From contig NZ_CP040602.1 of NCBI RefSeq assembly GCF_005885815.1, forward strand, positions 1,627,630 to 1,691,629: DNA of 64,000 bases, read 5' to 3'. Both the position numbers and the translations under genes were made by a program. Origin of the DNA: Thiomicrorhabdus sediminis. GTDB lineage: Bacteria; Pseudomonadota; Gammaproteobacteria; Thiomicrospirales; Thiomicrospiraceae. The notes under the pieces were generated by a model. The model was not told where the DNA came from, ran no database searches, and worked only from the letters and a program-made list of their open reading frames with translations. Below, in pieces: positions 1 through 64,000 of the stretch (position 1 is its first letter; every line of letters starts with the position of its first letter).

Positions 1-325
1 TTACAACTTGATTGGCCTTAGCTTGCCTTTTTGCCTGGTGATGATTGACCACCTTGATAAACCAAGGCTGAGTCTCATCAGTTGCACCAAAGCTGAGACG
101 ATAAAAACCAAAAGGAAAATCGTGCTCGGTTTGCAGACGTTCAATTTGAATCGGTTCACTTGGTAATGGAATTTGTTTAAGAATTAAAGATTCAAACTGG
201 TCGGCTTGAGCAGCCTCTAAGCAAAGCCAATTATGCGGCTTAGGTTTGAATCCTGAATAAGCGGGTGTATCAGGCAACCAAGGAGACGCTGATTGACGGC
301 TATTGACGTGATTTTCACGACTCAT
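1..325 (-). CDS. Partial kinase/phosphotransferase-like protein (N-terminal 108 residues)
   Basis: This open frame starts at ATG 325 and runs off the left edge without a stop. It begins 6 bp after the stop of the NeuB-like gene, so it belongs to the same nonulosonate operon. The visible end has a beta-rich stretch (DFPFGFYRLSFG) followed by WFIKVVN and a helix with Lys, Arg and Ala. This resembles the N-lobe of aminoglycoside/choline-type phosphotransferases, where a Lys in a VK-type strand binds ATP. No catalytic loop is visible because the gene is cut. The kinase assignment is a guess from fold pattern; that it is a real coding region is much surer. Confidence 0.5.
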   Translation of the reverse strand, partial: MSRENHVNSRQSASPWLPDTPAYSGFKPKPHNWLCLEAAQADQFESLILKQIPLPSEPIQIERLQTEHDFPFGFYRLSFGATDETQPWFIKVVNHHQAKRQAKANQVV

Positions 326-331
326 TAGCAA

Positions 332-1420
332 TTAACCCGCTGTATTGTCGGTACGGACATCATCCCAATTGATGACTTGGCCCGCTTTGACTGGTTTTGC
401 GAACACTTTAGCATTCACTTCCGACCAATATTCACAACCAATACCCAGTGCCGGAAAAGCGAAACCTATATTGTTTAAATCCAGTCTATCGCCCGCTTTA
501 ATGTCGGTTTTGGCAATCAACCCCATACGAGAAATGTACTTATCTCGCTCTCGTGGCAAATGGCGCACCCCATCACCCATTGCCGTAGCAATGGCCTGGA
601 TTTTAGCGAATACGGTTTTCACCTGAGAGATTGGCAAAGCGTGACCACCATCCTGCTCATCTCCCATATTATTTGGGCAGACGCCTTTCTCAAGCACCGT
701 CGCACCCATTGCCGTGGCGGCATAGAGCATTTCATCATCAAAATAGTGATCAGACAAACCGTAGGCCACGCCAAAACTGTTGCCCAAAGTCTGCATAAAA
801 CGCAGGTTATGAGTCTCTACCGGATTTGGCGGCCCTAAAGGACTATGCTCCAGCAACAGATTCTCACTTCGCCCACCAGCATCCAACATCCAGTTAACGG
901 CACGAGCAATCTCTTCAAAAGAGGAGTGGCCTGTATCGATAATTATCGGCAGTGCAAGCTCGGCAACAAATTCAATCAAAGGCTGGTGGGTGATATTGGA
1001 CGAAGCGATTTTAATCGCCTTAACGCCAATCTTCTGAGCGAACAAAGCACCTTCAAAATCATAGACCGAAACGATAATATCGCAACCCTGTGCCTTAGCA
1101 TATTCAAACAGCTCTTGATAGGCCTCTAACGAAACCACCTTACGCTCAATTAGCTGGCGATAGTTTTCCTGTTTTTTCTGCTGGGATTGGTGCCCCCAAT
1201 AGGTTTCATTTCCGCTTAACGAAGCATTCAGACAGATATCGGCATTTTGCAGGATTTCCCCCTTAATGGTTTTGACTCCGGCTTTCACCAACTCATCGAC
1301 CAAAGACTTGGCCTGCGCCATATCCTGATTGAAATAGGTACCGATATCCGGCAAAAACAACGGTTGTCCAGTGTTCTGGATTTGTTGCCAATAACTTAAA
1401 TTTGTTTCTGCTGATTGCAT
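332..1420 (-). CDS. Divergent NeuB-family (N-acetylneuraminate synthase-like) protein with C-terminal SAF domain
   Basis: The protein has about 362 residues. It has the NeuB TIM-barrel pattern (DIGTYFNQD near the start, KIASSNITH, IIIDTGHSS, YGLSDH) and a C-terminal SAF/antifreeze-like domain (KTDIKAGD to the end). NeuB enzymes condense PEP with a six-carbon amino sugar to make a nine-carbon sialic-type acid. It differs from the canonical copy upstream: the EKHFTLD metal-binding motif is replaced by EKGVCPNN, losing the first His, while a later GGH keeps the second. ATG 1420 is chosen; a TTG at 1432 directly follows the hisH stop and is possible. It lies last in the amidotransferase block. 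Substrate and activity are unknown. Confidence 0.75.
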   Translation of the reverse strand: MQSAETNLSYWQQIQNTGQPLFLPDIGTYFNQDMAQAKSLVDELVKAGVKTIKGEILQNADICLNASLSGNETYWGHQSQQKKQENYRQLIERKVVSLEAYQELFEYAKAQGCDIIVSVYDFEGALFAQKIGVKAIKIASSNITHQPLIEFVAELALPIIIDTGHSSFEEIARAVNWMLDAGGRSENLLLEHSPLGPPNPVETHNLRFMQTLGNSFGVAYGLSDHYFDDEMLYAATAMGATVLEKGVCPNNMGDEQDGGHALPISQVKTVFAKIQAIATAMGDGVRHLPRERDKYISRMGLIAKTDIKAGDRLDLNNIGFAFPALGIGCEYWSEVNAKVFAKPVKAGQVINWDDVRTDNTAG

Positions 1421-1432
1421 AAAAAACGCCAA

Positions 1433-2065
1433 TTAAATCTGAAGGAATGACTCAATAATCTTGAGCCCCATTTCACCGGATTTTTCCGGATGGAACTGAC
1501 AACCAATAATATTGTCTTTTTGCAATGCCGCGCTAATCGCGTGACCGCCAAAATCGAATACCGCCAATTGGTCTTTAGCATCGGCGACATCAGCATAAAA
1601 CGAATGCACAAAATAAAACGCATTATTGGCATCAATATCCGCCAGTAAAGAACCTTGCCATTGCACCTGATTAGGATGAATCTGCGACCAGCCCATATGC
1701 GGAATGGTCATCGGCTGACCATCAATCGAGGTGCTTGGCAATTGTTTGACTTGCCCGGCAATCAAACCCAAACCTTGGGTCAGTTCAAATTCGTCGGATT
1801 GATCCAATAGCATCTGCATACCCAGACAAATGCCCAGAAACGGTTTATTGTTGGCTGCTTCTTTAATCGTATCGACCAGGTTTTGTTTTTGCAATTGCGC
1901 CATCGCTTGAGGAAATGCGCCAACCCCCGGGAACACCAATCTATCGGCAGTTAAAATTTGCTCCGGCGTGGTGGCGATATTGACCTCGGCACCACAATGC
2001 TCAAATGCACGCTGCACATTCAGCAGATTACCGGCGCCATAATCGATTAAGGTGATTTTACTCAT
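1433..2065 (-). CDS. hisH: HisH-like glutamine amidotransferase of sugar amidination (WbuY type)
   Basis: This is a 210-residue class I glutaminase related to the HisH subunit of imidazole glycerol phosphate synthase. The nucleophile is visible in FLGICLGMQ (Cys80), and His192 and Glu194 lie in QFHPEKSG, completing the triad. In operons with a WbpG/PseA-type amidotransferase, HisH-like proteins release ammonia from glutamine for sugar amidination rather than histidine synthesis. A strong ribosome site (GGAGGTGAG) precedes ATG 2065, and the start overlaps the hisF-like stop as ATGA, so the two are probably coupled. No other his genes are nearby. The family assignment is firm; the pathway assignment rests on context. 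Confidence 0.85.
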   Translation of the reverse strand: MSKITLIDYGAGNLLNVQRAFEHCGAEVNIATTPEQILTADRLVFPGVGAFPQAMAQLQKQNLVDTIKEAANNKPFLGICLGMQMLLDQSDEFELTQGLGLIAGQVKQLPSTSIDGQPMTIPHMGWSQIHPNQVQWQGSLLADIDANNAFYFVHSFYADVADAKDQLAVFDFGGHAISAALQKDNIIGCQFHPEKSGEMGLKIIESFLQI

Positions 2066-2838
2066 GCGCTCACCTCCAAAATCGCCGACTGCGGACGTAC
2101 ATCCAAACCATTATCAGCACAGACCTCACGAATACCGGAAACCGTATCACGCTCATAATGCAGAATATCGGCCATGGCAATCGCACTGGCACCGGATTTA
2201 ACCGCATCTACACCATGTTCAGCCTCCCCCATACCGCCAGAGGCAATAACCGGTACAGAGACTTCCTTACAAACCGCATTAATCAAATCCAGATCATAAC
2301 CTTTACGACCACCTTCACGGTCAACCGAGGTCAATAAGACTTCGCCTGCTCCTAAGTCGACGGCTTTTTTCACCCATTCAACCACATCCAAACCGGTATG
2401 CTCACGACCGTTATCGGTGAAAGCCAGCCATTTGCCGTCGGCCTGTTTGATTGCTTCGACCGACAACACCACGCACTGCGAACCAAAGGCTTGCGCCATT
2501 TCAGCAATCAGTTCCGGACGTTGCACCGCTGCGGTATTGATCGCCACCTTATCGGCACCGCAACGCAAGATTTCACGCGCATCGTCCACCGAGCGGATAC
2601 CGCCACCGACGGTAATCGGAATAAACACCGATTTCACCGTTTCCTTAACGATATCGGTCAGACTGTTTCGGCCATAAAGTGATGCCACTGCATCCATATA
2701 CAACAGCTCATCGGCACCCTGCTCATAGTATTTACGGGCATAATCATTCGGATTGCCGATTTTACGCAACCCTTCCAGCTTCACCCCTTTAATCAGGTGG
2801 GAAGATTTAATATCAAGACGGGGAATTAAGCGAATCAT
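2062..2838 (-). CDS. hisF: HisF-like ammonia-channel subunit of sugar amidination (WbuZ type)
   Basis: This is a 258-residue beta/alpha barrel of the HisA/HisF family (IPRLDIK at the start, ITVGGGIRS, VIASGGMG). True HisF uses two aspartates. The first is kept (Asp9), but the position of the second (VGID in HisF) reads LSVEAI, giving Glu128. That supports a WbuZ-type role, in which the barrel passes ammonia from the HisH-like partner to the WbpG/PseA-like synthetase, rather than histidine biosynthesis. The start ATG 2838 overlaps the stop of the upstream membrane-protein gene, and GGGAG lies just before it. Confidence 0.85.
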   Translation of the reverse strand: MIRLIPRLDIKSSHLIKGVKLEGLRKIGNPNDYARKYYEQGADELLYMDAVASLYGRNSLTDIVKETVKSVFIPITVGGGIRSVDDAREILRCGADKVAINTAAVQRPELIAEMAQAFGSQCVVLSVEAIKQADGKWLAFTDNGREHTGLDVVEWVKKAVDLGAGEVLLTSVDREGGRKGYDLDLINAVCKEVSVPVIASGGMGEAEHGVDAVKSGASAIAMADILHYERDTVSGIREVCADNGLDVRPQSAILEVSA

Positions 2839-3512
2839 ACTTCTCCCATTTTTATGTTATTGAACATAAATCTCAAAAGAGCTTCGCCACGAATGTAACC
2901 TGAATAAAATTTATATATATCTGAAATTAAAAATAATGAAATTCTTAAAAGAACAAAATACAAAACAATGCCTACACTACCTTCAATGATATTAAATTTT
3001 AACTCTTCAGAACTCTGAGTTTGAGATAAGTTAATTCCTTGGTAAGCCATATATAACCCCACAATTCCGATTAAAAGCTCCCAAGAAAGCAATTTAGATA
3101 AGTTGTATTTTGTCTGATTAAACTTCTCCTCATGCTTTTCTTTATAAAAATCATAAGCAAGTTTGAAATCAATACCTTTAGTTTGACAAAAAGGCATTAA
3201 TTTATCCTGTAAAGTATTATCAACCGCTTTCGAAGTTATATAAGTATTTAGAAAAAGACTTCTACCATCAGAAAACTTCACAATACCTTCAATTATTAAC
3301 AATCCCAATATCGAAATAAATACAGAGCCAATCAACAATAACTGGTATTCATCACTGCTGGATAACCATTTGATGGTTATACCAACCAACGCCGGTAAAT
3401 AAAGAATACCCACCCACAAATTAAAATATGCTAATGCCCCTTGCTCCACAAGTACGTCTTTATTTGGAGATAAACTAACTTTACTCTCTAATTCCGTAAA
3501 AAATTGCTTCAT
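2835..3512 (-). CDS. Unknown four-helix membrane protein inside the amidination operon
   Basis: I do not recognise this 225-residue protein. It has four likely membrane helices at about residues 31-50, 55-78, 142-160 and 176-198, and a charged Lys/Glu-rich soluble loop between helices 2 and 3. The gene is visibly richer in A and T than its neighbours and uses more Ile, Lys and Asn codons, suggesting later arrival. It is still fixed in the operon: it starts 13 bp after the wbpG-like gene and its stop overlaps the hisF-like start. Roles in membrane anchoring of the amidination complex or in handling the product are possible, but nothing in the sequence proves them. Confidence 0.8.
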   Translation of the reverse strand: MKQFFTELESKVSLSPNKDVLVEQGALAYFNLWVGILYLPALVGITIKWLSSSDEYQLLLIGSVFISILGLLIIEGIVKFSDGRSLFLNTYITSKAVDNTLQDKLMPFCQTKGIDFKLAYDFYKEKHEEKFNQTKYNLSKLLSWELLIGIVGLYMAYQGINLSQTQSSEELKFNIIEGSVGIVLYFVLLRISLFLISDIYKFYSGYIRGEALLRFMFNNIKMGEV

Positions 3513-3525
3513 CTGAAAACCTTTA

Positions 3526-4845
3526 TTACTGCCAAACCGTATAACGCTGTTTCCATTCTCCGTTTTCGTCTTTTTTCCACAAATGTGGTGAGCGGAAGGT
3601 ATCGGTTAGCGTATCGAAATAGGCTCTGTCCATAATCGGCTGCTCAAACATTTTCGAGGCTATCGGGAATTCTTTTTCCGGAATACTTAGATACTCAAAA
3701 ATCTCTTCGGCAAAACGCTCCGGGAATTCCATATCGAAACGTTTGACCAAGGCGACACCTTCTTCACGGTCGATATCGCCGGAACGGATTTCCTGTGCCG
3801 CATCGTAGGTGGCGCGACCGATACCGAATTTGACCCCGGTGGTGTAGTAATGGAAATCGTCGATCTTGTCATCAATCGAGTTGTATTTTGAATAGGTGCC
3901 CGGTGTACGTTCCGGCGAGGCTTCAAAACCGCCATGCTCATGCGCATAGTAATAACAGCTCTGCGGATGCCATTTCAGGTAGTAACCCAGATAATGCACT
4001 TCGACACCGGTTTCTTTCAACTTTTCCGGATCGGCCGGCATATAAGGATCAAGATCGGCCTTGGTCAAACCAAAGTCTTCTTTAAGCGATTTGATCGATA
4101 CGCCACCAATATTGATTTCAGCTTCATCGGTCATAGTGAAATACTGCCAGTCACGTTGCGCCTTATCGGTATCGCCTTTAGGATTACCATATTCGGCTTC
4201 GTTCTCACCGAAGAACACCAACGGAATATTCATCATCGCCGCCATTTTCGGAGCCAAGGCTTTTTGGCCGATCATAAACGCTTGGAACGGATGGAACAGT
4301 TTTTCCACCGATAGACGAGTCAATAGACGATGCACACGACCATTTGGTGTCATCAGCTGGTTATCGAAACCGGCATGAATCCAACGTTGGAAGTTACGCC
4401 AACCCCATTCGGTATACATATGCGGCGCCCAAGTAACGGTAAACGGGTGCATACCATATTTTTCTTTGAGGATATGCGAGGCATAAAAACTGTCTTTACC
4501 GCCGGAACCCGGTAATAGGCAATCATAAGAGCCGTCTGTAGAGCGGTGTTTATCGCATAGCGCTTTTAGCTCTTCTTCACGCATGCCCCAATCGATGGTG
4601 AATTCTTTCTCTTCGGCAACACGGCAGGCATCACAAACACCCTCTTCATCAAAATTAATGGTGGCTTTTTTCGAGTCTTTGGTGTGTTTGTATTCAACCG
4701 CAGAGTTGGGACGCTGGTTGGAAATCGTACATTTTTTACAGAATGCGACGTCTTTCGGCAGGCCGTATTTGGTATCCAGTTGCTCTTCAGGTAATTCAAA
4801 CTGTGTTAAATCAATCGGGGTAGGTTTTGGAATTAAAAAGCTCAT
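3526..4845 (-). CDS. N-acetyl sugar amidotransferase (WbpG/PseA family)
   Basis: This 439-residue protein has the ATP-pyrophosphatase P-loop PGSGGKDS (residues 112-119) and two CxxC pairs (Cys36/39, Cys71/74) that probably bind zinc. This layout is typical of WbpG/PseA-type enzymes, which turn an N-acetyl group on a sugar into an acetamidino group using ammonia. The HisF-like and HisH-like genes downstream would supply the ammonia. In Campylobacter the equivalent trio acts on nonulosonic acids, and here it follows a legionaminic-type pathway. AGAGGA precedes the ATG at 4845. The exact sugar and position modified are inferred. Confidence 0.88.
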   Translation of the reverse strand: MSFLIPKPTPIDLTQFELPEEQLDTKYGLPKDVAFCKKCTISNQRPNSAVEYKHTKDSKKATINFDEEGVCDACRVAEEKEFTIDWGMREEELKALCDKHRSTDGSYDCLLPGSGGKDSFYASHILKEKYGMHPFTVTWAPHMYTEWGWRNFQRWIHAGFDNQLMTPNGRVHRLLTRLSVEKLFHPFQAFMIGQKALAPKMAAMMNIPLVFFGENEAEYGNPKGDTDKAQRDWQYFTMTDEAEINIGGVSIKSLKEDFGLTKADLDPYMPADPEKLKETGVEVHYLGYYLKWHPQSCYYYAHEHGGFEASPERTPGTYSKYNSIDDKIDDFHYYTTGVKFGIGRATYDAAQEIRSGDIDREEGVALVKRFDMEFPERFAEEIFEYLSIPEKEFPIASKMFEQPIMDRAYFDTLTDTFRSPHLWKKDENGEWKQRYTVWQ

Positions 4846-4944
4846 TGATTCCTCTTTGCGTGTTATCTGCCAGCGATCTTGCTGAATCGTATTTTTATGT
4901 TTTTCTATAGAGTCTTAACGGCAAAACTCATAAAAAAATTAGTG

Positions 4945-6126
4945 TTATATCGCATTAATATCACCATCCAGGTCATAAAAGCGCTTTGTTTTAAGTTGAT
5001 CAAAGTTGGTTTTCGATAAAATCTGTAGCATTTTTTTTGCCGAATCACCTTGTCCATAAAGCGAAAGCTCCGGTCTACATAAAGCCTTATGCTCGGTTGA
5101 TAATGCCTTGTTGAGGGCATTGCAGATATCATGGACATTTTCATGACAATCAATGATTGACGGGGCTTTCAAACGACCCTGTTGACGGCTGCCGATATTG
5201 ATTGTTGCCGCACCGCAAGCCGGCGCCTCGATAATGCCACTGGACGAGTTGCCAACGACCACATCCGCTATTTTCAGCAAACTCAAATATCGTTGCGAAC
5301 CCAAAGAACAGACAAAACGAGCATTAGCTTTTTGCTCGACCCAATTCTTTACCTGCTGGTTGATTTGCTCACCGGATTCATCCGTATTCGCGGCAGTCCA
5401 GATAATGGATGCTTGGGGAAACTCATCCAAGGCATTGAATAACGCTTGTAACGCTTGCAGGCCATGGTTGTCTCCCCAGGTAACCGGGTGGTAAGTGACC
5501 ATAAACACAGGCTTATTCAATGCTAACTGGAGAAAGCCCTCCAATTGTTCAAGCGCAATCGGTTGCAGTTGACTGATGACATCTAACCCCGGAGCCCCGA
5601 CATTAAAAACTCGATCCGGTTGCTCTCCCATCTGTATCAGACGTTTGGCATAGGGTTTTGCCGCAGCAAAATGCAAACTGGCCATTTTAGTCACTGCATG
5701 ACGTATCGCTTCATCCATGGCACCTTCAGTGGTTTCCCCGCCGTGGATATGCACAATCGGTGTATGGGTCAGCAAAGCCGCCGAAGCGATACCCATCAAT
5801 TCGTAACGATCGCCCAAAAGCACGACCGCATCCGGTTGAAAGGTTTGAAACACTTTGGCGAAAGCAGACAAGGCCTTGGCGGCAACCTGGGCGATATCGA
5901 CAGGTTGTTTGTCATGATCAATAATCTCGATCTCTGCACTAATCGGCACCGAGTTTTTACGAATATCGTTAACGGTCATACCTTGGGATGGGAGAAGATG
6001 TGCGCCGGTGACAAACAACTGCAGTTCAAACTCGTCAGATCCATGCAACAAACCAATGAGTCTTGATAACAAGCCATATTCAGCACGTGTTGCTGTAACC
6101 ACGGCAATTTTTTTACCCTGTACCAT
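4945..6126 (-). CDS. neuC: UDP-N-acetylglucosamine 2-epimerase, hydrolysing (NeuC/LegG)
   Basis: The 393-residue protein belongs to the hydrolysing UDP-GlcNAc 2-epimerases (VTATRAEYGLL near the start, VLLGDRYE, IHGGETTEGAMDE, VGNSSSGIIEA). NeuC/LegG enzymes remove the nucleotide and invert C2 of a UDP-amino sugar, giving the free sugar that NeuB uses. ATG 6126 is chosen because homologues begin at KKIAVVTATRAEYG and it lies just after the neuB stop; a longer frame would run into neuB. With legB, legC and neuD upstream, the likely substrate is UDP-diacetylbacillosamine (LegG role) rather than UDP-GlcNAc, but that choice is context-based. Confidence 0.9.
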   Translation of the reverse strand: MVQGKKIAVVTATRAEYGLLSRLIGLLHGSDEFELQLFVTGAHLLPSQGMTVNDIRKNSVPISAEIEIIDHDKQPVDIAQVAAKALSAFAKVFQTFQPDAVVLLGDRYELMGIASAALLTHTPIVHIHGGETTEGAMDEAIRHAVTKMASLHFAAAKPYAKRLIQMGEQPDRVFNVGAPGLDVISQLQPIALEQLEGFLQLALNKPVFMVTYHPVTWGDNHGLQALQALFNALDEFPQASIIWTAANTDESGEQINQQVKNWVEQKANARFVCSLGSQRYLSLLKIADVVVGNSSSGIIEAPACGAATINIGSRQQGRLKAPSIIDCHENVHDICNALNKALSTEHKALCRPELSLYGQGDSAKKMLQILSKTNFDQLKTKRFYDLDGDINAI

Positions 6127-6130
6127 GCCG

Positions 6131-7129
6131 TTACTCAATGCCCTCTCCCTCGGCAAAATTCTGGTTAGCGGTTTGACCAATGACGTTATCCCAATCGGAA
6201 GCATATGCCCCTTGACCGGAACGTTTTAAGGTGACATTTTGCTCGCTGAATTGTTCGCCTTTTTGAATTGCAGATTTGGCGACAATACGTTTTCTGGCCA
6301 CCGAGATATTGGCCTTTTCAGAAACTGAGCTCTGTTTTTTGCCATCGCCTAAAGCTTGCTCAATATGACGAACCGAAATTACCATCTGCTTTAACTCTTG
6401 AGGTTCTAGACTGGCTTTATGATCCGGTCCGGGCAGAGTTCTGTCTAGGGTAAAATGCTTTTCAATGACTTGCGCACCCATTGCCACCGCGGCAATCGGC
6501 ACCTCAATGCCTAAAGAGTGATCAGACAAGCCCACCGAGACATCAAACTCCGCTTCAATAGTTTGCATCGCTCTTAAATTAACATCACTGTAGGGCGTTG
6601 GATAAGCGGTATTGGCATGTAAAACAATTAAATTCTGTTTCGACAAACCGGCATCAAGCAAGGTTGTTATCGCCAGATTGACCTCACCCAAATCCCCCAT
6701 ACCTGTTGATAAGATTGTCGGCTGGTTAAAACGCGCGATCTGTCTTAAATATGGAATTGATAACAATTCACCGGATGGAATTTTCCAGCGTTTCATGCCT
6801 AGCTGATGTAAAAACTCAACGCTATCGCTATCAAAGGCGGTCGAGATAAATTCGATATTTTTCTGCTGACAATAGGCAAATAATTGTTGATGCGCCTCGA
6901 CACTCAACTCAAGCCGTTTGAGCATGGCGAACTGACTCTCTTTTACACCGGTATTTGCTGCTTGGTAATCAGCCTGCTTGGCATCTTCGGTCACCAGATT
7001 TTCAGTATTAAAGGTTTGGAATTTGACCGCATCGGCACCGGCATCGACCGCGGCATCGATTAATGCCATCGCTTTATCTAAATCGCCATTATGGTTTACG
7101 CCGGCTTCGGCGATAATAAAGGTATGCAT
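6131..7129 (-). CDS. neuB: Nonulosonic acid synthase (NeuB/LegI family)
   Basis: This is a canonical 332-residue NeuB: IAEAGVNHNG at the start, the SAF domain at the end, and the motif IEKHFTLDR with a following PDH. The two histidines of that region bind the catalytic metal in characterised NeuB. It condenses PEP with the hexose made by the upstream genes to form a legionaminic- or sialic-type acid. It sits between the neuD-like and neuC-like genes with spacings of a few bases. It differs from the divergent copy at 332-1420, so the operon encodes two members of the family. Confidence 0.9.
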   Translation of the reverse strand: MHTFIIAEAGVNHNGDLDKAMALIDAAVDAGADAVKFQTFNTENLVTEDAKQADYQAANTGVKESQFAMLKRLELSVEAHQQLFAYCQQKNIEFISTAFDSDSVEFLHQLGMKRWKIPSGELLSIPYLRQIARFNQPTILSTGMGDLGEVNLAITTLLDAGLSKQNLIVLHANTAYPTPYSDVNLRAMQTIEAEFDVSVGLSDHSLGIEVPIAAVAMGAQVIEKHFTLDRTLPGPDHKASLEPQELKQMVISVRHIEQALGDGKKQSSVSEKANISVARKRIVAKSAIQKGEQFSEQNVTLKRSGQGAYASDWDNVIGQTANQNFAEGEGIE

Positions 7130-7788
7130 CAGGCATTGCCTCTTAACATAGCCGGGGAGCCGAAATAAGTTCCCGATTCTTGAGTAGATTGATGCACATA
7201 ACTTGCCGCACCGATTACCGTCTCAGAACTGATCGCCACACCTTGTTTTATGGTCGCGCTGGAACCGATAAAACAGTTGTTGCCAATATCACAATCGCCG
7301 TTAATCACCGCTGCGGTGGCAATATGACAAAAATCGCCGATTTTCGTGTGATGCTCCACCAAAGCCTTTGAATTGACAATACAGTTTCTGCCAATGACAG
7401 CACCGCTGTTGACCAAAGCATGATGCATAATCACCGTGCCTTCACCAATACAAGCCGACTCGGCGATATGAGCTAATGGAGAACTGATGACAGGCAAAAT
7501 CCCTCCTAGGGATTTCACTTTTGCAAATAAGTTCTGACGCACAGAATCCAATCCGACCTGACCAATGGTAACAACGCAATTCCGAGTAGTTTTAATCAGT
7601 GCCGGTAAATCTTTGTCTCGACCGATTACCGGAATACCGTTAACTTCGGCAATGTTTGAATCGTCCGACTCGACGATGCCGACAATATGGAAGTGATTGT
7701 TTTTTTTAATGACATCAATCACGGATTCACAGTGACCGCCGCCACCGATTAACAACAAAGGTATTTTCGAATCGATATGAACTGACAT
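7129..7788 (-). CDS. neuD: NeuD/PglD-type sugar O- or N-acetyltransferase
   Basis: This 219-residue protein has an N-terminal nucleotide/sugar-binding Rossmann-like part (LLLIGGGGHCESVIDVI) and a C-terminal left-handed beta helix of hexapeptide repeats (IGRNCIVNSKALVEHH, IGNNCFIGSSATI). This is the NeuD/PglD/LegH layout. In legionaminic acid synthesis the enzyme acetylates the 4-amino group of the UDP-amino sugar made by LegB and LegC, giving UDP-diacetylbacillosamine. The catalytic His of PglD probably corresponds to the histidine in LVEHHTKIG. It shares its last base with the neuB start. Confidence 0.85.
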   Translation of the reverse strand: MSVHIDSKIPLLLIGGGGHCESVIDVIKKNNHFHIVGIVESDDSNIAEVNGIPVIGRDKDLPALIKTTRNCVVTIGQVGLDSVRQNLFAKVKSLGGILPVISSPLAHIAESACIGEGTVIMHHALVNSGAVIGRNCIVNSKALVEHHTKIGDFCHIATAAVINGDCDIGNNCFIGSSATIKQGVAISSETVIGAASYVHQSTQESGTYFGSPAMLRGNA

Positions 7789-7811
7789 CTAACTATCCTA
7801 CCCACAAACCC

Positions 7812-8996
7812 TTAAGCATTGCATACCACGCCACTTGGAATATTGACCAAACGTGCGGCGAGCCATTCGGTATTTTTCATTCCATAACAAAGCTCATCGC
7901 GATAAATGTCTTGCTGATGTAACGGTGTCCACAATGGACGAGCTTGAATGCCTTGATCATTCAACAACGCCAACAATTGGTCACGTTGTTCAGCCGGGCA
8001 TAGAATCGCGTTCAACCAATGATTTGCTTCGCTGGCTCCAAGAGGTTCAACCCAACTGAAGGCATCCAAGGTTCCTATAAAGGCTTTGTATTTTTCTGCC
8101 AACTGCTTTTTCTGTTCTAAAAATGCCGGTAATTTTTGCATCTGCGCCACACCCAAAGCGGCATTGATATTCGGCATTCTCAGATTGTAACCAATTTGAT
8201 CATGCTCAAATAGCCAAGCGTGAGCAACCTTGGCGGTGGTACTCAGGTGTTTTGCCTGTTTGGCCAGTTCGCTATTATTGGTAATCAGCATACCGCCACC
8301 GCCGGTGGTGATAACCTTATTGCCGTTGAAGCTGAAAACACCTAAATCGCCAAAACGACCGGTATGTTTCGATTGATAATAAGAACCCAAACTTTCCGCG
8401 GCATCTTCAACCACTTTGATATGGTATTGATGACAAAGCAGAACAATTTCTTCAATTTCGCTGCTAAAGCCCAAGGTATGCATCGGCACACATGCCGAAA
8501 TTCTTTTACCTGATGCTTTATGGAAGCACTGTCCCTGTTTGACTTCGGTTTCTTTAGCAAGAAAGGTTTCCAGCTCTTTTGCACTCAAGCCCAACGAAGA
8601 TTGATCAACATCCAAAAACAACGGTGACGCACCAAGCATCTTGATGGCATTGGCGGTAGCGACAAATGTCAGCGATTGGGTGATGACCAGATCATGTTCC
8701 TCTACCCCGACAACTCTTAGCGCCAAAAACAGCCCCATGGTGCCATTGACGACCGCGACCGCATGTTTGGCTCCGGTAAACTCAGCAACCTGCTGTTCAA
8801 ACTCATCGACATAACGCCCCACAGATGAAACAAAAGTCGAGTCGATACAATCATTCAACAGCCGTTTTTCCTGACTATCGAAACATGGGGCATGCAGAGG
8901 AATAAATTCTTCACTGTTTTCAACTTGATAATGCTGACGTATAAAACCGGCTAGTGACTGCGCTTGTTGCTTGAACTGTTCAGCACTGTTAGACAT
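7812..8996 (-). CDS. LegC-type PLP aminotransferase (DegT/DnrJ/EryC1/StrS family)
   Basis: This 394-residue aminotransferase has family features: a VVNGTMGLFLAL phosphate-binding region, VVEDAAESLG, and the PLP lysine in FNGNKVITTGGGG. LegC-type enzymes add the 4-amino group to the 4-keto sugar made by the LegB dehydratase upstream. ATG 8996 is chosen over an upstream in-frame start at 9092 because the longer version would overlap legB by about 100 bp and homologues begin near this point; the remaining overlap is 8 bp. The substrate is inferred from the surrounding genes. Confidence 0.87.
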   Translation of the reverse strand: MSNSAEQFKQQAQSLAGFIRQHYQVENSEEFIPLHAPCFDSQEKRLLNDCIDSTFVSSVGRYVDEFEQQVAEFTGAKHAVAVVNGTMGLFLALRVVGVEEHDLVITQSLTFVATANAIKMLGASPLFLDVDQSSLGLSAKELETFLAKETEVKQGQCFHKASGKRISACVPMHTLGFSSEIEEIVLLCHQYHIKVVEDAAESLGSYYQSKHTGRFGDLGVFSFNGNKVITTGGGGMLITNNSELAKQAKHLSTTAKVAHAWLFEHDQIGYNLRMPNINAALGVAQMQKLPAFLEQKKQLAEKYKAFIGTLDAFSWVEPLGASEANHWLNAILCPAEQRDQLLALLNDQGIQARPLWTPLHQQDIYRDELCYGMKNTEWLAARLVNIPSGVVCNA

Positions 8997-9990
8997 TATA
9001 AATTCCAGCTTTATAGTGCTTAAGATTATCGCTATTGCTAAACCATGCAATGGTCTGCTCCAAGCCGGCGCGAATATCGTATTGTGGTTCAAAACCGGTT
9101 AATTCATGAATCAGACGGTTATCACACCAAAGCCTAAAGACTTCCGAATCCTTTGGTCGTAAACGCTGTTCATCCTGAATAAACTCGACATCACTGGCCA
9201 TAATCTCTTTAATCAGTTCCAGTGTATCCTGTACTGAAATCTCGAAATTCGAACCGATATTAATGGTTTCACCGATGGTTTGTGCTGACTGGGCGATCAA
9301 CATCATCCCTCGACAGGTATCGGCAACATAGTTGAAGTCACGTGTTGGTGAAGTATCACCCAACTTGATCTGCTCCATGCCACTGGCAATTTGCGAAATA
9401 ATAGTAGGAATCACGGCTCTTGCCGATTGTCTTGGGCCATAGGTGTTAAAAGGACGCGCGATAGATACCGGCATTTCGAATGCATTGTAATAGGACATCG
9501 CCATCGCATCGGCACCGATTTTACTCGCGCTATATGGCGACTGCGGTTGCGGCGGATGATTTTCGTCGATAGGTACGTATTGCGCCGTGCCGTAGATTTC
9601 TGAAGTGGACGTATGCATAAAGCGCTCTACGCCATTTTCCAGACAGGCCTGAGCCATATTCAAAGTACCGTTAACATTGGTTTCCACATAAGAATTGGGC
9701 GCGATATAAGAATAAGGAATGGCAATTAAAGCCGCTAGATGGAAAACGGTATGACAATCCTGAGTGATTTTTTTACATAAGAAAGGGTCGCGCACATCAC
9801 CACTGACAACTTCGATTTCTGACAGTAATTCTGAGCTGTCCAGCCACCCCCAGCTATTGAAGGAATTATAAAGAGTCAGGGCACGAACCTGTGCCCCAGC
9901 CTTAACCAAAGCTTCCGTTAAATGAGAACCGATAAAACCATCTGCTCCCGTTACCAGTACCTGTTTGCCCTGCCAATAATTTGTATCCAT
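8989..9990 (-). CDS. LegB-type NAD-dependent UDP-sugar 4,6-dehydratase
   Basis: This is a 333-residue extended short-chain dehydrogenase/epimerase. The Rossmann motif is VTGADGFIGSH near residue 13, the active-site pair is in YSASK, and TSTSEIYG and RPFNTYGPRQ are typical. It should convert UDP-GlcNAc to a 4-keto-6-deoxy sugar, the first step of legionaminic acid synthesis. It is the first gene of the sugar unit; 67 bp separate it from the MltC-like gene upstream, and no clear terminator lies between, so read-through from the flagellar operon is possible. Confidence 0.87.
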   Translation of the reverse strand: MDTNYWQGKQVLVTGADGFIGSHLTEALVKAGAQVRALTLYNSFNSWGWLDSSELLSEIEVVSGDVRDPFLCKKITQDCHTVFHLAALIAIPYSYIAPNSYVETNVNGTLNMAQACLENGVERFMHTSTSEIYGTAQYVPIDENHPPQPQSPYSASKIGADAMAMSYYNAFEMPVSIARPFNTYGPRQSARAVIPTIISQIASGMEQIKLGDTSPTRDFNYVADTCRGMMLIAQSAQTIGETINIGSNFEISVQDTLELIKEIMASDVEFIQDEQRLRPKDSEVFRLWCDNRLIHELTGFEPQYDIRAGLEQTIAWFSNSDNLKHYKAGIYNV

Positions 9991-10057
9991 ACCCTTCGCT
10001 TTATCGAATAATTTTTATAGTGCTAAATTACGCCAATCGAGCTCATCAAGCAACCTC

Positions 10058-11284
10058 TTAAGCGGCTGCTTGCAGTAGTTTTTGGTATTTTTTACGCTTT
10101 GCCATCACTTTTTCAATATATTGACGGGTTTCATTGGATTCATGCTTTTGTCTCAAAATCCAATAAATACGTTCCGCCGATAATCGGTTAATTCGCGCAA
10201 CAGACTGTTCTGGCGTTTTACCGAATAATTTGAAGACGGTATTCAGGCCACCGTTATAAGAAGCCACAGCAAGCAACTCTTTTTTAGTTTTGTCTTTCAC
10301 GTCTTTAAAATACATTTGCTTTAACAGGCTTAAATAAGCGACACCGATACGAATATTATCTTTAGGGTTGAACAGTGCCTGCTCCGATGGCTGTCCCGCT
10401 TGATTATCGACGTATTTAAAGACATCTCGTCCGGCGCTGCCAGGTTTAATCTGCATTAAACCCAGCGCTTTTGAACGGCTTACCGCTCTGGGATTAAACG
10501 CGCTCTCGACTTCCATAATGGCATATACCAAATCATTATCAACAGCATATTCACGACTAAACTGCTCAACCAAATTCTGATAGGATTTCGCCTTATCGGG
10601 TAACTCAAATGTCTTTAACGGAATGGTAACAATCTGCCATTGCTCATTATTTTCAACCACCGTTTGACTAAAGTTGGCAAGCAGGTATTCGGCATATCTA
10701 TAGGCTTGTGCCGGATAGCGCACCGACTGTTGGAACTGATTTTCTATGCGCGGGTAATAATGAGGTCTTTCACGAGTGTCTATCGACTGTTTATTCAGCA
10801 AAGATTCTATTTGTTGAGGATTATGCAAAACCATCAAGCGCGATAAGGCACGCTGGACTTCATAAGAGGAATAGTGCGAGGAAAATTCGACAATCAGCTC
10901 ATTATCAAGCTCTATTAAAACCGGTAAAGGCTTTCTATTGGCGGTTACAACCTCAGTAGTAGTCGTCAATGTTTGAGAGGCATGCCCTAGAGTATTTTCT
11001 GGCAAATATGGGCTTTGGTGATTTTGCTGCGCTTTAGGCTGAGCAAACTCGCTCGAGTTAGTTAGCGCAGGCGGATCAATTTGTTGCGCTATTTTTTCTG
11101 TGCCAATAATTTGACGAATACCGCCAGAGCTTTGGGAAAAACCTTGATAAGACGATGAACTCATTCTATCTTGATGATAATTAAGGCTTAACCACTGTTG
11201 AAATGACGTCAGGTAGCCTGAGATAAATATCAATATCCCCGCCATAAACAGTAGAATCATTGTGTTTTTTAAAGATTGGTTCAC
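10058..11284 (-). CDS. MltC-like lytic transglycosylase
   Basis: This 408-residue protein has an N-terminal membrane helix (residues 8-24), a variable Ser/Gln-rich region, and a C-terminal SLT-type lysozyme-like domain. The catalytic Glu260 lies in MEVESAFNPRAVSRSKALGLMQIKP, which is close to the MltC signature. No lipobox is present, so it is probably anchored by the helix or secreted rather than a lipoprotein. It follows flgL by 54 bp and appears to be the last gene of the flgIJKL unit. Because FlgJ here lacks a wall-hydrolase domain, this enzyme is a good candidate for opening peptidoglycan for the rod, though general wall turnover is possible. Confidence 0.82.
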   Translation of the reverse strand: MNQSLKNTMILLFMAGILIFISGYLTSFQQWLSLNYHQDRMSSSSYQGFSQSSGGIRQIIGTEKIAQQIDPPALTNSSEFAQPKAQQNHQSPYLPENTLGHASQTLTTTTEVVTANRKPLPVLIELDNELIVEFSSHYSSYEVQRALSRLMVLHNPQQIESLLNKQSIDTRERPHYYPRIENQFQQSVRYPAQAYRYAEYLLANFSQTVVENNEQWQIVTIPLKTFELPDKAKSYQNLVEQFSREYAVDNDLVYAIMEVESAFNPRAVSRSKALGLMQIKPGSAGRDVFKYVDNQAGQPSEQALFNPKDNIRIGVAYLSLLKQMYFKDVKDKTKKELLAVASYNGGLNTVFKLFGKTPEQSVARINRLSAERIYWILRQKHESNETRQYIEKVMAKRKKYQKLLQAAA

Positions 11285-11338
11285 AAAAAAGCCTCCATAT
11301 AGGAGGCTATAGCAAGTCAGAGACCAAAAATATAATGA

Positions 11339-12409
11339 CTAACGCAAATAATTGAAAAGAGACATATCTTTCAATTGACTGAACACTTGTTGAGCCATCT
11401 GCAAAGCACTTTGATACTTGGTCAGATTCGATATTTCAGTCACCACATCGGTCTCTTCCAAATTGACACGATGCTCCTCAAGCGCAATTTTGAACGACTG
11501 ACCCGCGTCATACTGAGTTTCGATACGCGTCATTCGCCCACCGATTTCAGCACGAACCAGAGTCATACCGTTAATCGAGTCATTCAATTGGTCTGCAATA
11601 TCATCAAGGGTGGGTACCGCATTAACAGGATCACCGTTTTCAACAGCCATTTGAGTTAAGTCGGCTTCACCTTTCAAAACCTTACTGAAGCTGACCAAGA
11701 CATTAAGAATGTTGTTATCCACCCCTGTTGTAGGATCTATATTCGCATTATCCATATTGCGGTCGGCAGCAAATACCTTGGCACCATTATCGGTAATACG
11801 CACCCGGCTCGCATCCCCTTTATCATCAGGAGACAATTCATTATCATCATCAAAACCGATCTGCACATGACGGGCACCATACAGCGCTTGAGGTTCATAC
11901 TCCGGCGCGGTATTGGCATTCGGACTACCTATATAAGTGTAGTACCCTGGGTAATTCGGATCTTCAATGTAGGCTCTTTCAGCCAAGACCACGTTCCCGG
12001 CAAACAACTGCTCACCTTCAGAAGTCTCATAGTTCATCATATTACGCACCTGCAAAATAATCTGATCAATTTCTTCTGCGGTGGCGACTCTATCGTTTTG
12101 GTTGTAAGTTCCGTTCAACATCTGAATGGACAGTTCACGCGCACGTTGCAACGATTCAACGGTATTGGAAATCGATGTTTCTTCCAAAACCAGTTGAGCT
12201 TGAGCAAATTCACCATTACGAGCATTCTGCTCGATAATACTGATGGTACGTTTAATACTGTGTGCCTGGTTCATCGCTACCGGATCATCACTCGGCACAT
12301 TGATTCTTTTACCTGTACTCAACTTCAACTGAGAGTCAAGAATCGCTTCTTGATGCTTCTGAATCGAGTTAATTCCCTGATTATGGAATAAGTTGGTAGA
12401 AATTCTCAT
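11339..12409 (-). CDS. flgL: Flagellar hook-filament junction protein FlgL
   Basis: This 356-residue protein has the flagellin-like N-terminal helix (MRISTNLFHNQ, LKLSTGKRINVPSDDPVAMNQA) and the matching C-terminal helix (VTEISNLTKYQSALQMAQQVFSQL). FlgL (HAP3) forms the outer junction layer between hook and filament and is exported by the flagellar type III system. It follows flgK by 4 bp. The middle part is variable, as usual. Confidence 0.93.
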   Translation of the reverse strand: MRISTNLFHNQGINSIQKHQEAILDSQLKLSTGKRINVPSDDPVAMNQAHSIKRTISIIEQNARNGEFAQAQLVLEETSISNTVESLQRARELSIQMLNGTYNQNDRVATAEEIDQIILQVRNMMNYETSEGEQLFAGNVVLAERAYIEDPNYPGYYTYIGSPNANTAPEYEPQALYGARHVQIGFDDDNELSPDDKGDASRVRITDNGAKVFAADRNMDNANIDPTTGVDNNILNVLVSFSKVLKGEADLTQMAVENGDPVNAVPTLDDIADQLNDSINGMTLVRAEIGGRMTRIETQYDAGQSFKIALEEHRVNLEETDVVTEISNLTKYQSALQMAQQVFSQLKDMSLFNYLR

Positions 12410-12413
12410 ATTC

Positions 12414-14273
12414 TTATCCTCGTGTTAAACCGATCAGGGTTTGGAATATCTGCTGATAGGTTGCAATAATTTGTGCCGAGGCTTCATAGGCTTGCTGATA
12501 GCGTACCAAATTTGAAGCCTCTTCATCCAAACTCACCCCGGAAATTGATTCTCTTTGTTGCATTACCTGAGCATGAACATTAGTCTGAGCCTGTAACTGA
12601 ATATCTGTACTTCTGACAAAGGTACCCACATTGGTTGCCATTTGTGAATACCCCCCCATCAAGCTTTCCGATGGCACACCATTACTATTGGAGAACATGA
12701 TTTTTTTACTTTGCAAAGACGCCATATTGGCAACGTTTACGTTATCCCCTTCTGCCGCAGCATCTGGAACTTCATCATCAAGTCCGGCAACGCCAGTATC
12801 AACAGGAGACTGTCCTCGTGTGGCAAGGCCATCCGGGTTTTCGATCACACTTTTGAACTGAGTCAAAATCTGTTGATGAGGCTTAATAATAAATGTATCG
12901 CCAGCAGTGTAAGCACCGCCATCGGCTTCAAAGTTGAGACCATCAATCGTCACCGAACCAGCCGGCGCGTTTGGCAAGGAGCCTAAAAGTGTTGTCTTGC
13001 CTCGTTCGTAAATATCAAATGATGATGTCGTCGAGTTATACTTCATCTCATACTCTCTAGGCTCCATCTCACCGATAGTCGCAAGAGCAATATCCAAGTC
13101 GGCTTTCTTATCACCATAGGTAGCCGGTTCATTGGCTGCGGTATATGGAGGCAAGTTGGCATCGGTATAGGAATACGGAGGCGCTGCAGCATCCGTACTT
13201 AGGCCTGTCGGTCTAAACGTTACGGTTATACCGTTAGAAGAACTTGGGTCGTTGTTGATACTTGCGATAGAGTTGGCAATCATGGGTTCAAACACGCTCT
13301 GCCCATGATTACCATCAGCATCATAACCCTGATAATGCTGCCAGTTAATCGCCGCAGTCATTGAGTTAAGCATAATACCCAAGTCTTTCTGTGCTTTATC
13401 GAGCATGTCGCTACGGAATTCTAATACGCCACCTAACTGACCACCGTTAATAAAATCGGAGGCTTGTATACGTTGATCACCAATCGACATATAAACTTCA
13501 GTCCGATTTTCCGAAGCAAATTCACTCTGCCCCGATTCGAGGTGATTAACGTAATTCCCATTGATCAAGGGTAAACGTCCATTACCGGCATATAAGCTTA
13601 AACGTCCTTCTTCATTGTAATAAGCTTTAACATCAATATATTGACTAATTTCCAAGACCGCTTGATCACGCTGGTCAAGCAAATCATTTGGTGGATTACT
13701 GGTATTGTTATAGGAATACTCAACCTGTTGGTTCAACTCTCTAATATGATCCAGACGCGAGTTGATCTCGGTGGTAATATCTTCAATCTGTTCATTAGTT
13801 TGTTGTTGGATGTCGCTTAAGATATTGGTCAAGTTACCGATATGACTATCAAGATTGCCGGCTTCATCCACCACCATTTGACGGCTGGTTGCAGAAGTCG
13901 GGTTATCCGCAAGGTTCTGTAAAGAGTCGAAGAAGCGCTGCAGGAATTGCTGAACCCCCTCATCGTTACTCGCGATAATGCCTTCCACTTCACTGGCCAG
14001 GCCTAATTGAGCCTCGTATTTTTCGACACCGTTATTGGTATGGTAAAGCTGCTCTTGAATATACTGAGCATAGGAGCGCTGCACACTTTCGACCATGACA
14101 CCAGAACCTTGATAGCTGCCCGCTGCCACCAATGTAGGCGCCCCACTAGCAAACTCAACGCGCTGGCGGGAATAACCCTCGGTTCCAACATTAGCCACGT
14201 TATGACTGGTGACTTCCAACGCTTTTTTGTATGCGTTGGTTGATAAAGTGGCGATCGTTAACATATCAGCCAT
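12414..14273 (-). CDS. flgK: Flagellar hook-associated protein FlgK (HAP1)
   Basis: This 619-residue protein has the rod/hook N-terminal signature (ATLSTNAYKKALEVTSHNVANVGTEGYSRQ) and the C-terminal helix (EASNLVRYQQAYEASAQIIATYQQIFQTL) shared by FlgK proteins. It forms the first junction layer on the hook. Length is within the usual range. It lies between flgJ and flgL in the flgIJKL unit. Confidence 0.94.
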   Translation of the reverse strand: MADMLTIATLSTNAYKKALEVTSHNVANVGTEGYSRQRVEFASGAPTLVAAGSYQGSGVMVESVQRSYAQYIQEQLYHTNNGVEKYEAQLGLASEVEGIIASNDEGVQQFLQRFFDSLQNLADNPTSATSRQMVVDEAGNLDSHIGNLTNILSDIQQQTNEQIEDITTEINSRLDHIRELNQQVEYSYNNTSNPPNDLLDQRDQAVLEISQYIDVKAYYNEEGRLSLYAGNGRLPLINGNYVNHLESGQSEFASENRTEVYMSIGDQRIQASDFINGGQLGGVLEFRSDMLDKAQKDLGIMLNSMTAAINWQHYQGYDADGNHGQSVFEPMIANSIASINNDPSSSNGITVTFRPTGLSTDAAAPPYSYTDANLPPYTAANEPATYGDKKADLDIALATIGEMEPREYEMKYNSTTSSFDIYERGKTTLLGSLPNAPAGSVTIDGLNFEADGGAYTAGDTFIIKPHQQILTQFKSVIENPDGLATRGQSPVDTGVAGLDDEVPDAAAEGDNVNVANMASLQSKKIMFSNSNGVPSESLMGGYSQMATNVGTFVRSTDIQLQAQTNVHAQVMQQRESISGVSLDEEASNLVRYQQAYEASAQIIATYQQIFQTLIGLTRG

Positions 14274-14321
14274 AGAAATTTCCTCATTCTGGTCAGAATA
14301 ACAACTTGCGCTTCTTGAACA

Positions 14322-14804
14322 TTACCGAATTGCTTTTAAAGCCAGTACCGATTCTGTGCTCGGTATTTTATCCTTTTCTGCCGCTAACTTAATGTCAACC
14401 GGAGCTGTCGGATTTTCCTTATGCGTCGCTTTATTATCTACAATATTTTTATTTTCTAGATTGGTAATGCTTGGCGCGAGCTGCTCAACTATCTTATCGG
14501 CAAAACCGAGAGTTCCTTTAGCCGCCAGATCTTGCGCCAACTGTTTGTCGTGCCAATCTTTATAAAAATCACCTTGATTACCGTCGAGCCAACCATCATC
14601 CAAACTGACTTTACGTGACTCTTTGAACACCTGCTCAACAAACAGGGCTTCAAATTGTTGAGCCACCGGCATCAAAGCCGATTTCTGGTCTTCTCGCGCT
14701 TGCTGCTTCAATTTGTCCAAGCCTTGGATATTGACATAGTTTTGCGCTTCCGAATTAGCTGTTTGACCAACCATCGGCGATTTAAGAGCATCCATATTCA
14801 TCAT
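14322..14804 (-). CDS. flgJ: Rod-binding protein FlgJ, single-domain form
   Basis: The 160-residue protein carries only the rod-binding FlgJ N-terminal domain (AQQFEALFVEQVFKESRK, DWHDKQLAQDLAAKGTLGFADKIVEQL). The C-terminal glucosaminidase found in enterobacterial and Vibrio FlgJ (about 310 residues) is absent. The frame ends cleanly and flgK follows 48 bp later, so there is no sign of a broken second domain. The role is rod cap/scaffold. Wall opening must come from a separate enzyme, with the MltC-like product at the end of the operon as candidate. Confidence 0.88.
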   Translation of the reverse strand: MMNMDALKSPMVGQTANSEAQNYVNIQGLDKLKQQAREDQKSALMPVAQQFEALFVEQVFKESRKVSLDDGWLDGNQGDFYKDWHDKQLAQDLAAKGTLGFADKIVEQLAPSITNLENKNIVDNKATHKENPTAPVDIKLAAEKDKIPSTESVLALKAIR

Positions 14805-14819
14805 TCTACTCCTAAAAAC

Positions 14820-15920
14820 CTAGATAATCATCAAGTCTGCTTTTAAGGCGCCCGCTTGCTTCAAGGCTTCCAAAATCGCGACCAGATCCCCCGGAGCCAC
14901 GCCTACTTTATTGACCGCTTGGACAATATCATTCAAAGAAACGCCTTCCGGAAATTTAAACATACGCCCATCACCTTGCTGACTGACATCAAATGCCGTC
15001 TCAGGAGTCACCGCGGTTTGCCCTCCGGCCAGGGCACCCGGCTGACTGACATTCAATGCTTCGGTGATTTTTACCGACAAGCCGCCATGAGTGACCGCCG
15101 CGGGGCTGACGCGAACATTCTGGCCAATAACCACAGTACCGGTTCTTGAATTGACAATAATTTTGGCCGCGCTTTCTCCCGGCTGGACATCAATATTTTC
15201 CAGAATTGACAAGAAAGCAACGCGCTGGTTTGGTAGACGAGGCGCCATCACCTCTACCGTCTCGGCATCCAAAGCGGTTGCCGTACCGGCACCTAACTTA
15301 TCATTAATCGCATTAACCAGATTGGTCGCGGTAGTGAAGTCGGCATCTTTTAAATTCAATGAAATCGTATTGCCCAACTCAAAACCGGTCTTTACAGTTC
15401 TTTCCACCATCCCACCGTCAGGAATGCGACCAACACTCGGCACATTGATAGTAATCCTTGAGCCGTCTGCCCCACTGGCATCCAGACCACCTACGACCAA
15501 ATTCCCCTGGGCCAGGGCATACACATTGCCGTCTACCGCTTTCAAAGGGGTTAACAGCAAAGTCCCACCGCGCAAGCTTTTGGCATTACCCAAGGATGAA
15601 ACCGTGACATCAATTTTTTGCCCTGATTTCGAAAAAGCCGGCAATTCGGCATGAACCGCGACAGCGGCAATATTTTTTGAATTGGTTTTGACACCGGCAG
15701 GGACTTTGATACCGAACTTATTCAGCATACTCAGCAAACTTTGTTCGGCAAAAGGTGTTTTATCACCCGAACCGTTCAAACCTACGACCAAACCATAACC
15801 GACCAGCTGGTTGGAACGCACCCCTCCAACTTCGGCGATATCTTTGACACGCTCGGCTTGAGCAAATGTCGTAACGGTCAACATCACTGTCAAAACTATG
15901 GCATTTTTTAACAGATTCAT
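14820..15920 (-). CDS. flgI: Flagellar P-ring protein FlgI
   Basis: This 366-residue protein has a signal peptide ([20 protein letters not shown]) followed by the P-ring core ([30 protein letters not shown]). It forms the periplasmic ring around the rod in peptidoglycan. It is the first gene of the flgIJKL unit and lies 171 bp downstream of a sigma-54 promoter (16091-16106). Confidence 0.95.
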
Positions 15921-16090
15921 AATCTTCCCCTGCCTATTAGGCTACTTCAAATCGCTAACGTCATTTTTCAATACAATATAAGCGAATGATTTATTAGCAT
16001 TTTTCTGTTTCTGGTAAATATATTTTTTAATTTTATGTGTACAGCGAATTAGACAATTCAAAAGGCTAAACCACTATCATCAATAGATTA

Positions 16091-16106
16091 AGCATAGCTT
16101 ATGCCA
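16091..16106 (-). promoter_or_regulatory. Sigma-54 promoter of the flgI unit
   Basis: Read on the minus strand the site is TGGCATAAGCTATGCT. GG and GC are separated by exactly 10 bases, as needed for RpoN (consensus TGGCAC-N5-TTGCA). It points at flgI, about 170 bp away. Flagellar sigma-54 promoters of this type are usually activated by FlrC/FleR. Confidence 0.7.
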
Positions 16107-16111
16107 TTTGT

Positions 16112-16138
16112 TAAAGTTATTGAAAAAATGGCCGATAA
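16112..16138 (+). promoter_or_regulatory. Sigma-28 (FliA) promoter pointing away from flgI
   Basis: The sequence TAAAGTTA, 11 bases, then GCCGATAA matches the FliA consensus (TAAAGTTT-N11-GCCGATAA) at 15 of 16 positions with the right spacing. It lies on the plus strand, 6 bp from the oppositely directed sigma-54 site, and would transcribe 16146 onward, toward the 3' end of flgH. Confidence 0.65.
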
Positions 16139-16173
16139 AATTGGGTTAACGCCATTTTAGAAATAGAGCCTTA

Positions 16174-16308
16174 ATGAAAAAGGGCAAGGCACCAAGAAAG
16201 AAAAAAGATGTGTCATCGAAAATAAAAAACCGACCTGTAAAAAGGAGATTTAAAAACAGGTCGGTAAAACAAGTTTGTCACATCATCAATATGCACTTGC
16301 GAACATAA
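16174..16308 (+). CDS. Possible small basic protein (44 residues)
   Basis: This short frame starts at ATG 16174, about 30 bp after the start predicted for the sigma-28 promoter, and ends with TAA at 16306-16308. The product is very rich in Lys and Arg (about 40 percent), with the pattern MKKGKAPRKKKD at its start, and has one Cys and two His. I recognise no family. The ribosome site is weak. The hairpin arms at 16229-16265 lie inside it, so the same DNA also ends flgH transcription on the other strand. It could be a real small protein or a chance frame in a non-coding transcript. Confidence 0.3.
   Translation: MKKGKAPRKKKDVSSKIKNRPVKRRFKNRSVKQVCHIINMHLRT
16224..16265 (-). terminator. Terminator behind flgH
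   Basis: On the minus strand ACCGACCTGT and ACAGGTCGGT form a perfect 10 bp stem, followed by six T. It lies about 130 bp beyond the flgH stop. On the plus strand no T run follows, so it should act in one direction only. Confidence 0.75.
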
Positions 16309-16391
16309 ATGACGGACTTTTCATCAACTTGGCTATTTTATCCAAGTCTTAGAAATAAGCCAAGCAAATCAATAATATGTATCAAACACTA

Positions 16392-17114
16392 TTACAGCGG
16401 CCAATACTTTGACAACCACTCGGTCCCGAATCCGGCACGAGCCGTATCACCGGCAATCCCTACATCTTTATAAACGAGACGCACATCCGCCACCTTAGAA
16501 GAAGCAATGGTATTATCCGGCTGAATATCTTCCGGACGAATAATGCCGGCAAACTGCACCACCTCATCACCATCATGAATGGTGATCCACTTCTCACCAC
16601 GGATAACGAGATTACCATTAGGAATGACTTCGACTACTGTTACCGCAATCGCACCGCTCAAGCTGGAGTTCTGCTTAACATCACTCTTACCGGAGAAAGA
16701 GCCTTCCGAACCATAACCAAATCCGAGCCCACTCACCGGAGCGGTAACCGCCTTAACCGCATCACCAACAATATTATTCGGCGTATTTACCGAAAACGGA
16801 GTGGTAATACCGTAATCCTGACTATTGGATTTATCATATTTGGCTTCATCTTTTTTATTGGCCGACATATTCTCACTCAACTGAATGGTGATAATGTCGC
16901 CAACGCGGTGTGCTCTCACATCATTAAAAAGATTCATCGCTCCGGGTTGATACAAAGAGCCATTATTTGGCTGCTCAGTTTGTGGGATATTTAATGGATA
17001 ATTCGGCGCATAACTAATATGCTGCAAGCGCTCGGGAGTTGACGAACACCCGGCTAAACCGGCGATACCAGCTAAAACAGCTAGACTGCTCAATGTTTTT
17101 ATTATTTTTTTCAT
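16392..17114 (-). CDS. flgH: Flagellar L-ring lipoprotein FlgH
   Basis: This 240-residue lipoprotein has a signal peptide ending in the lipobox LAGC (Cys23), then the FlgH core (GSLYQPGAMNLFNDVRAHRVGDIITIQLSENM, GNLVIRGEKWITI). It forms the outer-membrane ring of the basal body. It is the last gene of flgFGH, 90 bp after flgG, and is followed by a terminator. Confidence 0.95.
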   Translation of the reverse strand: MKKIIKTLSSLAVLAGIAGLAGCSSTPERLQHISYAPNYPLNIPQTEQPNNGSLYQPGAMNLFNDVRAHRVGDIITIQLSENMSANKKDEAKYDKSNSQDYGITTPFSVNTPNNIVGDAVKAVTAPVSGLGFGYGSEGSFSGKSDVKQNSSLSGAIAVTVVEVIPNGNLVIRGEKWITIHDGDEVVQFAGIIRPEDIQPDNTIASSKVADVRLVYKDVGIAGDTARAGFGTEWLSKYWPL

Positions 17115-17204
17115 CTCGATTCCCCTGTTTCCAGCTTTTCACTTAAGATGAAAAGCGGCACTCAAGTCTTATATTCAACGGGTCTAAATCAGCACAGCGT
17201 TAAA

Positions 17205-17996
17205 TTAAGTATTGTTATTCAGGTACTGCATCATACCGTCAGCGGCGGAGATGGCTTTTGAATTCATCTCATAAGTACGCTGTGCCTCAATCATACCGAT
17301 GAGTTCTTCTACCGTATTCACGTTAGACGCTTCCAAAGCCCCCTGCTGAATGGCTCCGGCTTCGGCGGTTTGCGGATTATTGATATTCGGCACACCGCTG
17401 GCAGTGGTTTCGGCAAAGAAGTTATGGCCAAGGTTTTCCAAACCGGCCGGGTTAATAAAGCTAGCCAATTCAATCTGCCCTACCTGGTTTTGTTCAATAA
17501 CACCGGGCTGAGATACCGATACCACACCATCACGTGAAATAGACACTTCTGTAGCATCCTGAGGAATATTAATATTCGGCTCTAATAAATAACCCGATGA
17601 AGTCACCACATCCCCGTTCTGGTTAACTTGAAAGGAACCATCACGGGTATACATCAAGTTACCGTCCTGATCTAGAACCTGGAAAAAACCTTTACCTTCA
17701 ACCGCCAAGTCGAGTTGATTATCGGTAATCATCAGATTCCCTTGAGTATGAATTTTTTGCACACCAATCGCTTTAACACCGGTACCCAGTTGCAAACCTG
17801 AAGGCAAGGTATTAACTTCATCCTGCGACGCTTGAGCCCCCGGCTGGCGGACATTCTGATACAACAAATCATCAAACTCTGCACGCCCGGTCTTATAACC
17901 GTAAGTATTGGCGTTGGCCAAGTTATTGGAGATAGCGGCTAAACGAAACTGTTGAGCCTCTAAACCGGTTTTTGCTACATATAAAGCTCTATTCAT
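17205..17996 (-). CDS. flgG: Distal rod protein FlgG
   Basis: This 263-residue protein has the rod signature ALYVAKTGLEAQQFRLAAISNNLANANTYG and the C-terminal EASNVNTVEELIGMIEAQRTYEMNSKAI. These coiled-coil ends are shared by axial flagellar proteins, and the length is standard for FlgG. It lies 11 bp after flgF. Confidence 0.95.
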   Translation of the reverse strand: MNRALYVAKTGLEAQQFRLAAISNNLANANTYGYKTGRAEFDDLLYQNVRQPGAQASQDEVNTLPSGLQLGTGVKAIGVQKIHTQGNLMITDNQLDLAVEGKGFFQVLDQDGNLMYTRDGSFQVNQNGDVVTSSGYLLEPNINIPQDATEVSISRDGVVSVSQPGVIEQNQVGQIELASFINPAGLENLGHNFFAETTASGVPNINNPQTAEAGAIQQGALEASNVNTVEELIGMIEAQRTYEMNSKAISAADGMMQYLNNNT

Positions 17997-18007
17997 CAGT
18001 CACTCCT

Positions 18008-18751
18008 TTAACGAATTGACAACAGTGAGTCAGATTTTTGTGCATGACTTTTGGTCGTTGCCATCATTTTGATCTGTAACTCATACTTACGGGATAATTC
18101 AATCATGTTCACCAAAGCTTCGGCGGTATTGACATTGCTGCTTTCCAAAGCACCGCTAACCACGACAACATTTTCCTGCAATGCTTCTGGTGCACCTTCT
18201 TTAAGGCGTGCATAACCATCCAAACCTTTTTCCAGGTCACCAGCCGCAGGCTTGGCCAACCGCAATCTATCGAGAATGACCAATTGGTTACTTGGTGAAT
18301 CGGCCGGCACAATCGAAATGGTGCCATCATCGCCAATCGTAATCGACTTGGTTGGTGGAATATTAATTGGCGTACCCGATTCATTTAAAACCGGGTTACC
18401 TTTGACGTCGACTAGATCACCGTTTTCCAGGACCTGCATACTGGCTGTGCGCACAAAAGCTTCACTGCCATCAGGCGCTTGAATGCCGATATAGCCGTCT
18501 TCTTTAGTCACCACATCCAATTCACGACCCGTCACCTTAATGGCACCTGCACTGAAGTCTGTCGCCGGACGTTCATCCATTGAATAGGCACGAGACTCCC
18601 AGCCCGGGCCTTCAACATGCTGAGCACGAAACACGTTAAAGTCTTTTTTAAACCCATCCGTGTTTGCATTCGCCAAGTTGTTTGCATTGTTGGCCTGAGA
18701 GAGCATTACCTCTTTCGCGCCACTCATTGCAATATAGAGCATCCGATCCAT
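18008..18751 (-). CDS. flgF: Proximal rod protein FlgF
   Basis: This 247-residue axial protein begins MDRMLYIAMSGAKEVMLSQANNANNLANANTDGF and ends with ESSNVNTAEALVNMIELSRKYELQIKMM, as FlgF does. It is the first gene of the flgFGH unit and follows a strong sigma-54 promoter. Confidence 0.94.
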   Translation of the reverse strand: MDRMLYIAMSGAKEVMLSQANNANNLANANTDGFKKDFNVFRAQHVEGPGWESRAYSMDERPATDFSAGAIKVTGRELDVVTKEDGYIGIQAPDGSEAFVRTASMQVLENGDLVDVKGNPVLNESGTPINIPPTKSITIGDDGTISIVPADSPSNQLVILDRLRLAKPAAGDLEKGLDGYARLKEGAPEALQENVVVVSGALESSNVNTAEALVNMIELSRKYELQIKMMATTKSHAQKSDSLLSIR

Positions 18752-18917
18752 TGTCTGACTCCAACGTAATTATTTAACTGGTCGTAAATTGGGGTGATCG
18801 CAAAATGCTCAACACCCCGTTTTTTATTTTGAACCCTATTATTAATTTGGGTCTACGCCCGATTAGGTTCCCTTGTGTGCCAGTATTTTGACAATACTTG
18901 CTTTTCAATAGTTAACT

Positions 18918-18933
18918 AGCATAGTGCGTGCCA
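18918..18933 (-). promoter_or_regulatory. Sigma-54 promoter of flgFGH
   Basis: On the minus strand the site reads TGGCACGCACTATGCT, which keeps TGGCACG and the GC pair at the RpoN spacing of 10 bases. It is about 170 bp upstream of flgF and points at it. Confidence 0.8.
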
Positions 18934-18953
18934 AAAAATAAAATCTTTTGTTC

Positions 18954-18979
18954 TAAAGTATTTAGAAAGCAGTCGATAA
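18954..18979 (+). promoter_or_regulatory. Sigma-28-like site opposite flgF
   Basis: TAAAGTAT, 10 bases, then GTCGATAA resembles a FliA promoter with one mismatch in the -10 and the same spacing as the flgM site. It lies on the plus strand and would transcribe toward the 3' end of flgE, where no ORF is apparent. Confidence 0.35.
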
Positions 18980-19000
18980 GCTTATATAGAGAGGTGTAGA

Positions 19001-19030
19001 TAGAAAAAAGCCGGCAAGATAATGCCGGCA
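19001..19030 (-). terminator. Terminator behind flgE
   Basis: On the minus strand GCCGGC and GCCGGC (self-complementary arms) are separated by 8 bases and followed by six T. It lies 36 bp after the flgE stop and ends flgBCDE. Confidence 0.75.
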
Positions 19031-19065
19031 AGACCAGAAAAAAATCGTTAAATAATTTAACTAAA

Positions 19066-20712
19066 TTATAAATTTAGAATTGTCTGCGTCAGAGTCTGAG
19101 AGGTTGAGATTACCTGAGCCGATGCCTGATAAGTTCTCTGGGTCTGAATCATATTGACCAGCTCACCAGCAACATCGACATTGGAATATTCAAGTGAACC
19201 CGCTTGAATCGTACCAAACCCGTTATTCTGTGGTGTACCCAATTGAACAGTACCAGAAGTGAAGTTTTCCGCATACATTTGCCCACCTAACTTCTCCATA
19301 CCATTTTTATCTGAGAAGTTGGCCAGACCAAGCTGAGCGACCGGGATAGAACGTCCATTTGAATAACGCGCCTCGATCACCCCGTCCAAACCGGTTGTTA
19401 AACCAACCAAGTCACCGATTTTGAAACCGTTCTGAGTCACACCACGAAGGTTGTTAGAACCTGAGAACTGAGTCATATCATCAAACGATAAATCGATTTC
19501 AAAATTACCGGCTGTTGCTGTCTCACCACCTAATGGATCTGTCGCACCGGTTAAAGGAGTATCAATAACAAAGTGTAACTTCGGCTGGTTAGCTGTCTTA
19601 GTCCAGTTCAAGTTTGACGCCGCAAGCGCAGTATCAACATCGGAACCGGCTACCCCAACGATACCCGCACCGTTATTGGTAATATCATAGTTACCCGCAC
19701 CATCATCAGGCTGATAAACACCCATTAACTCACCACTGGTGTTAAAACGCATTTCATACACTTGCCCTGAGGCTCCAGCACCAGTCGCAGCATAATTTGG
19801 AATGGTTCCATCAGGCAAAGACACATGCCCACTATTTTCCCACTGCCCCGTATCATCGTTGTAATCCTGCATCGTGTACTGCACCAGCCATGAAGTATAT
19901 TTCACTTGGGTACCAGCCGCTGCTGGAACAACACCGTTAGCATCGGTATTCGAAATAGCATTCCCCGCGCCATCATCAGCAGGAACAACATCACGCTTAT
20001 AGAAGTTAATCGTCAAACGGTGCTCTCCACCTAAAGAGTCATACACATCTTTGGTTGTGGAGAAATCAGGAAAACCTGTATAGGCACCACTCGCGCCATC
20101 AGGCTGGAATAATTTATCCAGGTTAGTCGTCGAACCAATGGAGTCATCTGTTGCAGCGACACCGGTGTTGGTACCTTGTGGATCGACGTTAAACGGTAGC
20201 TCACCATTTAAGTTGATATCAAATGTCATCTCATCCGTAGCACGCGGCTCACGGTTCAATGCATCCAAATCAATGGAACTCAATGTCGTATCAAAGACCG
20301 GGTTTGCTTCCGTAGACAAGGTTTCATTCAAACGGTATCCCTGAACTCGGTTACCCTCTTGCGAGGTCAAATAACCATCTTTATCGAGTTTAAAAGAACC
20401 GTTACGAGTATAAACATTATCATAACGGCCGGTTTTGTCTTCTAGAATAAAGAAGCCTTCGCCATCGACCGCCATATCCAGCTCTCGACCGGTACCGTTA
20501 ATCGTCCCTTGACCGAAGTCTTGAGTGATTGCAGCAACACGCACCCCACTACCAGGTGAATTTTGCGCACCTGAAAACAGGTCTGCAAACTCAGCACGAG
20601 AACCCTTAAAACCAACAGATTGCGCGTTTGCCAAGTTATTGGAAATAACGCCTAAACCGTTAGACGCTGCGTTAATACCACTAAGGGCATTTAAGTCATA
20701 TGATCCACCCAT
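19066..20712 (-). CDS. flgE: Flagellar hook protein FlgE
   Basis: This 548-residue hook protein has the axial N-terminus (LNALSGINAASNGLGVISNNLANAQSVGFKGSRAEFADLF) and C-terminus (EYSNVDVAGELVNMIQTQRTYQASAQVI). It is longer than the 400-residue enterobacterial form because of a large central variable domain. It is last in flgBCDE, 74 bp after flgD. Confidence 0.94.
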   Translation of the reverse strand: MGGSYDLNALSGINAASNGLGVISNNLANAQSVGFKGSRAEFADLFSGAQNSPGSGVRVAAITQDFGQGTINGTGRELDMAVDGEGFFILEDKTGRYDNVYTRNGSFKLDKDGYLTSQEGNRVQGYRLNETLSTEANPVFDTTLSSIDLDALNREPRATDEMTFDINLNGELPFNVDPQGTNTGVAATDDSIGSTTNLDKLFQPDGASGAYTGFPDFSTTKDVYDSLGGEHRLTINFYKRDVVPADDGAGNAISNTDANGVVPAAAGTQVKYTSWLVQYTMQDYNDDTGQWENSGHVSLPDGTIPNYAATGAGASGQVYEMRFNTSGELMGVYQPDDGAGNYDITNNGAGIVGVAGSDVDTALAASNLNWTKTANQPKLHFVIDTPLTGATDPLGGETATAGNFEIDLSFDDMTQFSGSNNLRGVTQNGFKIGDLVGLTTGLDGVIEARYSNGRSIPVAQLGLANFSDKNGMEKLGGQMYAENFTSGTVQLGTPQNNGFGTIQAGSLEYSNVDVAGELVNMIQTQRTYQASAQVISTSQTLTQTILNL

Positions 20713-20786
20713 AATGTGTCTCCTTGTGTTGCCCCGTTTCCGGGTTATATATAACTTTAATTTTTTTAAAATATTCTATTGATTGA

Positions 20787-21479
20787 TTAACCGCTGATTT
20801 CTCGAACCGCATCCATACCCAGTTTTTCACCGGTTGCCAAACCTAATGTCATAGAACCATCGGCATTGATCGATACATTATTGACTCGAGAACCGACAAT
20901 CGTGTCTATCCCGACCAGCTCGCCATTTTCATCCGTCCCGTAAGCGGTCAATGAATAGACTCCTGAAGCTCTGGAGACATCCGACTCATCTAAACCATTC
21001 CACGCTACCAAAGCTTCTCCAGGATTCAAGTCGTCCATAAAAATCTCTTGCACAGGCCCACTGTCATCAGTAATCACAATAGTGACATCGCTCAATGGCT
21101 GTTCAACATTCAACTTAAAGTTGGACTCCTGATCTTGAGTATGGGAAAAGTCTTCACCATTAACCTGGACATTTTTACCAATCAGAGAAGCCGCCTGTGA
21201 AGTTTGCATATTCTGGAAACTGGTCGTAAGCGCTACAATTGAACTATTCATTTGTGTTGTCGCTTCCAACTGACTCATTTGTGTCAAATCGGTAACAAAG
21301 CTGGTGGGATCCATCGGCTTCGACGGATCTTGGTTTTGCAACTGAGTGGTCAGCAATCTTAAAAAATCCGCCTGCCCCATCTGATTCTTCGGAGCACCGC
21401 TTTTAGGGTTTACCGCCTGCTGCATGGCTTCCACATAGCTGGCGCCGTTATTATTGACATCAGGAACTGTAATTGGCAT
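20787..21479 (-). CDS. flgD: Hook-capping protein FlgD
   Basis: This 230-residue protein has the FlgD N-terminal region (MGQADFLRLLTTQLQNQDPSKPMDPTSFVTDLTQMSQLE) and a C-terminal FlgD Ig-like part (LNPGEALVAWNGLDES). It caps the growing hook. Spacing to flgC is 10 bp. Confidence 0.94.
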   Translation of the reverse strand: MPITVPDVNNNGASYVEAMQQAVNPKSGAPKNQMGQADFLRLLTTQLQNQDPSKPMDPTSFVTDLTQMSQLEATTQMNSSIVALTTSFQNMQTSQAASLIGKNVQVNGEDFSHTQDQESNFKLNVEQPLSDVTIVITDDSGPVQEIFMDDLNPGEALVAWNGLDESDVSRASGVYSLTAYGTDENGELVGIDTIVGSRVNNVSINADGSMTLGLATGEKLGMDAVREISG

Positions 21480-21489
21480 AACTTACTCC

Positions 21490-21900
21490 TTACTTCCCTA
21501 GCTGGATGGTACGCATCAATATCTGCTTGGAAGTGTTCATTACTTCGATATTGGTCTCATAGGATCTTGAGGCCGACATCATATTCGCCATCTCTTCGAC
21601 CACATTGACATTAGGTCGATAGATATAGCCCTTATCATCCGCTAGAGGATGGCCTGGGTTATATTCCATTTTTGCAGGCTTCTGATCTTCAACAATCTCT
21701 TTGACGCGCACACCCCCGGTAGGTTCCTGCAGATTACCTTCCAAAATCGTTTGAAAAACCGGCTGTTTGGAACGGTAAATTTCATCTTTATTAGAGCTGA
21801 TCGAATCCACGTTAGCCATATTCGAAGCCACGGTATTCAAACGGACTGTTTGCGCATGCAACCCGGTTGCGGAAATATCCAGAATTCTAAACATTGACAT
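21490..21900 (-). CDS. flgC: Proximal rod protein FlgC
   Basis: This 136-residue axial protein has a standard FlgC N-terminus (FRILDISATGLHAQTVRLNTVASNMANVDS) and C-terminus (YRPNVNVVEEMANMMSASRSYETNIEVM). It lies 42 bp after flgB in the same unit. Confidence 0.95.
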   Translation of the reverse strand: MSMFRILDISATGLHAQTVRLNTVASNMANVDSISSNKDEIYRSKQPVFQTILEGNLQEPTGGVRVKEIVEDQKPAKMEYNPGHPLADDKGYIYRPNVNVVEEMANMMSASRSYETNIEVMNTSKQILMRTIQLGK

Positions 21901-21942
21901 GATTTAGACCTCTCATTTTCAGTGTATTACGACCAACCAGGA

Positions 21943-22341
21943 TTATTCACCGCGCAAAGCGCCACGAATACCAGTGATACGGCTATTTAAAAATTCCAAT
22001 GTTGCTTGGTGCTGCATGGCGTTTTCCATAAATTGAGATTTCTCAATATGGGTTTCTACCGTGTTACCATCAAGGGAAGGCTGTGTCGGCTGACGATACA
22101 TGACATATTGCGATGTAGACATAAAGCCTTCAGATTGAATGTGACGGGAATTTGTCACTTTCATCTGAGAATCAAACGGCGATTGCTCACCGGCGGCATC
22201 CTGCATCGCTTTACGGAAATCCAAATCTTGCGCTTTGAAATTAGGCGTATCGGCATTTGCCAAATTATTGGCTAAAAGGTTGGCACGCTCATTACGTACT
22301 CTTAATGCCTGCTCATGTATGCCAAAAATTGATTCTGCCAT
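21943..22341 (-). CDS. flgB: Proximal rod protein FlgB
   Basis: This 132-residue rod protein (RVRNERANLLANNLANADTPNFKAQDLDF, ending LEFLNSRITGIRGALRGE) is the first gene of flgBCDE. It is preceded by a sigma-54 site about 75 bp upstream and a sigma-28 site about 140 bp upstream. Confidence 0.95.
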   Translation of the reverse strand: MAESIFGIHEQALRVRNERANLLANNLANADTPNFKAQDLDFRKAMQDAAGEQSPFDSQMKVTNSRHIQSEGFMSTSQYVMYRQPTQPSLDGNTVETHIEKSQFMENAMQHQATLEFLNSRITGIRGALRGE

Positions 22342-22412
22342 AACTGTTCCCTTTTCTGGTGTTTGATTATTGAGTGTTTCTTTGACACTATTTCTATTTC
22401 TAACCAGGTATT

Positions 22413-22428
22413 AGCAACAGCAATGCCA
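22413..22428 (-). promoter_or_regulatory. Sigma-54 promoter of flgBCDE
   Basis: The minus-strand site TGGCATTGCTGTTGCT matches RpoN elements TGGCA and TTGC with the right spacing. It lies about 75 bp upstream of flgB. Confidence 0.8.
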
Positions 22429-22476
22429 AAAATTAGTTTTTTTGTTTTTTTTATTAAAGTTTAGCAAAAACGGGCG

Positions 22477-22503
22477 TTATCGGCCGCAATCGCAAAAACT
22501 TTA
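22477..22503 (-). promoter_or_regulatory. Perfect sigma-28 (FliA) promoter upstream of flgB
   Basis: On the minus strand the sequence is TAAAGTTT, 11 bases, GCCGATAA, an exact match to the enterobacterial FliA consensus. Transcripts would run through the sigma-54 site into flgB; I see no hairpin terminator between them. Confidence 0.75.
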
Positions 22504-22610
22504 GCCTTTAACTGGCAAAAAGGCGGAAAAAATTGCCATCCGCAAAACCACTCAATTTTTCACTTTAAATAACAGCAGCTTACACACCCAAAAGCAAAAC
22601 ATTGAGACAT

Positions 22611-22634
22611 AAAAAAACCCGCGAAAGCGGGCTT
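22611..22634 (-). terminator. Terminator behind flgT
   Basis: On the minus strand AAGCCCGC, a TTTC loop and GCGGGTT are followed by a T run. It is 34 bp after the flgT stop. Confidence 0.8.
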
Positions 22635-22667
22635 ATCAAGGTTTTCTCAGACTCTTCTAACAATCAA

Positions 22668-23999
22668 TTACCAAGCTTTGACAATATCACCGACTTGTAC
22701 GACTCCTTTTTTTGCCGTCAATTCTGCTACGGCAAATCTTGACATCACTCGAGTGATTTTCAAAAATGCACCGGGCTGAGTATCCAAACCAAGGTCGGCA
22801 CCGCCAAACCTGACCGGCCTGCCCGTTTTATGATAAACCGCCAAGTCATCACCGGCTTTAGCACCTGAATCGCCGGACAGTAAAATAATATATTGATCAT
22901 CGCGAACATCAATCACCTCTGATTGAAACGGCTTACAATGCAGATAATCCATCGCATCATTGACTTCCTTATCAAGCAACGCATGGAAAACCTTTCCGGT
23001 ATTGGTGGCAAAAAAAGCATTCGAACCGAAAGGTCGATCGCGCCCTACCCAAACATCACCCTTGACATCAAACCCACCACGACTCTGATAAACCAGTTCA
23101 TTATTGAGAAGGTCGACAACATACCAGTCAGCTTCGACGTAACGACTGTCAGCCGGCACTTCTAGATTATAGTAACGCTTGATATGGGTTTTAATCCCGC
23201 GATCTTCAACATGAGAAGACATAGAACGCAAAACGGTCAACAGTACATATTGCGCAGCGGTCTGCTCTCTAACATTTCTCAAGACCTCGGGATTAATATT
23301 TGGGGTGACCTGACGATTAGGCTGAATATCGATCGAAGTCTGCAGCTTAACCAAATTTTGGTAACCTTCATTACGCAAACGACGCTCTAGCTCCAACTGA
23401 TAACCACTCAATAGATTAGCAATATCGTTCGCTTGCGCCGCATGCTCAAACACCACCGGCGCAATTGCCAAACGGGTTTGATATTGATTGCCCATCAAAT
23501 TGGTACAGACACCGCGCTCTTCGGTTAGACAGGCTTCAACGGTGACCTCATAATTCAAAGGTCCTTTTTTAGCTTGACCGTACAGGTCTTCTGCGTCTTC
23601 AAAACCTTCTTCAAGCACCGAAAAACTCTTCACTTTACTGTGCGAGGTGAAGCGCGTGCTATTTAATGTTAATTGATAATTTTCGACTGACTGGTCACTT
23701 TTAATGGAGACATTGTTTTTCAGACTGGCTTGCTCGAGCGCATCACGAATTGCCATTTTACGGGCAAAGGACTGATCAACATCCTTGGTAGGCGCGCTGC
23801 CTTTGACGACAACACAACTTTCCACTTGCGCCTTATTTGTCGGTACAGGATTAGGCGCTGGCGCATTATTCTGCAATGCTACCACCTGTTGTTCCTGTGG
23901 ACAATTCGCCTCATCGCAAAACAGATCTTGCCAAGCCGCCTGCGCAGCAAAACCATAAAAAACAGCACACAAACCAATTGTCTGAATCAGTCTCATCAT
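22668..23999 (-). CDS. flgT: Flagellar H-ring protein FlgT
   Basis: The 443-residue exported protein has a signal peptide (RLIQTIGLCAVFYGFAAQA) and a long periplasmic part. A helix rich in Ala near MAIRDALEQASLKNNVSIKSD, a central RLAIAPVVFEHAA strand, and a C-terminal TAKKGVVQVGDIVKAW fit the three-domain FlgT of Vibrio. FlgT forms an outer ring on the polar basal body that helps recruit stator proteins. ATG 23999 is chosen because the signal peptide starts there and cheV stops at 24004. The longer frame to 24107 lies inside cheV. It is cotranscribed with cheV. Confidence 0.75.
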   Translation of the reverse strand: MMRLIQTIGLCAVFYGFAAQAAWQDLFCDEANCPQEQQVVALQNNAPAPNPVPTNKAQVESCVVVKGSAPTKDVDQSFARKMAIRDALEQASLKNNVSIKSDQSVENYQLTLNSTRFTSHSKVKSFSVLEEGFEDAEDLYGQAKKGPLNYEVTVEACLTEERGVCTNLMGNQYQTRLAIAPVVFEHAAQANDIANLLSGYQLELERRLRNEGYQNLVKLQTSIDIQPNRQVTPNINPEVLRNVREQTAAQYVLLTVLRSMSSHVEDRGIKTHIKRYYNLEVPADSRYVEADWYVVDLLNNELVYQSRGGFDVKGDVWVGRDRPFGSNAFFATNTGKVFHALLDKEVNDAMDYLHCKPFQSEVIDVRDDQYIILLSGDSGAKAGDDLAVYHKTGRPVRFGGADLGLDTQPGAFLKITRVMSRFAVAELTAKKGVVQVGDIVKAW

Positions 24000-24003
24000 T
24001 GAG

Positions 24004-24975
24004 TTAGGCCTGTTTTTGTCTTTGCGCATTGACTTCTTCAATACGTTTAACGATGACCGTTGCCAATTCATCGGAATGCCATTTGGACAAGAATACATTG
24101 GCGCCAACCTTATTGGTCAGCGTCTCATTGAATCCACCGCTCAAAGACGAGTTAAGCACCACATAAAGATCTCTTAGACGCTCGTCCTTGCGAATACTTG
24201 AGGTTAAGGTATAACCGTCCATTTCAGGCATCTCGATATCGGAAATCACCATTAAAATTCGATCCGAAACAGCCGGTGCTATGCCTTTATCGGCATCGTC
24301 CGCCCACTTTCTGAGAAAATCCAACGCCAACTTACCGTTATTAACGATTTTATTGGCAATCCCCATGCGATCAAGAATGCTCTTCAGCTGCGAACGGGCA
24401 ACCGTCGAGTCATCGGCACCCAAGACAAAGAAATCATGGTCTTTGGTTTTAGCGATGTGTTTGCTAATGAACTCGTCCGACATGTCATCATCTAGCCCGG
24501 AAACTTCAGCCAACACTTTTTCCACATCGACAATCTGTACAATCTGTTCTTGCGCGCGAGTGATCCCGGTCAAATAATTAACGTTCTGCAACGAATCCGG
24601 TGGTGGCAGAATATCTTCCCAACGCAGGTGAACAATGCGATCGACATCTTCCACCAAAAAGCCCTGAACCGAACTATTGAACTCGGTCACAATGGTAAGA
24701 CTGTCACCATAATTTTCCGGTTGAATCGGTTGCAGATCAAGCGCTTTGGCAAGATCGATCATCGGCATGGTCTGACCACGAATATCGGCCACCCCAACAA
24801 TACGCGAATCGGACTTAGGCACGCCTGAAATTTTAGGTGTACGAATTACTTCACGCACCTTAAATACGTTAATTCCAAACAGCTGCTTACCTTTAATAGT
24901 GAACAGCAACAACTCCATTCGGTTCATACCTGCCAAGGAGGTGCGTTGATCAACGCCTTTTAAGAAGCTAGACAT
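24004..24975 (-). CDS. cheV: Chemotaxis coupling protein CheV
   Basis: This 323-residue protein joins an N-terminal CheW-like domain (LLLFTIKGKQLFGINVFKVREVIR, VADIRGQTMPMIDL) to a receiver domain with the phosphoacceptor Asp246 in VISDIEMPEMDGY and acid residues DD at 188-189. CheV links chemoreceptors to the CheA kinase. In Vibrio cheV is followed by cheR before flgB; here flgT takes that place and no cheR is present. It diverges from flgA. Confidence 0.93.
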   Translation of the reverse strand: MSSFLKGVDQRTSLAGMNRMELLLFTIKGKQLFGINVFKVREVIRTPKISGVPKSDSRIVGVADIRGQTMPMIDLAKALDLQPIQPENYGDSLTIVTEFNSSVQGFLVEDVDRIVHLRWEDILPPPDSLQNVNYLTGITRAQEQIVQIVDVEKVLAEVSGLDDDMSDEFISKHIAKTKDHDFFVLGADDSTVARSQLKSILDRMGIANKIVNNGKLALDFLRKWADDADKGIAPAVSDRILMVISDIEMPEMDGYTLTSSIRKDERLRDLYVVLNSSLSGGFNETLTNKVGANVFLSKWHSDELATVIVKRIEEVNAQRQKQA

Positions 24976-25106
24976 TTTTGAGCCACCTTACTTAAGTTGA
25001 ATAAACATTACACTGCCATCTTTTGCCGAATGTCCAATTATGGATTTATTATGACACCGGACTGGACCGCTTTATCTATGAATAACCATCATGTTAAACT
25101 GAGCCA

Positions 25107-25847
25107 ATGAAAAAAACTATGCGTTTATTTATCTTTAGCTCCATTTTGACATTATTCAGCGGTCAAATTCTGGCTAATCAACACCCTGCTGCCAATGCTG
25201 ATTCCAAACAGCCTCAGGAGCCGTATCAATCTATCGAAGCAATACATCAGAGTGTTCTGCAACACGTAAAGCAGAAACTAGGCCAAAAATTATTTGAGCC
25301 CAGCATAGATATCCGCAGACTGTCTCCTGAACTGAAACTCAGAAACTGCCAAAGTGACCTGCAGATTCAGGATAACAACCTGGATGATTATGCCGGGCGC
25401 ATGACCATTAGCGTGCATTGCTTAGAGCCGAAATGGCGAGTATTTGTACCGGTGAATGTTGATGGCAAACTGCCGGTGGTAAAAACCACTAAAGGAATTA
25501 TCAAAAAGGCCGTTATACAAGCCGACGAAATTACTATTGATTACATTCCCTATCGCCAAGTGCCGAATGGCGCCATGATCGATATAGAAAAAGCGGTTGG
25601 CATGCGCGCCAAACGATCGATTGGCGCCAATGACATTCTTAAAATACGCGACTTACAACCCCCTTACTGGGTATTCAAGGGGCATGGTGTCAATATTGTG
25701 ACACGTATTTCAGGGATTGAAGTAAGAACACGTGGTACGGCTCTAAAAAACGCTGTGGAAGGCCAGCAGGTTGACGTTGAAAACAATAGTTCTAAAAAAA
25801 TCGTCAAAGGCATAGTAATTGCTCCAAGTACCGTGCTAGTACCTTGA
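25107..25847 (+). CDS. flgA: P-ring assembly chaperone FlgA
   Basis: This 246-residue exported protein has a signal peptide and a C-terminal SAF domain (GIIKKAVIQADEITIDYIPY, AKRSIGANDILKIRDLQPPYWV). FlgA is the periplasmic chaperone for FlgI polymerisation. It diverges from cheV and is followed by flgM and flgN. Confidence 0.92.
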   Translation: MKKTMRLFIFSSILTLFSGQILANQHPAANADSKQPQEPYQSIEAIHQSVLQHVKQKLGQKLFEPSIDIRRLSPELKLRNCQSDLQIQDNNLDDYAGRMTISVHCLEPKWRVFVPVNVDGKLPVVKTTKGIIKKAVIQADEITIDYIPYRQVPNGAMIDIEKAVGMRAKRSIGANDILKIRDLQPPYWVFKGHGVNIVTRISGIEVRTRGTALKNAVEGQQVDVENNSSKKIVKGIVIAPSTVLVP

Positions 25848-25881
25848 ATGCAAAAAGTTATTTAAATTTTAAAATTAATAC

Positions 25882-25907
25882 TAAAGCTTTCTCGCTACTG
25901 CCGATAC
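25882..25907 (+). promoter_or_regulatory. Sigma-28 promoter of flgM
   Basis: TAAAGCTT, 10 bases, then GCCGATAC lies 62 bp upstream of flgM. A FliA promoter in front of flgM is the standard feedback arrangement, in which sigma-28 makes its own inhibitor. Confidence 0.7.
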
Positions 25908-25968
25908 AAATAGTGTAAACACTAGAATTAGTGATAGAATACCTATAACTCCATGTGAGGCTGGAAAA

Positions 25969-26274
25969 ATGGATATTAAAAATCTAACCAATAATATCGG
26001 TGCAAATCGTGCAAACGACAGTTTGAAGTCACCGACTAAGGAAGGCGGTTCTCAAGCCAGTGGCACCCAAACCGGTGCAACCGATCGAGTAACCCTAACA
26101 GATGTTTTATCTCAGGTGCGTGAATTAGAATCACGTTCTAAAGAGGTTAGCGTTGATAACAGCGAACGCATCGCGCAAATCAAAGCCGCCATCAATAATG
26201 GCAGCTACAATGTGGATGCGGAAAAAATCGCGCAAAAGCTAATCCAAACCGAAGCACTCTTTAGCAAGGTTTAA
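25969..26274 (+). CDS. flgM: Anti-sigma-28 factor FlgM
   Basis: This 101-residue protein has the FlgM pattern: a disordered Ser/Gly/Thr-rich N-terminus, then VTLTDVLSQVRELESR and IAQIKAAINNGSYNVDAEKIAQKLIQTE, the sigma-binding helices. It holds FliA inactive until it is exported through the completed hook. Confidence 0.92.
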   Translation: MDIKNLTNNIGANRANDSLKSPTKEGGSQASGTQTGATDRVTLTDVLSQVRELESRSKEVSVDNSERIAQIKAAINNGSYNVDAEKIAQKLIQTEALFSKV

Positions 26275-26282
26275 TTTTTCTT

Positions 26283-26774
26283 ATGAGCGAAGCAGATAAC
26301 ACGCGTTTTGACAAAGACTTATTCGCCTCACACATCGATAAGTTAAAAACCTTTTTATCTGCATTCAGTGACACACTATCCACTGAATCGCAAGCAATCC
26401 GCAATGCCGACACCGCAGGTATTGAAAAAATCGTGGCTGAAAAACAGAGCCTTTCTGTCGAAATAGAACAACTTTCAGCGGCAATCGAAGCTCTATTAGA
26501 ACCCCTTCAGGCGAATATCTTCAGCTTTACAGAACACCCTGCCTTTGAAGAACTTAGCGATAAAGATCAACAGCTACTGATCGAAACCCTACAATGGGTT
26601 CAACAGTGTCATGATCAAAACCTGGCCAATGGCATGGCAATCCAAACCTTAAGCAATATTAATCGTCACGCCTTGGACATCCTTAGCGGTAAAACCGAAA
26701 AAGACGTTAAGCTATACAGTGCGAGCGGTGAAAAGACCTCGAGCAAACCTAGAAAATCTTTAGGCAAAGCCTAA
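26283..26774 (+). CDS. flgN: Flagellar export chaperone FlgN
   Basis: This 163-residue, largely helical protein fits FlgN, the chaperone for FlgK and FlgL. Visible features are a long heptad-rich region (residues 15-80) and position 8 bp after flgM. Sequence conservation in this family is low, so position carries most weight. Confidence 0.85.
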   Translation: MSEADNTRFDKDLFASHIDKLKTFLSAFSDTLSTESQAIRNADTAGIEKIVAEKQSLSVEIEQLSAAIEALLEPLQANIFSFTEHPAFEELSDKDQQLLIETLQWVQQCHDQNLANGMAIQTLSNINRHALDILSGKTEKDVKLYSASGEKTSSKPRKSLGKA

Positions 26775-26980
26775 GCCCTACCCTTCTTCAAAATGATTAA
26801 GCCAACTCGATTAAATTTGGCGTAATTACTGCTTATTTAAGCTATAGAATTTTACCTTGAGCCATTGTCATTTAAAGAGTAAACATCGACATCAAGCCGG
26901 AATTTTTCTGCTTTTAGCGATAAAAAACGTCTAAAATGAACTGACTCGAACAATCAACCTTAAGCAAAAGAGAATAATCT

Positions 26981-27553
26981 ATGCGCCAAGATAAACGCTC
27001 ATTCTATCGTATTGACGTGGTTATGCCTTGCAGCTACAGAATAGTATCTGATGAAGAAGCAGAAGCGAACCCTTTACCGAGTTCTCCGGATTCAAAATTC
27101 ATCGAAGAATACTTCATGAAAAATCTGAACGAGCTGGATGAGCAAATCAATGAAGTCATCTCCCAGATCAATCAAAAGAGCTCTTTATTGGCAAGCGCTT
27201 TGACCGCGATGAATAGCAAGATTAACTTTCTTATGCAAACCATCGACGAAACACAACTGACTCGAGCAATTCCACAACGTTTAGTCAACTTAAGCGGTGG
27301 CGGCTTGGCAATAGATATTGAAGATGAAGTCACGCTAACTGACAAGGTCGACCTGCTGATCAAGCCACTGGCTAATGAGTCGCCTATTCTACTGCGTTGC
27401 GATATTGTCAATATCAAACCGCTTACCGATGCAGAGGGCAGCACCATCGCTTTATCGTTCAACAATATCGATGAGGAAAGTCGTCGCAAACTGGTCTTCT
27501 TTATCCAAACCAAAGAGATTGAGTTTGCTCAAAAGCATCGCAATATCTCTTAA
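26981..27553 (+). CDS. PilZ-domain protein with long helical insertion
   Basis: This 190-residue protein carries both c-di-GMP motifs of PilZ domains: RSFYR (Arg6 and Arg10, RxxxR) and NLSGGG (residues 103-108, NxSxxG). In usual PilZ domains these are 20-30 residues apart; here about 90 residues of acidic and helical sequence (30-95) lie between. In Pseudomonas a PilZ protein, FlgZ, occupies the same place after flgMN and brakes the motor, so a motility role fits. It lacks the YcgR N-terminal domain. The ligand motifs are intact, but the effect on flagella is inferred. Confidence 0.8.
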   Translation: MRQDKRSFYRIDVVMPCSYRIVSDEEAEANPLPSSPDSKFIEEYFMKNLNELDEQINEVISQINQKSSLLASALTAMNSKINFLMQTIDETQLTRAIPQRLVNLSGGGLAIDIEDEVTLTDKVDLLIKPLANESPILLRCDIVNIKPLTDAEGSTIALSFNNIDEESRRKLVFFIQTKEIEFAQKHRNIS

Positions 27554-27587
27554 GCATGACAAAGCGCCAGAAGTTTCAAAGGCCAAT

Positions 27588-27624
27588 AAAAAAGCCGCTA
27601 TTGATTTTCAATAGCGGCTTTTTT
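27588..27624. terminator. Bidirectional terminator behind the PilZ gene
   Basis: AAAAAAGCCGCTATTG and CAATAGCGGCTTTTTT form a long stem with A and T runs on both sides. It can stop the PilZ transcript and the convergent minus-strand transcript that ends at 27661. Confidence 0.85.
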
Positions 27625-27660
27625 ATTTTGAGTAAGTTTTGAGTAAAGCCATCTTCTGCC

Positions 27661-27942
27661 TTAAGGAAAAGCGTAACGCTTATCCGTTTTGGGCTTTTGC
27701 TCTTTTTTCTGCTCTTCAAGCATCGCATTGAGCCTTTTCTCTAAAGCTTGCACCTTAGACAGACTCTTATCGGCTTTCGCCTCACTCTGCTTTTGCGAAG
27801 AATACGCTTCTTTGATCTTTTTATCCTGTTTGTAAACCTTGCTTTCCAGCACTCTAACACGCGAACTGATACTGGCAGCTTCAGCCACCCCCTGCAGAAC
27901 AAATAAAGATACAAAACCTGTTATAAACAGTTTTTTCAACAT
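27661..27942 (-). CDS. Small exported coiled-coil protein
   Basis: This 93-residue protein has a signal peptide (MLKKLFITGFVSLFVLQGVAEA) and then a Lys/Glu/Gln-rich helix (residues 24-85) with leucine or valine heptads. I do not recognise a family. It lies 52 bp downstream of flgP and is the last gene of the flagellar ring block, so a basal-body role is possible but unproven. Confidence 0.7.
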   Translation of the reverse strand: MLKKLFITGFVSLFVLQGVAEAASISSRVRVLESKVYKQDKKIKEAYSSQKQSEAKADKSLSKVQALEKRLNAMLEEQKKEQKPKTDKRYAFP

Positions 27943-27994
27943 AGTCGAGCCTCCATCAACACGAGACTATCTCCCAGGTAATATTGCCTACCAA

Positions 27995-28582
27995 TTAATA
28001 ACTGCTTACTTTATAAACCGAATCAGGGTCATTGGCGATATTTTGCGTACCCGTGTAGATAAACGCTTCTTCAAAGAATTTTTTATCGACATAGACTTCT
28101 AATACTGTCTCATAGTTATTGTCGGCCATAGGTGTAACACTAACCACTCTGGCACCACGCACCACTGCGTTTACACGAGCTCGGAAGCTATCGTTTTTAG
28201 CCGTCAGAGTGGCAACCGATGTATTACTGTCGATACGGATACCATATAGTTGCTCAGCCAAGGCACGGTAAGCATCAAGCTTAGCTGAACGAATGGCCAT
28301 TAATCGGCGCTGCCCAGGCGTATAAGCGGCAAAAGTACTTTCAGCACCATAACCGATACCGGTAATCTTCATTAATTCAGGTGCTTTCTTCTCTTCCGTT
28401 GCCGCTTCGGTTTTAGCTTCTTCAGGTTGATGAAGGGTCTGATAAATCACCTGATGCACCGCATCCGCTTGTGGCTGACCGGCTTCATTAGCTGGCTTGT
28501 CACAACATGGTTTAGTTTGTATACAACCACTTAAAACCAAGGCACTCGCCAAAGTTGTCATTAGAAATGTTGTTTTTTTCAT
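27995..28582 (-). CDS. flgP: Flagellar outer-ring lipoprotein FlgP (LPP20 family)
   Basis: The protein has 195 residues from ATG 28582, which follows GGAG at good spacing; a longer frame starts at 28606. The lipobox LVLSGC precedes a conserved domain (GIGYGAESTFAAYTPGQRRLMAIRSAKLDAYRALAEQLYG, RVNAVVRGARVVSVTP) typical of FlgP/LPP20 proteins. FlgP forms the outer membrane-associated ring of sheathed or polar flagella with FlgT and FlgO. FlgO is not seen in this window. Confidence 0.83.
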   Translation of the reverse strand: MKKTTFLMTTLASALVLSGCIQTKPCCDKPANEAGQPQADAVHQVIYQTLHQPEEAKTEAATEEKKAPELMKITGIGYGAESTFAAYTPGQRRLMAIRSAKLDAYRALAEQLYGIRIDSNTSVATLTAKNDSFRARVNAVVRGARVVSVTPMADNNYETVLEVYVDKKFFEEAFIYTGTQNIANDPDSVYKVSSY

Positions 28583-28649
28583 GGTTTTACTCCACTCTTT
28601 ACTCAAAACTTATACTCGATAATGATTAATTAATAAACCTTGTCTGATT

Positions 28650-28910
28650 TTATTTAAGACAACGATTACTCTCTGATTCACAATCTAAATGCTCGATCTC
28701 ATAAACCCTGCCAAGCTCATAATCGTCCTGAATCGGCCGGGTCGAATAATAGCTTGGCTTCTGCATCGTATTGGGGCGGTCTTTTATACCCATAAACTGG
28801 GTGGTTTCGTTATAAACAACCTCGACACCATGCACAAACTGTCTTTCGGTACAGCCGCTTAACAACATCAGCAAACTGAATAAGAACACGCTCTTTAGCC
28901 GGTAATCCAT
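28650..28910 (-). CDS. Small lipoprotein of unknown function
   Basis: The 86-residue protein from ATG 28910 has a lipoprotein signal (FSLLMLLSGC) and a short mature part with two Cys near the C-terminus (DCESESNRC). I recognise no family. It lies 30 bp after the acidic membrane protein and 67 bp before flgP, so it belongs to the same transcript and may share its role. Confidence 0.65.
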   Translation of the reverse strand: MDYRLKSVFLFSLLMLLSGCTERQFVHGVEVVYNETTQFMGIKDRPNTMQKPSYYSTRPIQDDYELGRVYEIEHLDCESESNRCLK

Positions 28911-28940
28911 AAACACCCCGCAAAACACTTTAATCCGTCG

Positions 28941-30122
28941 CTATGGATAAGAATCCAGCACAGACTGATCATAGAAGCCACCATCCGGTGCACTATATTG
29001 ATAGTTGTTGTTCTGCTGCTGCGACTTAAGCTTGGCTGCTTCTTCCGCTTTTTCTTTCTGCTCTACCAACACCTGCTTTTCAACAATCCTCACACTATGC
29101 ATAATCGAAGCATATTGCGACTGCATCTTTTTAATTCGCTTATTCACTTCATTCAGACTACGCTGCGCTCTAATCAACTTAGAATTCATTAAAGCCATCT
29201 TCTTGGTCACTTCGGGATCGACTGCCATTGTCATATTCGGTTGCACAGCAACAGGAGCAACTTTTGCCACCTCGGCAGTTTTTGCAGCCTGCTCATTCAT
29301 GGTCTTATCAGCAACCGGCAACTCAATCACTTCAGCAGGTTTGCTACTTTGCGCCAAACTGGTTAGATCTTCATTCAACTGGGTAATCTGGAAATTGATT
29401 GCATCCAGTTTTTTCTCAACCTCTTGAACTGTTTTACGGCTATCTCCAATCAAAGCGTTATTGCGTTCAGAGTTCACTTGAATCGCCTCAATTAAGGTTT
29501 TGGTCTCTTCATCCATTCCGGCTGCCGAGGCCGACAAAGCGCTCCAGATTCCAATCCCGATTCCGGTCAGTGCCAACACCAACAAAACCGAACCAAAAAT
29601 AACGATTAACTTTTTGATTGAGTCCATATCATCCGCCGATATATTTGAATTTTGAGCCGCCTGTGCAGAGGCGCGCTTTGCTAAAAAGTCATCTGTATTA
29701 TCTACAGCTGTTTTCGTTTGAGGGCTACTCTCATTACCTTGTGCAGCCAAATTATTCTGAGCCGTTGCATTATTGGCCTGAACCGCCGTATTTAAGGGGG
29801 GCGCCTCATCTTCTACCTGGGGTTCTGAAACCGCTACCACTTCTGATTCAGAATCGCTCAACTCAGGAACGACATCTGCCACGCCTTCTTCTACTTCGGG
29901 CACATCATTAAGCGTATCAAGCAATTCCTCGGAATCCGCCATATCGACTTCCGCATCGCCAATATCGAGTTCGTCCAGACTTTCCAATTCCACAGCGCTA
30001 TCCACCGTGTCCTCGGCATCAGCACCGCCCAAATCGTCTGCCGCCTCTAACTCTGCTTCATCCAGCAAAGCATCAATGCTCTCCAAATCATTCGGATCAA
30101 ATTTTTCGTCCGCTTCCGCCAC
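28941..30122 (-). CDS. Acidic single-helix membrane protein with coiled coil
   Basis: This 393-residue protein is not recognised. Residues 1-108 are strongly acidic (many Asp and Glu), 110-170 are Asn/Gln/Ala-rich, and 172-194 form one membrane helix. The rest is a heptad-rich coiled coil (205-260 and 300-370) ending in a Gln/Asn/Tyr tail. The acidic part is predicted to be cytoplasmic and the coiled coil periplasmic. It lies 58 bp after the LpoA-like gene and upstream of the small lipoprotein and flgP. Confidence 0.75.
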   Translation of the reverse strand: MAEADEKFDPNDLESIDALLDEAELEAADDLGGADAEDTVDSAVELESLDELDIGDAEVDMADSEELLDTLNDVPEVEEGVADVVPELSDSESEVVAVSEPQVEDEAPPLNTAVQANNATAQNNLAAQGNESSPQTKTAVDNTDDFLAKRASAQAAQNSNISADDMDSIKKLIVIFGSVLLVLALTGIGIGIWSALSASAAGMDEETKTLIEAIQVNSERNNALIGDSRKTVQEVEKKLDAINFQITQLNEDLTSLAQSSKPAEVIELPVADKTMNEQAAKTAEVAKVAPVAVQPNMTMAVDPEVTKKMALMNSKLIRAQRSLNEVNKRIKKMQSQYASIMHSVRIVEKQVLVEQKEKAEEAAKLKSQQQNNNYQYSAPDGGFYDQSVLDSYP

Positions 30123-30180
30123 CTAAGTATTCCTTAACCTTCTGAACCCCGCTATGAACGGTCCCAGATATTTATCAAGC

Positions 30181-31656
30181 TTAACGTGATAACGCTGATA
30201 ATCTCTGTATTGAGGCTTGGTCAGCCCAATACACCATCGGCAATAAATGAAACTGTCCCTGAGCATTTCGCACATAACTGCCAAACTCGGTATTAACAAG
30301 GCTGTCCACCGAACTTGAGAGATCAGACTTTTTGACAATTTCTGTCGCCACCCTTCCCAAAGCATAAAACAGGCCAATTTTTAACTCCTGTTCGCTATGC
30401 TGTTGTTTAAGCACTCGGTTTTCCGCTAAATAGAAAGGCAATATCGCTAAGGTTTGTGACATGGCGTCCAAATTATTCAGCAGATAATTCAGGTTAGGCA
30501 TCTGACTCGGATACCAGACATGGGTGTACATTGCTGGTATCGGTAGATAATTCAGATAAGGCGATACCTGAATGGCTTGGTGTTGATCGACAAAAGAGAC
30601 CACCAGGTCAATGTCCCGACGAGCACGTTTTTCAAAACTCAGATGACGATTCAAGCTATGCTCGACCCACAAAGCCCTGTCTTTCGAAGCTTGCATGTCA
30701 AAGGCTTTATCCAGCGTCCGCCCCACATTGCCGTCAATGGTATGGCTTTCCAGATAGAAAGGCCTATTTAGGTCTTTCCAAGCCTGTGCGAAACTGTTTT
30801 TCAGCAATTGTGCCTGATCGGACTTATCGCTGATCACCATCACATGCTGGTAAGCGTTGTCATTAATGATCTGAAACAGCTGCTCCAAACCAACCAGTTT
30901 TGACGGTGCCAACGCGAATTCTTTACTGCCTAACCTTAACACCTCATTAAAATAAAACGTCGTGACACCGGTATCTAATAACTGCCAGTTTGCCACCATT
31001 TCTTTTTGCAAAGGACCAAAAATAAAGGACGGTTCATAATATTTAAGCGTATTCCAAATATCATAGACCGAATCATAAAGCTCACTATCGATTGACACCA
31101 ACTTGCCAGTAAAACCGGCCTCTGTCAGCCCTTCTTGAATCGCTCTTTGTAAAGGTTCTCCTGCACTGGCATAAGCCCCGGATAAAGGTAGCACAATAGC
31201 CACCACCGCATTGCGATCATGCAAAGGCAGACTTGGCGTGTCGCTGACACCAAAAAAAGACAGGATTTTGTCGAGCGGTGACTGTTCAGGCTTAAAGTGT
31301 TTGAGTTGCTCGACCCGAGGGGCAAATTCCGGCAGGATGGGCTGTTTTTCCAGAATCGAAAGGTAGTGCTTTAACTGCGGCCACTCGCCGCGTCTTTTTG
31401 CCATTTCAGCACGCAGAATCAAAATCTCTTGATCAAGACGATTAACATGCTGGGGGCTACGATGGATTTGCCCCGCTTGTGCCAACTGCATCGGCTGCGC
31501 AAGATCAGCAAAAACCTGAGCCTTGACCGGAATGGCCATGAATACTATAGCCGAGAATATGCCGATAACAGATAACCAGGCTACAAAAGAACGATGCGCA
31601 ACTTCTAATTGAGCACGTCTGGGTAAATTTTCACCTGTTACAACTCTGTTATTCAC
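30181..31656 (-). CDS. LpoA/LppC-like periplasmic protein
   Basis: The 491-residue protein has an N-terminal hydrophobic segment (residues 25-46) and a C-terminal domain resembling the periplasmic-binding fold of LpoA (AIVLPLSGAYASAGEPLQRAIQEG, FIFGPLQKEMVANW, YLNYLPIPAMYTHVWYPSQ). LpoA activates penicillin-binding protein 1A. Two differences are visible. There is no lipobox Cys, and the length lacks most of the TPR region of the 670-residue enterobacterial form. It heads the unit of acidic protein, small lipoprotein, FlgP and coiled-coil protein. An outer-ring or wall-synthesis role is possible. Confidence 0.7.
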   Translation of the reverse strand: MNNRVVTGENLPRRAQLEVAHRSFVAWLSVIGIFSAIVFMAIPVKAQVFADLAQPMQLAQAGQIHRSPQHVNRLDQEILILRAEMAKRRGEWPQLKHYLSILEKQPILPEFAPRVEQLKHFKPEQSPLDKILSFFGVSDTPSLPLHDRNAVVAIVLPLSGAYASAGEPLQRAIQEGLTEAGFTGKLVSIDSELYDSVYDIWNTLKYYEPSFIFGPLQKEMVANWQLLDTGVTTFYFNEVLRLGSKEFALAPSKLVGLEQLFQIINDNAYQHVMVISDKSDQAQLLKNSFAQAWKDLNRPFYLESHTIDGNVGRTLDKAFDMQASKDRALWVEHSLNRHLSFEKRARRDIDLVVSFVDQHQAIQVSPYLNYLPIPAMYTHVWYPSQMPNLNYLLNNLDAMSQTLAILPFYLAENRVLKQQHSEQELKIGLFYALGRVATEIVKKSDLSSSVDSLVNTEFGSYVRNAQGQFHLLPMVYWADQASIQRLSALSR

Positions 31657-31711
31657 GACATACCCGGTTAGTTATCTGACTTGAGCAAAAGCCGAAATTC
31701 AACAAACCACC

Positions 31712-34348
31712 CTAAACTCTCAGTGATTTACTGGCGATTTCATAAACATCTTTAGAAAGCGACTCTTGTGCCAAGATCATTTCTAAAGCCTGCTTCATCA
31801 TTTGTTGTCTTTGCCCATCATAGCGCTGCCAATGGGTAAAAGGTCCAACCATACGAGCCGCCACCTGAGGGTTAAGCGCATCCAATTTAATGACTTGCTC
31901 GGCGAGAAATTGATACCCTTTGCCATCCGCACGATGCAGTCCCAACAGGTTCAAGCGTCCAAACACCCCCAAAACACTTCGCACCCTATTCGGGTTGGTG
32001 TAGACGAAATCTTTGTGTTCAACCAGCTGTTTAACATGCTCCAAAGCGTGGATATGATGGGAAGCCGCCTGCAATGCAAACCATTTGTCCAATACCAAAG
32101 TGTCGTCTTGCCATTTGTCATAAAAATCACCCAGCGCACGTTTTCGTGCTGCTGTATCGGTATGACTCAGACACTGCAGCGAAGCCAGAGCATCAGTCAT
32201 ATTATCCGCATGATCGAATTGCGCTTCAGCCAGCTCGATATAGTCATCCAGCTGGGTGAGATATTGCAGGCATACGGTTTTTAATTTTCTCTGCGCGATA
32301 TCGTCTTTATGGTATCGGTATTCTGTCGACTGATTAAGCTCGCTGTAGAGCTTTAACCATTGCTCGATATTCTGTTGCGCAAGCTGCTGCTGCAAAAATT
32401 TTCGCGCATGATAAATCGCATCCGGATTGATCACCTCATACTGCTCGCCTATATAGGTTAAATCAGGCAGGCTCAAGGCCAGTGCTTTGAGCGCCTTATC
32501 CATTTTTTCATCCTTCACCAACGCTGAAAAAGCATTGGTGAACGCTTCTGATACCATCCAGTTGGTTTTCTCGGCATAACTATCGACTAAACGCTTGATT
32601 TCTCGTAACGCCAAGGTCTGAATAGATTCCCAACAGACAAAACTGTCTGTATCGCATTGCGCCAATAAGGCCAATTCTTGATTGGATTGATCAAACTCGA
32701 CAATGACCGGTGCGGAAAAACCTCTGAATAGCGAGACCAATGGCTGAGCAGAGACCTCGGTGAATGTCAGGCTCTGCTGCGGTTTATTAAACTCAAACAA
32801 TCCTTCATGATTTTGGTCGGCATAAAGCTTTAATTGCGGATCCTTGCTTTTTAATACCAACGCCTGTCCTGAATGGTCAAATAAAGCCAAGCGCACCGGG
32901 ATCAATAACGGTTTGAAATCTTCATTGCCGGTGTTTAGTCGTTGACGGAAATTAAGCGTCAAGGTTTGCTCGGAAGCATTGTAGTGCGATTCAACCGAAA
33001 CAACCGGAGTGCCTGACTGTATATACCAGTTATGCATCTGCGACAGATCAACATGATTGGCATCGGCCATCGCATTACGGAAATCCTGTACCGTCACCGC
33101 ATCGCCGTCATGGCGTTGAAAATAAAGATCCATTCCCTGTCTGAAGCCTTGCTCACCCAATAAGGTGTGATACAGCCTGACCACCTCGGCACCTTTTTCA
33201 TAGACGGTCATGGTATAGAAGTTATTCATCTCAATATAGGACTGCGGCTGTATCGGATGAGACATAGGGCCGGCATCTTCCGGGAATTGGTTATTGCGTA
33301 ACGCCTTTACATCTTCAATACGCTTCACCGCTGGGGACAACATATCTGCGGTAAATTCTTGATCACGAAATACCGTCAGACCTTCTTTTAAGGTTAATTG
33401 AAACCAATCACGGCAAGTGACGCGGTTACCGGTCCAGTTATGGAAATACTCATGGGCAATGACCGCTTCGATACCTTCATAGTCAACATCGGTTGCGGTA
33501 TCCGGTTTGGCGAGAACAAACTTGGAGTTAAAGACATTCAAACCTTTATTTTCCATCGCCCCCATGTTGAAATCATCCACTGCGACAATCATATAGATAT
33601 CCAAGTCATAAACTAGGCCAAAGCGTTGTTCATCCCATTGCATGGACCTTATCAACGATTGCATCGCATGTTCGCATTTATCGATATTTTTTGGTTCTAC
33701 ATAGATTCTTAAATCGATTTCTCGGCCATCGGCGGCAATAAAACGGTCCTGGTGACAAGCCAAATCACCGGCAACCAGGGCAAACAAGTAACACGGTTTT
33801 TTGAACGGGTCTTGCCAAACGGCAAAATGTCTATTGCCGTCCAAATCACCCGAGTCGATTAAATTTCCATTGGAAAGCAAGACCGCATTGGCAGATTTAT
33901 CTGCGATGATTTTGGTGGTAAACAAGCTCAGGCAATCTGGGCGATCAAAGAAATAAGTGATTTTTCTAAAGCCTTCGGCCTCACACTGGGTGCAATAATT
34001 GCCACTACTGCGATACAAACCTTCCAAAGCAGTATTATCTTGCGGTGAAATCCGCGTACGAATCAATAAGACAAACTCTTTTTTCCCCGCCGTAGGCACG
34101 CTCATTCCCGCTTCGCTCACCTCACAAGAGGCGGTGATATCCTCACCATCGAGTTCCACCGATAACAACTCTAGCTGCTCGCCATCAAGCCAAAGCTGTG
34201 TTGCCGCTTGCAACGCCCGCATCTGCATTTTATTACTTACTAAAGTGGCTGTCGGTTGCAGCTCAAACGTTAGAAAAACGTCATCAATCGCAAAGCTTAA
34301 AGGCTGATAATCGGATAAAAAATGTTCTACTGGGGATTGCGTCGTCAT
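31712..34348 (-). CDS. pepN: Aminopeptidase N (M1 family)
   Basis: This 878-residue zinc peptidase carries GAMEN and the HExxH motif HEYFHNWTGNR, with the third ligand Glu in LKEGLTVFRDQEF. It removes N-terminal residues from peptides in the cytoplasm. Length and motif order match enterobacterial PepN (about 870 residues). It is followed by the LpoA-like gene with a 55 bp gap. Confidence 0.96.
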   Translation of the reverse strand: MTTQSPVEHFLSDYQPLSFAIDDVFLTFELQPTATLVSNKMQMRALQAATQLWLDGEQLELLSVELDGEDITASCEVSEAGMSVPTAGKKEFVLLIRTRISPQDNTALEGLYRSSGNYCTQCEAEGFRKITYFFDRPDCLSLFTTKIIADKSANAVLLSNGNLIDSGDLDGNRHFAVWQDPFKKPCYLFALVAGDLACHQDRFIAADGREIDLRIYVEPKNIDKCEHAMQSLIRSMQWDEQRFGLVYDLDIYMIVAVDDFNMGAMENKGLNVFNSKFVLAKPDTATDVDYEGIEAVIAHEYFHNWTGNRVTCRDWFQLTLKEGLTVFRDQEFTADMLSPAVKRIEDVKALRNNQFPEDAGPMSHPIQPQSYIEMNNFYTMTVYEKGAEVVRLYHTLLGEQGFRQGMDLYFQRHDGDAVTVQDFRNAMADANHVDLSQMHNWYIQSGTPVVSVESHYNASEQTLTLNFRQRLNTGNEDFKPLLIPVRLALFDHSGQALVLKSKDPQLKLYADQNHEGLFEFNKPQQSLTFTEVSAQPLVSLFRGFSAPVIVEFDQSNQELALLAQCDTDSFVCWESIQTLALREIKRLVDSYAEKTNWMVSEAFTNAFSALVKDEKMDKALKALALSLPDLTYIGEQYEVINPDAIYHARKFLQQQLAQQNIEQWLKLYSELNQSTEYRYHKDDIAQRKLKTVCLQYLTQLDDYIELAEAQFDHADNMTDALASLQCLSHTDTAARKRALGDFYDKWQDDTLVLDKWFALQAASHHIHALEHVKQLVEHKDFVYTNPNRVRSVLGVFGRLNLLGLHRADGKGYQFLAEQVIKLDALNPQVAARMVGPFTHWQRYDGQRQQMMKQALEMILAQESLSKDVYEIASKSLRV

Positions 34349-34426
34349 GCTCTTCTCTATGAAATCTTGAATATAAAACTCATCACAAAACAGTCTATAA
34401 ACTTTAAACCGCTTTGTGATAAAAAT

Positions 34427-34462
34427 AAAAAAAGCCTTGCCATCTAAGATGGAAAGGCTTTT
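34427..34462 (-). terminator. Terminator behind pal
   Basis: On the minus strand AAGCCTTTCCATC and GATGGCAAGGCTT pair around a short loop, followed by seven T. It lies about 55 bp after the pal stop. Confidence 0.75.
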
Positions 34463-34517
34463 GAGAATATAGCTTTATTTGCCTAAAAGTTCAATTTCAA
34501 GCAAACCTCCAACAGGA

Positions 34518-35054
34518 TTAATAGCTAAATTCAGCGCGACGGTTTTTAGACCATGCCTCTTCATTATGACCATCAGCTACAGGACTGTCTTCACCGAAGC
34601 TGATCACTTCGATACGGCTTGGGCTGACACCCTCAGCAATCAAAGCATTTTTAACCGCATTCGCACGACGCTCACCTAAGGCAAGGTTGTACTCACGTGT
34701 ACCACGCTCATCACAGTGACCTTTGATGGTGACTTTTGCAGACGTCTCAAGAGCCATGAAATCCGCATTGGCTTTAATGATGTCATAGAACTCAGAACGA
34801 ATCTCTGAACGGTCAAAGTCGAAATAAACCACTTTACCGGCAATTTTCGCTTTTAACTCAGCTTTCTTAGCCGCCAATTCTTCAGCAGCTTTCGCTTCAG
34901 CTGCTGCTTTAGCCGCTTCGATATCCGCATCCACTTGCTCAGTCGCTTGTGCTTTATTATCCACTTCATCAGTTTTTGGCGTTGAACTACAACCAACTAG
35001 AGCAAAACCTAGAAAGCCAACTAGAAAAAGTTGTGAAAGACTTTTTACAGACAT
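34518..35054 (-). CDS. pal: Peptidoglycan-associated lipoprotein Pal
   Basis: This 178-residue protein has a lipobox (ALVGC), an Ala/Glu-rich helical spacer (residues 40-72), and an OmpA-like domain (VVYFDFDRSEIRSEF, TIKGHCDERGTREYNLALGERRANAV) that binds peptidoglycan. Pal connects the outer membrane to the wall and normally sits next to tolB; here no tol gene is adjacent. A related OmpA-type lipoprotein is possible, but the GHCDERGT pattern is Pal-like. GAGGAATC precedes the ATG. Confidence 0.88.
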   Translation of the reverse strand: MSVKSLSQLFLVGFLGFALVGCSSTPKTDEVDNKAQATEQVDADIEAAKAAAEAKAAEELAAKKAELKAKIAGKVVYFDFDRSEIRSEFYDIIKANADFMALETSAKVTIKGHCDERGTREYNLALGERRANAVKNALIAEGVSPSRIEVISFGEDSPVADGHNEEAWSKNRRAEFSY

Positions 35055-35381
35055 TTTGATTCCTCACTTAAAATTAAAAATTACCAATCATTAAAAACTA
35101 ATATAACCTATTCTACAGCAGAAATCTAAGGGGTTTGGGCGTTTTATTTGAAAAAGTATGACGGAACATTAAAGGCAAAAGTAACTACCAATAGAGGGCA
35201 CGAGAAAATGCAATTCTGCAACAAAAAAACCCGACTAGAGTCGGGTAAGCGGGCTACATTATGAAAAACGCAATCTAAACAACGTTTCCACACTTTTATT
35301 AGACCATAGCCCTGCTTTTAGAAAGTTGATTGAAATCAACAAATAGATTTACCCTTACAAATTAGAGGGTTTTTGATTATC
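35055..35381. other. Intergenic region between fnr and pal
   Basis: This 327 bp stretch holds the terminator behind fnr and the AT-rich upstream region of pal, which has a possible TAGAAT -10 element about 65 bp before pal. No gene is visible. Confidence 0.6.
35223..35246 (-). terminator. Terminator behind fnr
   Basis: On the minus strand ACCCGAC, a 4-base loop and GTCGGGT are followed by a T run of seven. It lies about 135 bp beyond the fnr stop. Confidence 0.75.
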
Positions 35382-36125
35382 TTATGCGAACTCCTGACAA
35401 ACTTCCGCTTCTGAAAAGCCTGCCAGCTGCTTTAATTTAGCCTCATCAAAAATCATCACCTGTTTCTTTTTCCAGCTGACGATATTATCGGCATTTAATT
35501 TGGATAAAATACGTGACACGGTCTCCGGGGTTAACCCCAAATAGACCGCGACATCTCTATGCAGGATATTAAGACGAAATTCCTCATAAAAGTAACCACG
35601 CTGTTTGAAACGGTCAGCCATATGCCAAATGAAGTGTGCGACACGCTGATCGGCATTGCGCTTAATCAATAGCTCAGAATGCAAACGATTAAACTGCAGC
35701 TTCTTACTCATGACCGCGATGATTTGCTGATTAAGGCTCGGGATCTGTTGCGATAAATCACTTAATTTGTCATAGGGCAGATTACACACCGAAGTACTGT
35801 CCAATGCCTGCATATTGAACTGATAACTTTCATCCAATAAACCATCAAAACCCACCACATCACCGGGTAGATAAAAACCGTGGATAATTTCTTCACCACT
35901 GTCGGAATAGGCATACATTTTCAGAACACCTGAACGTACCGCAAATATAGAAGTGAATTTTTCGCCAGCATGATAGAGGTGCTGGCCTTTTTTTATTGGC
36001 GATTTTCTTTCGACAATATTATCTAACAGATCAATGTCCGTTTTCATTAAACCCGTCGGAAAACAGACTTTTTGCAAACCGCAACTTAAGCAACTGGCAT
36101 TGAAGGTAGATTTATGTGTTGTCAT
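35382..36125 (-). CDS. fnr: FNR-type oxygen-sensing transcription regulator
   Basis: This 247-residue Crp/Fnr-family protein keeps the [4Fe-4S] ligands: Cys12, Cys15 and Cys21 (CLSCGLQKVC, spacing as in E. coli FNR) and Cys114. The DNA-reading helix has the E-SR pattern (TPETVSRILSKL) of FNR proteins. It should switch genes when oxygen disappears. A 13-of-14 match to the FNR box (36202-36215) lies about 80 bp upstream, suggesting self-control. Transcription is opposite to the kinase-Rieske gene across 556 bp. Confidence 0.9.
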   Translation of the reverse strand: MTTHKSTFNASCLSCGLQKVCFPTGLMKTDIDLLDNIVERKSPIKKGQHLYHAGEKFTSIFAVRSGVLKMYAYSDSGEEIIHGFYLPGDVVGFDGLLDESYQFNMQALDSTSVCNLPYDKLSDLSQQIPSLNQQIIAVMSKKLQFNRLHSELLIKRNADQRVAHFIWHMADRFKQRGYFYEEFRLNILHRDVAVYLGLTPETVSRILSKLNADNIVSWKKKQVMIFDEAKLKQLAGFSEAEVCQEFA

Positions 36126-36201
36126 AGTGAGCCAAAAAAAGATGATTTTATTATTAATGTTTTCGATTGTATCGTGTTATTTTTTTTTGTCATCCATTGC
36201 G

Positions 36202-36215
36202 ATGATTTTTATCAA
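36202..36215. promoter_or_regulatory. FNR-box candidate upstream of fnr
   Basis: On the minus strand the site is TTGATAAAAATCAT, matching TTGAT-N4-ATCAA at nine of ten fixed positions. It lies about 80 bp upstream of the fnr start. Confidence 0.6.
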
Positions 36216-36373
36216 AAAAAAAACCATTGGTATGATCAAAACAGCCTCTTTTACTGATTGGTAAAAAAACTTACCAACCCTCCATCTTCCTTAGTGCTTA
36301 TTTTTTAAGCAATCTAACAATTTGCACCGGTTTTAAAGAACTTAAGCCACTTTTAATATTTTTTTACACAAAG

Positions 36374-36382
36374 TTATCCACA
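36374..36382 (+). promoter_or_regulatory. DnaA box with inverted near-match
   Basis: TTATCCACA is a perfect DnaA box, and TGTGGAAAA a few bases further is the inverted site with one mismatch. There are no other boxes near, so DnaA-linked control of a neighbour is more likely than an origin. Confidence 0.4.
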
Positions 36383-36681
36383 GCTTTTGTGGAAAAGAAA
36401 TCGGTTACCTCAAGTTCAAATATTACCCTCATAAGTAATACATATATACCTTATATTTCATAAATTTAAACCATAGTGTTAATTTTTAATTTAAATATAA
36501 AAAATTAAGTTATCGAATAGGATTGTCAAGATTTTTTTATTTTTATTCACTTAAAATCGCTGCGGACAAGAGCCAACAGGTTTTTACCAACTATGTTAAA
36601 ATTACAGCCTTTGATTATATTAATTTTTTAAATATATCATCATCATAAACACTAATTACCCTCATTTTTTTGGAGCCCTAA

Positions 36682-37872
36682 ATGGCAAAAATTTTAGGTA
36701 TCGGTAACGCCGTTCTGGACACAATCCTAACCGTTGAGCATCATCCTGAAGCCAATGAAGAGATGCGCGCATTAGATAAACATACCGCGACAGGCGGAAA
36801 TGTAAATAATTCACTGTATGTACTCAATCAACTTGGTCATGAAACTTCGATCTGCACAACTTTCGCTGCCGACGCTGAAGCCAAGCAATTACAGACAGAT
36901 TTACATAAACGCGGCATTTCCACTGAGCATACTCAAACCTTTATCAAAGGTCGCACACCAAGCTCCTATATCACGCTCAACGTTCAAAATGGCGACCGGA
37001 CTATCGTTCACTATCGAGACCTACCGGAAGTCAGTTTTGATTTTTTTGCCAAAATCGAAATCGAAGACTATGACTGGTTGCATTTTGAGGGTAGAAATTT
37101 GACTCATCTACCGGGCATGCTCAATATCAGTAAAACGTTTTTAACCCATCAACCGATCTCACTGGAAGTAGAAAAACCGCGTGATGGCATTGAAGCGCTG
37201 TTTGCTCAGGCTAACCTTATTATTTTCTCTCACCACTACGCCAAAGCGAAAGGCTTTGATAATGGCGCCGACTTATTGGCCAGTCTAAACCTCGCACAAA
37301 CCAATCTGGTCTGTACTTGGGGAGAGCAAGGAGTCTGGTATCAACAGGCTGGTGGTAGTACAGAACACCTTGCTGCTGTGAAAGTGAGTACAGTGATAGA
37401 TACGCTTGGCGCCGGTGACACCTTTAACGCGGGGCTTATCCATGCATTACTGGAAAAACAACCTCTTGCTGATGCGGTGCGCTATGCCAATGAACTGGCG
37501 GCAAAGAAAATTCAACAACCGGGATTGGATAACCTGCTTGCCGAAAACCAAAACAAACCACTAATCAATATTAAACAACTTACCAATACTCGCACCACGG
37601 TTATCGATGATCAAAACGGTCGCTCACTGGTATTGATCAAATATGAAGAAGGGGTACGCTGCTATATCAATAACTGTCCGCATCAAGATGTGCCGCTAAA
37701 CGAAGCCTATAAAATAGATGTGAACCCATTTGAAAAAACACTGAAATGTTCGGTACATGATGCCTTTTTCAACATTGATGACGGCGTTTGCATCGATGGT
37801 CCGTGTTGGGATGAAGCACTGCAAAGCGTTGCGGTGAAAATTGATGAGCAAGGTGATATCTACCTAGCCTAG
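36682..37872 (+). CDS. PfkB-family sugar kinase fused to a Rieske [2Fe-2S] domain
   Basis: This 396-residue protein has two parts. Residues 1-290 are a PfkB/ribokinase-family kinase, nearest in appearance to ketohexokinases, with GGNVNNS at 38-44 and the catalytic GAGDTFNAG at 243-251 (Asp246). Residues 300-396 form a Rieske domain of the NirD/ferredoxin type, with CPH (Cys332, His334) and CSVH (Cys356, His359), the four cluster ligands. The frame is continuous. A GGAG ribosome site lies before ATG 36682. The sugar substrate and the use of the redox centre are unknown. It faces an FNR gene across the intergenic region. Confidence 0.85.
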   Translation: MAKILGIGNAVLDTILTVEHHPEANEEMRALDKHTATGGNVNNSLYVLNQLGHETSICTTFAADAEAKQLQTDLHKRGISTEHTQTFIKGRTPSSYITLNVQNGDRTIVHYRDLPEVSFDFFAKIEIEDYDWLHFEGRNLTHLPGMLNISKTFLTHQPISLEVEKPRDGIEALFAQANLIIFSHHYAKAKGFDNGADLLASLNLAQTNLVCTWGEQGVWYQQAGGSTEHLAAVKVSTVIDTLGAGDTFNAGLIHALLEKQPLADAVRYANELAAKKIQQPGLDNLLAENQNKPLINIKQLTNTRTTVIDDQNGRSLVLIKYEEGVRCYINNCPHQDVPLNEAYKIDVNPFEKTLKCSVHDAFFNIDDGVCIDGPCWDEALQSVAVKIDEQGDIYLA

Positions 37873-37893
37873 GATAAGTCAGAAGCGCAAAAT

Positions 37894-37922
37894 AAAAAAC
37901 CTGGCAACGTCAGGTTTTTTAT
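37894..37922. terminator. Bidirectional terminator between kinase-Rieske gene and rlmB
   Basis: AAAAAACCTG and CAGGTTTTTT pair around a short loop. The gene before (plus) and rlmB (minus) converge on it. Confidence 0.75.
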
Positions 37923-37952
37923 TTTAAAGAGTCCGTGAATTCAGCTCTATAC

Positions 37953-38684
37953 CTATCGGTTACGCTGACGATAGGCCTCATAAACGGCAATACCGGTTGC
38001 CACCGAAACATTAAGGCTTTCCACCACGCCAACCATTGGAATCGCCGCAAGATGATCACAAGCCTCTTTGGTTAAACGGCGAAGCCCACTGCCTTCGGTT
38101 CCCATCACGATACCGATAGATCCGGTTAAATCGTGATCATAGATTGTCTGGTCGGTTTCACCCGCCAAACCGATCATCCACATACCCGCCTTTTGCATAT
38201 CTTTAATGGTACGCACCAAGTTAGAGACAACAATCAGCTTCACATTATCGGCGGCACCTGATGCCACCTTACGTACCGTTGCATTCATGCCTACCGAGTT
38301 GTGCTTGGGAATAATCACCGCGTCGGCACCTACCGCATCGGCAGTACGCAGGATAGCACCAAGGTTATGTGGATCTTGGACTTCATCCAAAAAGATAAAC
38401 AGGGGGTTAGCAGCCTGTTCAACAATTTTGTTCAGGTCGCTTTCTGTCAGATCCGCTTGCTTGGCAACATTCGCCATCACCCCCTGGTGATTGCCGTCAA
38501 TCGAATTAAAAGCCGACTTGGCAACCTGCTGAACATTCAAGCCTAAAGAACGCGCTTGATCGAACAACGATTGCTGACGCTTATTCAAATGCCCTTTTAA
38601 AAAGCTGATGCTATAAACAGACTGCGGCGACTGTTTAATAAACTTTTCCACCGCATGCAGGCCGTAAATTACCTCTTGTTTCAT
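37953..38684 (-). CDS. rlmB: 23S rRNA (guanosine-2251-2'-O)-methyltransferase RlmB
   Basis: This 243-residue SpoU-family enzyme has the three motifs: NLGAILRTADAVGADAVI, GIVMGTEGSGLRRL, and IPMVGVVESLNVSVATGIAVYE. It methylates G2251 in 23S rRNA. It directly follows rnr by 8 bp, the usual gene pair in gammaproteobacteria. Confidence 0.94.
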   Translation of the reverse strand: MKQEVIYGLHAVEKFIKQSPQSVYSISFLKGHLNKRQQSLFDQARSLGLNVQQVAKSAFNSIDGNHQGVMANVAKQADLTESDLNKIVEQAANPLFIFLDEVQDPHNLGAILRTADAVGADAVIIPKHNSVGMNATVRKVASGAADNVKLIVVSNLVRTIKDMQKAGMWMIGLAGETDQTIYDHDLTGSIGIVMGTEGSGLRRLTKEACDHLAAIPMVGVVESLNVSVATGIAVYEAYRQRNR

Positions 38685-38692
38685 CGCAACCT

Positions 38693-40978
38693 CTATTTAT
38701 CGGTTTTAGAACGCGAGCGTTTCTTTTTGCGGTAATTACGTTTCTTTTTCGGTTTTTCGGCTTGCTGCTCGGCAACAGACTCTTCACCGGCAAACTCTTC
38801 CGATGAATCGCTCAAACTTTCGATAAAACGTAAGTCGACCTTGCGATCATCGAGGTTCACCTGAGCGACTTGGACCTTAATACGATCTCCTAGACGATAA
38901 ACCTTTCCAGTACGCTCACCTTTCAGACAATGGCGCGCGTTATCGTAATGGAAGTAGTCTTCACCCAACTCGGTGATATGCACAAGACCTTCAACAAACA
39001 ACGGCTGCAGTTCGACAAACAGACCAAAGTTGGTTGCTGCAGAAACCACTGCTTCATATTCACCACCAATGTGGTGTGATAGATATTCACATTTCAAGAA
39101 GGTAACGGCATCACGTGTCGCTTCATCGGCACGACGCTCTGTATCTGAACAGTGCTGGCCGAACTCAACCATCTGGCTGTCATTATAAGTAAAGGTTTCC
39201 GCACCGTCTTTAGTCCATGCATGACGAATCGCACGATGAATCAATAAATCAGGATAACGACGGATTGGCGATGTGAAGTGAGCATAATGCTCATAGTTCA
39301 AACCGAAGTGACCTTTGTTCTCAGGTTGGTAAACCGCCTGATTCATACTTCTTAACAACACCGTTTGCACAAGATGCTCGTATGGCTGACCTTCGATCTT
39401 CTCTGCGACTGCCGCGTAATCGTGCGCTGTCGGCTCATCCCCTCCCTCAAGTGTCAGACTGAAATCCGCCAAGAAAGTACGTAAGTTTTTCAGACGCTCT
39501 TCCATCGGCTTTTCATGGACACGATATAGCATCGGCATTTTGTGCCACTTCAGATAACGGGCTGTCGCCACGTTAGCCATCAACATACACTCTTCGATAA
39601 TCTTATGGGCATCATTACGGACAACCGGCACAATCTCTTCGATCTTACGTTCAGCATCAAACACAATACGTGTTTCAGTGGTATCGAATTCCAAAGCGCC
39701 CCGTTCTTCACGCGCTTTTTGCAATACCTTATACAGGCTATAAAGCTCTTCCAGATGAGGAACCTGCTGCTTGAACTCTTTACGGTATTGCGAATCCTTA
39801 TTGGTCAGAATATCGAATACCTGATTATAGGTCAGACGCGCCTTAGAGTTCATTACCGCTTGATAGAACTGGCTCTTTTCCAACTTACCGTCTTCACTGA
39901 TATAAAGGTCGGCAACCATACACAGTCGGTCAACCTTAGGGTTCAATGAACAAAGTCCATCAGACAATTTTGACGGCAGCATCGGCACAACACGCTGCGG
40001 GAAATATACCGAGTTACCGCGGTTATAAGCTTCCTTGTCGAGCTCGGTTCCCGGCTTAACATAATGAGAAACATCGGCAATCGCGACCACTAGACGCCAA
40101 CCGTTTTTACGACGTTTGGCAAAAACCGCATCATCGAAGTCTTTGGTGTCTGCGCCATCGATGGTCACCAACTGCATAGAACGCAAATCTTTACGTCCTT
40201 CCATATCGGCTTCGGTGACTTCATCACCGATCTGATCCAACTCGGTCTGAAGTTCGTCAGACCAGCTATTTGGAATGCCGAATGCATGAATCGCCGAATC
40301 GATCTCCATACCTGGAGCCATATAGTCACCGACAACCTCGATGATTTTACCGATCGGGCCCGAACGAGCGGATGGCTGGTGAATGATCTCGACCAACACA
40401 ATCTGCTCTTCTTTGGCTCCCATCAGGCCATCTTGCGGGATAAAAACATCCTGGGTAATACGGTTATTATTGGGACGTACCCAAGCCAGACCGTCTTCAA
40501 AATTCAAACGCCCCAGCACCTGTTGAGTACAGTGCTCGCTTATCTCGATAATTACGCCTTCCTGACGACCACGACGATCTTCCCCCACTACCGAGGCAAT
40601 AACGCGATCACCATGCAAAACCTTATGCATCTCTTTTTCAGATAAGAATAGGTCTTTGCCGTCCGAATCAGGAACCAAAAAACCGTAGCCGTCAGGATGC
40701 CCTAAAACGCGACCTTTAATCAGGTCCATTTTCTTTAACAAACCAAAGGCACCACGGCGGTTACGAATTAATTGACCATCGCGCACCATGGCTTTTAAAC
40801 GGCGTGACAGAGCTTCAAAGCGCTCTTCATCATCTTCGGAAACATCCAATAACTGTGCGACTTGAAATTGACGTAGAGGTTTTTGAGCTTCTTCAAGCTG
40901 TTCCAGAATGAACTCACGACTAGGAATGGGGTTGTCGTACTTATCCGCCTCACGGGCTGCATGTGGGTCTGAACCCAT
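38693..40978 (-). CDS. rnr: Ribonuclease R
   Basis: This 761-residue exoribonuclease has cold-shock domains at the N-terminus, an RNB catalytic domain (residues about 250-580, with DDAVFAKR and AIADVSHYVKPG), an S1 domain near 640-720, and a basic Lys/Arg tail. It degrades structured RNA. ATG 40978 is chosen because homologues start with the DPHAAREADKYDNPIPSREF-type sequence; the upstream in-frame start at 41038 would add 20 unrelated residues. It is cotranscribed with rlmB. Confidence 0.95.
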   Translation of the reverse strand: MGSDPHAAREADKYDNPIPSREFILEQLEEAQKPLRQFQVAQLLDVSEDDEERFEALSRRLKAMVRDGQLIRNRRGAFGLLKKMDLIKGRVLGHPDGYGFLVPDSDGKDLFLSEKEMHKVLHGDRVIASVVGEDRRGRQEGVIIEISEHCTQQVLGRLNFEDGLAWVRPNNNRITQDVFIPQDGLMGAKEEQIVLVEIIHQPSARSGPIGKIIEVVGDYMAPGMEIDSAIHAFGIPNSWSDELQTELDQIGDEVTEADMEGRKDLRSMQLVTIDGADTKDFDDAVFAKRRKNGWRLVVAIADVSHYVKPGTELDKEAYNRGNSVYFPQRVVPMLPSKLSDGLCSLNPKVDRLCMVADLYISEDGKLEKSQFYQAVMNSKARLTYNQVFDILTNKDSQYRKEFKQQVPHLEELYSLYKVLQKAREERGALEFDTTETRIVFDAERKIEEIVPVVRNDAHKIIEECMLMANVATARYLKWHKMPMLYRVHEKPMEERLKNLRTFLADFSLTLEGGDEPTAHDYAAVAEKIEGQPYEHLVQTVLLRSMNQAVYQPENKGHFGLNYEHYAHFTSPIRRYPDLLIHRAIRHAWTKDGAETFTYNDSQMVEFGQHCSDTERRADEATRDAVTFLKCEYLSHHIGGEYEAVVSAATNFGLFVELQPLFVEGLVHITELGEDYFHYDNARHCLKGERTGKVYRLGDRIKVQVAQVNLDDRKVDLRFIESLSDSSEEFAGEESVAEQQAEKPKKKRNYRKKKRSRSKTDK

Positions 40979-41038
40979 AGAATTTTCTTTATTCACAATA
41001 CCAACTAAAGATTCTGTACAAAGCGGACTGGCGAACAT

Positions 41039-41580
41039 TTAGATTCCACCTGTTTGACCATTCCGATTTGTTATTAAAAATTGACGCTATTATAGCAAAA
41101 CGTTAGTTAACAGATTACTAACCACTGTCGTAATTATTTAAATTACCTAATATTTTCCAAGTTTACGACAGCTTCACGGCATCACACTTAATCGATATAG
41201 ATCAATCCCCTCAATCATGAGCTTAATAATTTTGTGCCGCAAAAATTCCATGCGCACCTTATCCAGCTTACTATGCGAACTCCAACTTTAATATCAATAA
41301 GTTAACCATATTCGCAGACAGAGCATTGAGACTTAATACAGATTAACTTCTGCATTCATCTTTTATACCAATTTTTAGATCGATTTTTTCAATCGTGGCA
41401 AACCATAACAACTTTTAGGGGTAAAAACAAATTTATTGATATACGACTACAATGCAAAACACGCTAAGCAACAAGCGCAATATTGACTAGAGACCTTAAT
41501 TTATAAGCGAAATTAAGTTGTTGCAACATCGGCCAACTTTAATAGAATAGAACCAACTTAATTGATATTGAGATATCTCT
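41039..41580. other. Intergenic region between rnr and the MltF-like gene
   Basis: The 542 bp hold an extended -10 promoter for rnr and upstream sequence of the MltF-like gene. I see no other gene, RNA or repeat, apart from a weak FNR-like TTGATctatATCGA on the minus strand near 41195-41210 that I do not press. Confidence 0.5.
41089..41097 (-). promoter_or_regulatory. Extended -10 promoter for rnr
   Basis: On the minus strand TGCTATAAT gives a consensus -10 with the extended TG. It lies about 115 bp upstream of the rnr start. The -35 region is weak. Confidence 0.5.
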
Positions 41581-43188
41581 TTGCTGAACTTGCACTTAAA
41601 AAGCCAAGACAAACCTTTTTCGCCCCCCTTGCAAAAAAAACTGTCTATTGGGCTCGTACTTATCGGTGGTGCCTTACTTTGTTTCAGCCACAGCTTCGCT
41701 GCCAGTATTGACAACAACAACGCTTTTCCGAAAACGGTCAGCGATCGGATCTACCAACCCTTCAAAGGTGATCTGGCCGATATTAGGGAACGCCGTATCT
41801 TGCGCGTTTTGGTCAGTTACAACAAAACCAACTTCTTCCATACCAAACGCGGCAACCGAGGGATAGAACACGACCTGATTAAAGCTTACGAAAAGTACCT
41901 CAATCGTGGCCCTCGTAAAACCCGCTATAAAACCCATATCGTGTTCTTGGCTCGACCATTTGAAAAGCTTTTACCAGACCTGCTTGCCGGTAATGGCGAT
42001 ATGGTCGCCTCTGGATTGACCATTACGCCTGAACGCCAGAGCTTTATTGATTTTACCGAACCTTATATCGAAAACGTTGATGAAATCCTAGTTTCCAACA
42101 ATGAAAATCCGGCGCCCACGAAACTCGAAGAACTTGCCGGCAAGCAAGTCATAGTGGTTGCCAACAGCAGTTACATTATCCACTTGGAAAAGGCCAACCA
42201 ATCTTTAGGCTTGCTTGGCTTGGCGCCGATTGAAATCGTCAAAGCCGATTCACTTTTGGAGGCTGAAGATTTATTGGAAATGGTCAATGCCGGCCTGTTT
42301 GACTATACCGTGGTGGACAATCATATTGCTGAAATCTATAGCAAAATCTTCAAGAACCTGCGCCTACAAAATGAGTTTGTCTTCCATCATGGCGGCAAGA
42401 TTGGCTGGGCGTTAAATAAAAATCTCCCTGACTTAAAAGAATCACTTAATCATTTTATTAATGATTATGCACGACCAGGAAAACTGCTCGGCAACAGCCT
42501 GTACAAAAAATATTTTAAAAACCCGTTTTGGATCAAACAGCCTCTGAGCTTAAATGCGCTCACCGAAACGCCTTGTTTACAGTATTACTTTGAAAAATAC
42601 GCTATTTTCTTTGATTTTGACTGGTATCTGATTGCTTCACAGGCCTATCAGGAGTCAGGCTTTAAACAGAACCTGAGAAGCTCTGCCAATGCCGTTGGCA
42701 TTATGCAGATTAAACCCTCCACAGCCGCATCGAAAATCGTCAATATTCCCAATATCTCAAAAATGGAAAACAACATTCTCGCCGGGGTGAAATATTTGGC
42801 ATTTATCCGCGACTACTATTTCGATAAACCCGAATACAGCAACGAAGACAAAATCAATTTCTCTTTAGCTGCCTATAATGCCGGACCGGGCCGCATTCGC
42901 AAGCTTCAGCGCCTAGCCGAAAGCAAAGGACTAGACCCACATAAATGGCACTACAATGTTGAAGTGATCGCCCGCCAGGAAATCGGTCACGAAACGGTGG
43001 ACTATGTCACCAAAATCCAAAAAACCAAAATCGCCTTAAAGCTTGCCAAAGAACTGGCGGAGAAAAAGCATTGGTTGAAAAACCAACGCATTGAAGAATT
43101 TCAGGAGGCTGAGCAGGAAAAGTCCGAGGCCCCCACCAATCAGGAAAGCCCAGCAAAAACCTTTATGCAAGCGGTCGATAAACCTTAA
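41581..43188 (+). CDS. mltF: MltF-like membrane-bound lytic transglycosylase
   Basis: This 535-residue protein has an N-terminal signal/membrane segment (residues 20-40), a substrate-binding-protein-like domain (about 65-320), and an SLT domain with catalytic Glu near residue 358 (YQESGFKQNL, NAVGIMQIKPS). This is the MltF layout. The frame starts with TTG at 41581; another TTG at 41629 would put the signal peptide right at the N-terminus, and no ATG is suitable, so the start is uncertain. Its end overlaps the convergent thiI end by 26 bp. Confidence 0.85.
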   Translation: MLNLHLKSQDKPFSPPLQKKLSIGLVLIGGALLCFSHSFAASIDNNNAFPKTVSDRIYQPFKGDLADIRERRILRVLVSYNKTNFFHTKRGNRGIEHDLIKAYEKYLNRGPRKTRYKTHIVFLARPFEKLLPDLLAGNGDMVASGLTITPERQSFIDFTEPYIENVDEILVSNNENPAPTKLEELAGKQVIVVANSSYIIHLEKANQSLGLLGLAPIEIVKADSLLEAEDLLEMVNAGLFDYTVVDNHIAEIYSKIFKNLRLQNEFVFHHGGKIGWALNKNLPDLKESLNHFINDYARPGKLLGNSLYKKYFKNPFWIKQPLSLNALTETPCLQYYFEKYAIFFDFDWYLIASQAYQESGFKQNLRSSANAVGIMQIKPSTAASKIVNIPNISKMENNILAGVKYLAFIRDYYFDKPEYSNEDKINFSLAAYNAGPGRIRKLQRLAESKGLDPHKWHYNVEVIARQEIGHETVDYVTKIQKTKIALKLAKELAEKKHWLKNQRIEEFQEAEQEKSEAPTNQESPAKTFMQAVDKP

Positions 43189-44614
43189 CGTTGATAAAAC
43201 CGGCATCACGTAAATACTGAGCATGCAATTGACTCATCACTCCCTTATCACAATAAAGCAGGTAAGTTTTTTGCTGATCCAGCGCTTTGAACTTTCGATT
43301 CAACTCATGAAATGGAATATTCAAAACCTCAGCATCAGCCGTTACGCTCAACGGCCTATGGTTCACTTCCGCTTCACGGCGAATATCGATAACGACTTCA
43401 TCACCAATGTGATTGACCACCTCGACCGGCGCCTGCTGATTAACATCTTCAATGATCTTATCCACCGGCAGACTCACCGCCTGATCAACCGCTTTTTCCA
43501 ACACACTATAATCAAAACGTTTGGCTTCCTTTGCCATACGCTCAAATGACGCGTTAGTCACAGGGTTTTTTGAAATCACGCCACAATACTCCGGCATATT
43601 CTCGGCAAACTCGCGGGTTCCGATCTTATCGGCAATCTCGACGATTTCCGGCTTATTCATTGTTGCCAGTGGTCTTAAAACCAATTTATTACTCACCTCA
43701 TCAATCACCGCGAGGTTGCGTAATGTCTGGCTACTTACCTGGGCAACACTTTCCCCCGTCACCAAGGCATCAATTCCCATCGCATCGGCAACCTTTTCCG
43801 CCGCCATCAACATCAGGCGTTTCAATGTGACGCCCATATAACTCTCATGAGTTGCATTGAAAATCTCCGCCACCACTTCTTCAAAAGGCACCGAAACGAA
43901 CTGCACTCGGTGTGAGGCACCGAACTGGCTCCATAAATACAAAGCCACCTGCTTAACGCCGACTTCGTGGGCCGCACCACCTAGATTAAAAAATATAAAA
44001 TGGGTTTTCAGGCCACGTTTCATCGTCAAATAACTGGCAACCGTTGAATCGAATCCTCCAGACATCAGAGAAAGCACATCACCCTGCATTCCGATTGGAA
44101 AGCCTCCCAGTCCAGCCTGACGCTTGGTAATAACATTCAAAGTATGCTGGTGCAGCTCGAATTCGACTTTAACCTGAGCATTGTGCAGATCAACACCTGC
44201 GGGCTCACCCTTTTCATAAAGGTAAGCGCCGACAAAACGCTCCAGATCAAATGAACTGACATCATGAGTTCCGCTACGTTTGGCACGGACAACAAAGGTT
44301 TTACCGCTAATGCTTTGCAAATGATGCAAAGCCACCTTCTCACCGATTAACTCCAGGTCTTCGCCTGTCTGGTATTGCACCACTTCCAGATACTGCTCAA
44401 CCCCGGGGGTTTTCTGCAAAGTATTGCGCACCGCATCAATAAAGACATCCTCACATTCGACTTCAATCTTATCCCAGAAACGCTTCACCACAATCTCGCC
44501 ATCGATACGGTGCAACAGGGTTCGCAGGTTTTCATAAAGCATGGTAATCATGCGCTTTTTAACCGGCCCACCCTTAATCATAATTTCTGGAAATAACTTA
44601 ACAATAAATCTCAT
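43163..44614 (-). CDS. thiI: tRNA 4-thiouridine synthase ThiI with rhodanese domain
   Basis: This 483-residue protein has the THUMP region, a PP-loop (SLMSGGFDSTVASYL), and a C-terminal rhodanese domain with the persulfide Cys in LLYCDKGVMSQ. It transfers sulfur to tRNA uridine 8 and to thiazole. ATG 44614 is chosen since homologues begin MRFIVKLFPEIMIKG; the longer frame adds 27 residues without support. The 3' end overlaps the convergent mltF-like gene. Confidence 0.95.
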   Translation of the reverse strand: MRFIVKLFPEIMIKGGPVKKRMITMLYENLRTLLHRIDGEIVVKRFWDKIEVECEDVFIDAVRNTLQKTPGVEQYLEVVQYQTGEDLELIGEKVALHHLQSISGKTFVVRAKRSGTHDVSSFDLERFVGAYLYEKGEPAGVDLHNAQVKVEFELHQHTLNVITKRQAGLGGFPIGMQGDVLSLMSGGFDSTVASYLTMKRGLKTHFIFFNLGGAAHEVGVKQVALYLWSQFGASHRVQFVSVPFEEVVAEIFNATHESYMGVTLKRLMLMAAEKVADAMGIDALVTGESVAQVSSQTLRNLAVIDEVSNKLVLRPLATMNKPEIVEIADKIGTREFAENMPEYCGVISKNPVTNASFERMAKEAKRFDYSVLEKAVDQAVSLPVDKIIEDVNQQAPVEVVNHIGDEVVIDIRREAEVNHRPLSVTADAEVLNIPFHELNRKFKALDQQKTYLLYCDKGVMSQLHAQYLRDAGFINVKVYRPLA

Positions 44615-44716
44615 GTTCTGACTCTTTAAGGCTGCTGTAATTCGCAGCGAATTAATTTTCTGTATGGGTTTTGTAGCGACTGACCTGAATGCCAAACCTG
44701 GTTTTAGCCAGGATCT

Positions 44717-45565
44717 TTAAATCTGCGCGATCAAACTATTGATAATGACACTTTTGCGCACTTCGTTGATTACCGACGACTCGATCATCAACACCTCTTG
44801 CGCATTCATCATCATTTCTTTGATTTCCGTGCCGATATAAGAACCGAAACTGACTTCACTGACAATGCCGTTGGCAAGCTGAATCAAAGCGACCAATAAT
44901 CGTACCTTGTCATTTTCAATACTGTGCAGATCTTTTTGGTGATGCATCATCACCAATTGACAGATATCCGCATCCAAATTCCATTTTTTTGCCACCAACA
45001 GTCCAAACACGCCGTGGTTGACACGGAAAATCAACTCTTCTTTGTGCACACCACTGTAATAATTGGTTAAGGTATTGAAAAAGATCTTTTCGTACTTGGC
45101 AAAACGACTGGCAAGCATAATCGCACCGGAGTTATGAAACAAACCGGCCAGATAGGCTTTATCGGGGCGCACCTCAACAATATAGGTCGACAATTCACAA
45201 GCCACCCGAGCGACATCAAAGCTGTGTTCGATAAGCGTTTCAAAAGCCATGTTTTTGACAACGCTCTTAAACGCCAAACCAACCACCAGGTTTTGCAACT
45301 GGGTACTACCTAAACGGTCTACCGCAGCACGAATATTTTGCACCGGCTGTGCTCTTTTACCGACAAAACGCGGATCATTCGCTAGTTTTAGCAACTCACC
45401 GCTTAAAACGGTATTGCGCCCTATAATACGCGCGACTTCGCCGAAATCTGGAAACTCAGTTGATGCAAACAAGGCTTGTAACTCAAGCACTTCCGTGGGC
45501 ATAGCTGGCAACGGGGTATCAGCAAGAATCTGCTGCGCTATCTCTAATTGTTGTTTGATATCCAT
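44717..45565 (-). CDS. HDOD-domain protein
   Basis: This 282-residue protein is a single HDOD domain (LPAMPTEVLELQALFAS, EVARIIGRNTVLSGELLKLANDPRF, LAGLFHNSGAIMLASRF, VNHGVFGLLVAKKW). HDOD proteins are HD-related signalling proteins often linked to regulation by environmental signals or c-di-GMP. The HD metal ligands are degenerate, as in the family. ATG 45565 is preferred to the longer frame at 45595. It lies 102 bp upstream of thiI on the same strand. Confidence 0.85.
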   Translation of the reverse strand: MDIKQQLEIAQQILADTPLPAMPTEVLELQALFASTEFPDFGEVARIIGRNTVLSGELLKLANDPRFVGKRAQPVQNIRAAVDRLGSTQLQNLVVGLAFKSVVKNMAFETLIEHSFDVARVACELSTYIVEVRPDKAYLAGLFHNSGAIMLASRFAKYEKIFFNTLTNYYSGVHKEELIFRVNHGVFGLLVAKKWNLDADICQLVMMHHQKDLHSIENDKVRLLVALIQLANGIVSEVSFGSYIGTEIKEMMMNAQEVLMIESSVINEVRKSVIINSLIAQI

Positions 45566-45783
45566 AAATCGAATAAATCCAAAAGTTCCCGTCATTCAGC
45601 AAAAAAACTAGCATAAGGTTCTAAACAGAGTATTTTAACACCCTCCAAAACAGATAGCCTAATGAATAAAAAGCAAAACAGGCCAAACGTCATTATCTTA
45701 AACCCATAGAACCGATATATCTGACGCGCTATTTTCTTAAAACAAGCCGCTTTCCCTCTAGAAAAGGGCGGGATACAGAGATA

Positions 45784-45798
45784 TTTTACAATGTAAAA
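45784..45798. promoter_or_regulatory. Palindrome upstream of fbp
   Basis: TTTTACA-A-TGTAAAA is a 15 bp palindrome with 7 bp arms. It lies 14 bp upstream of a plausible fbp promoter -35 (45812-45817, TTGAAT; -10 TAGAAT at 45836-45841, spacing 18). The centre is near -57 from the expected start, an activator position. Confidence 0.45.
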
Positions 45799-45811
45799 CC
45801 ATTCAAGCAGA

Positions 45812-45841
45812 TTGAATAAAACAGGTTAAACGTGTTAGAAT
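45812..45841 (+). promoter_or_regulatory. Predicted fbp promoter
   Basis: TTGAAT and TAGAAT are separated by 18 bp, about 40 bp before fbp. GAGAGA, a ribosome site, precedes the ATG. Confidence 0.5.
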
Positions 45842-45882
45842 TGATTGGTTTAGCAACTTAAATTAATACAGAGAGATTCTCG

Positions 45883-46854
45883 ATGAAAAGATTAGATCAA
45901 GTACTAGCTAACGATGGCGTTGGCGCTGAGTTAGAACTAGTAATCAAAGACGTAATGGTCGCTTGTAAAGATATCGCTTACAAGTTGGCTCAAGGTGAAC
46001 TAGCTGGTATCTTAGGTGCAACTGAAGATGAAAACGTTCAGGGTGAAACACAGAAGAAACTAGATGTTATCTCTAACGACCTTCTTAAAGACATCCTAAT
46101 CGCTAACCCATACGTTCGTGGTATCGGTTCTGAAGAAGAAGATTACACTGTTGCCGGTAATGCCGGTGGTAAGTACCTAGTTACTTTCGATCCATTAGAC
46201 GGTTCTTCGAACATCGATGTTAACCTTTCAGTTGGTACTATCTTCTCTGTACTTGAAGCTCAAGACGACCAGTCTGGCGACAACCAGGAAGTTTTCCTGC
46301 AAAACGGTCGCAAGCAAGTAGCAGCCGGTTACGTTCTTTACGGACCATCAGCACTTCTAGTTATGACAACTGGTAACGGTGTTAACTTCTTTACTCTAGA
46401 CCGTAACATCGGTGAATTCGTATTGACCAAGTCAAATATCCAGATTCCTGAAGATACAGCTGAATTCGCAATCAACATGTCTAACCAGCGTTTCTGGGAA
46501 CCAGAAATGAAGCAGTACATCGATGACTGTCTAGCTGGTGAAGAAGGTCCTCTAGGTAAGCGTTACAACATGCGCTGGGTTGCTTCAATGGTTGCGGAAG
46601 TTCACCGTATCCTAGTTCGTGGCGGTATTTTCATGTACCCATACGACAGCCGCGACCCATCAAAAGCTGGTAAACTTCGTCTAATGTACGAAGGTAACCC
46701 TATGTCTATGATCGTTGAACAAGCCGGCGGCGCTTCTTCAACTGGTCGCATCGACATTATGGATGTTGAGCCAAAAGGTATCCACGATCGTGTACCGGTT
46801 GTTCTTGGCTCTAAGAACGAAGTCGCTAAAGTAGTGGCTTACCACTCTAAATAA
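45883..46854 (+). CDS. fbp: Fructose-1,6-bisphosphatase class I
   Basis: This 323-residue enzyme has the active-site motif DPLDGSSNIDVN and typical FBPase blocks (GKLRLMYEGNPMSMIVEQAGG). It hydrolyses fructose-1,6-bisphosphate in gluconeogenesis and, in autotrophs, in the Calvin cycle. Codon choice, with many GGT, CTA/CTT and few rare codons, is more biased than in neighbours and suggests high expression. Ppa follows on the same strand. Confidence 0.96.
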   Translation: MKRLDQVLANDGVGAELELVIKDVMVACKDIAYKLAQGELAGILGATEDENVQGETQKKLDVISNDLLKDILIANPYVRGIGSEEEDYTVAGNAGGKYLVTFDPLDGSSNIDVNLSVGTIFSVLEAQDDQSGDNQEVFLQNGRKQVAAGYVLYGPSALLVMTTGNGVNFFTLDRNIGEFVLTKSNIQIPEDTAEFAINMSNQRFWEPEMKQYIDDCLAGEEGPLGKRYNMRWVASMVAEVHRILVRGGIFMYPYDSRDPSKAGKLRLMYEGNPMSMIVEQAGGASSTGRIDIMDVEPKGIHDRVPVVLGSKNEVAKVVAYHSK

Positions 46855-46879
46855 GCTGCAAACGCTTTTTTAGACTGAG

Positions 46880-46904
46880 AACACCCGCGCTCTGCGGGTG
46901 TTTT
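46880..46904 (+). terminator. Terminator behind fbp
   Basis: ACACCCGC, a 5-base loop and GCGGGTGT are followed by TTTT. Confidence 0.75.
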
Positions 46905-46941
46905 AGTTTATTAATTTGCCTAATTGATTAAGGAAACAATC

Positions 46942-47466
46942 ATGGGATATTCAGCAGTTCCTGCCGGTAAAGATGTACCGAACGATGTAAACGTAATTAT
47001 TGAAATTCCTGCGTTTGCACCACCAATTAAATACGAAGTGGATAAAGATACCGACCTAGTATGGGTTGACCGCTTACAGGGCGCAACCATGTCCTACCCA
47101 GCTAACTATGGCTATATCAACGATACCCTATCTGATGATGGTGACCCGGTTGACGTTTTGGTTGTGACACCACACCCTCTAATGGTTGGCTCGGTGATTC
47201 GTTGTCGTCCAATCGGCATTTTCAAAATGACCGATGACGGTGGTCAAGACGCCAAGGTGATCGCCGTACCGGTTGATAAACTATCGCCAATCTACTCCAA
47301 GATTGAAAAGGTAGAAGACATCCCTCTACTTAAAGAGCAAGTAGAACATTTCTTTAGCCACTATAAAGACCTTGAGCCTGGAAAATGGGTTAAAGTTGAT
47401 GGCTGGGGTGATGTGGAAGAAGCTCGTCAAGAGATTCTTAACGGGGTTGCTCAATACAACAAATAA
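46942..47466 (+). CDS. ppa: Inorganic pyrophosphatase
   Basis: This 174-residue family I pyrophosphatase begins [21 protein letters not shown] and carries [10 protein letters not shown] and the catalytic region [26 protein letters not shown]. It hydrolyses pyrophosphate made by biosynthesis. ATG 46942 matches the family start and follows AGGA; an ATG at 46924 lies upstream but adds six residues without support. Confidence 0.95.
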
Positions 47467-47486
47467 GCCGTTATTGACCTTCTATT

Positions 47487-47514
47487 AAAACCCTCATTAT
47501 TGAGGGTTTTTTTT
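47487..47514 (+). terminator. Terminator behind ppa
   Basis: AAAACCCTC and GAGGGTTTT pair around ATTATT and are followed by a T run. Confidence 0.8.
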
Positions 47515-47605
47515 CGTCTCGCAAAAACAATCACGATAAAACTCAAAAATCACACATTGTTAAAAGGAATTCATCCACTATCTGGTTAATTTTAATCACT
47601 CTTTC

Positions 47606-47614
47606 TGATATAAT
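47606..47614 (+). promoter_or_regulatory. Extended -10 promoter of ppc
   Basis: TGATATAAT gives an extended -10 about 37 bp before the ppc start. A clear -35 is not seen. Confidence 0.45.
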
Positions 47615-47650
47615 TATCTACTAATTTGTGTTTAAAAACTGAGAGTAATA

Positions 47651-50438
47651 ATGGCAGCCGAAATTCGTGATAAGCAATTAAGAGCACGCGTCAAACTTCT
47701 GGGAAATATTCTAGGGAAAGTCATCACCAATCAAGTCGGTGAAGACATTTTCAATGCGGTTGAGAAACTGCGTACCGGTTATATCAAACTACAGAAACAA
47801 GACGACCCTGAATTGCGTCAGGAACTGAAACAGTTTATCGAGTCACGTAAACCTGATGAACTGACCATGATTATTCGCGCTTTCAACCTTTATTTCAGCC
47901 TGGTAAACCTTGCCGAAGAGGAAAACCAGTACCATGAAAGACAAGGTCAGTTGAAATCGGACGGCCCTTTATGGACAGGTTCGGTGCTAAACACCATTGG
48001 TGAATTCAAAGAGCAAGGCATGAGTGCCGAGCAGGTGCAAACATTACTGGATAAACTGAACTATATTCCGGTATTCACCGCTCACCCTACCGAATCAAAA
48101 CGCCGTTCGGTGATGGACAATCTACGCCGTATTTTCTTGGATATCGGTACGCTTAACGAAGCCGACACCTACAATAACGAATACGCTAAAGAAGCGCTCT
48201 ATCAACAGCTTGAATCACAGATTCAAGTGCTTTGGCAAACCGACGAAGTGCGTCGCGTTAAACCAACCGTTGAAGATGAAATTCGTAACGGCATCTACTT
48301 CTTCCGCAAATCTTTATTTGATGCGGTACCGACCGTTTATCGCTATATGGAACGCGCTTTAGCCAAGCACTACCCAGATGACAACATCACACCAAACTTT
48401 TTTGACCTTCGGTTCCTGGATTGGTGGTGACCGTGACGGTAACCCGTTTGTCACACACGATACAACGGTAGGCGCTCTTTTATTGCAAAGCCGCGCGGTG
48501 ATTTACGAATATCAGAAACGTGTTTTTGACCTTAGCTCAAAACTGACCCATTCACGCTTTTTGTGCAATATCTCGCAAGAGGTGATCAACCGCTCAACGA
48601 TTGTCGATGCCGACCTTGTGCAGTTTGTCTTCAAAAAACGTCCAGAGCGTTTTAAAAACGAACCATACCGTCGCTTCCTGTATTTGATGGAAGGACGCCT
48701 TAAAAAGAATTTGGAATATATCGAAAACTGGCTTGAAGGAAATAAAACCGAGAAGAGCCCGTTTGCATACCAGTGTGAAAATGAACTGCTTGAAGACCTT
48801 GAGTTAATCTATGACTCACTTTGCGCGCACGGCGATAAAAATGTTGCCAATGCCGAACTGCAAGATGTCATCCGTTTGGTGAAAACTTTCGGTTTCTACC
48901 TAATGCGTCTGGATATTCGTCAAGAATCAAATGTCCATAGTGATGCGGTCGCCGATATGCTGAGTCACCTTGGTATTGACTATAATGCGCTATCTGAAAA
49001 AGAGCGTGTTGAAGTGCTGGCTGAACATGTGTCGGCAGCAACCATCATCGATACTCAACACCTTGATTTAGACGAGATGACGGTAGAAGTACTGGAAGTC
49101 TTCAATGTTATCCGTGAAATGCGTAAAGAAATCAGTCCAAAAGCCTTCAACAACTACGTTGTTTCCATGACTCATGAAGCCAGTCATGCGATGGAAGTTC
49201 TGTTCCTAGCGCATCAAGCGGGTCTTGCCGGCTACAATGCAGGGGAACCTTATTGCGATATCAATATTTCACCGCTATTCGAAACCATTGAAGATTTGGC
49301 ACACATCGTTCCGGTTACCGAAGCCCTGTTCGCCAACCCGACCTATAAAGCCTTACTGGAAGCTTCAGGCAACCAGCAAGAGATTATGCTCGGTTATTCG
49401 GACTCGGCTAAGGACGGCGGTAACCTGTCATCGGCCTGGAGTCTTTACCAGGCACAAAAAGAGATCATGAAACTGGCCGACTCTTACGGCGTCGATTGTC
49501 GTTTGTTCCACGGTCGTGGTGGTACGGTTGGCCGTGGTGGCGGTCCAACACACCATGCTATCCTATCGCAGCCAACAGGCTCGGTTCGTGGTTCAATCAA
49601 ATTTACCGAACAAGGTGAAGTACTGTCTTATAAATATAGCAACTCGGAAACGGCTAATTATGAGCTGTCTCTAGGAGTTACCGGTTTAATGAAGGCGAGT
49701 ACGGGTCTGGTTCAAAGCGTGACCAAGGATAAACCGGAATATCTGGAAACCATGAAGCAACTGGCAAAAGACGGTGAGTTCAACTTCCGTGAATTGACCG
49801 ATAACACCGAAGGTTTCTTTAACTTCTTCTACGAAGCGACGCCGGTAACCGAGATTGGCTTATTGAATATCGGTTCTCGTCCGTCACACCGTAAAAAAGG
49901 CAATCTATCGAAATCTTCAATTCGTGCGATTCCGTGGATTTTCGGTTGGGCGCAAGCCCGTTTGACCTTCCCTGCCTGGCAAGGTACCGGTTATGCGCTG
50001 GATAAATGGATTCAAGAGCACGGTGATGACAGACTTCAGGAAATGCATGAAAACTGGCCATTCTTCCGCGCGATGTTGAGCAATATCCAGATGGCGCTAT
50101 TCAAAACCGATCTGTCGATTGGTCAAGAATACAGCAAACTCGGAAGTGATCAGCAGGTAGCTCAGACAGTTTATCAATTGATTGCCGACGAGCATACCCG
50201 CTCTGTACAGCGAATTCTGGAAATTACCGGTAACAGCTATCTGATGGAAGAAACACCAGCAATCGCATTATCGCTGAAACGCCGCAACCCTTATTTGGTA
50301 CCGCTGAATAATATTCAGATTGTATTGCTGGAACGCTACAAAAACGAAAGCATTCCTGAACAGGAACGCGATATCTGGCTAACCCCGCTGCTAAACAGCA
50401 TCAATGCGATTGCTGCGGGAATGCGCAATACAGGTTAA
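47651..50438 (+). CDS. ppc: Phosphoenolpyruvate carboxylase with a one-base frameshift
   Basis: PEP carboxylase fixes bicarbonate onto PEP to form oxaloacetate. The first frame (47651 to about 48400) holds the start and IPVFTAHPTESKRR with the essential His. The second frame (to 50438) holds GSWIGGDRDGNPFVT, GYSDSAKDGG and FHGRGGTVGRGGGP. The frames meet at a run of six T (48398-48403); removing one T restores the family sequence NFLTFGSW and an intact protein of about 928 residues. A sequencing error in the homopolymer is likely; a real mutation or slippage is not excluded. Everything else in the gene looks functional. Confidence 0.9.
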
Positions 50439-50500
50439 CCCTTTGCAAAATGGGCGACTCTGATACGCGATTAATTCAATGCCTGGGCTTTAACTAGGCA

Positions 50501-50529
50501 TTAGAATTTTATTAAAATAGCAGTATAAT
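50501..50529 (+). promoter_or_regulatory. Possible panD promoter
   Basis: TATAAT at 50524-50529 with a weak TTAGAA -35 at spacing 17 lies about 95 bp before panD. Confidence 0.35.
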
Positions 50530-50587
50530 AGGCAGCCTTATAAAATTTCGCTATGCTTGGATCCATAAATCAAGATCCACGATATCT

Positions 50588-50604
50588 GAATGGAGATCCC
50601 ATTC
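50588..50604 (+). other. Leader hairpin before panD
   Basis: GAATGG, a 5-base loop and CCATTC lie about 20 bp before the panD start, close to the ribosome site. Another 6 bp inverted repeat, TGGATC/GATCCA, spans 50558-50579. A regulatory role is possible but unproven. Confidence 0.3.
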
Positions 50605-50623
50605 TGCGAACCAAGAGATTACT

Positions 50624-51022
50624 ATGCAAGTTACGTTATTAAAATCTAAACTACATCGAGTTACTACCACTCATGCCGAACTGGATTATGAAGGTTCCTG
50701 TGCTATTGACGGTCACCTTTTAGACCTTGCCGGTATTCGTGAGTATGAACAGATTCAGATCTATAACGTCAATAATGGCGAGCGCTTTACCACCTATGCC
50801 ATACGTGGTGAAGACCATAGCGGTATTATCTCGGTAAACGGTGCAGCGGCGCATAAAGCTTCTGTGGGTGATTTATTGATTATTGCCACCTATATCAGCA
50901 TGAGCGAAGCCGAAGCGGATAACCATAAACCTAAACTGCTCTACTTTAATGACAAAAATGAGATTACTCATACCAAAAACACCATCCCAACGCAGATGAA
51001 TGGTGTGTCAAAAGCGAGTTAA
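50624..51022 (+). CDS. panD: Aspartate 1-decarboxylase
   Basis: This 132-residue pyruvoyl enzyme has the self-cleavage site YEGSC, in which the Ser becomes the pyruvoyl group, and the usual family blocks. It makes beta-alanine from aspartate for pantothenate. It lies beside panC and panB, although motAB sit between them on the other strand. Confidence 0.95.
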
Positions 51023-51046
51023 TCTTTAGTTAACATCTTGAGCAAT

Positions 51047-51074
51047 AAAAAACCGGGTACAAGCCCGGTTTTTT
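51047..51074. terminator. Bidirectional terminator between panD and motB
   Basis: AAAAAACCGGG and CCCGGTTTTTT form a strong stem with A and T runs on both sides. The two genes converge on it. Confidence 0.85.
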
Positions 51075-51096
51075 ATTGTCCGCAGTTTTTTAATAG

Positions 51097-51846
51097 CTAT
51101 GGCATAAAGCTGTCCGGAGTAATCAATATCTCTACACGACGGTTTTTGGCATAGGCTTGCGCTGTATCGGCTTTATCAACAGGTCTGGTATCCGCCAAAC
51201 CGATTGCCTGAGCCTGATCAGGGCGAATCACATGATCAGCGATTAACTGTTCAATAACGCTTGCAGCACGCGCACTGGAAAGCTCCCAATTGGAGTGAAA
51301 ACGTCCACCGTAAATAGGCTGACTATCGGTATGACCCAAGACCTGTAGAGCGATCTGCTGATCTCGAAAACGATACAGTTTTTGCAATAACTCAATAAAA
51401 TGACTTTTTAATTCCGCACTACCTGAATCAAAAGCGATTTGCTCGGGAAACACCAGCTGAATACGGTTCTCTTCGGCATTATAGGAGATGCGAATTTCAC
51501 TATTCTGATCAGCTTGTTGATAAAGCGACTGCAACTGCTCGTATAAAGGCTTCAAGCTCTGCTGCGCAATGTTATCGGTCTTTACCTGCTCGGTCTTAGG
51601 CTGGATTTTTTCAATGATTGCGATATCCGATTTTTCCAATGACTGGAAAAACTGTCGTTGCTCAGGTGTCAACTCGCTGCCATGACCCAACGCCTCGGTA
51701 AGCGACTCAACAATAGCCTTATACTTGGGTACATCGATAGTAGACATGGCAAACAACAATACGAACAATGCCATCAGCAACGACATTAAATCGGCAAATG
51801 TCGCTAGCCAAGGAGCCCCGCCAGAACCTTTATTGCGCTTCACCAT
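51097..51846 (-). CDS. motB: Flagellar stator protein MotB/PomB
   Basis: This 249-residue protein has one N-terminal membrane helix with the ion-binding Asp in ATFADLMSLLMALFVLLF and a C-terminal OmpA-like peptidoglycan-binding domain (QVLGHTDSQPIYGGRFHSNWELSSARAASV). It anchors the stator and carries ions. The coupling ion (proton or sodium) cannot be decided from the sequence alone; PomA-type neighbours hint at sodium. Its start overlaps motA. Confidence 0.9.
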   Translation of the reverse strand: MVKRNKGSGGAPWLATFADLMSLLMALFVLLFAMSTIDVPKYKAIVESLTEALGHGSELTPEQRQFFQSLEKSDIAIIEKIQPKTEQVKTDNIAQQSLKPLYEQLQSLYQQADQNSEIRISYNAEENRIQLVFPEQIAFDSGSAELKSHFIELLQKLYRFRDQQIALQVLGHTDSQPIYGGRFHSNWELSSARAASVIEQLIADHVIRPDQAQAIGLADTRPVDKADTAQAYAKNRRVEILITPDSFMP

Positions 51847-52604
51847 ACTGCTTAACTCCCTTCACACCTTGTAGATAAGGTGCCAATAGGCCTCGCATCA
51901 CTGCCGGATTATGCTCTTTACCAATACTGTCAATCGCTTCAATAATTAACATCTGACGATAGCTGGTATTTTGCACCCATGATTCGATTTTATCCGCAGT
52001 CGGCAGCGCAAATAAATTAGCAATCATGGCACCATAAAGTGTTGTTAACATCGCCACCGCCATGGCTGGACCAATTGCCGCAGGATCGCTGAGATTGGAT
52101 AACATCTGAATCAAACCCACCAAAGTACCAATCATTCCGAACGCCGGAGCCGCATCCCCTATTGAACGAAAGACACCGGCACTGGTTTCGGCTTTTTCAA
52201 TTAACAGCTTGTTTTTCTCCTCCAAAGTCTGCCTCACCAGCTTTGGGTCATAACCATCCACCAACATGCGAATACCGGTCTGGTAAAAGGTGTTATTGAT
52301 CTCATAACCGTCCAATGCCAGCTTACCCTTGGCTCGCATCAAGCGAAGCAACTCTTCGGTTAAATCGACCAACTCAGGGAGTTTTTTTGATTTCCGAGTC
52401 CACCTTCAAGACACAGAATGACATACCGATAGCTCTATAGCTGTCCTCTACCGAATAACGAATCATGGTTGCCGCGGCAGTTCCACCGACCACGATCATA
52501 ATGCCCGGGACATTGATAAAAATCTCAATCGAAGAACCTAAGGACATCGCAACCAAAATGATTGCCATACCTAAAATCAAACCGATTAATGTCGTAAAGC
52601 TCAT
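51830..52604 (-). CDS. motA: Flagellar stator protein MotA/PomA, frameshifted
   Basis: The stator subunit is split over two frames. The first (52604 to 52374) has the N-terminal helices (TTLIGLILGMAIILVAM, INVPGIMIVVGGTAAA). The second (to 51830) has PAFGMIGTLVGLIQMLSNLSDPAAIGPAMAVAMLTTLYG and the rest. They meet at a run of seven A on the coding strand (T run 52382-52388). Removing one A joins SEIKK to PELVDLTEEL as in PomA, giving about 257 residues. As with ppc, a homopolymer error is likely. It follows panC by 62 bp and precedes motB. Confidence 0.85.
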
Positions 52605-52666
52605 AAAACCTCTTTTGTTAAGGAACGAGCGTCATTTATGGAAAATTCCGCTTGTTGATAAGGCCA

Positions 52667-53530
52667 TTAAGCGCCCAGAAAATCACTGATCAGCAGATTA
52701 TCGAGCAATCGGGTATCGCCCAATCTGGCAACCGCCAAAATCACCAGTTCCTCGGTTGTGTTCGTCGCCGGCAAAAGGCTGTTCGCATCGCAGACCTGAA
52801 TATAATCAACGACATCGAATCCATTCGCAATGAGCTGGCTTGATGCTGCCGCAGATAAGGATTCATAGTCATGATTACCGGAGGCAATCGCCTGCGCGAT
52901 ATCCAATAATGCGGCATGCAGTTTCGGCGCGATAGCTCTTTGTTCAGTATCCAAATACTGGTTTCTCGAACTCAAAGCCAAGCCATCTTGGTCACGGGCA
53001 ATCGGTGCACCGATAATCTCGATCGGCATCGCCAGATCGCTAACCATCTGCTTGATCACCGCAAGCTGTTGAAAATCTTTCTGGCCAAAAACCGCCACAT
53101 CGGGCTGCACCATATTAAACAGCTTGCTGACGACGGTACTGACGCCATCAAAATGTCCAGGACGACTGGCACCTTCCAACAAACCGGTTATCTGCGGCGG
53201 CACAACAACTTTGGATTGTTGCAATCCACCCGGATACATCTGTTCTACAGAGGGAAAATAAAGTGCATCGGTCTGCATGGTTTGCAAAGCTTGCTGATCC
53301 GCTGCAAAGGTACGCGGATATCGGTCAAAATCCTCATTTGGCCCGAACTGCATGGGGTTAACAAAAATACTCACAACCACTTTGTCACAGTGCTGCTGAG
53401 CTATTTTCACCAAACTCAGGTGTCCCTGATGCAAATTCCCCATGGTTGGTACGAAACCGACCCTATGGCCGTTGGCTTTCCACTGTTTGACCTGTTTACG
53501 CAAACCCTCTAATTGTTCAAAAACCTGCAT
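52667..53530 (-). CDS. panC: Pantothenate synthetase
   Basis: This 287-residue enzyme has the HxGH motif in TMGNLHQGHLSLV, FGQKDFQQLAVI, and the LSSRNQYL loop. It joins pantoate and beta-alanine using ATP. It follows panB by 46 bp. Confidence 0.96.
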   Translation of the reverse strand: MQVFEQLEGLRKQVKQWKANGHRVGFVPTMGNLHQGHLSLVKIAQQHCDKVVVSIFVNPMQFGPNEDFDRYPRTFAADQQALQTMQTDALYFPSVEQMYPGGLQQSKVVVPPQITGLLEGASRPGHFDGVSTVVSKLFNMVQPDVAVFGQKDFQQLAVIKQMVSDLAMPIEIIGAPIARDQDGLALSSRNQYLDTEQRAIAPKLHAALLDIAQAIASGNHDYESLSAAASSQLIANGFDVVDYIQVCDANSLLPATNTTEELVILAVARLGDTRLLDNLLISDFLGA

Positions 53531-53576
53531 GCTGTTTATTCACTCCAATCACGCTAAGCAAAACCGCTAAAGGCCA

Positions 53577-54368
53577 CTAGGCCAACACATATTCATCTGC
53601 AGGAAATTGCTTTTGTCGCACTTCGGCGACATAGGCTGCAATTGCTTTTTGTACCGTACCCTGCTCGGCCAAATAATTTTTGGCAAACTTAGGCAATTTG
53701 CCAATGGTCACACCTAAAATATCATTCAAAACCAGAACCTGTCCGCTGGTATCAGCACCGGAACCGATCCCGATGACAGGAATGTCTAAGCACTCGGTAA
53801 TCTGTTTCGCCAAGGCTTGAGGAACACATTCTAAAACCAACATATCCGCTCCGGCCTGTTGCAATGCCTGAGCATCATCCAATAAACGCTTAGCGGTTTG
53901 AGAATCTTTCCCTTGTATCTTATAGCCATGCTTTTCCACCGACTGCGGCAAAAGACCCAAGTGACCACAAACAGGCACCCCTAAGGACGAAAGCGCTTCG
54001 ACAATAGGTAGCACACGCTGCCCACCTTCAAGCTTGACCATATTCGCCAAGCCCTGCTTCATCAATTGCGCCGCGGTTTGCAATGCGACCTCTAAACCGG
54101 CGTCACTCATAAACGGCATATCGGCAATACACCAGGCGTTTTCATTACCGCGCTGTACCATTCGCGTATGATAAATCATCTCCTCAACCGTGACCGGTAA
54201 GGTGGTTTGCTGACCTTGCACCACCATGCCCAGAGAGTCGCCGACAAGGATAACGTCCACTCCTGCTTGGCTGACCCAATGAGCATAGCCGGCATCGTAA
54301 GCGGTCAAGCAGACTATTTTTTGCTGCTGTTGATGCATTTTTTTAAGTTGTGAAAGCGTTATTGTCAT
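53577..54368 (-). CDS. panB: 3-methyl-2-oxobutanoate hydroxymethyltransferase
   Basis: This 263-residue enzyme has [23 protein letters not shown], and VKLEGG, all characteristic of PanB. It makes ketopantoate. ATG 54368 is chosen because CAGGAA precedes it; a longer frame starts at 54395. It is upstream of panC. Confidence 0.95.
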
Positions 54369-54555
54369 ATTAAATTCCTGGCCAGTTGGCGACAAAAGCG
54401 TCCTATCAATGTTCGGATAAAACAGTGGTAATTGAACTTTTCTCTAAAACTTTAGGGGTATTAAGTTATTAAGATTTCAGCGTTTTAATCTGCGGTATTA
54501 TAGAGGTTTTAGACGGCTTTGACAGGCTATCTGAATGGTATTGCTGGCTATTTGA

Positions 54556-55038
54556 TTAAATGGTGATCAGATAAGAAGTCGTCAGCTTATCAATCAACGC
54601 CGTTAGGCCACCTTTATTAGGAATCCGCACATCCTTATCAATTTCAGCCAAGGGTATTAGGACAAAATCGCGTTCTGTCATATAAGGATGCGGAATCACT
54701 AATTGATCGGTTTGCATAACCAGATCATCATAAAGCAGAATATCCAGATCAATACAGCGCTCACCCCAGTGACGTTTTTTCACCCTGCCGTGCTGCTGCT
54801 CGATGGATTGCAAAGCTTCCAGTAGTTGCTGCGGACTCAATTCGGTGCCAATCAGGCAAACCGCATTGACAAAGTCCGGCTGATCTTGCGGGCCTTGTGG
54901 CTTGGAAGCATAAAAAGAGGAGTTCGCCAATAAATCACAGCCCGGCAATTGAGCAATCTCATCCAACGCCTGTTGCAACTGCAACTTGGGGTTGTCCAAA
55001 TTACTGCCCAAGCCGATATAACTATAATGTCTGCTCAT
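54556..55038 (-). CDS. folK: 2-amino-4-hydroxy-6-hydroxymethyldihydropteridine pyrophosphokinase
   Basis: This 160-residue kinase begins with SYIGLGSNLDNP and carries HWGERCIDLDILLYDD, the pterin and ATP-binding signature. It acts in folate synthesis. ATG 55038 is chosen because the extra 40 residues of the longer frame do not match the family and overlap pcnB. It lies in the usual pcnB-folK-panBC order. Confidence 0.94.
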   Translation of the reverse strand: MSRHYSYIGLGSNLDNPKLQLQQALDEIAQLPGCDLLANSSFYASKPQGPQDQPDFVNAVCLIGTELSPQQLLEALQSIEQQHGRVKKRHWGERCIDLDILLYDDLVMQTDQLVIPHPYMTERDFVLIPLAEIDKDVRIPNKGGLTALIDKLTTSYLITI

Positions 55039-55054
55039 GCCGCTAAAACCAGCG

Positions 55055-56494
55055 TTAGGAAGTTTTCTTATCGGCCGTCTGACTGCGCTTGCGATAGAAA
55101 TTGCGATTGCGACGTACACGACGTTTATTACGTTTAGGCTTATCCACCGCATTGGCAAATGCGACCTGCTCTACCGGGTCTTTTTCCTGATAGGTTGTCC
55201 ACCAGTCAAAGATTTCCGCCATATCGGTTTCCCCGGCAGCGACACGTACCCCAAGGAAATCATAAGCCGCTCTGAATCTCGGGTGTTCATTGAGTTTCTG
55301 TGCCCGCTCACCATGACGTTTCGGCAAACGGTATTGAAGGTTCCAGATATCACGAATCTGTGCGGTAAAACGTTTCGGAATTGCGGTACGGTGAACCTGC
55401 TGCTCAATCACATCATTGGCCGCGGCATAAAGCGCATCCTGATGAGTGAAACCTTCATCCATAAAATACTGTTTACGTTCCAGCATCGGATACCAAAGCA
55501 TGGCGGCGAACAGGAATGACGGGTTGACCGTTTTACCTTGGCGAATACGTGCATCGGTACTTTTCAGCGCTTCGATCACCATCATACGAGGAAAATCATC
55601 TTGCTGGACCGACAAGGCCTGCTCGGTAAGCGGAAACAGGTGCTCAAACAGGTGATAATGGCGCAGCTTCTCAAAAACCTGAATGGCAACACCGCTATGG
55701 AACAGTTTCAACACCTCTTCAAACATGCGCGCATTAGAGACATCTCGCAAGCTCGGGGCTAATTTCTTGATTGGTTTTTCCGTATGTTTTTCAATACTAA
55801 AACCCAACTTGGCGGCAAAGCGAATTGCACGTATCAAACGTACCGGATCTTCCTGATAACGGGTAACCGGATCACCAATCAAACGCAACTGACCTTTTTT
55901 AATATCTTTCAAACCACCGGCATAATCGATAATAGAGAAGTCTTTGATATTGTAATACAGCGCATTAACGGTAAAGTCACGACGCCAAACATCTTCATCG
56001 ATACTGCCGTAAACATTATCTCGAAGTAGTCTACCGCTATCGTCTACTTGACGTGCTGGCCCACTGACACGACCCTTATGACCAAAACGATCTTTACGAC
56101 CATCGCCATCACCTTGACCGCGGAAAGTAGCCACCTCGATCACCATGCGACCAAAACGCACATGCGCAAGTCTAAAACGACGACCAATCAGACGACAACG
56201 CTGTTTAAAAACAGATTTAACCTGATCGGGTTCGGCATTGGTCACCACATCGAAATCTTTCGGCTCCAGTCCTAATAACAGATCTCGCACACAGCCACCT
56301 ACCAAATAACTGTCGTATTTGGCTCGCTTTAAACCATAAAGTACGTCTAATGCAGATTTATCAATTTGTTGTCGGGAAATCTTATGTTTTTTGCGGGGAA
56401 CAATGACGGGTTCGGTGTTTTTCCATTTGGCCGCACCTGAAGGTGCTTTGTTACGACTAAAGAAGTCGCTAATTTTACGAATGATTCGTTGCAT
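55055..56494 (-). CDS. pcnB: Poly(A) polymerase PcnB
   Basis: This 479-residue nucleotidyltransferase has the YLVGGCVRDLLLG and PKDFDVVTNAEPDQV motifs and a basic Lys/Arg C-terminal tail. Poly(A) polymerase adds A tails that mark RNA for decay. ATG 56494 matches the usual start near MQRIIRKI; the longer frame to 56533 adds 13 residues. It is first in the pcnB-folK-panBC unit. Confidence 0.93.
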   Translation of the reverse strand: MQRIIRKISDFFSRNKAPSGAAKWKNTEPVIVPRKKHKISRQQIDKSALDVLYGLKRAKYDSYLVGGCVRDLLLGLEPKDFDVVTNAEPDQVKSVFKQRCRLIGRRFRLAHVRFGRMVIEVATFRGQGDGDGRKDRFGHKGRVSGPARQVDDSGRLLRDNVYGSIDEDVWRRDFTVNALYYNIKDFSIIDYAGGLKDIKKGQLRLIGDPVTRYQEDPVRLIRAIRFAAKLGFSIEKHTEKPIKKLAPSLRDVSNARMFEEVLKLFHSGVAIQVFEKLRHYHLFEHLFPLTEQALSVQQDDFPRMMVIEALKSTDARIRQGKTVNPSFLFAAMLWYPMLERKQYFMDEGFTHQDALYAAANDVIEQQVHRTAIPKRFTAQIRDIWNLQYRLPKRHGERAQKLNEHPRFRAAYDFLGVRVAAGETDMAEIFDWWTTYQEKDPVEQVAFANAVDKPKRNKRRVRRNRNFYRKRSQTADKKTS

Positions 56495-56845
56495 AGATTC
56501 GCTACAGTTGTATGTCGATACGGTAATACTCAACCTCGGTTGCGTTTACTTTTATTTCAGTAAACAATCAAAGCGTTTGATGAAGCCAACTTCAAAAAAC
56601 TGCCTATGTAACAAAGGCCAAATTAAGTTAAAACATTATAATTTCTTCATTTTAGCGTCTTTTGCCAAGACTGCAATGAATTGCCATCAATTAAACATTT
56701 TTTTGCCTACTTTAGCCTCAATATGACTACTTTTGGTTTAAAGATTAAGGTTTAATAAGTTTTCAATAGAATAGATAATTGCAATTAAAAATAGTTAAAA
56801 GTTGCCAGTATCAAGCCTAGCGCTGTCAAAAGGATTACAAAGCTT
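56495..56845. other. Intergenic region between pcnB and the ICMT-family gene
   Basis: This AT-rich 351 bp stretch between divergent genes probably holds promoters for both. I see no gene, terminator or repeat. Confidence 0.5.
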
Positions 56846-57304
56846 ATGCAAAAATCTTCTCATAACTTAAAGCACCCATGGTTTTCTTACGCCTTAGTCA
56901 TCGCTCAATTCACCTTAATCGCGCTCTTGCTATTAGCCCTGCCACTGAGTTTTGCCTGGCCGGTATTGGCTATTCAAGCCGTTGCATTACTGCTCGCTTT
57001 AAGCGCTTTTTGGGCAATGAGCCTGCATAACTTCAATATTATCCCTGATCCTAAAAAAGGAGCCTTATTGGTTAAACACGGCCCCTATCGCTGGATTCGT
57101 CATCCCATGTACAGCTCGATCATTATTTTTTTCCTGCCTTTGGTGATGCTCGACTTTACCGGTATCAACCTGATTCTGTTTGCCAATTTGATGATAGTGC
57201 TGCTAATTAAATTGCACTATGAGGAGTGGCTTCTGGAGCAGGTATTTAATAACTATCCCGACTATCAATTACAGACTAAAAAGCTGTTTCCTTGGATTTA
57301 TTGA
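56846..57304 (+). CDS. Small membrane methyltransferase-like protein (ICMT/PEMT family)
   Basis: This 152-residue protein has four or five membrane helices and the family signature KHGPYRWIRHPMYSSI with a C-terminal YEEWLLEQVFNNYPDYQ. Isoprenylcysteine carboxyl methyltransferase-like bacterial proteins use S-adenosylmethionine; most substrates are unknown. AAAAGGA precedes the ATG. No neighbour indicates a substrate. Confidence 0.75.
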   Translation: MQKSSHNLKHPWFSYALVIAQFTLIALLLLALPLSFAWPVLAIQAVALLLALSAFWAMSLHNFNIIPDPKKGALLVKHGPYRWIRHPMYSSIIIFFLPLVMLDFTGINLILFANLMIVLLIKLHYEEWLLEQVFNNYPDYQLQTKKLFPWIY

Positions 57305-57342
57305 AAACCAAGAACCCCGTCCCGCATAAACGCCTTAAATCG

Positions 57343-57368
57343 GCTGTGAAAAACTAGTTATTCACAGC
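57343..57368. promoter_or_regulatory. 26 bp palindrome upstream of trpS
   Basis: GCTGTGAA and TTCACAGC are perfect 8 bp arms around AAACTAGTTA, whose core AACTAGTT is itself palindromic. It lies 126 bp before trpS. No T run follows, so it is not a simple terminator; an operator is possible. Confidence 0.4.
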
Positions 57369-57493
57369 AGAAAATGCGAAAATAGCCGCCATCCGACTTT
57401 TAAGGGGTTGCGCCAGTTAGCATCTTTTTGCTTGGGCACAAATAACAGCTCCCCTAATTTCACTTAATAACGACGATTCAAAACGGTTAACGC

Positions 57494-58504
57494 ATGACAA
57501 CAAACAAGCCTACGCTACTAAGCGGCATTCAGCCATCCGGAGATTTAATGATTGGAAACTATATTGGTTCCATTAAGAACTGGGTGAAAATGCAGGATGA
57601 CTACAACTGTCTATTTTCTTTGGTAAACATGCACGCCATTACCGTGGAACAAGATCCTAAAGAATTACATAAACGCAGCTTGGATTTTGTTGCCCTGTAT
57701 TTGGCCTCCGGTATTGATCCGGATAAAAGTACCGTATTTATCCAATCACACGTTCCAGAACATGCGGAACTGGCTTGGATTTTAAACTGTTCAACCTACA
57801 TGGGTGAACTGAACCGTATGACTCAATTCAAGGACAAGTCGCAAAAGCACGCACAAAACATCAATGTCGGTTTATTCGACTATCCGGTGCTGATGGCTGC
57901 TGATATTCTGCTCTACCAGGCTGAAAGCGTTCCGGTGGGCGCCGACCAAAAACAGCACCTTGAACTGACTCGCGACTTGGCAACACGTTATAACAACCGT
58001 TTTGAACGTGAAATCTTCAAGGTGCCTGAGCCGTTTATTCCACCGACCACATCCGGCGGTCGTATCATGAGCCTACAGGATCCGACCTCGAAGATGTCCA
58101 AATCGGATGAAAACAAAGGCAACTTCATTGGCCTGTTGGACGATCCTAAGACCATTATCAAGAAGTTTAAGAAAGCGACTACGGATTCCGGTTCCGACAT
58201 TATCTATGATCTGGAAAACAAACCGGGCGTGTCCAACCTGATTACAATCTATTCGGTAATCAGCGGACTGAGCATTAGTGAAGTGGAGAAACATTTTGAA
58301 GGCAAGATGTATGGCCACCTTAAAGTTGAACTGGGTGAATTGGTTGCCGAATACCTTGATCCGATTCAACAGCGTTTCTATGAAATCCGCAATGACGAGA
58401 CCCTGTTGAAAGGCATTCTTGCCAAGGGTGCCTTAAACGCGAGAGAGCAAGCCCAGAAAACCTTGCGTGACGTCCATGAAGCGATCGGTTTTGTTTTACC
58501 CTAA
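57494..58504 (+). CDS. trpS: Tryptophanyl-tRNA synthetase
   Basis: This 336-residue class I synthetase has [16 protein letters not shown] (HIGH-type) and SKMSKSDEN (KMSKS). It charges tRNA-Trp. The length is standard for the bacterial enzyme. Confidence 0.96.
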
Positions 58505-58540
58505 TCGATCCAAGACTTATTAAGCCCGACAAGACTTAAT

Positions 58541-58577
58541 AAAAAACCAGCCTCAATCAAAACGGCTGGTTTTTTTA
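58541..58577 (+). terminator. Terminator behind trpS
   Basis: AAAACCAGCC and GGCTGGTTTT pair around an 11-base loop and are followed by a T run. The convergent amidohydrolase gene ends at 58601, so it may act both ways. Confidence 0.8.
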
Positions 58578-58600
58578 TTTCTACAATAAGCCAATCCACA

Positions 58601-59455
58601 TTATTGATCCCCCTCTTTAAATAAACGGTAAGCGTTATCGTAGGCCAGCTTATTGGCCACTTCCGGCGGTAAATCATCAAGCCAATCATTAATATCACTA
58701 ACGACCTGATCAAATGTCTGCCAGCGGTTGACGCTAAAGGTATCGACCGCAATCATAAACCGATCCTGGTAATCGATAAACAATTGCTGCCACGCTTCTG
58801 AAAGTTTGCCATTGGCTAACAACTGCTTATCTCTTACCGAGGTATCTATGTAAAGATTGTTTGGGTGTCGCTGTAAAACCTCTCGCAGATAATCCGGATC
58901 GGGCTGCGTACCCAAATGCGCCCATAAAACGGTAACATTCGGAGCCAAAGCGAACACTTCATCTAGGATTTCCGCATCACCGTGAATCTGCATAAACAGG
59001 CTCTGCTCTGCGGCGATTTCAACCAAACCTTTAAGCACCGGTGATTTGCGGTCCTTGGCAAAGATATGGATTTCTCCGATGCCGCGATAAAAGCCCTTCT
59101 CTAGGTTTTGTTTAACTTCCTCAAGAACATTCAGGTTATGCATCCAGTCACGTTTATCACTTAGTGAATGGTAAACCCCTAAAAACGGGATAATTCTGTT
59201 CGGACTATAACGATAGAGTTTTTCCGTACCGGAGTTAGGCGTACTCGAAATCAGCGCATATTTGACTCGATTTCGATCAAAGATCTGCATAACCTGCTGC
59301 TCACTGAAATGCGCCACATCTTCGTGACCGTAGTGCAAATGGCTATCAAACAATTCGCGTTTATTTTCTGCCCCAGCCGAATTTAACCAGAACGCCAAAA
59401 CCAGCATAGAATAAGAAACTCGCTTAAGCGACCGGCTCTTATTTGAATAATGCAT
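58601..59455 (-). CDS. Exported amidohydrolase-family protein
   Basis: The 284-residue protein from ATG 59455 has a signal peptide (LVLAFWLNSAGA) and a TIM-barrel amidohydrolase pattern: DSHLHYG (HxH metal site), RGIGEIHIF, MQIHGD, VLWAHLG and VAVDTFSVNR-like Asp. The start is set by the terminator at 59501-59530, which ends the sulP transcript; the longer frame to 59560 would begin inside it. The substrate is unknown. Export of a metal-dependent amidohydrolase (PF04909-type) is not usual. Confidence 0.75.
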   Translation of the reverse strand: MHYSNKSRSLKRVSYSMLVLAFWLNSAGAENKRELFDSHLHYGHEDVAHFSEQQVMQIFDRNRVKYALISSTPNSGTEKLYRYSPNRIIPFLGVYHSLSDKRDWMHNLNVLEEVKQNLEKGFYRGIGEIHIFAKDRKSPVLKGLVEIAAEQSLFMQIHGDAEILDEVFALAPNVTVLWAHLGTQPDPDYLREVLQRHPNNLYIDTSVRDKQLLANGKLSEAWQQLFIDYQDRFMIAVDTFSVNRWQTFDQVVSDINDWLDDLPPEVANKLAYDNAYRLFKEGDQ

Positions 59456-59500
59456 TATCTTTCTCCAATTTTTCCAACTAGCATTTAGCGTTTTTTTTGC

Positions 59501-59530
59501 AAAAAAAAAAGCACCGCTCAACGGTGCTTT
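59501..59530 (-). terminator. Terminator behind sulP
   Basis: On the minus strand AGCACCG, a short loop and CGGTGCT are followed by ten T. It is 11 bp after the sulP stop. Confidence 0.85.
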
Positions 59531-59540
59531 TAATAGAAGA

Positions 59541-61127
59541 CTAAACGTCTTTTTTACCACTCATCGAGACATGATAATGAGGGTCTTCCGAGACATTCAC
59601 TTCAATTAGCTGACGTGCATCCTCTAATAACAGCTGACATTCCGGACTTAGATGCTGTAATACCAATTTTTTACCGGCCGCCAAATATTTTTTGGTCAGA
59701 TTATCAATCGCTTCAACCCCGGTATGGTCGTAAACCCTCGAATGCTTAAAGTCGATCTTAACGCACTCCGGATCATTTTTAGGATCAAAACTATCGATAA
59801 AATTCTTCGCCGAGGCAAAGAACAGGGGGCCTTGCACTTTATAGACCTTAACCGTTTTACCGTCAATCTCTTCAATTGATTCTTGCAACATAATACGTTG
59901 CGCATGCTGCCAGGCAAACACCAATGCCGACACGATAACCCCGGCAATCACCGCTACGGCCAAATCAAACATAACCGTCAATACTGTGACCAGAACCATA
60001 ACAAAAGCATCGGCCTTGCTCATTCCACGCATAATATTCCAGCTCGACCAGTTAAAAGTGGCAATCACCACAAAGAACATCAAGCCGACTAAAGCACCGA
60101 TTGGCACCATCTCAATCCAAGACGAGGCGATCAATACAATCACCAATAAACCCAACGCGGCGGTGACACCAGATAAACGACCTGTTCCACCCGAGTTAAC
60201 ATTGATCATTGACTGACCAATCAAGGCACAACCACCCATGGTTCCAAAAGTCCCGGCGGTACAGTTCGCCGCACCCAAGGCGATACACTCTTGATTGGCC
60301 TTGCCACGTGTTTCAGTAATATCATCAATCAAGGTCATGGTTAATAGGGATTCAACCGAGCCGATAATCGTTAAGATAATGGCATAGGGCAACACAATCC
60401 AAAGCGTCTGCAAAGACCAGAAACCTTCCGGCAAGGTGGTAAACCAACTCAAACCTTGAAAACCACCTTCTACACCGTCACCAAAGATTAGAGATTCCAA
60501 AGTACCGGATACCGCCGCTCTATCGCCCACTGTAACCGCATTGATATCAAAACCTACCACCACTAAAGACACCAATACAATTGCTGCCAGTGCCGATGGT
60601 ACTGCTTTGGTTAAGCGCGGTAACAGATAGATGATCGCCAAGGTCGCCGCAATAATCATTAACATGATATTCAAGCTGTTGCCAGTCAACCAAGCACCGG
60701 AAGAGTCTTTAAACTGGGTAAACTGCGCCACCAAAATGATCAAGGCCAGACCATTAACAAAGCCGAGCATTACCGAGCTAGGCACCATGCGGATAAAACG
60801 CCCCCACTTCATAATGCCGATAAATATCTGCAAAGCCCCCATCATAATAACGGCAAGGAACAAATAAGATGCGCCGTGCTCCATAACAAGGTGCATCATA
60901 ACCACCGCTAAAGAACCGGCCGCCGCGGTGATCATTCCTGGACGCCCCCCAAATATGGCTGTAATCATACCGACGATAATCGCCGCATAGAGACCAACCA
61001 ATGGATGAACCCCCGCAACAAAGGCAAAAGCGACCGCTTCCGGGACGAGTGCTAAAGCTACAGTGATACCGGATAGGGTATCGTTTTTATAACTGCGCCA
61101 ATCAAATGGCTGAGATGCTTGGTTCAT
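59541..61127 (-). CDS. SulP/SLC26-family anion transporter with STAS domain
   Basis: This 528-residue membrane protein has the SulP core (SGITVALALVPEAVAFAF, NQECIALGAANCTAGTFGTMGGCALIG) with 10-14 helices and a C-terminal STAS domain (about residues 415-515, DFKHSRVYDHTGVEAI). SulP proteins carry sulfate or bicarbonate. Bicarbonate uptake fits an autotroph and has been proposed for SulP proteins in this group, but the substrate is not determined by sequence. Confidence 0.88.
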   Translation of the reverse strand: MNQASQPFDWRSYKNDTLSGITVALALVPEAVAFAFVAGVHPLVGLYAAIIVGMITAIFGGRPGMITAAAGSLAVVMMHLVMEHGASYLFLAVIMMGALQIFIGIMKWGRFIRMVPSSVMLGFVNGLALIILVAQFTQFKDSSGAWLTGNSLNIMLMIIAATLAIIYLLPRLTKAVPSALAAIVLVSLVVVGFDINAVTVGDRAAVSGTLESLIFGDGVEGGFQGLSWFTTLPEGFWSLQTLWIVLPYAIILTIIGSVESLLTMTLIDDITETRGKANQECIALGAANCTAGTFGTMGGCALIGQSMINVNSGGTGRLSGVTAALGLLVIVLIASSWIEMVPIGALVGLMFFVVIATFNWSSWNIMRGMSKADAFVMVLVTVLTVMFDLAVAVIAGVIVSALVFAWQHAQRIMLQESIEEIDGKTVKVYKVQGPLFFASAKNFIDSFDPKNDPECVKIDFKHSRVYDHTGVEAIDNLTKKYLAAGKKLVLQHLSPECQLLLEDARQLIEVNVSEDPHYHVSMSGKKDV

Positions 61128-61250
61128 TCCAACTCCATATTCATTCTAAACTGCTGCAAATTCTAACAAAAACAGCATTAAGATTGTGCTTATTCGTGTT
61201 TATCAACCGGGCTTGTTACAATATTATTCATCGAACCTGAGAACTGACTT

Positions 61251-61376
61251 ATGTGGATTGATTATCTTGGCGAAATTGCCATGCTATTTTTTGTATTGCT
61301 AATCGCCTTACATCTGGGCGTGCATTTTTGGTTTAAATGGCAAAAAAAGCGTAAACAGCGTGACAATCATGACTAA
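61251..61376 (+). CDS. Small single-helix membrane protein (41 residues)
   Basis: ATG 61251 to TAA 61376 encodes one hydrophobic helix (residues 9-28) followed by a basic tail (KWQKKRKQRD), which fits positive-inside topology. GAGAACTG precedes the start. It lies between the divergent sulP and the diguanylate cyclase gene. No family is recognised. The length makes chance possible. Confidence 0.45.
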   Translation: MWIDYLGEIAMLFFVLLIALHLGVHFWFKWQKKRKQRDNHD

Positions 61377-61496
61377 GCCATTAGTTTAATAAGGTTTTTG
61401 TGGATATTTTGTAGATTTATCCGTAAAATTATCAACCAGAAAAAAAACTAATCACCCTATCAGAATTTAAATAAACGGATCAATATAGGACACACC

Positions 61497-62360
61497 TTGC
61501 CAGATTCCACTTTTTACACTCAAGCCACCGTTTTGGTTTACGGCCTCCTCATTGCGATGTGGCTCTATATTGTGCTTTTCTATATTCTGCAATATAAAAA
61601 ACGTACTAAAACCAATAAAGCCCTTACCTTATTGCTCATCATCCTCGGTATTGATGCCTTCCGAAGCCTGTTTGAAAGCAGTTACTTCGGTGTCTGGTAT
61701 CTGTCCATTGCCGGCTGGCTCGATATGGATGTCTACACCCTTTTAATGGAACCGCAAAACGTTATCATTCCAAAGTTTGTTAACCTGCTGTCTACCTCGC
61801 TGGTAATTTTCTTTTTACATAAATATCTGCAGCGCGAGCGTTATAACTACCTTAATGCAATCAGTGACCCCTTAACCAAAGTCTACAATCGCCATTATTT
61901 TCATGAGGTGTTATTCAATCAACGCAAGCCGATCAGCAAAGACAAACAACTCAGCTATATGTTGATCGATATTGACGACTTCAAAACGATCAACGATGAA
62001 TGCGGTCATGATGCCGGAGACAAAACCTTGATTGCAGTGGCCCATACGATAAAGTCACAACTAAGAAGTGAAGATCTGGTCGTACGCTGGGGGGGAGAGG
62101 AATTTCTTGTCGCCTTACCCGGAATGGATGTGCTGACTGCGAACAAATACGCCGAAAATATCAGACTCGCCGTGGAAAAAATCAAAGCATGTGATTCTAA
62201 AATGCCAATAACCATCACCTCATCGGTGATTGAAGTACAAGACGCGATCGCAGATCAAGAGCTATTTGAAAAGGCATTTAAAATCTTGGATAAGACACTT
62301 TACCAAGCTAAACAGCAGGGTAAAAACACGGTAAAGATTGCGACTTTCGGTGATGCTTGA
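61497..62360 (+). CDS. Membrane diguanylate cyclase (GGDEF)
   Basis: This 287-residue protein has three membrane helices (about 12-32, 41-58, 93-110) and a GGDEF domain with GGEEF at 199-203. The inhibitory I-site RSED (190-193) lies exactly five residues before it, so feedback by c-di-GMP is expected. The start is TTG 61497, preceded by AGGA. It makes c-di-GMP, which may serve the PilZ protein seen among the flagellar genes. The sensed signal is unknown. Confidence 0.9.
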   Translation: MPDSTFYTQATVLVYGLLIAMWLYIVLFYILQYKKRTKTNKALTLLLIILGIDAFRSLFESSYFGVWYLSIAGWLDMDVYTLLMEPQNVIIPKFVNLLSTSLVIFFLHKYLQRERYNYLNAISDPLTKVYNRHYFHEVLFNQRKPISKDKQLSYMLIDIDDFKTINDECGHDAGDKTLIAVAHTIKSQLRSEDLVVRWGGEEFLVALPGMDVLTANKYAENIRLAVEKIKACDSKMPITITSSVIEVQDAIADQELFEKAFKILDKTLYQAKQQGKNTVKIATFGDA

Positions 62361-62385
62361 ACGACCTCTGGAGAGAGGTTGTTCA
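62358..62385 (+). terminator. Terminator-like hairpin at the GGDEF stop
   Basis: TGAACGACCTCT and AGAGGTTGTTCA form a 12 bp stem with one mismatch that includes the stop codon. A T run is not evident, so its strength is unclear. Confidence 0.45.
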
Positions 62386-62427
62386 AACACTGTAAAGTAA
62401 TTTCTAGCTAATAGTTAATGACTCATA

Positions 62428-62745
62428 TTAAGCCGGAATATAGCTACAGCAGTAATCTGCGATCTCTTTTACCTTAATACCAAACTTAGAATTGGCAGGC
62501 ACATCGAAACTGCTCCCATTAGGAATGGCGCGCCATTCAGTTTCGCCTGGCAACAATACCTCAACATCACCGGACAGCATTTCCATATTCTCAGCCATCT
62601 CAGTACCGAACTCATAATCACCCGGCATCATAATACCCAGTGTTTTACGCGAACCATCGGCAAACAAAACCGTACGGCTGGTAACCTTTCCATCAAAATA
62701 CACCGATGCTTCTTTAAGCACGGTTACATTTTCAAATTTAGACAT
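62428..62745 (-). CDS. ppnP: Pyrimidine/purine nucleoside phosphorylase PpnP
   Basis: This 105-residue cupin-like protein matches the YaiE/PpnP family ([50 protein letters not shown]). It splits nucleosides using phosphate. The gene stands alone. Confidence 0.9.
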
Positions 62746-62831
62746 GATATTTCCTTTCTTTCACAGTGCCTAACAGCGTAAAACCAATGTCACTGTGCCC
62801 ACTGGTTTTAAATCAAAAATAAACCTAAGCG

Positions 62832-63335
62832 CTAATCGGAACTGATCTGCGCGCTCATTTTGCCATGGCGTTTATGCATAAAATAAGTCGCCATAAAAAT
62901 CTCCCGCAAAAACAACGTTAAACCCAGCATAAAGCTGAGCATAGCACTGATAAATAAAGCCGCTATGAGATCAGCGCTATTAAAATCAAAAAACGCGCTG
63001 GCAAAAAGAGTCATAATCACCGCCGCAACCAACAACCCTGTAGTGGTGCAAAACAAAATGGCGCGATTCATATTACGCGCCCTTCTTTCCAAATAGCGGC
63101 GCTGCAGCAAAAGATCTTGAGTTTGCGTATCACTAATCGAAATCGAATGATCGCCGCTCATATCGCCGGCCAGAATCAATTTAGAATTAATCTTTTCAAT
63201 ACGATCGGTAATTCGAGCAAGACGCTGCGAAAACGCACCCAGAATAGCACCGACACCGGCAATCAAAAATACCGGCGCTACCGCCAATTGGATAAGCGCG
63301 GAAACACTATCAACATCTGCCGCTTGATTAATCAC
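62832..63335 (-). CDS. DUF2721-family membrane protein
   Basis: This 167-residue protein has three membrane helices (about 15-34, 90-110, 120-145) and the family pattern RLARITDRIEKIN and ERRARNMNRAI. Its function is unknown. It lies 17 bp after gloA on the same strand. Confidence 0.82.
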   Translation of the reverse strand: MINQAADVDSVSALIQLAVAPVFLIAGVGAILGAFSQRLARITDRIEKINSKLILAGDMSGDHSISISDTQTQDLLLQRRYLERRARNMNRAILFCTTTGLLVAAVIMTLFASAFFDFNSADLIAALFISAMLSFMLGLTLFLREIFMATYFMHKRHGKMSAQISSD

Positions 63336-63352
63336 TCTTTATTGCTCCAAAC

Positions 63353-63748
63353 TTAACCGCGCTGATGGTCGGCACCGATAAACTCTATCTGATAACCATC
63401 CGGATCTTCGGCAAAAGCGATAATGGTGGTACCGGCGTTCATTGGGCCGGCTTCACGAATGATCTTGCCGCCATTTTCTTTTACCGCATCGGCAGCTTTG
63501 TAGACATCGTCGACTTCAACCGCAATATGACCATACCCTTCACCTAAGTCATAACTTTGTACACCCCAGTTGTAAGTCAATTCCAACACCGTGTTTTCTT
63601 CTTCATTGCCATAACCCAAAAACGCTAAGGTAAACTCGCCTTGCGGATACTCTTTTTGGCGCAGTAGCTGCATTCCCATAACCTTGGTATAAAACTCAAT
63701 TGATTTTTCCAGATTACCGACACGTAACATTGTATGTAGCAAACGCAT
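63353..63748 (-). CDS. gloA: Glyoxalase I
   Basis: This 131-residue enzyme has the metal ligands seen in E. coli GloA: His5, the Glu in VLELTYNW, the His in [11 protein letters not shown], and the Glu in YQIEFI. It turns the methylglyoxal-glutathione adduct into lactoylglutathione. It is followed by the DUF2721 gene. Confidence 0.96.
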
Positions 63749-63859
63749 AATGACTCCTTAGCAAATCGTCTTTTAGTCTAAAAATTTCGTTATTTTATAA
63801 AAAAATGAATAACAGATATTTTGCCAGATTAAGCCATTAATCTGCGGATTTTTTCATGC

Positions 63860-64000
63860 TTATCGCAGCCAGCGCCAGGCGATCAAGGCCGAGAAAAAAA
63901 CCGCTATCGCACTGATACTGTAGGCAAGTTCGGCACCGCCAAAACTCCAGGCGTAACCTGCGATAAACATACCGACTGCACCGCCTAAACCATGACTGCT
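63860..64000 (-). CDS. Partial MFS-type transporter (C-terminal end)
   Basis: The last 46 residues are visible before the stop at 63860-63862; the rest lies beyond the right edge. They form two hydrophobic helices (HGLGGAVGMFIAGYAWSF and SISAIAVFFSALIAWRWLR), with an HGLGGAVG pattern typical of major facilitator helix 11. The substrate cannot be judged. Confidence 0.55.
   Translation of the reverse strand, partial: SSHGLGGAVGMFIAGYAWSFGGAELAYSISAIAVFFSALIAWRWLR

Follow-up and report, generated by a model that had tools for sequence, protein, structure and literature searches.

Ketohexokinases phosphorylate ketoses at C1, and we take Asp15, Asn42, Asn45, Arg108, Lys174 and Asp258 (human ketohexokinase numbering) to be their catalytic and substrate residues and Asp27 to be a sugar contact contributed by the partner subunit. 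In plants, the enzymes of the Calvin cycle are under redox control through the ferredoxin/thioredoxin system. In plastids, the PfkB-type protein FLN1 pairs with the redox protein thioredoxin z (PMC4036507), which sets a precedent. The redox activity of FLN1/thioredoxin z is reported there to be dispensable for autotrophic growth, which cautions against assuming that the redox partner of a PfkB protein acts as a switch. An earlier note on the locus analysed here knew of no characterised enzyme that combines a PfkB kinase with a Rieske domain, and the literature agrees with it as far as titles and the openings of abstracts can tell. Searches for Rieske proteins together with PfkB, ketohexokinase, sugar kinase or ribokinase returned no paper on this layout, nor did searches on ketohexokinases of bacteria or on the Calvin cycle combined with ketohexokinase or fructokinase.

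We analysed a stretch of 64,000 nucleotides from Thiomicrorhabdus sediminis (contig NZ_CP040602.1, positions 1,627,630 to 1,691,629), referred to as the window. It carries an open reading frame that runs as a single frame from an ATG start, with zero internal stops and a GGAG six bases upstream of the ATG (Table 1). The PfkB domain scored 117.6 bits against a gathering cut-off of 25.8, which together with the GAGD motif places the protein in the PfkB carbohydrate kinase family, and the Rieske domain scored 36.9 bits against a cut-off of 20.3. The fusion was matched in all 62 genomes of the order, 60 of them with one unbroken full-length frame and two (G021 and G034) with a broken one; identity to the named relatives, from Thiomicrorhabdus and Thiomicrospira, is 60-75%. 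With both domains above their cut-offs and the unbroken frame shared by 60/62 genomes of the order, the earlier description of a kinase and a Rieske domain joined in one frame is upheld, and a frameshift or an assembly join is ruled out as the origin of the fusion. The kinase-Rieske fusion is a new architecture of known parts. The packing of the two domains is unreadable from a structure prediction of the whole protein (nine sequences) because its confidence was low (mean pLDDT 64, residues 1-129 mostly below 50).

Table 1. Features of the kinase-Rieske locus, in positions of the window.
Feature	Position	Strand	Evidence
fnr, divergent neighbour of the kinase gene	35382..36125	-	NCBIfam Fnr subfamily, 4.4e-70; conserved synteny in the order
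Complete kinase-Rieske fusion gene (396 aa; ketohexokinase-like kinase plus Rieske domain)	36682..37872	+	intact ORF; relatives in 62/62 genomes of the order
PfkB (ketohexokinase-like) kinase domain, residues 1-284	36682..37533	+	Pfam PF00294, 9e-34
Asn25, at the place of ketohexokinase Asp27	36754..36756	+	Asp in 82/88 and Asn in 6/88 kinases, the window's among the six
Arg112, where human ketohexokinase has Thr115	37015..37017	+	invariant in 88/88 kinases
GAGD catalytic motif, residues 243-246, catalytic Asp246	37408..37419	+	88-kinase alignment
Rieske [2Fe-2S] domain, residues 309-378	37606..37815	+	Pfam PF00355, 3.4e-9
Rieske box 1, C332-P-H334, predicted cluster ligands	37675..37683	+	39/39 aligned Rieske domains (pattern-selected), 9/9 close relatives
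Rieske box 2, C356-S-V-H359, predicted cluster ligands	37747..37758	+	39/39 aligned Rieske domains (pattern-selected), 9/9 close relatives
C370-x-x-G-P-C375 (G-x-C370-x-x-G-P-C375), two more conserved cysteines past the cluster boxes	37789..37806	+	39/39 rows (C370 and P part of the selection pattern)
Presumed fructose-1,6-bisphosphatase gene, ~8 kb downstream of the fusion	45883-46854	+	also in the fetched flank of four other loci of the order

The top PDB sequence matches to the kinase part were ketohexokinases (5.8e-45), with the vertebrate enzyme the closest among solved structures, and the best fold match of the predicted model (mean pLDDT 64) was also a ketohexokinase, 3qa2_A, with Z 21.6 and an rmsd of 4.2 over 245 residues. 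Across an alignment of 88 kinases, the A, G and D of the GAGD motif are invariant (88/88) and its first position is occupied by G (75 kinases) or A (13). The counterparts of Asp15, Asn42, Arg108, Lys174, Gly257 and Asp258 are kept in all 88 kinases and that of Asn45 in 87; the window's protein has Asp15, Asn42, Asn45, Arg108, Lys174 and Asp258. Because Asn25 stands at the Asp27 position, we file the protein as ketohexokinase-like and not as a ketohexokinase. These counts, and those of the 81 kinase loci below, exclude an Acinetobacter baumannii locus (L040) whose kinase belongs to another family.

Modelled alone (mean pLDDT 80), the Rieske domain adopts the Rieske fold, matching 2qpz with Z 13.5 and an rmsd of 1.7 over 93 residues. 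Its nearest relatives in both sequence (1.6e-6) and fold are the oxygenase-type Rieske ferredoxins. The 39 aligned Rieske rows were chosen by the C-x-H / C-x-x-H pattern, so that ligand invariance among them is built in, and the nine close relatives were chosen otherwise. Of the two further cysteines, C370 belonged to the row selection pattern together with the P, and C375 did not, yet it is invariant in 39/39 rows. Judged by the conservation of catalytic residues and cluster ligands, both modules look functional.

Pairing of the two modules extends well beyond the window. In a class sample of 369 genomes, the kinase was found in 102 and a Rieske protein of this family in 141 (142 by the tool's tally); both occur in 59, and in 39 of those 59 they are side by side or fused. 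Adjacency or fusion links the two modules in many lineages; the earlier note had recognised neither the pair as separate genes nor the ketohexokinase type of the kinase and its association with RuBisCO. At 81 kinase loci, the 80 fetched stretches being a selection from order and class matches, the Rieske domain was fused or directly downstream on the same strand in 37 and upstream in 1. The 88-kinase tree holds 16 fused kinases, 26 with a Rieske gene directly downstream, 1 with it upstream and 45 with no neighbouring Rieske, a category set, here as at the 81 loci, by a strict motif pattern that may miss variants. Since these 45/88 kinases lack a neighbouring Rieske and 82/141 Rieske genomes have no kinase, neither module strictly needs the other. 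Rieske places without an adjacent kinase were sampled by fetching 60 of 107, of which 57 gave a gene call. The fused rows fall in three places of the kinase tree, which requires three changes, only one of them forced by well-supported branches; deep support in this tree is weak, and the Rieske tree rests on few columns and groups long branches together. We make no claim on the number of independent fusions because tree support is too weak to count events. Only 4/398 genomes matched in a phylum sample that included class genomes; three of them belong to the class, the window's genome being one, and the fourth, G670 (29% identity, 3e-21), lies outside it. How common the kinase is varies with the sampling (102/369 in the class sample vs 4/398 in the phylum sample), and within these samples the kinase family appears, by sequence, to be essentially gammaproteobacterial.

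The earlier note had also placed the facing fnr gene within a redox theme. The synteny itself is firm within the order: fnr is divergently upstream in 39/47 locus copies, four of the eight misses having less than 350 bases of upstream sequence, and rlmB converges downstream in 45/47 (some genomes are counted twice among the 47). Among fetched loci, fnr neighbours the kinase only within the order. The gap between fnr and the kinase gene (36126-36681) measures 556 bases in the window and 492-720 bases in 31 loci of the order, and an Rfam scan of the window, this gap included, gave zero matches. Scanning the 31 gaps with the FNR box consensus, we found none within promoter range of the kinase; 4/31 gaps contain a box with one mismatch or fewer, all of these at the fnr end and 473-570 bases away from the start of the kinase. 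These positions lend no support to FNR control of the kinase, and with fnr adjacency confined to the order among the fetched loci the redox theme is weak. The one perfect FNR box near the kinase gene, TTGATTGAAATCAA, stands at 35326-35339 on the far side of fnr, between fnr and a gene (34518-35054) that we take to encode a Pal/OmpA-like lipoprotein.

We compared the distribution of the kinase with that of the RuBisCO large subunit, called by PF00016 at 1e-30, a call that may take in RuBisCO-like proteins. RuBisCO was present in 176/369 class-sample genomes, with a marked excess among genomes that have the kinase (94/102) vs those without it (82/267; Fisher P = 1.4e-28). The excess persisted with one genome per family (41/44 with the kinase vs 35/114 without; P = 1.9e-13), where the odds ratio was 31 for the kinase and 3.6 for the Rieske family; this set was taken by visible numbering (G062 = f2 to G218 = f158), and family is the only, and a coarse, correction for kinship. 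Phosphoribulokinase was found in 77/80 kinase genomes tested (80 of the 102, including all eight RuBisCO-negative ones), which rules out the kinase as a general stand-in for that enzyme. In the eight kinase genomes in which RuBisCO is absent or was missed (G063, G094, G109, G220, G269, G344, G418 and G422), phosphoribulokinase was matched five times, strongly in G063, G094, G109 and G418 and more weakly in G344 (3e-58). Hexulose-phosphate synthase of the ribulose monophosphate (RuMP) pathway was above the cut-off in three of the eight, all of family f3 (G063, G220 and G422), in 0 of the 9 other genomes in the set that gave these three, and in 1/69 RuBisCO-negative genomes without the kinase (G308). 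As the three genomes share a family, and as the synthase also occurs in G308, where the kinase is missing, the link of the kinase to RuMP is suggestive only. RuBisCO, phosphoribulokinase and RuMP synthase were all looked for in G269 and none was found. Together, these results show a correlation of the kinase with carbon cycles that run through ribulose-5-phosphate, above all the Calvin cycle, and lineage or lifestyle may be its source.

Calvin-cycle genes also occur near some of the loci. Phosphoribulokinase lay inside the fetched flank in 6/81 kinase loci and in 6/60 Rieske-only loci, and fructose-bisphosphatase in 5/81 kinase loci, all in the order; these flanking genes may reflect inherited synteny and carry little weight. 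Two genes of the window's genome are split. What we take to be a phosphoenolpyruvate carboxylase-like gene at 47651-50438 (+) consists of two overlapping frames (47651-48430 and 48378-50438), either really so or through an assembly frameshift, and the genome's phosphoribulokinase gene is divided over two frames (L246 1005-1935; contig ~9504-10434). The two splits suggest indel errors in the assembly.

The reading that we put forward, tentatively, is that of a ketohexokinase-like ketose kinase beside the Calvin cycle, carrying a redox-sensing Rieske module that changes its activity or assembly. The kinase would phosphorylate a ketose arising beside ribulose-5-phosphate cycles (mainly Calvin-Benson-Bassham, possibly RuMP); candidate substrates are free fructose, xylulose, ribulose or sedoheptulose from phosphatase side reactions, and their phosphorylation would bring the carbon back into the cycle as a salvage step. 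The C-terminal Rieske [2Fe-2S] module would read the redox state of the cell and alter kinase activity or assembly, and in many relatives a separate gene directly downstream would supply that module. We infer the substrate, the salvage role, the assembly of the cluster and its redox coupling to kinase activity. Redox control of the kinase is plausible from sequence, and nothing in the sequence examined ties the cluster to kinase activity. Also counting against this reading are the Asn at the Asp27 position, the eight kinase genomes without a RuBisCO match, the 82 RuBisCO genomes that lack the kinase, the RuMP genome G308 and the occurrence of each module without the other.

The main rival explanation, on balance unlikely in our judgement, is that the Rieske domain acts simply as an electron carrier or as a sensor and has a redox partner of its own (a reductase, a large cyclic-nucleotide-binding protein or another acceptor), that gene proximity and co-expression led to the fusion, and that the kinase works independently of the cluster. 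The closeness of the domain to oxygenase-type Rieske ferredoxins argues for it, as does the occurrence of the Rieske family without the kinase noted above. The family also adjoins other kinases. In the Acinetobacter baumannii locus (L040 5821-7162), a Rieske gene of the same family directly follows an adenosine-kinase-like PfkB gene and overlaps its end, that kinase being 23% identical to the window's; in another locus (L206 5717-7300), a ROK-family sugar kinase is directly upstream of a lone Rieske gene, with a ROK gene more distant in L213 and L225. This recurrence of sugar or nucleoside kinases beside the Rieske gene across several lineages counts against the rival as well, since co-expression alone would not demand it.

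The choice of partner weighs further on this rival. Besides the fusion, the 62 genomes of the order hold no PF00355 place in an open frame longer than 251 aa, that is, no oxygenase-sized second Rieske protein. Exactly two Rieske places occur in 58/62 of them, one being the fusion and the other a frame of 195-251 aa whose length, by size alone, is like that of a cytochrome bc1 subunit. With the receiving oxygenase absent from the 62 genomes, a role as electron donor to a Rieske oxygenase is ruled out for the order, and the earlier suggestion of electron supply to a partner finds no support in its usual Rieske-oxygenase sense; supply to a partner of another kind may still apply. Among the 35 other genomes with adjacent or fused modules, G063, G422 and G395 have only two Rieske places and the remainder have 3 to 12, so that an oxygenase-donor role may apply in the latter. 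A reductase-type gene (NAD/FAD/2Fe-2S) within three genes of the Rieske gene, on the opposite strand, offers the rival a candidate partner in 3/57 Rieske-only loci (two of the three were Pfam-scanned), which is a rare neighbour.

A second candidate is a large protein of ~700-1900 aa that combines cyclic-nucleotide-binding and rhodanese-like domains and is repeatedly located upstream of the Rieske gene; it was found in 10/38 kinase loci with a Rieske, 2/43 without one and 12/60 Rieske-only loci. Given that this neighbour tracks the Rieske gene, the Rieske protein may have a job of its own, and the large protein is a possible partner for it. The signalling make-up of the large protein also fits, weakly, the sensory Rieske role of the reading that we favour. 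It stands directly upstream of a kinase-Rieske pair or a lone Rieske gene in several families (L088, L070, L107, L110, L119, L120, L123, L138, L179, L181, L184, L234 and others); one of the three large copies scanned, L088 8947-14103 (-), carries a sulfatase-modifying-factor domain in addition.

Kinase loci without a Rieske gene have a distinct neighbour. A small CxxC protein gene with no Pfam match occurs in 19/43 of these loci, in 0/38 kinase loci with a Rieske and in 0/60 Rieske-only loci; the protein is perhaps an alternative partner of the kinase, or its distribution a lineage effect. It lies directly upstream of the kinase in L087 (7678-7986), L084, L093, L096, L099, L101, L105, L106 and others. 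Two more families recur beside Rieske-bearing loci: a SnoaL-like protein (8/38 kinase loci with a Rieske, 3/43 without, 13/60 Rieske-only) and a sodium bile acid symporter family protein (7/38, 2/43 and 4/60, respectively). The symporter gene follows the Rieske or kinase gene downstream, one or two genes away, in L201 (7359-8270), L075, L094, L095, L117, L125, L127, L148, L199, L217 and L229. Most names of the neighbour clusters are our own assignments, and the transporters among them we take to be of the ABC type and the sodium bile acid symporter family. None of the recurring neighbours names the substrate of the kinase, and lineage can explain part of the pattern. The Rieske protein has a context of its own that includes a signalling protein, and the kinase can do without the Rieske.

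Less likely than the independent Rieske, and improbable in our estimation, is a kinase for phosphorylated Calvin-cycle ketoses such as xylulose-5-phosphate, sedoheptulose-7-phosphate or fructose-6-phosphate, which would make a C1 bisphosphate, hold the distal phosphate with Arg112 and be switched by the Rieske module. C1 phosphorylation as the chemistry of ketohexokinase, the RuBisCO link and the invariance of Arg112 vs the Thr of the human enzyme are all consistent with such an activity. The presence of phosphoribulokinase in nearly all kinase genomes tested counts against a kinase that generally replaces that step.

Thiomicrospira and Thiomicrorhabdus are obligate or near-obligate autotrophs. 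The finding of the kinase in every genome of an order with such named members makes it quite doubtful that the protein is simply a fructokinase serving sugars that are taken up or stored (fructose, breakdown of sucrose), its Rieske tail being incidental, as a ketohexokinase-like active site would otherwise allow. In addition, none of the neighbour clusters found near at least 4 kinase loci was recognisable to us as a gene for sugar uptake or sucrose. Finally, a catalytically dead PfkB scaffold for a redox partner, for which FLN1 with thioredoxin z provides the precedent (PMC4036507), is very improbable, as a dead enzyme would not retain the catalytic residues kept across the 88 kinases.

If the favoured reading of a redox-sensing ketose kinase is correct, an apparently uncharacterised enzyme that is nearly always found with RuBisCO in the sampled Gammaproteobacteria points to a step that has been missing next to the Calvin cycle, be it salvage, repair or control, and the Rieske module would couple a predicted iron-sulphur cluster to a small-molecule kinase. 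Redox gating, if true, would link the electron supply of chemolithoautotrophs directly, at the molecular level, to their carbon flow. As a speculation to which we give little credence, the Rieske module of these organisms might read electron supply and gate a C1-ketose kinase that makes or clears a sugar phosphate active on RuBisCO, for example a bisphosphate substrate or inhibitor. Such a switch would be a bacterial counterpart of thioredoxin control in plants, and in other Gammaproteobacteria the same switch would be a detachable subunit.

Set against the described systems, the window's protein resembles ketohexokinase (KHK; 3b3l, 3nbv) in giving it as the best sequence and fold match over residues 1-286 and in sharing its catalytic residues, and differs from it in having Asn for Asp27, Arg112 for Thr115 and a C-terminal Rieske domain, in being bacterial and in its statistical link to RuBisCO. 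With the Rieske ferredoxins of carbazole dioxygenase (3gce), naphthalene dioxygenase (2qpz) and toluene-4-monooxygenase (protein C, 1vm9) the C-terminal domain has in common the fold and both cluster boxes; unlike those of the oxygenases, it is fused to a kinase, carries the extra conserved C-x-x-G-P-C and occurs in an order without a Rieske oxygenase. Plastid FLN1 with thioredoxin z (PMC4036507) is alike as a pairing, within an autotroph, of a PfkB-type and a redox protein. The plastid pair differs in consisting of two separate proteins, in using a thioredoxin and no Rieske, and in that FLN1 serves as a structural component of the plastid RNA polymerase. As in the redox control of the Calvin cycle of plants, the proposed module would couple Calvin-cycle carbon flow to redox state, through a built-in iron-sulphur domain here and through disulphide exchange in the ferredoxin/thioredoxin system.
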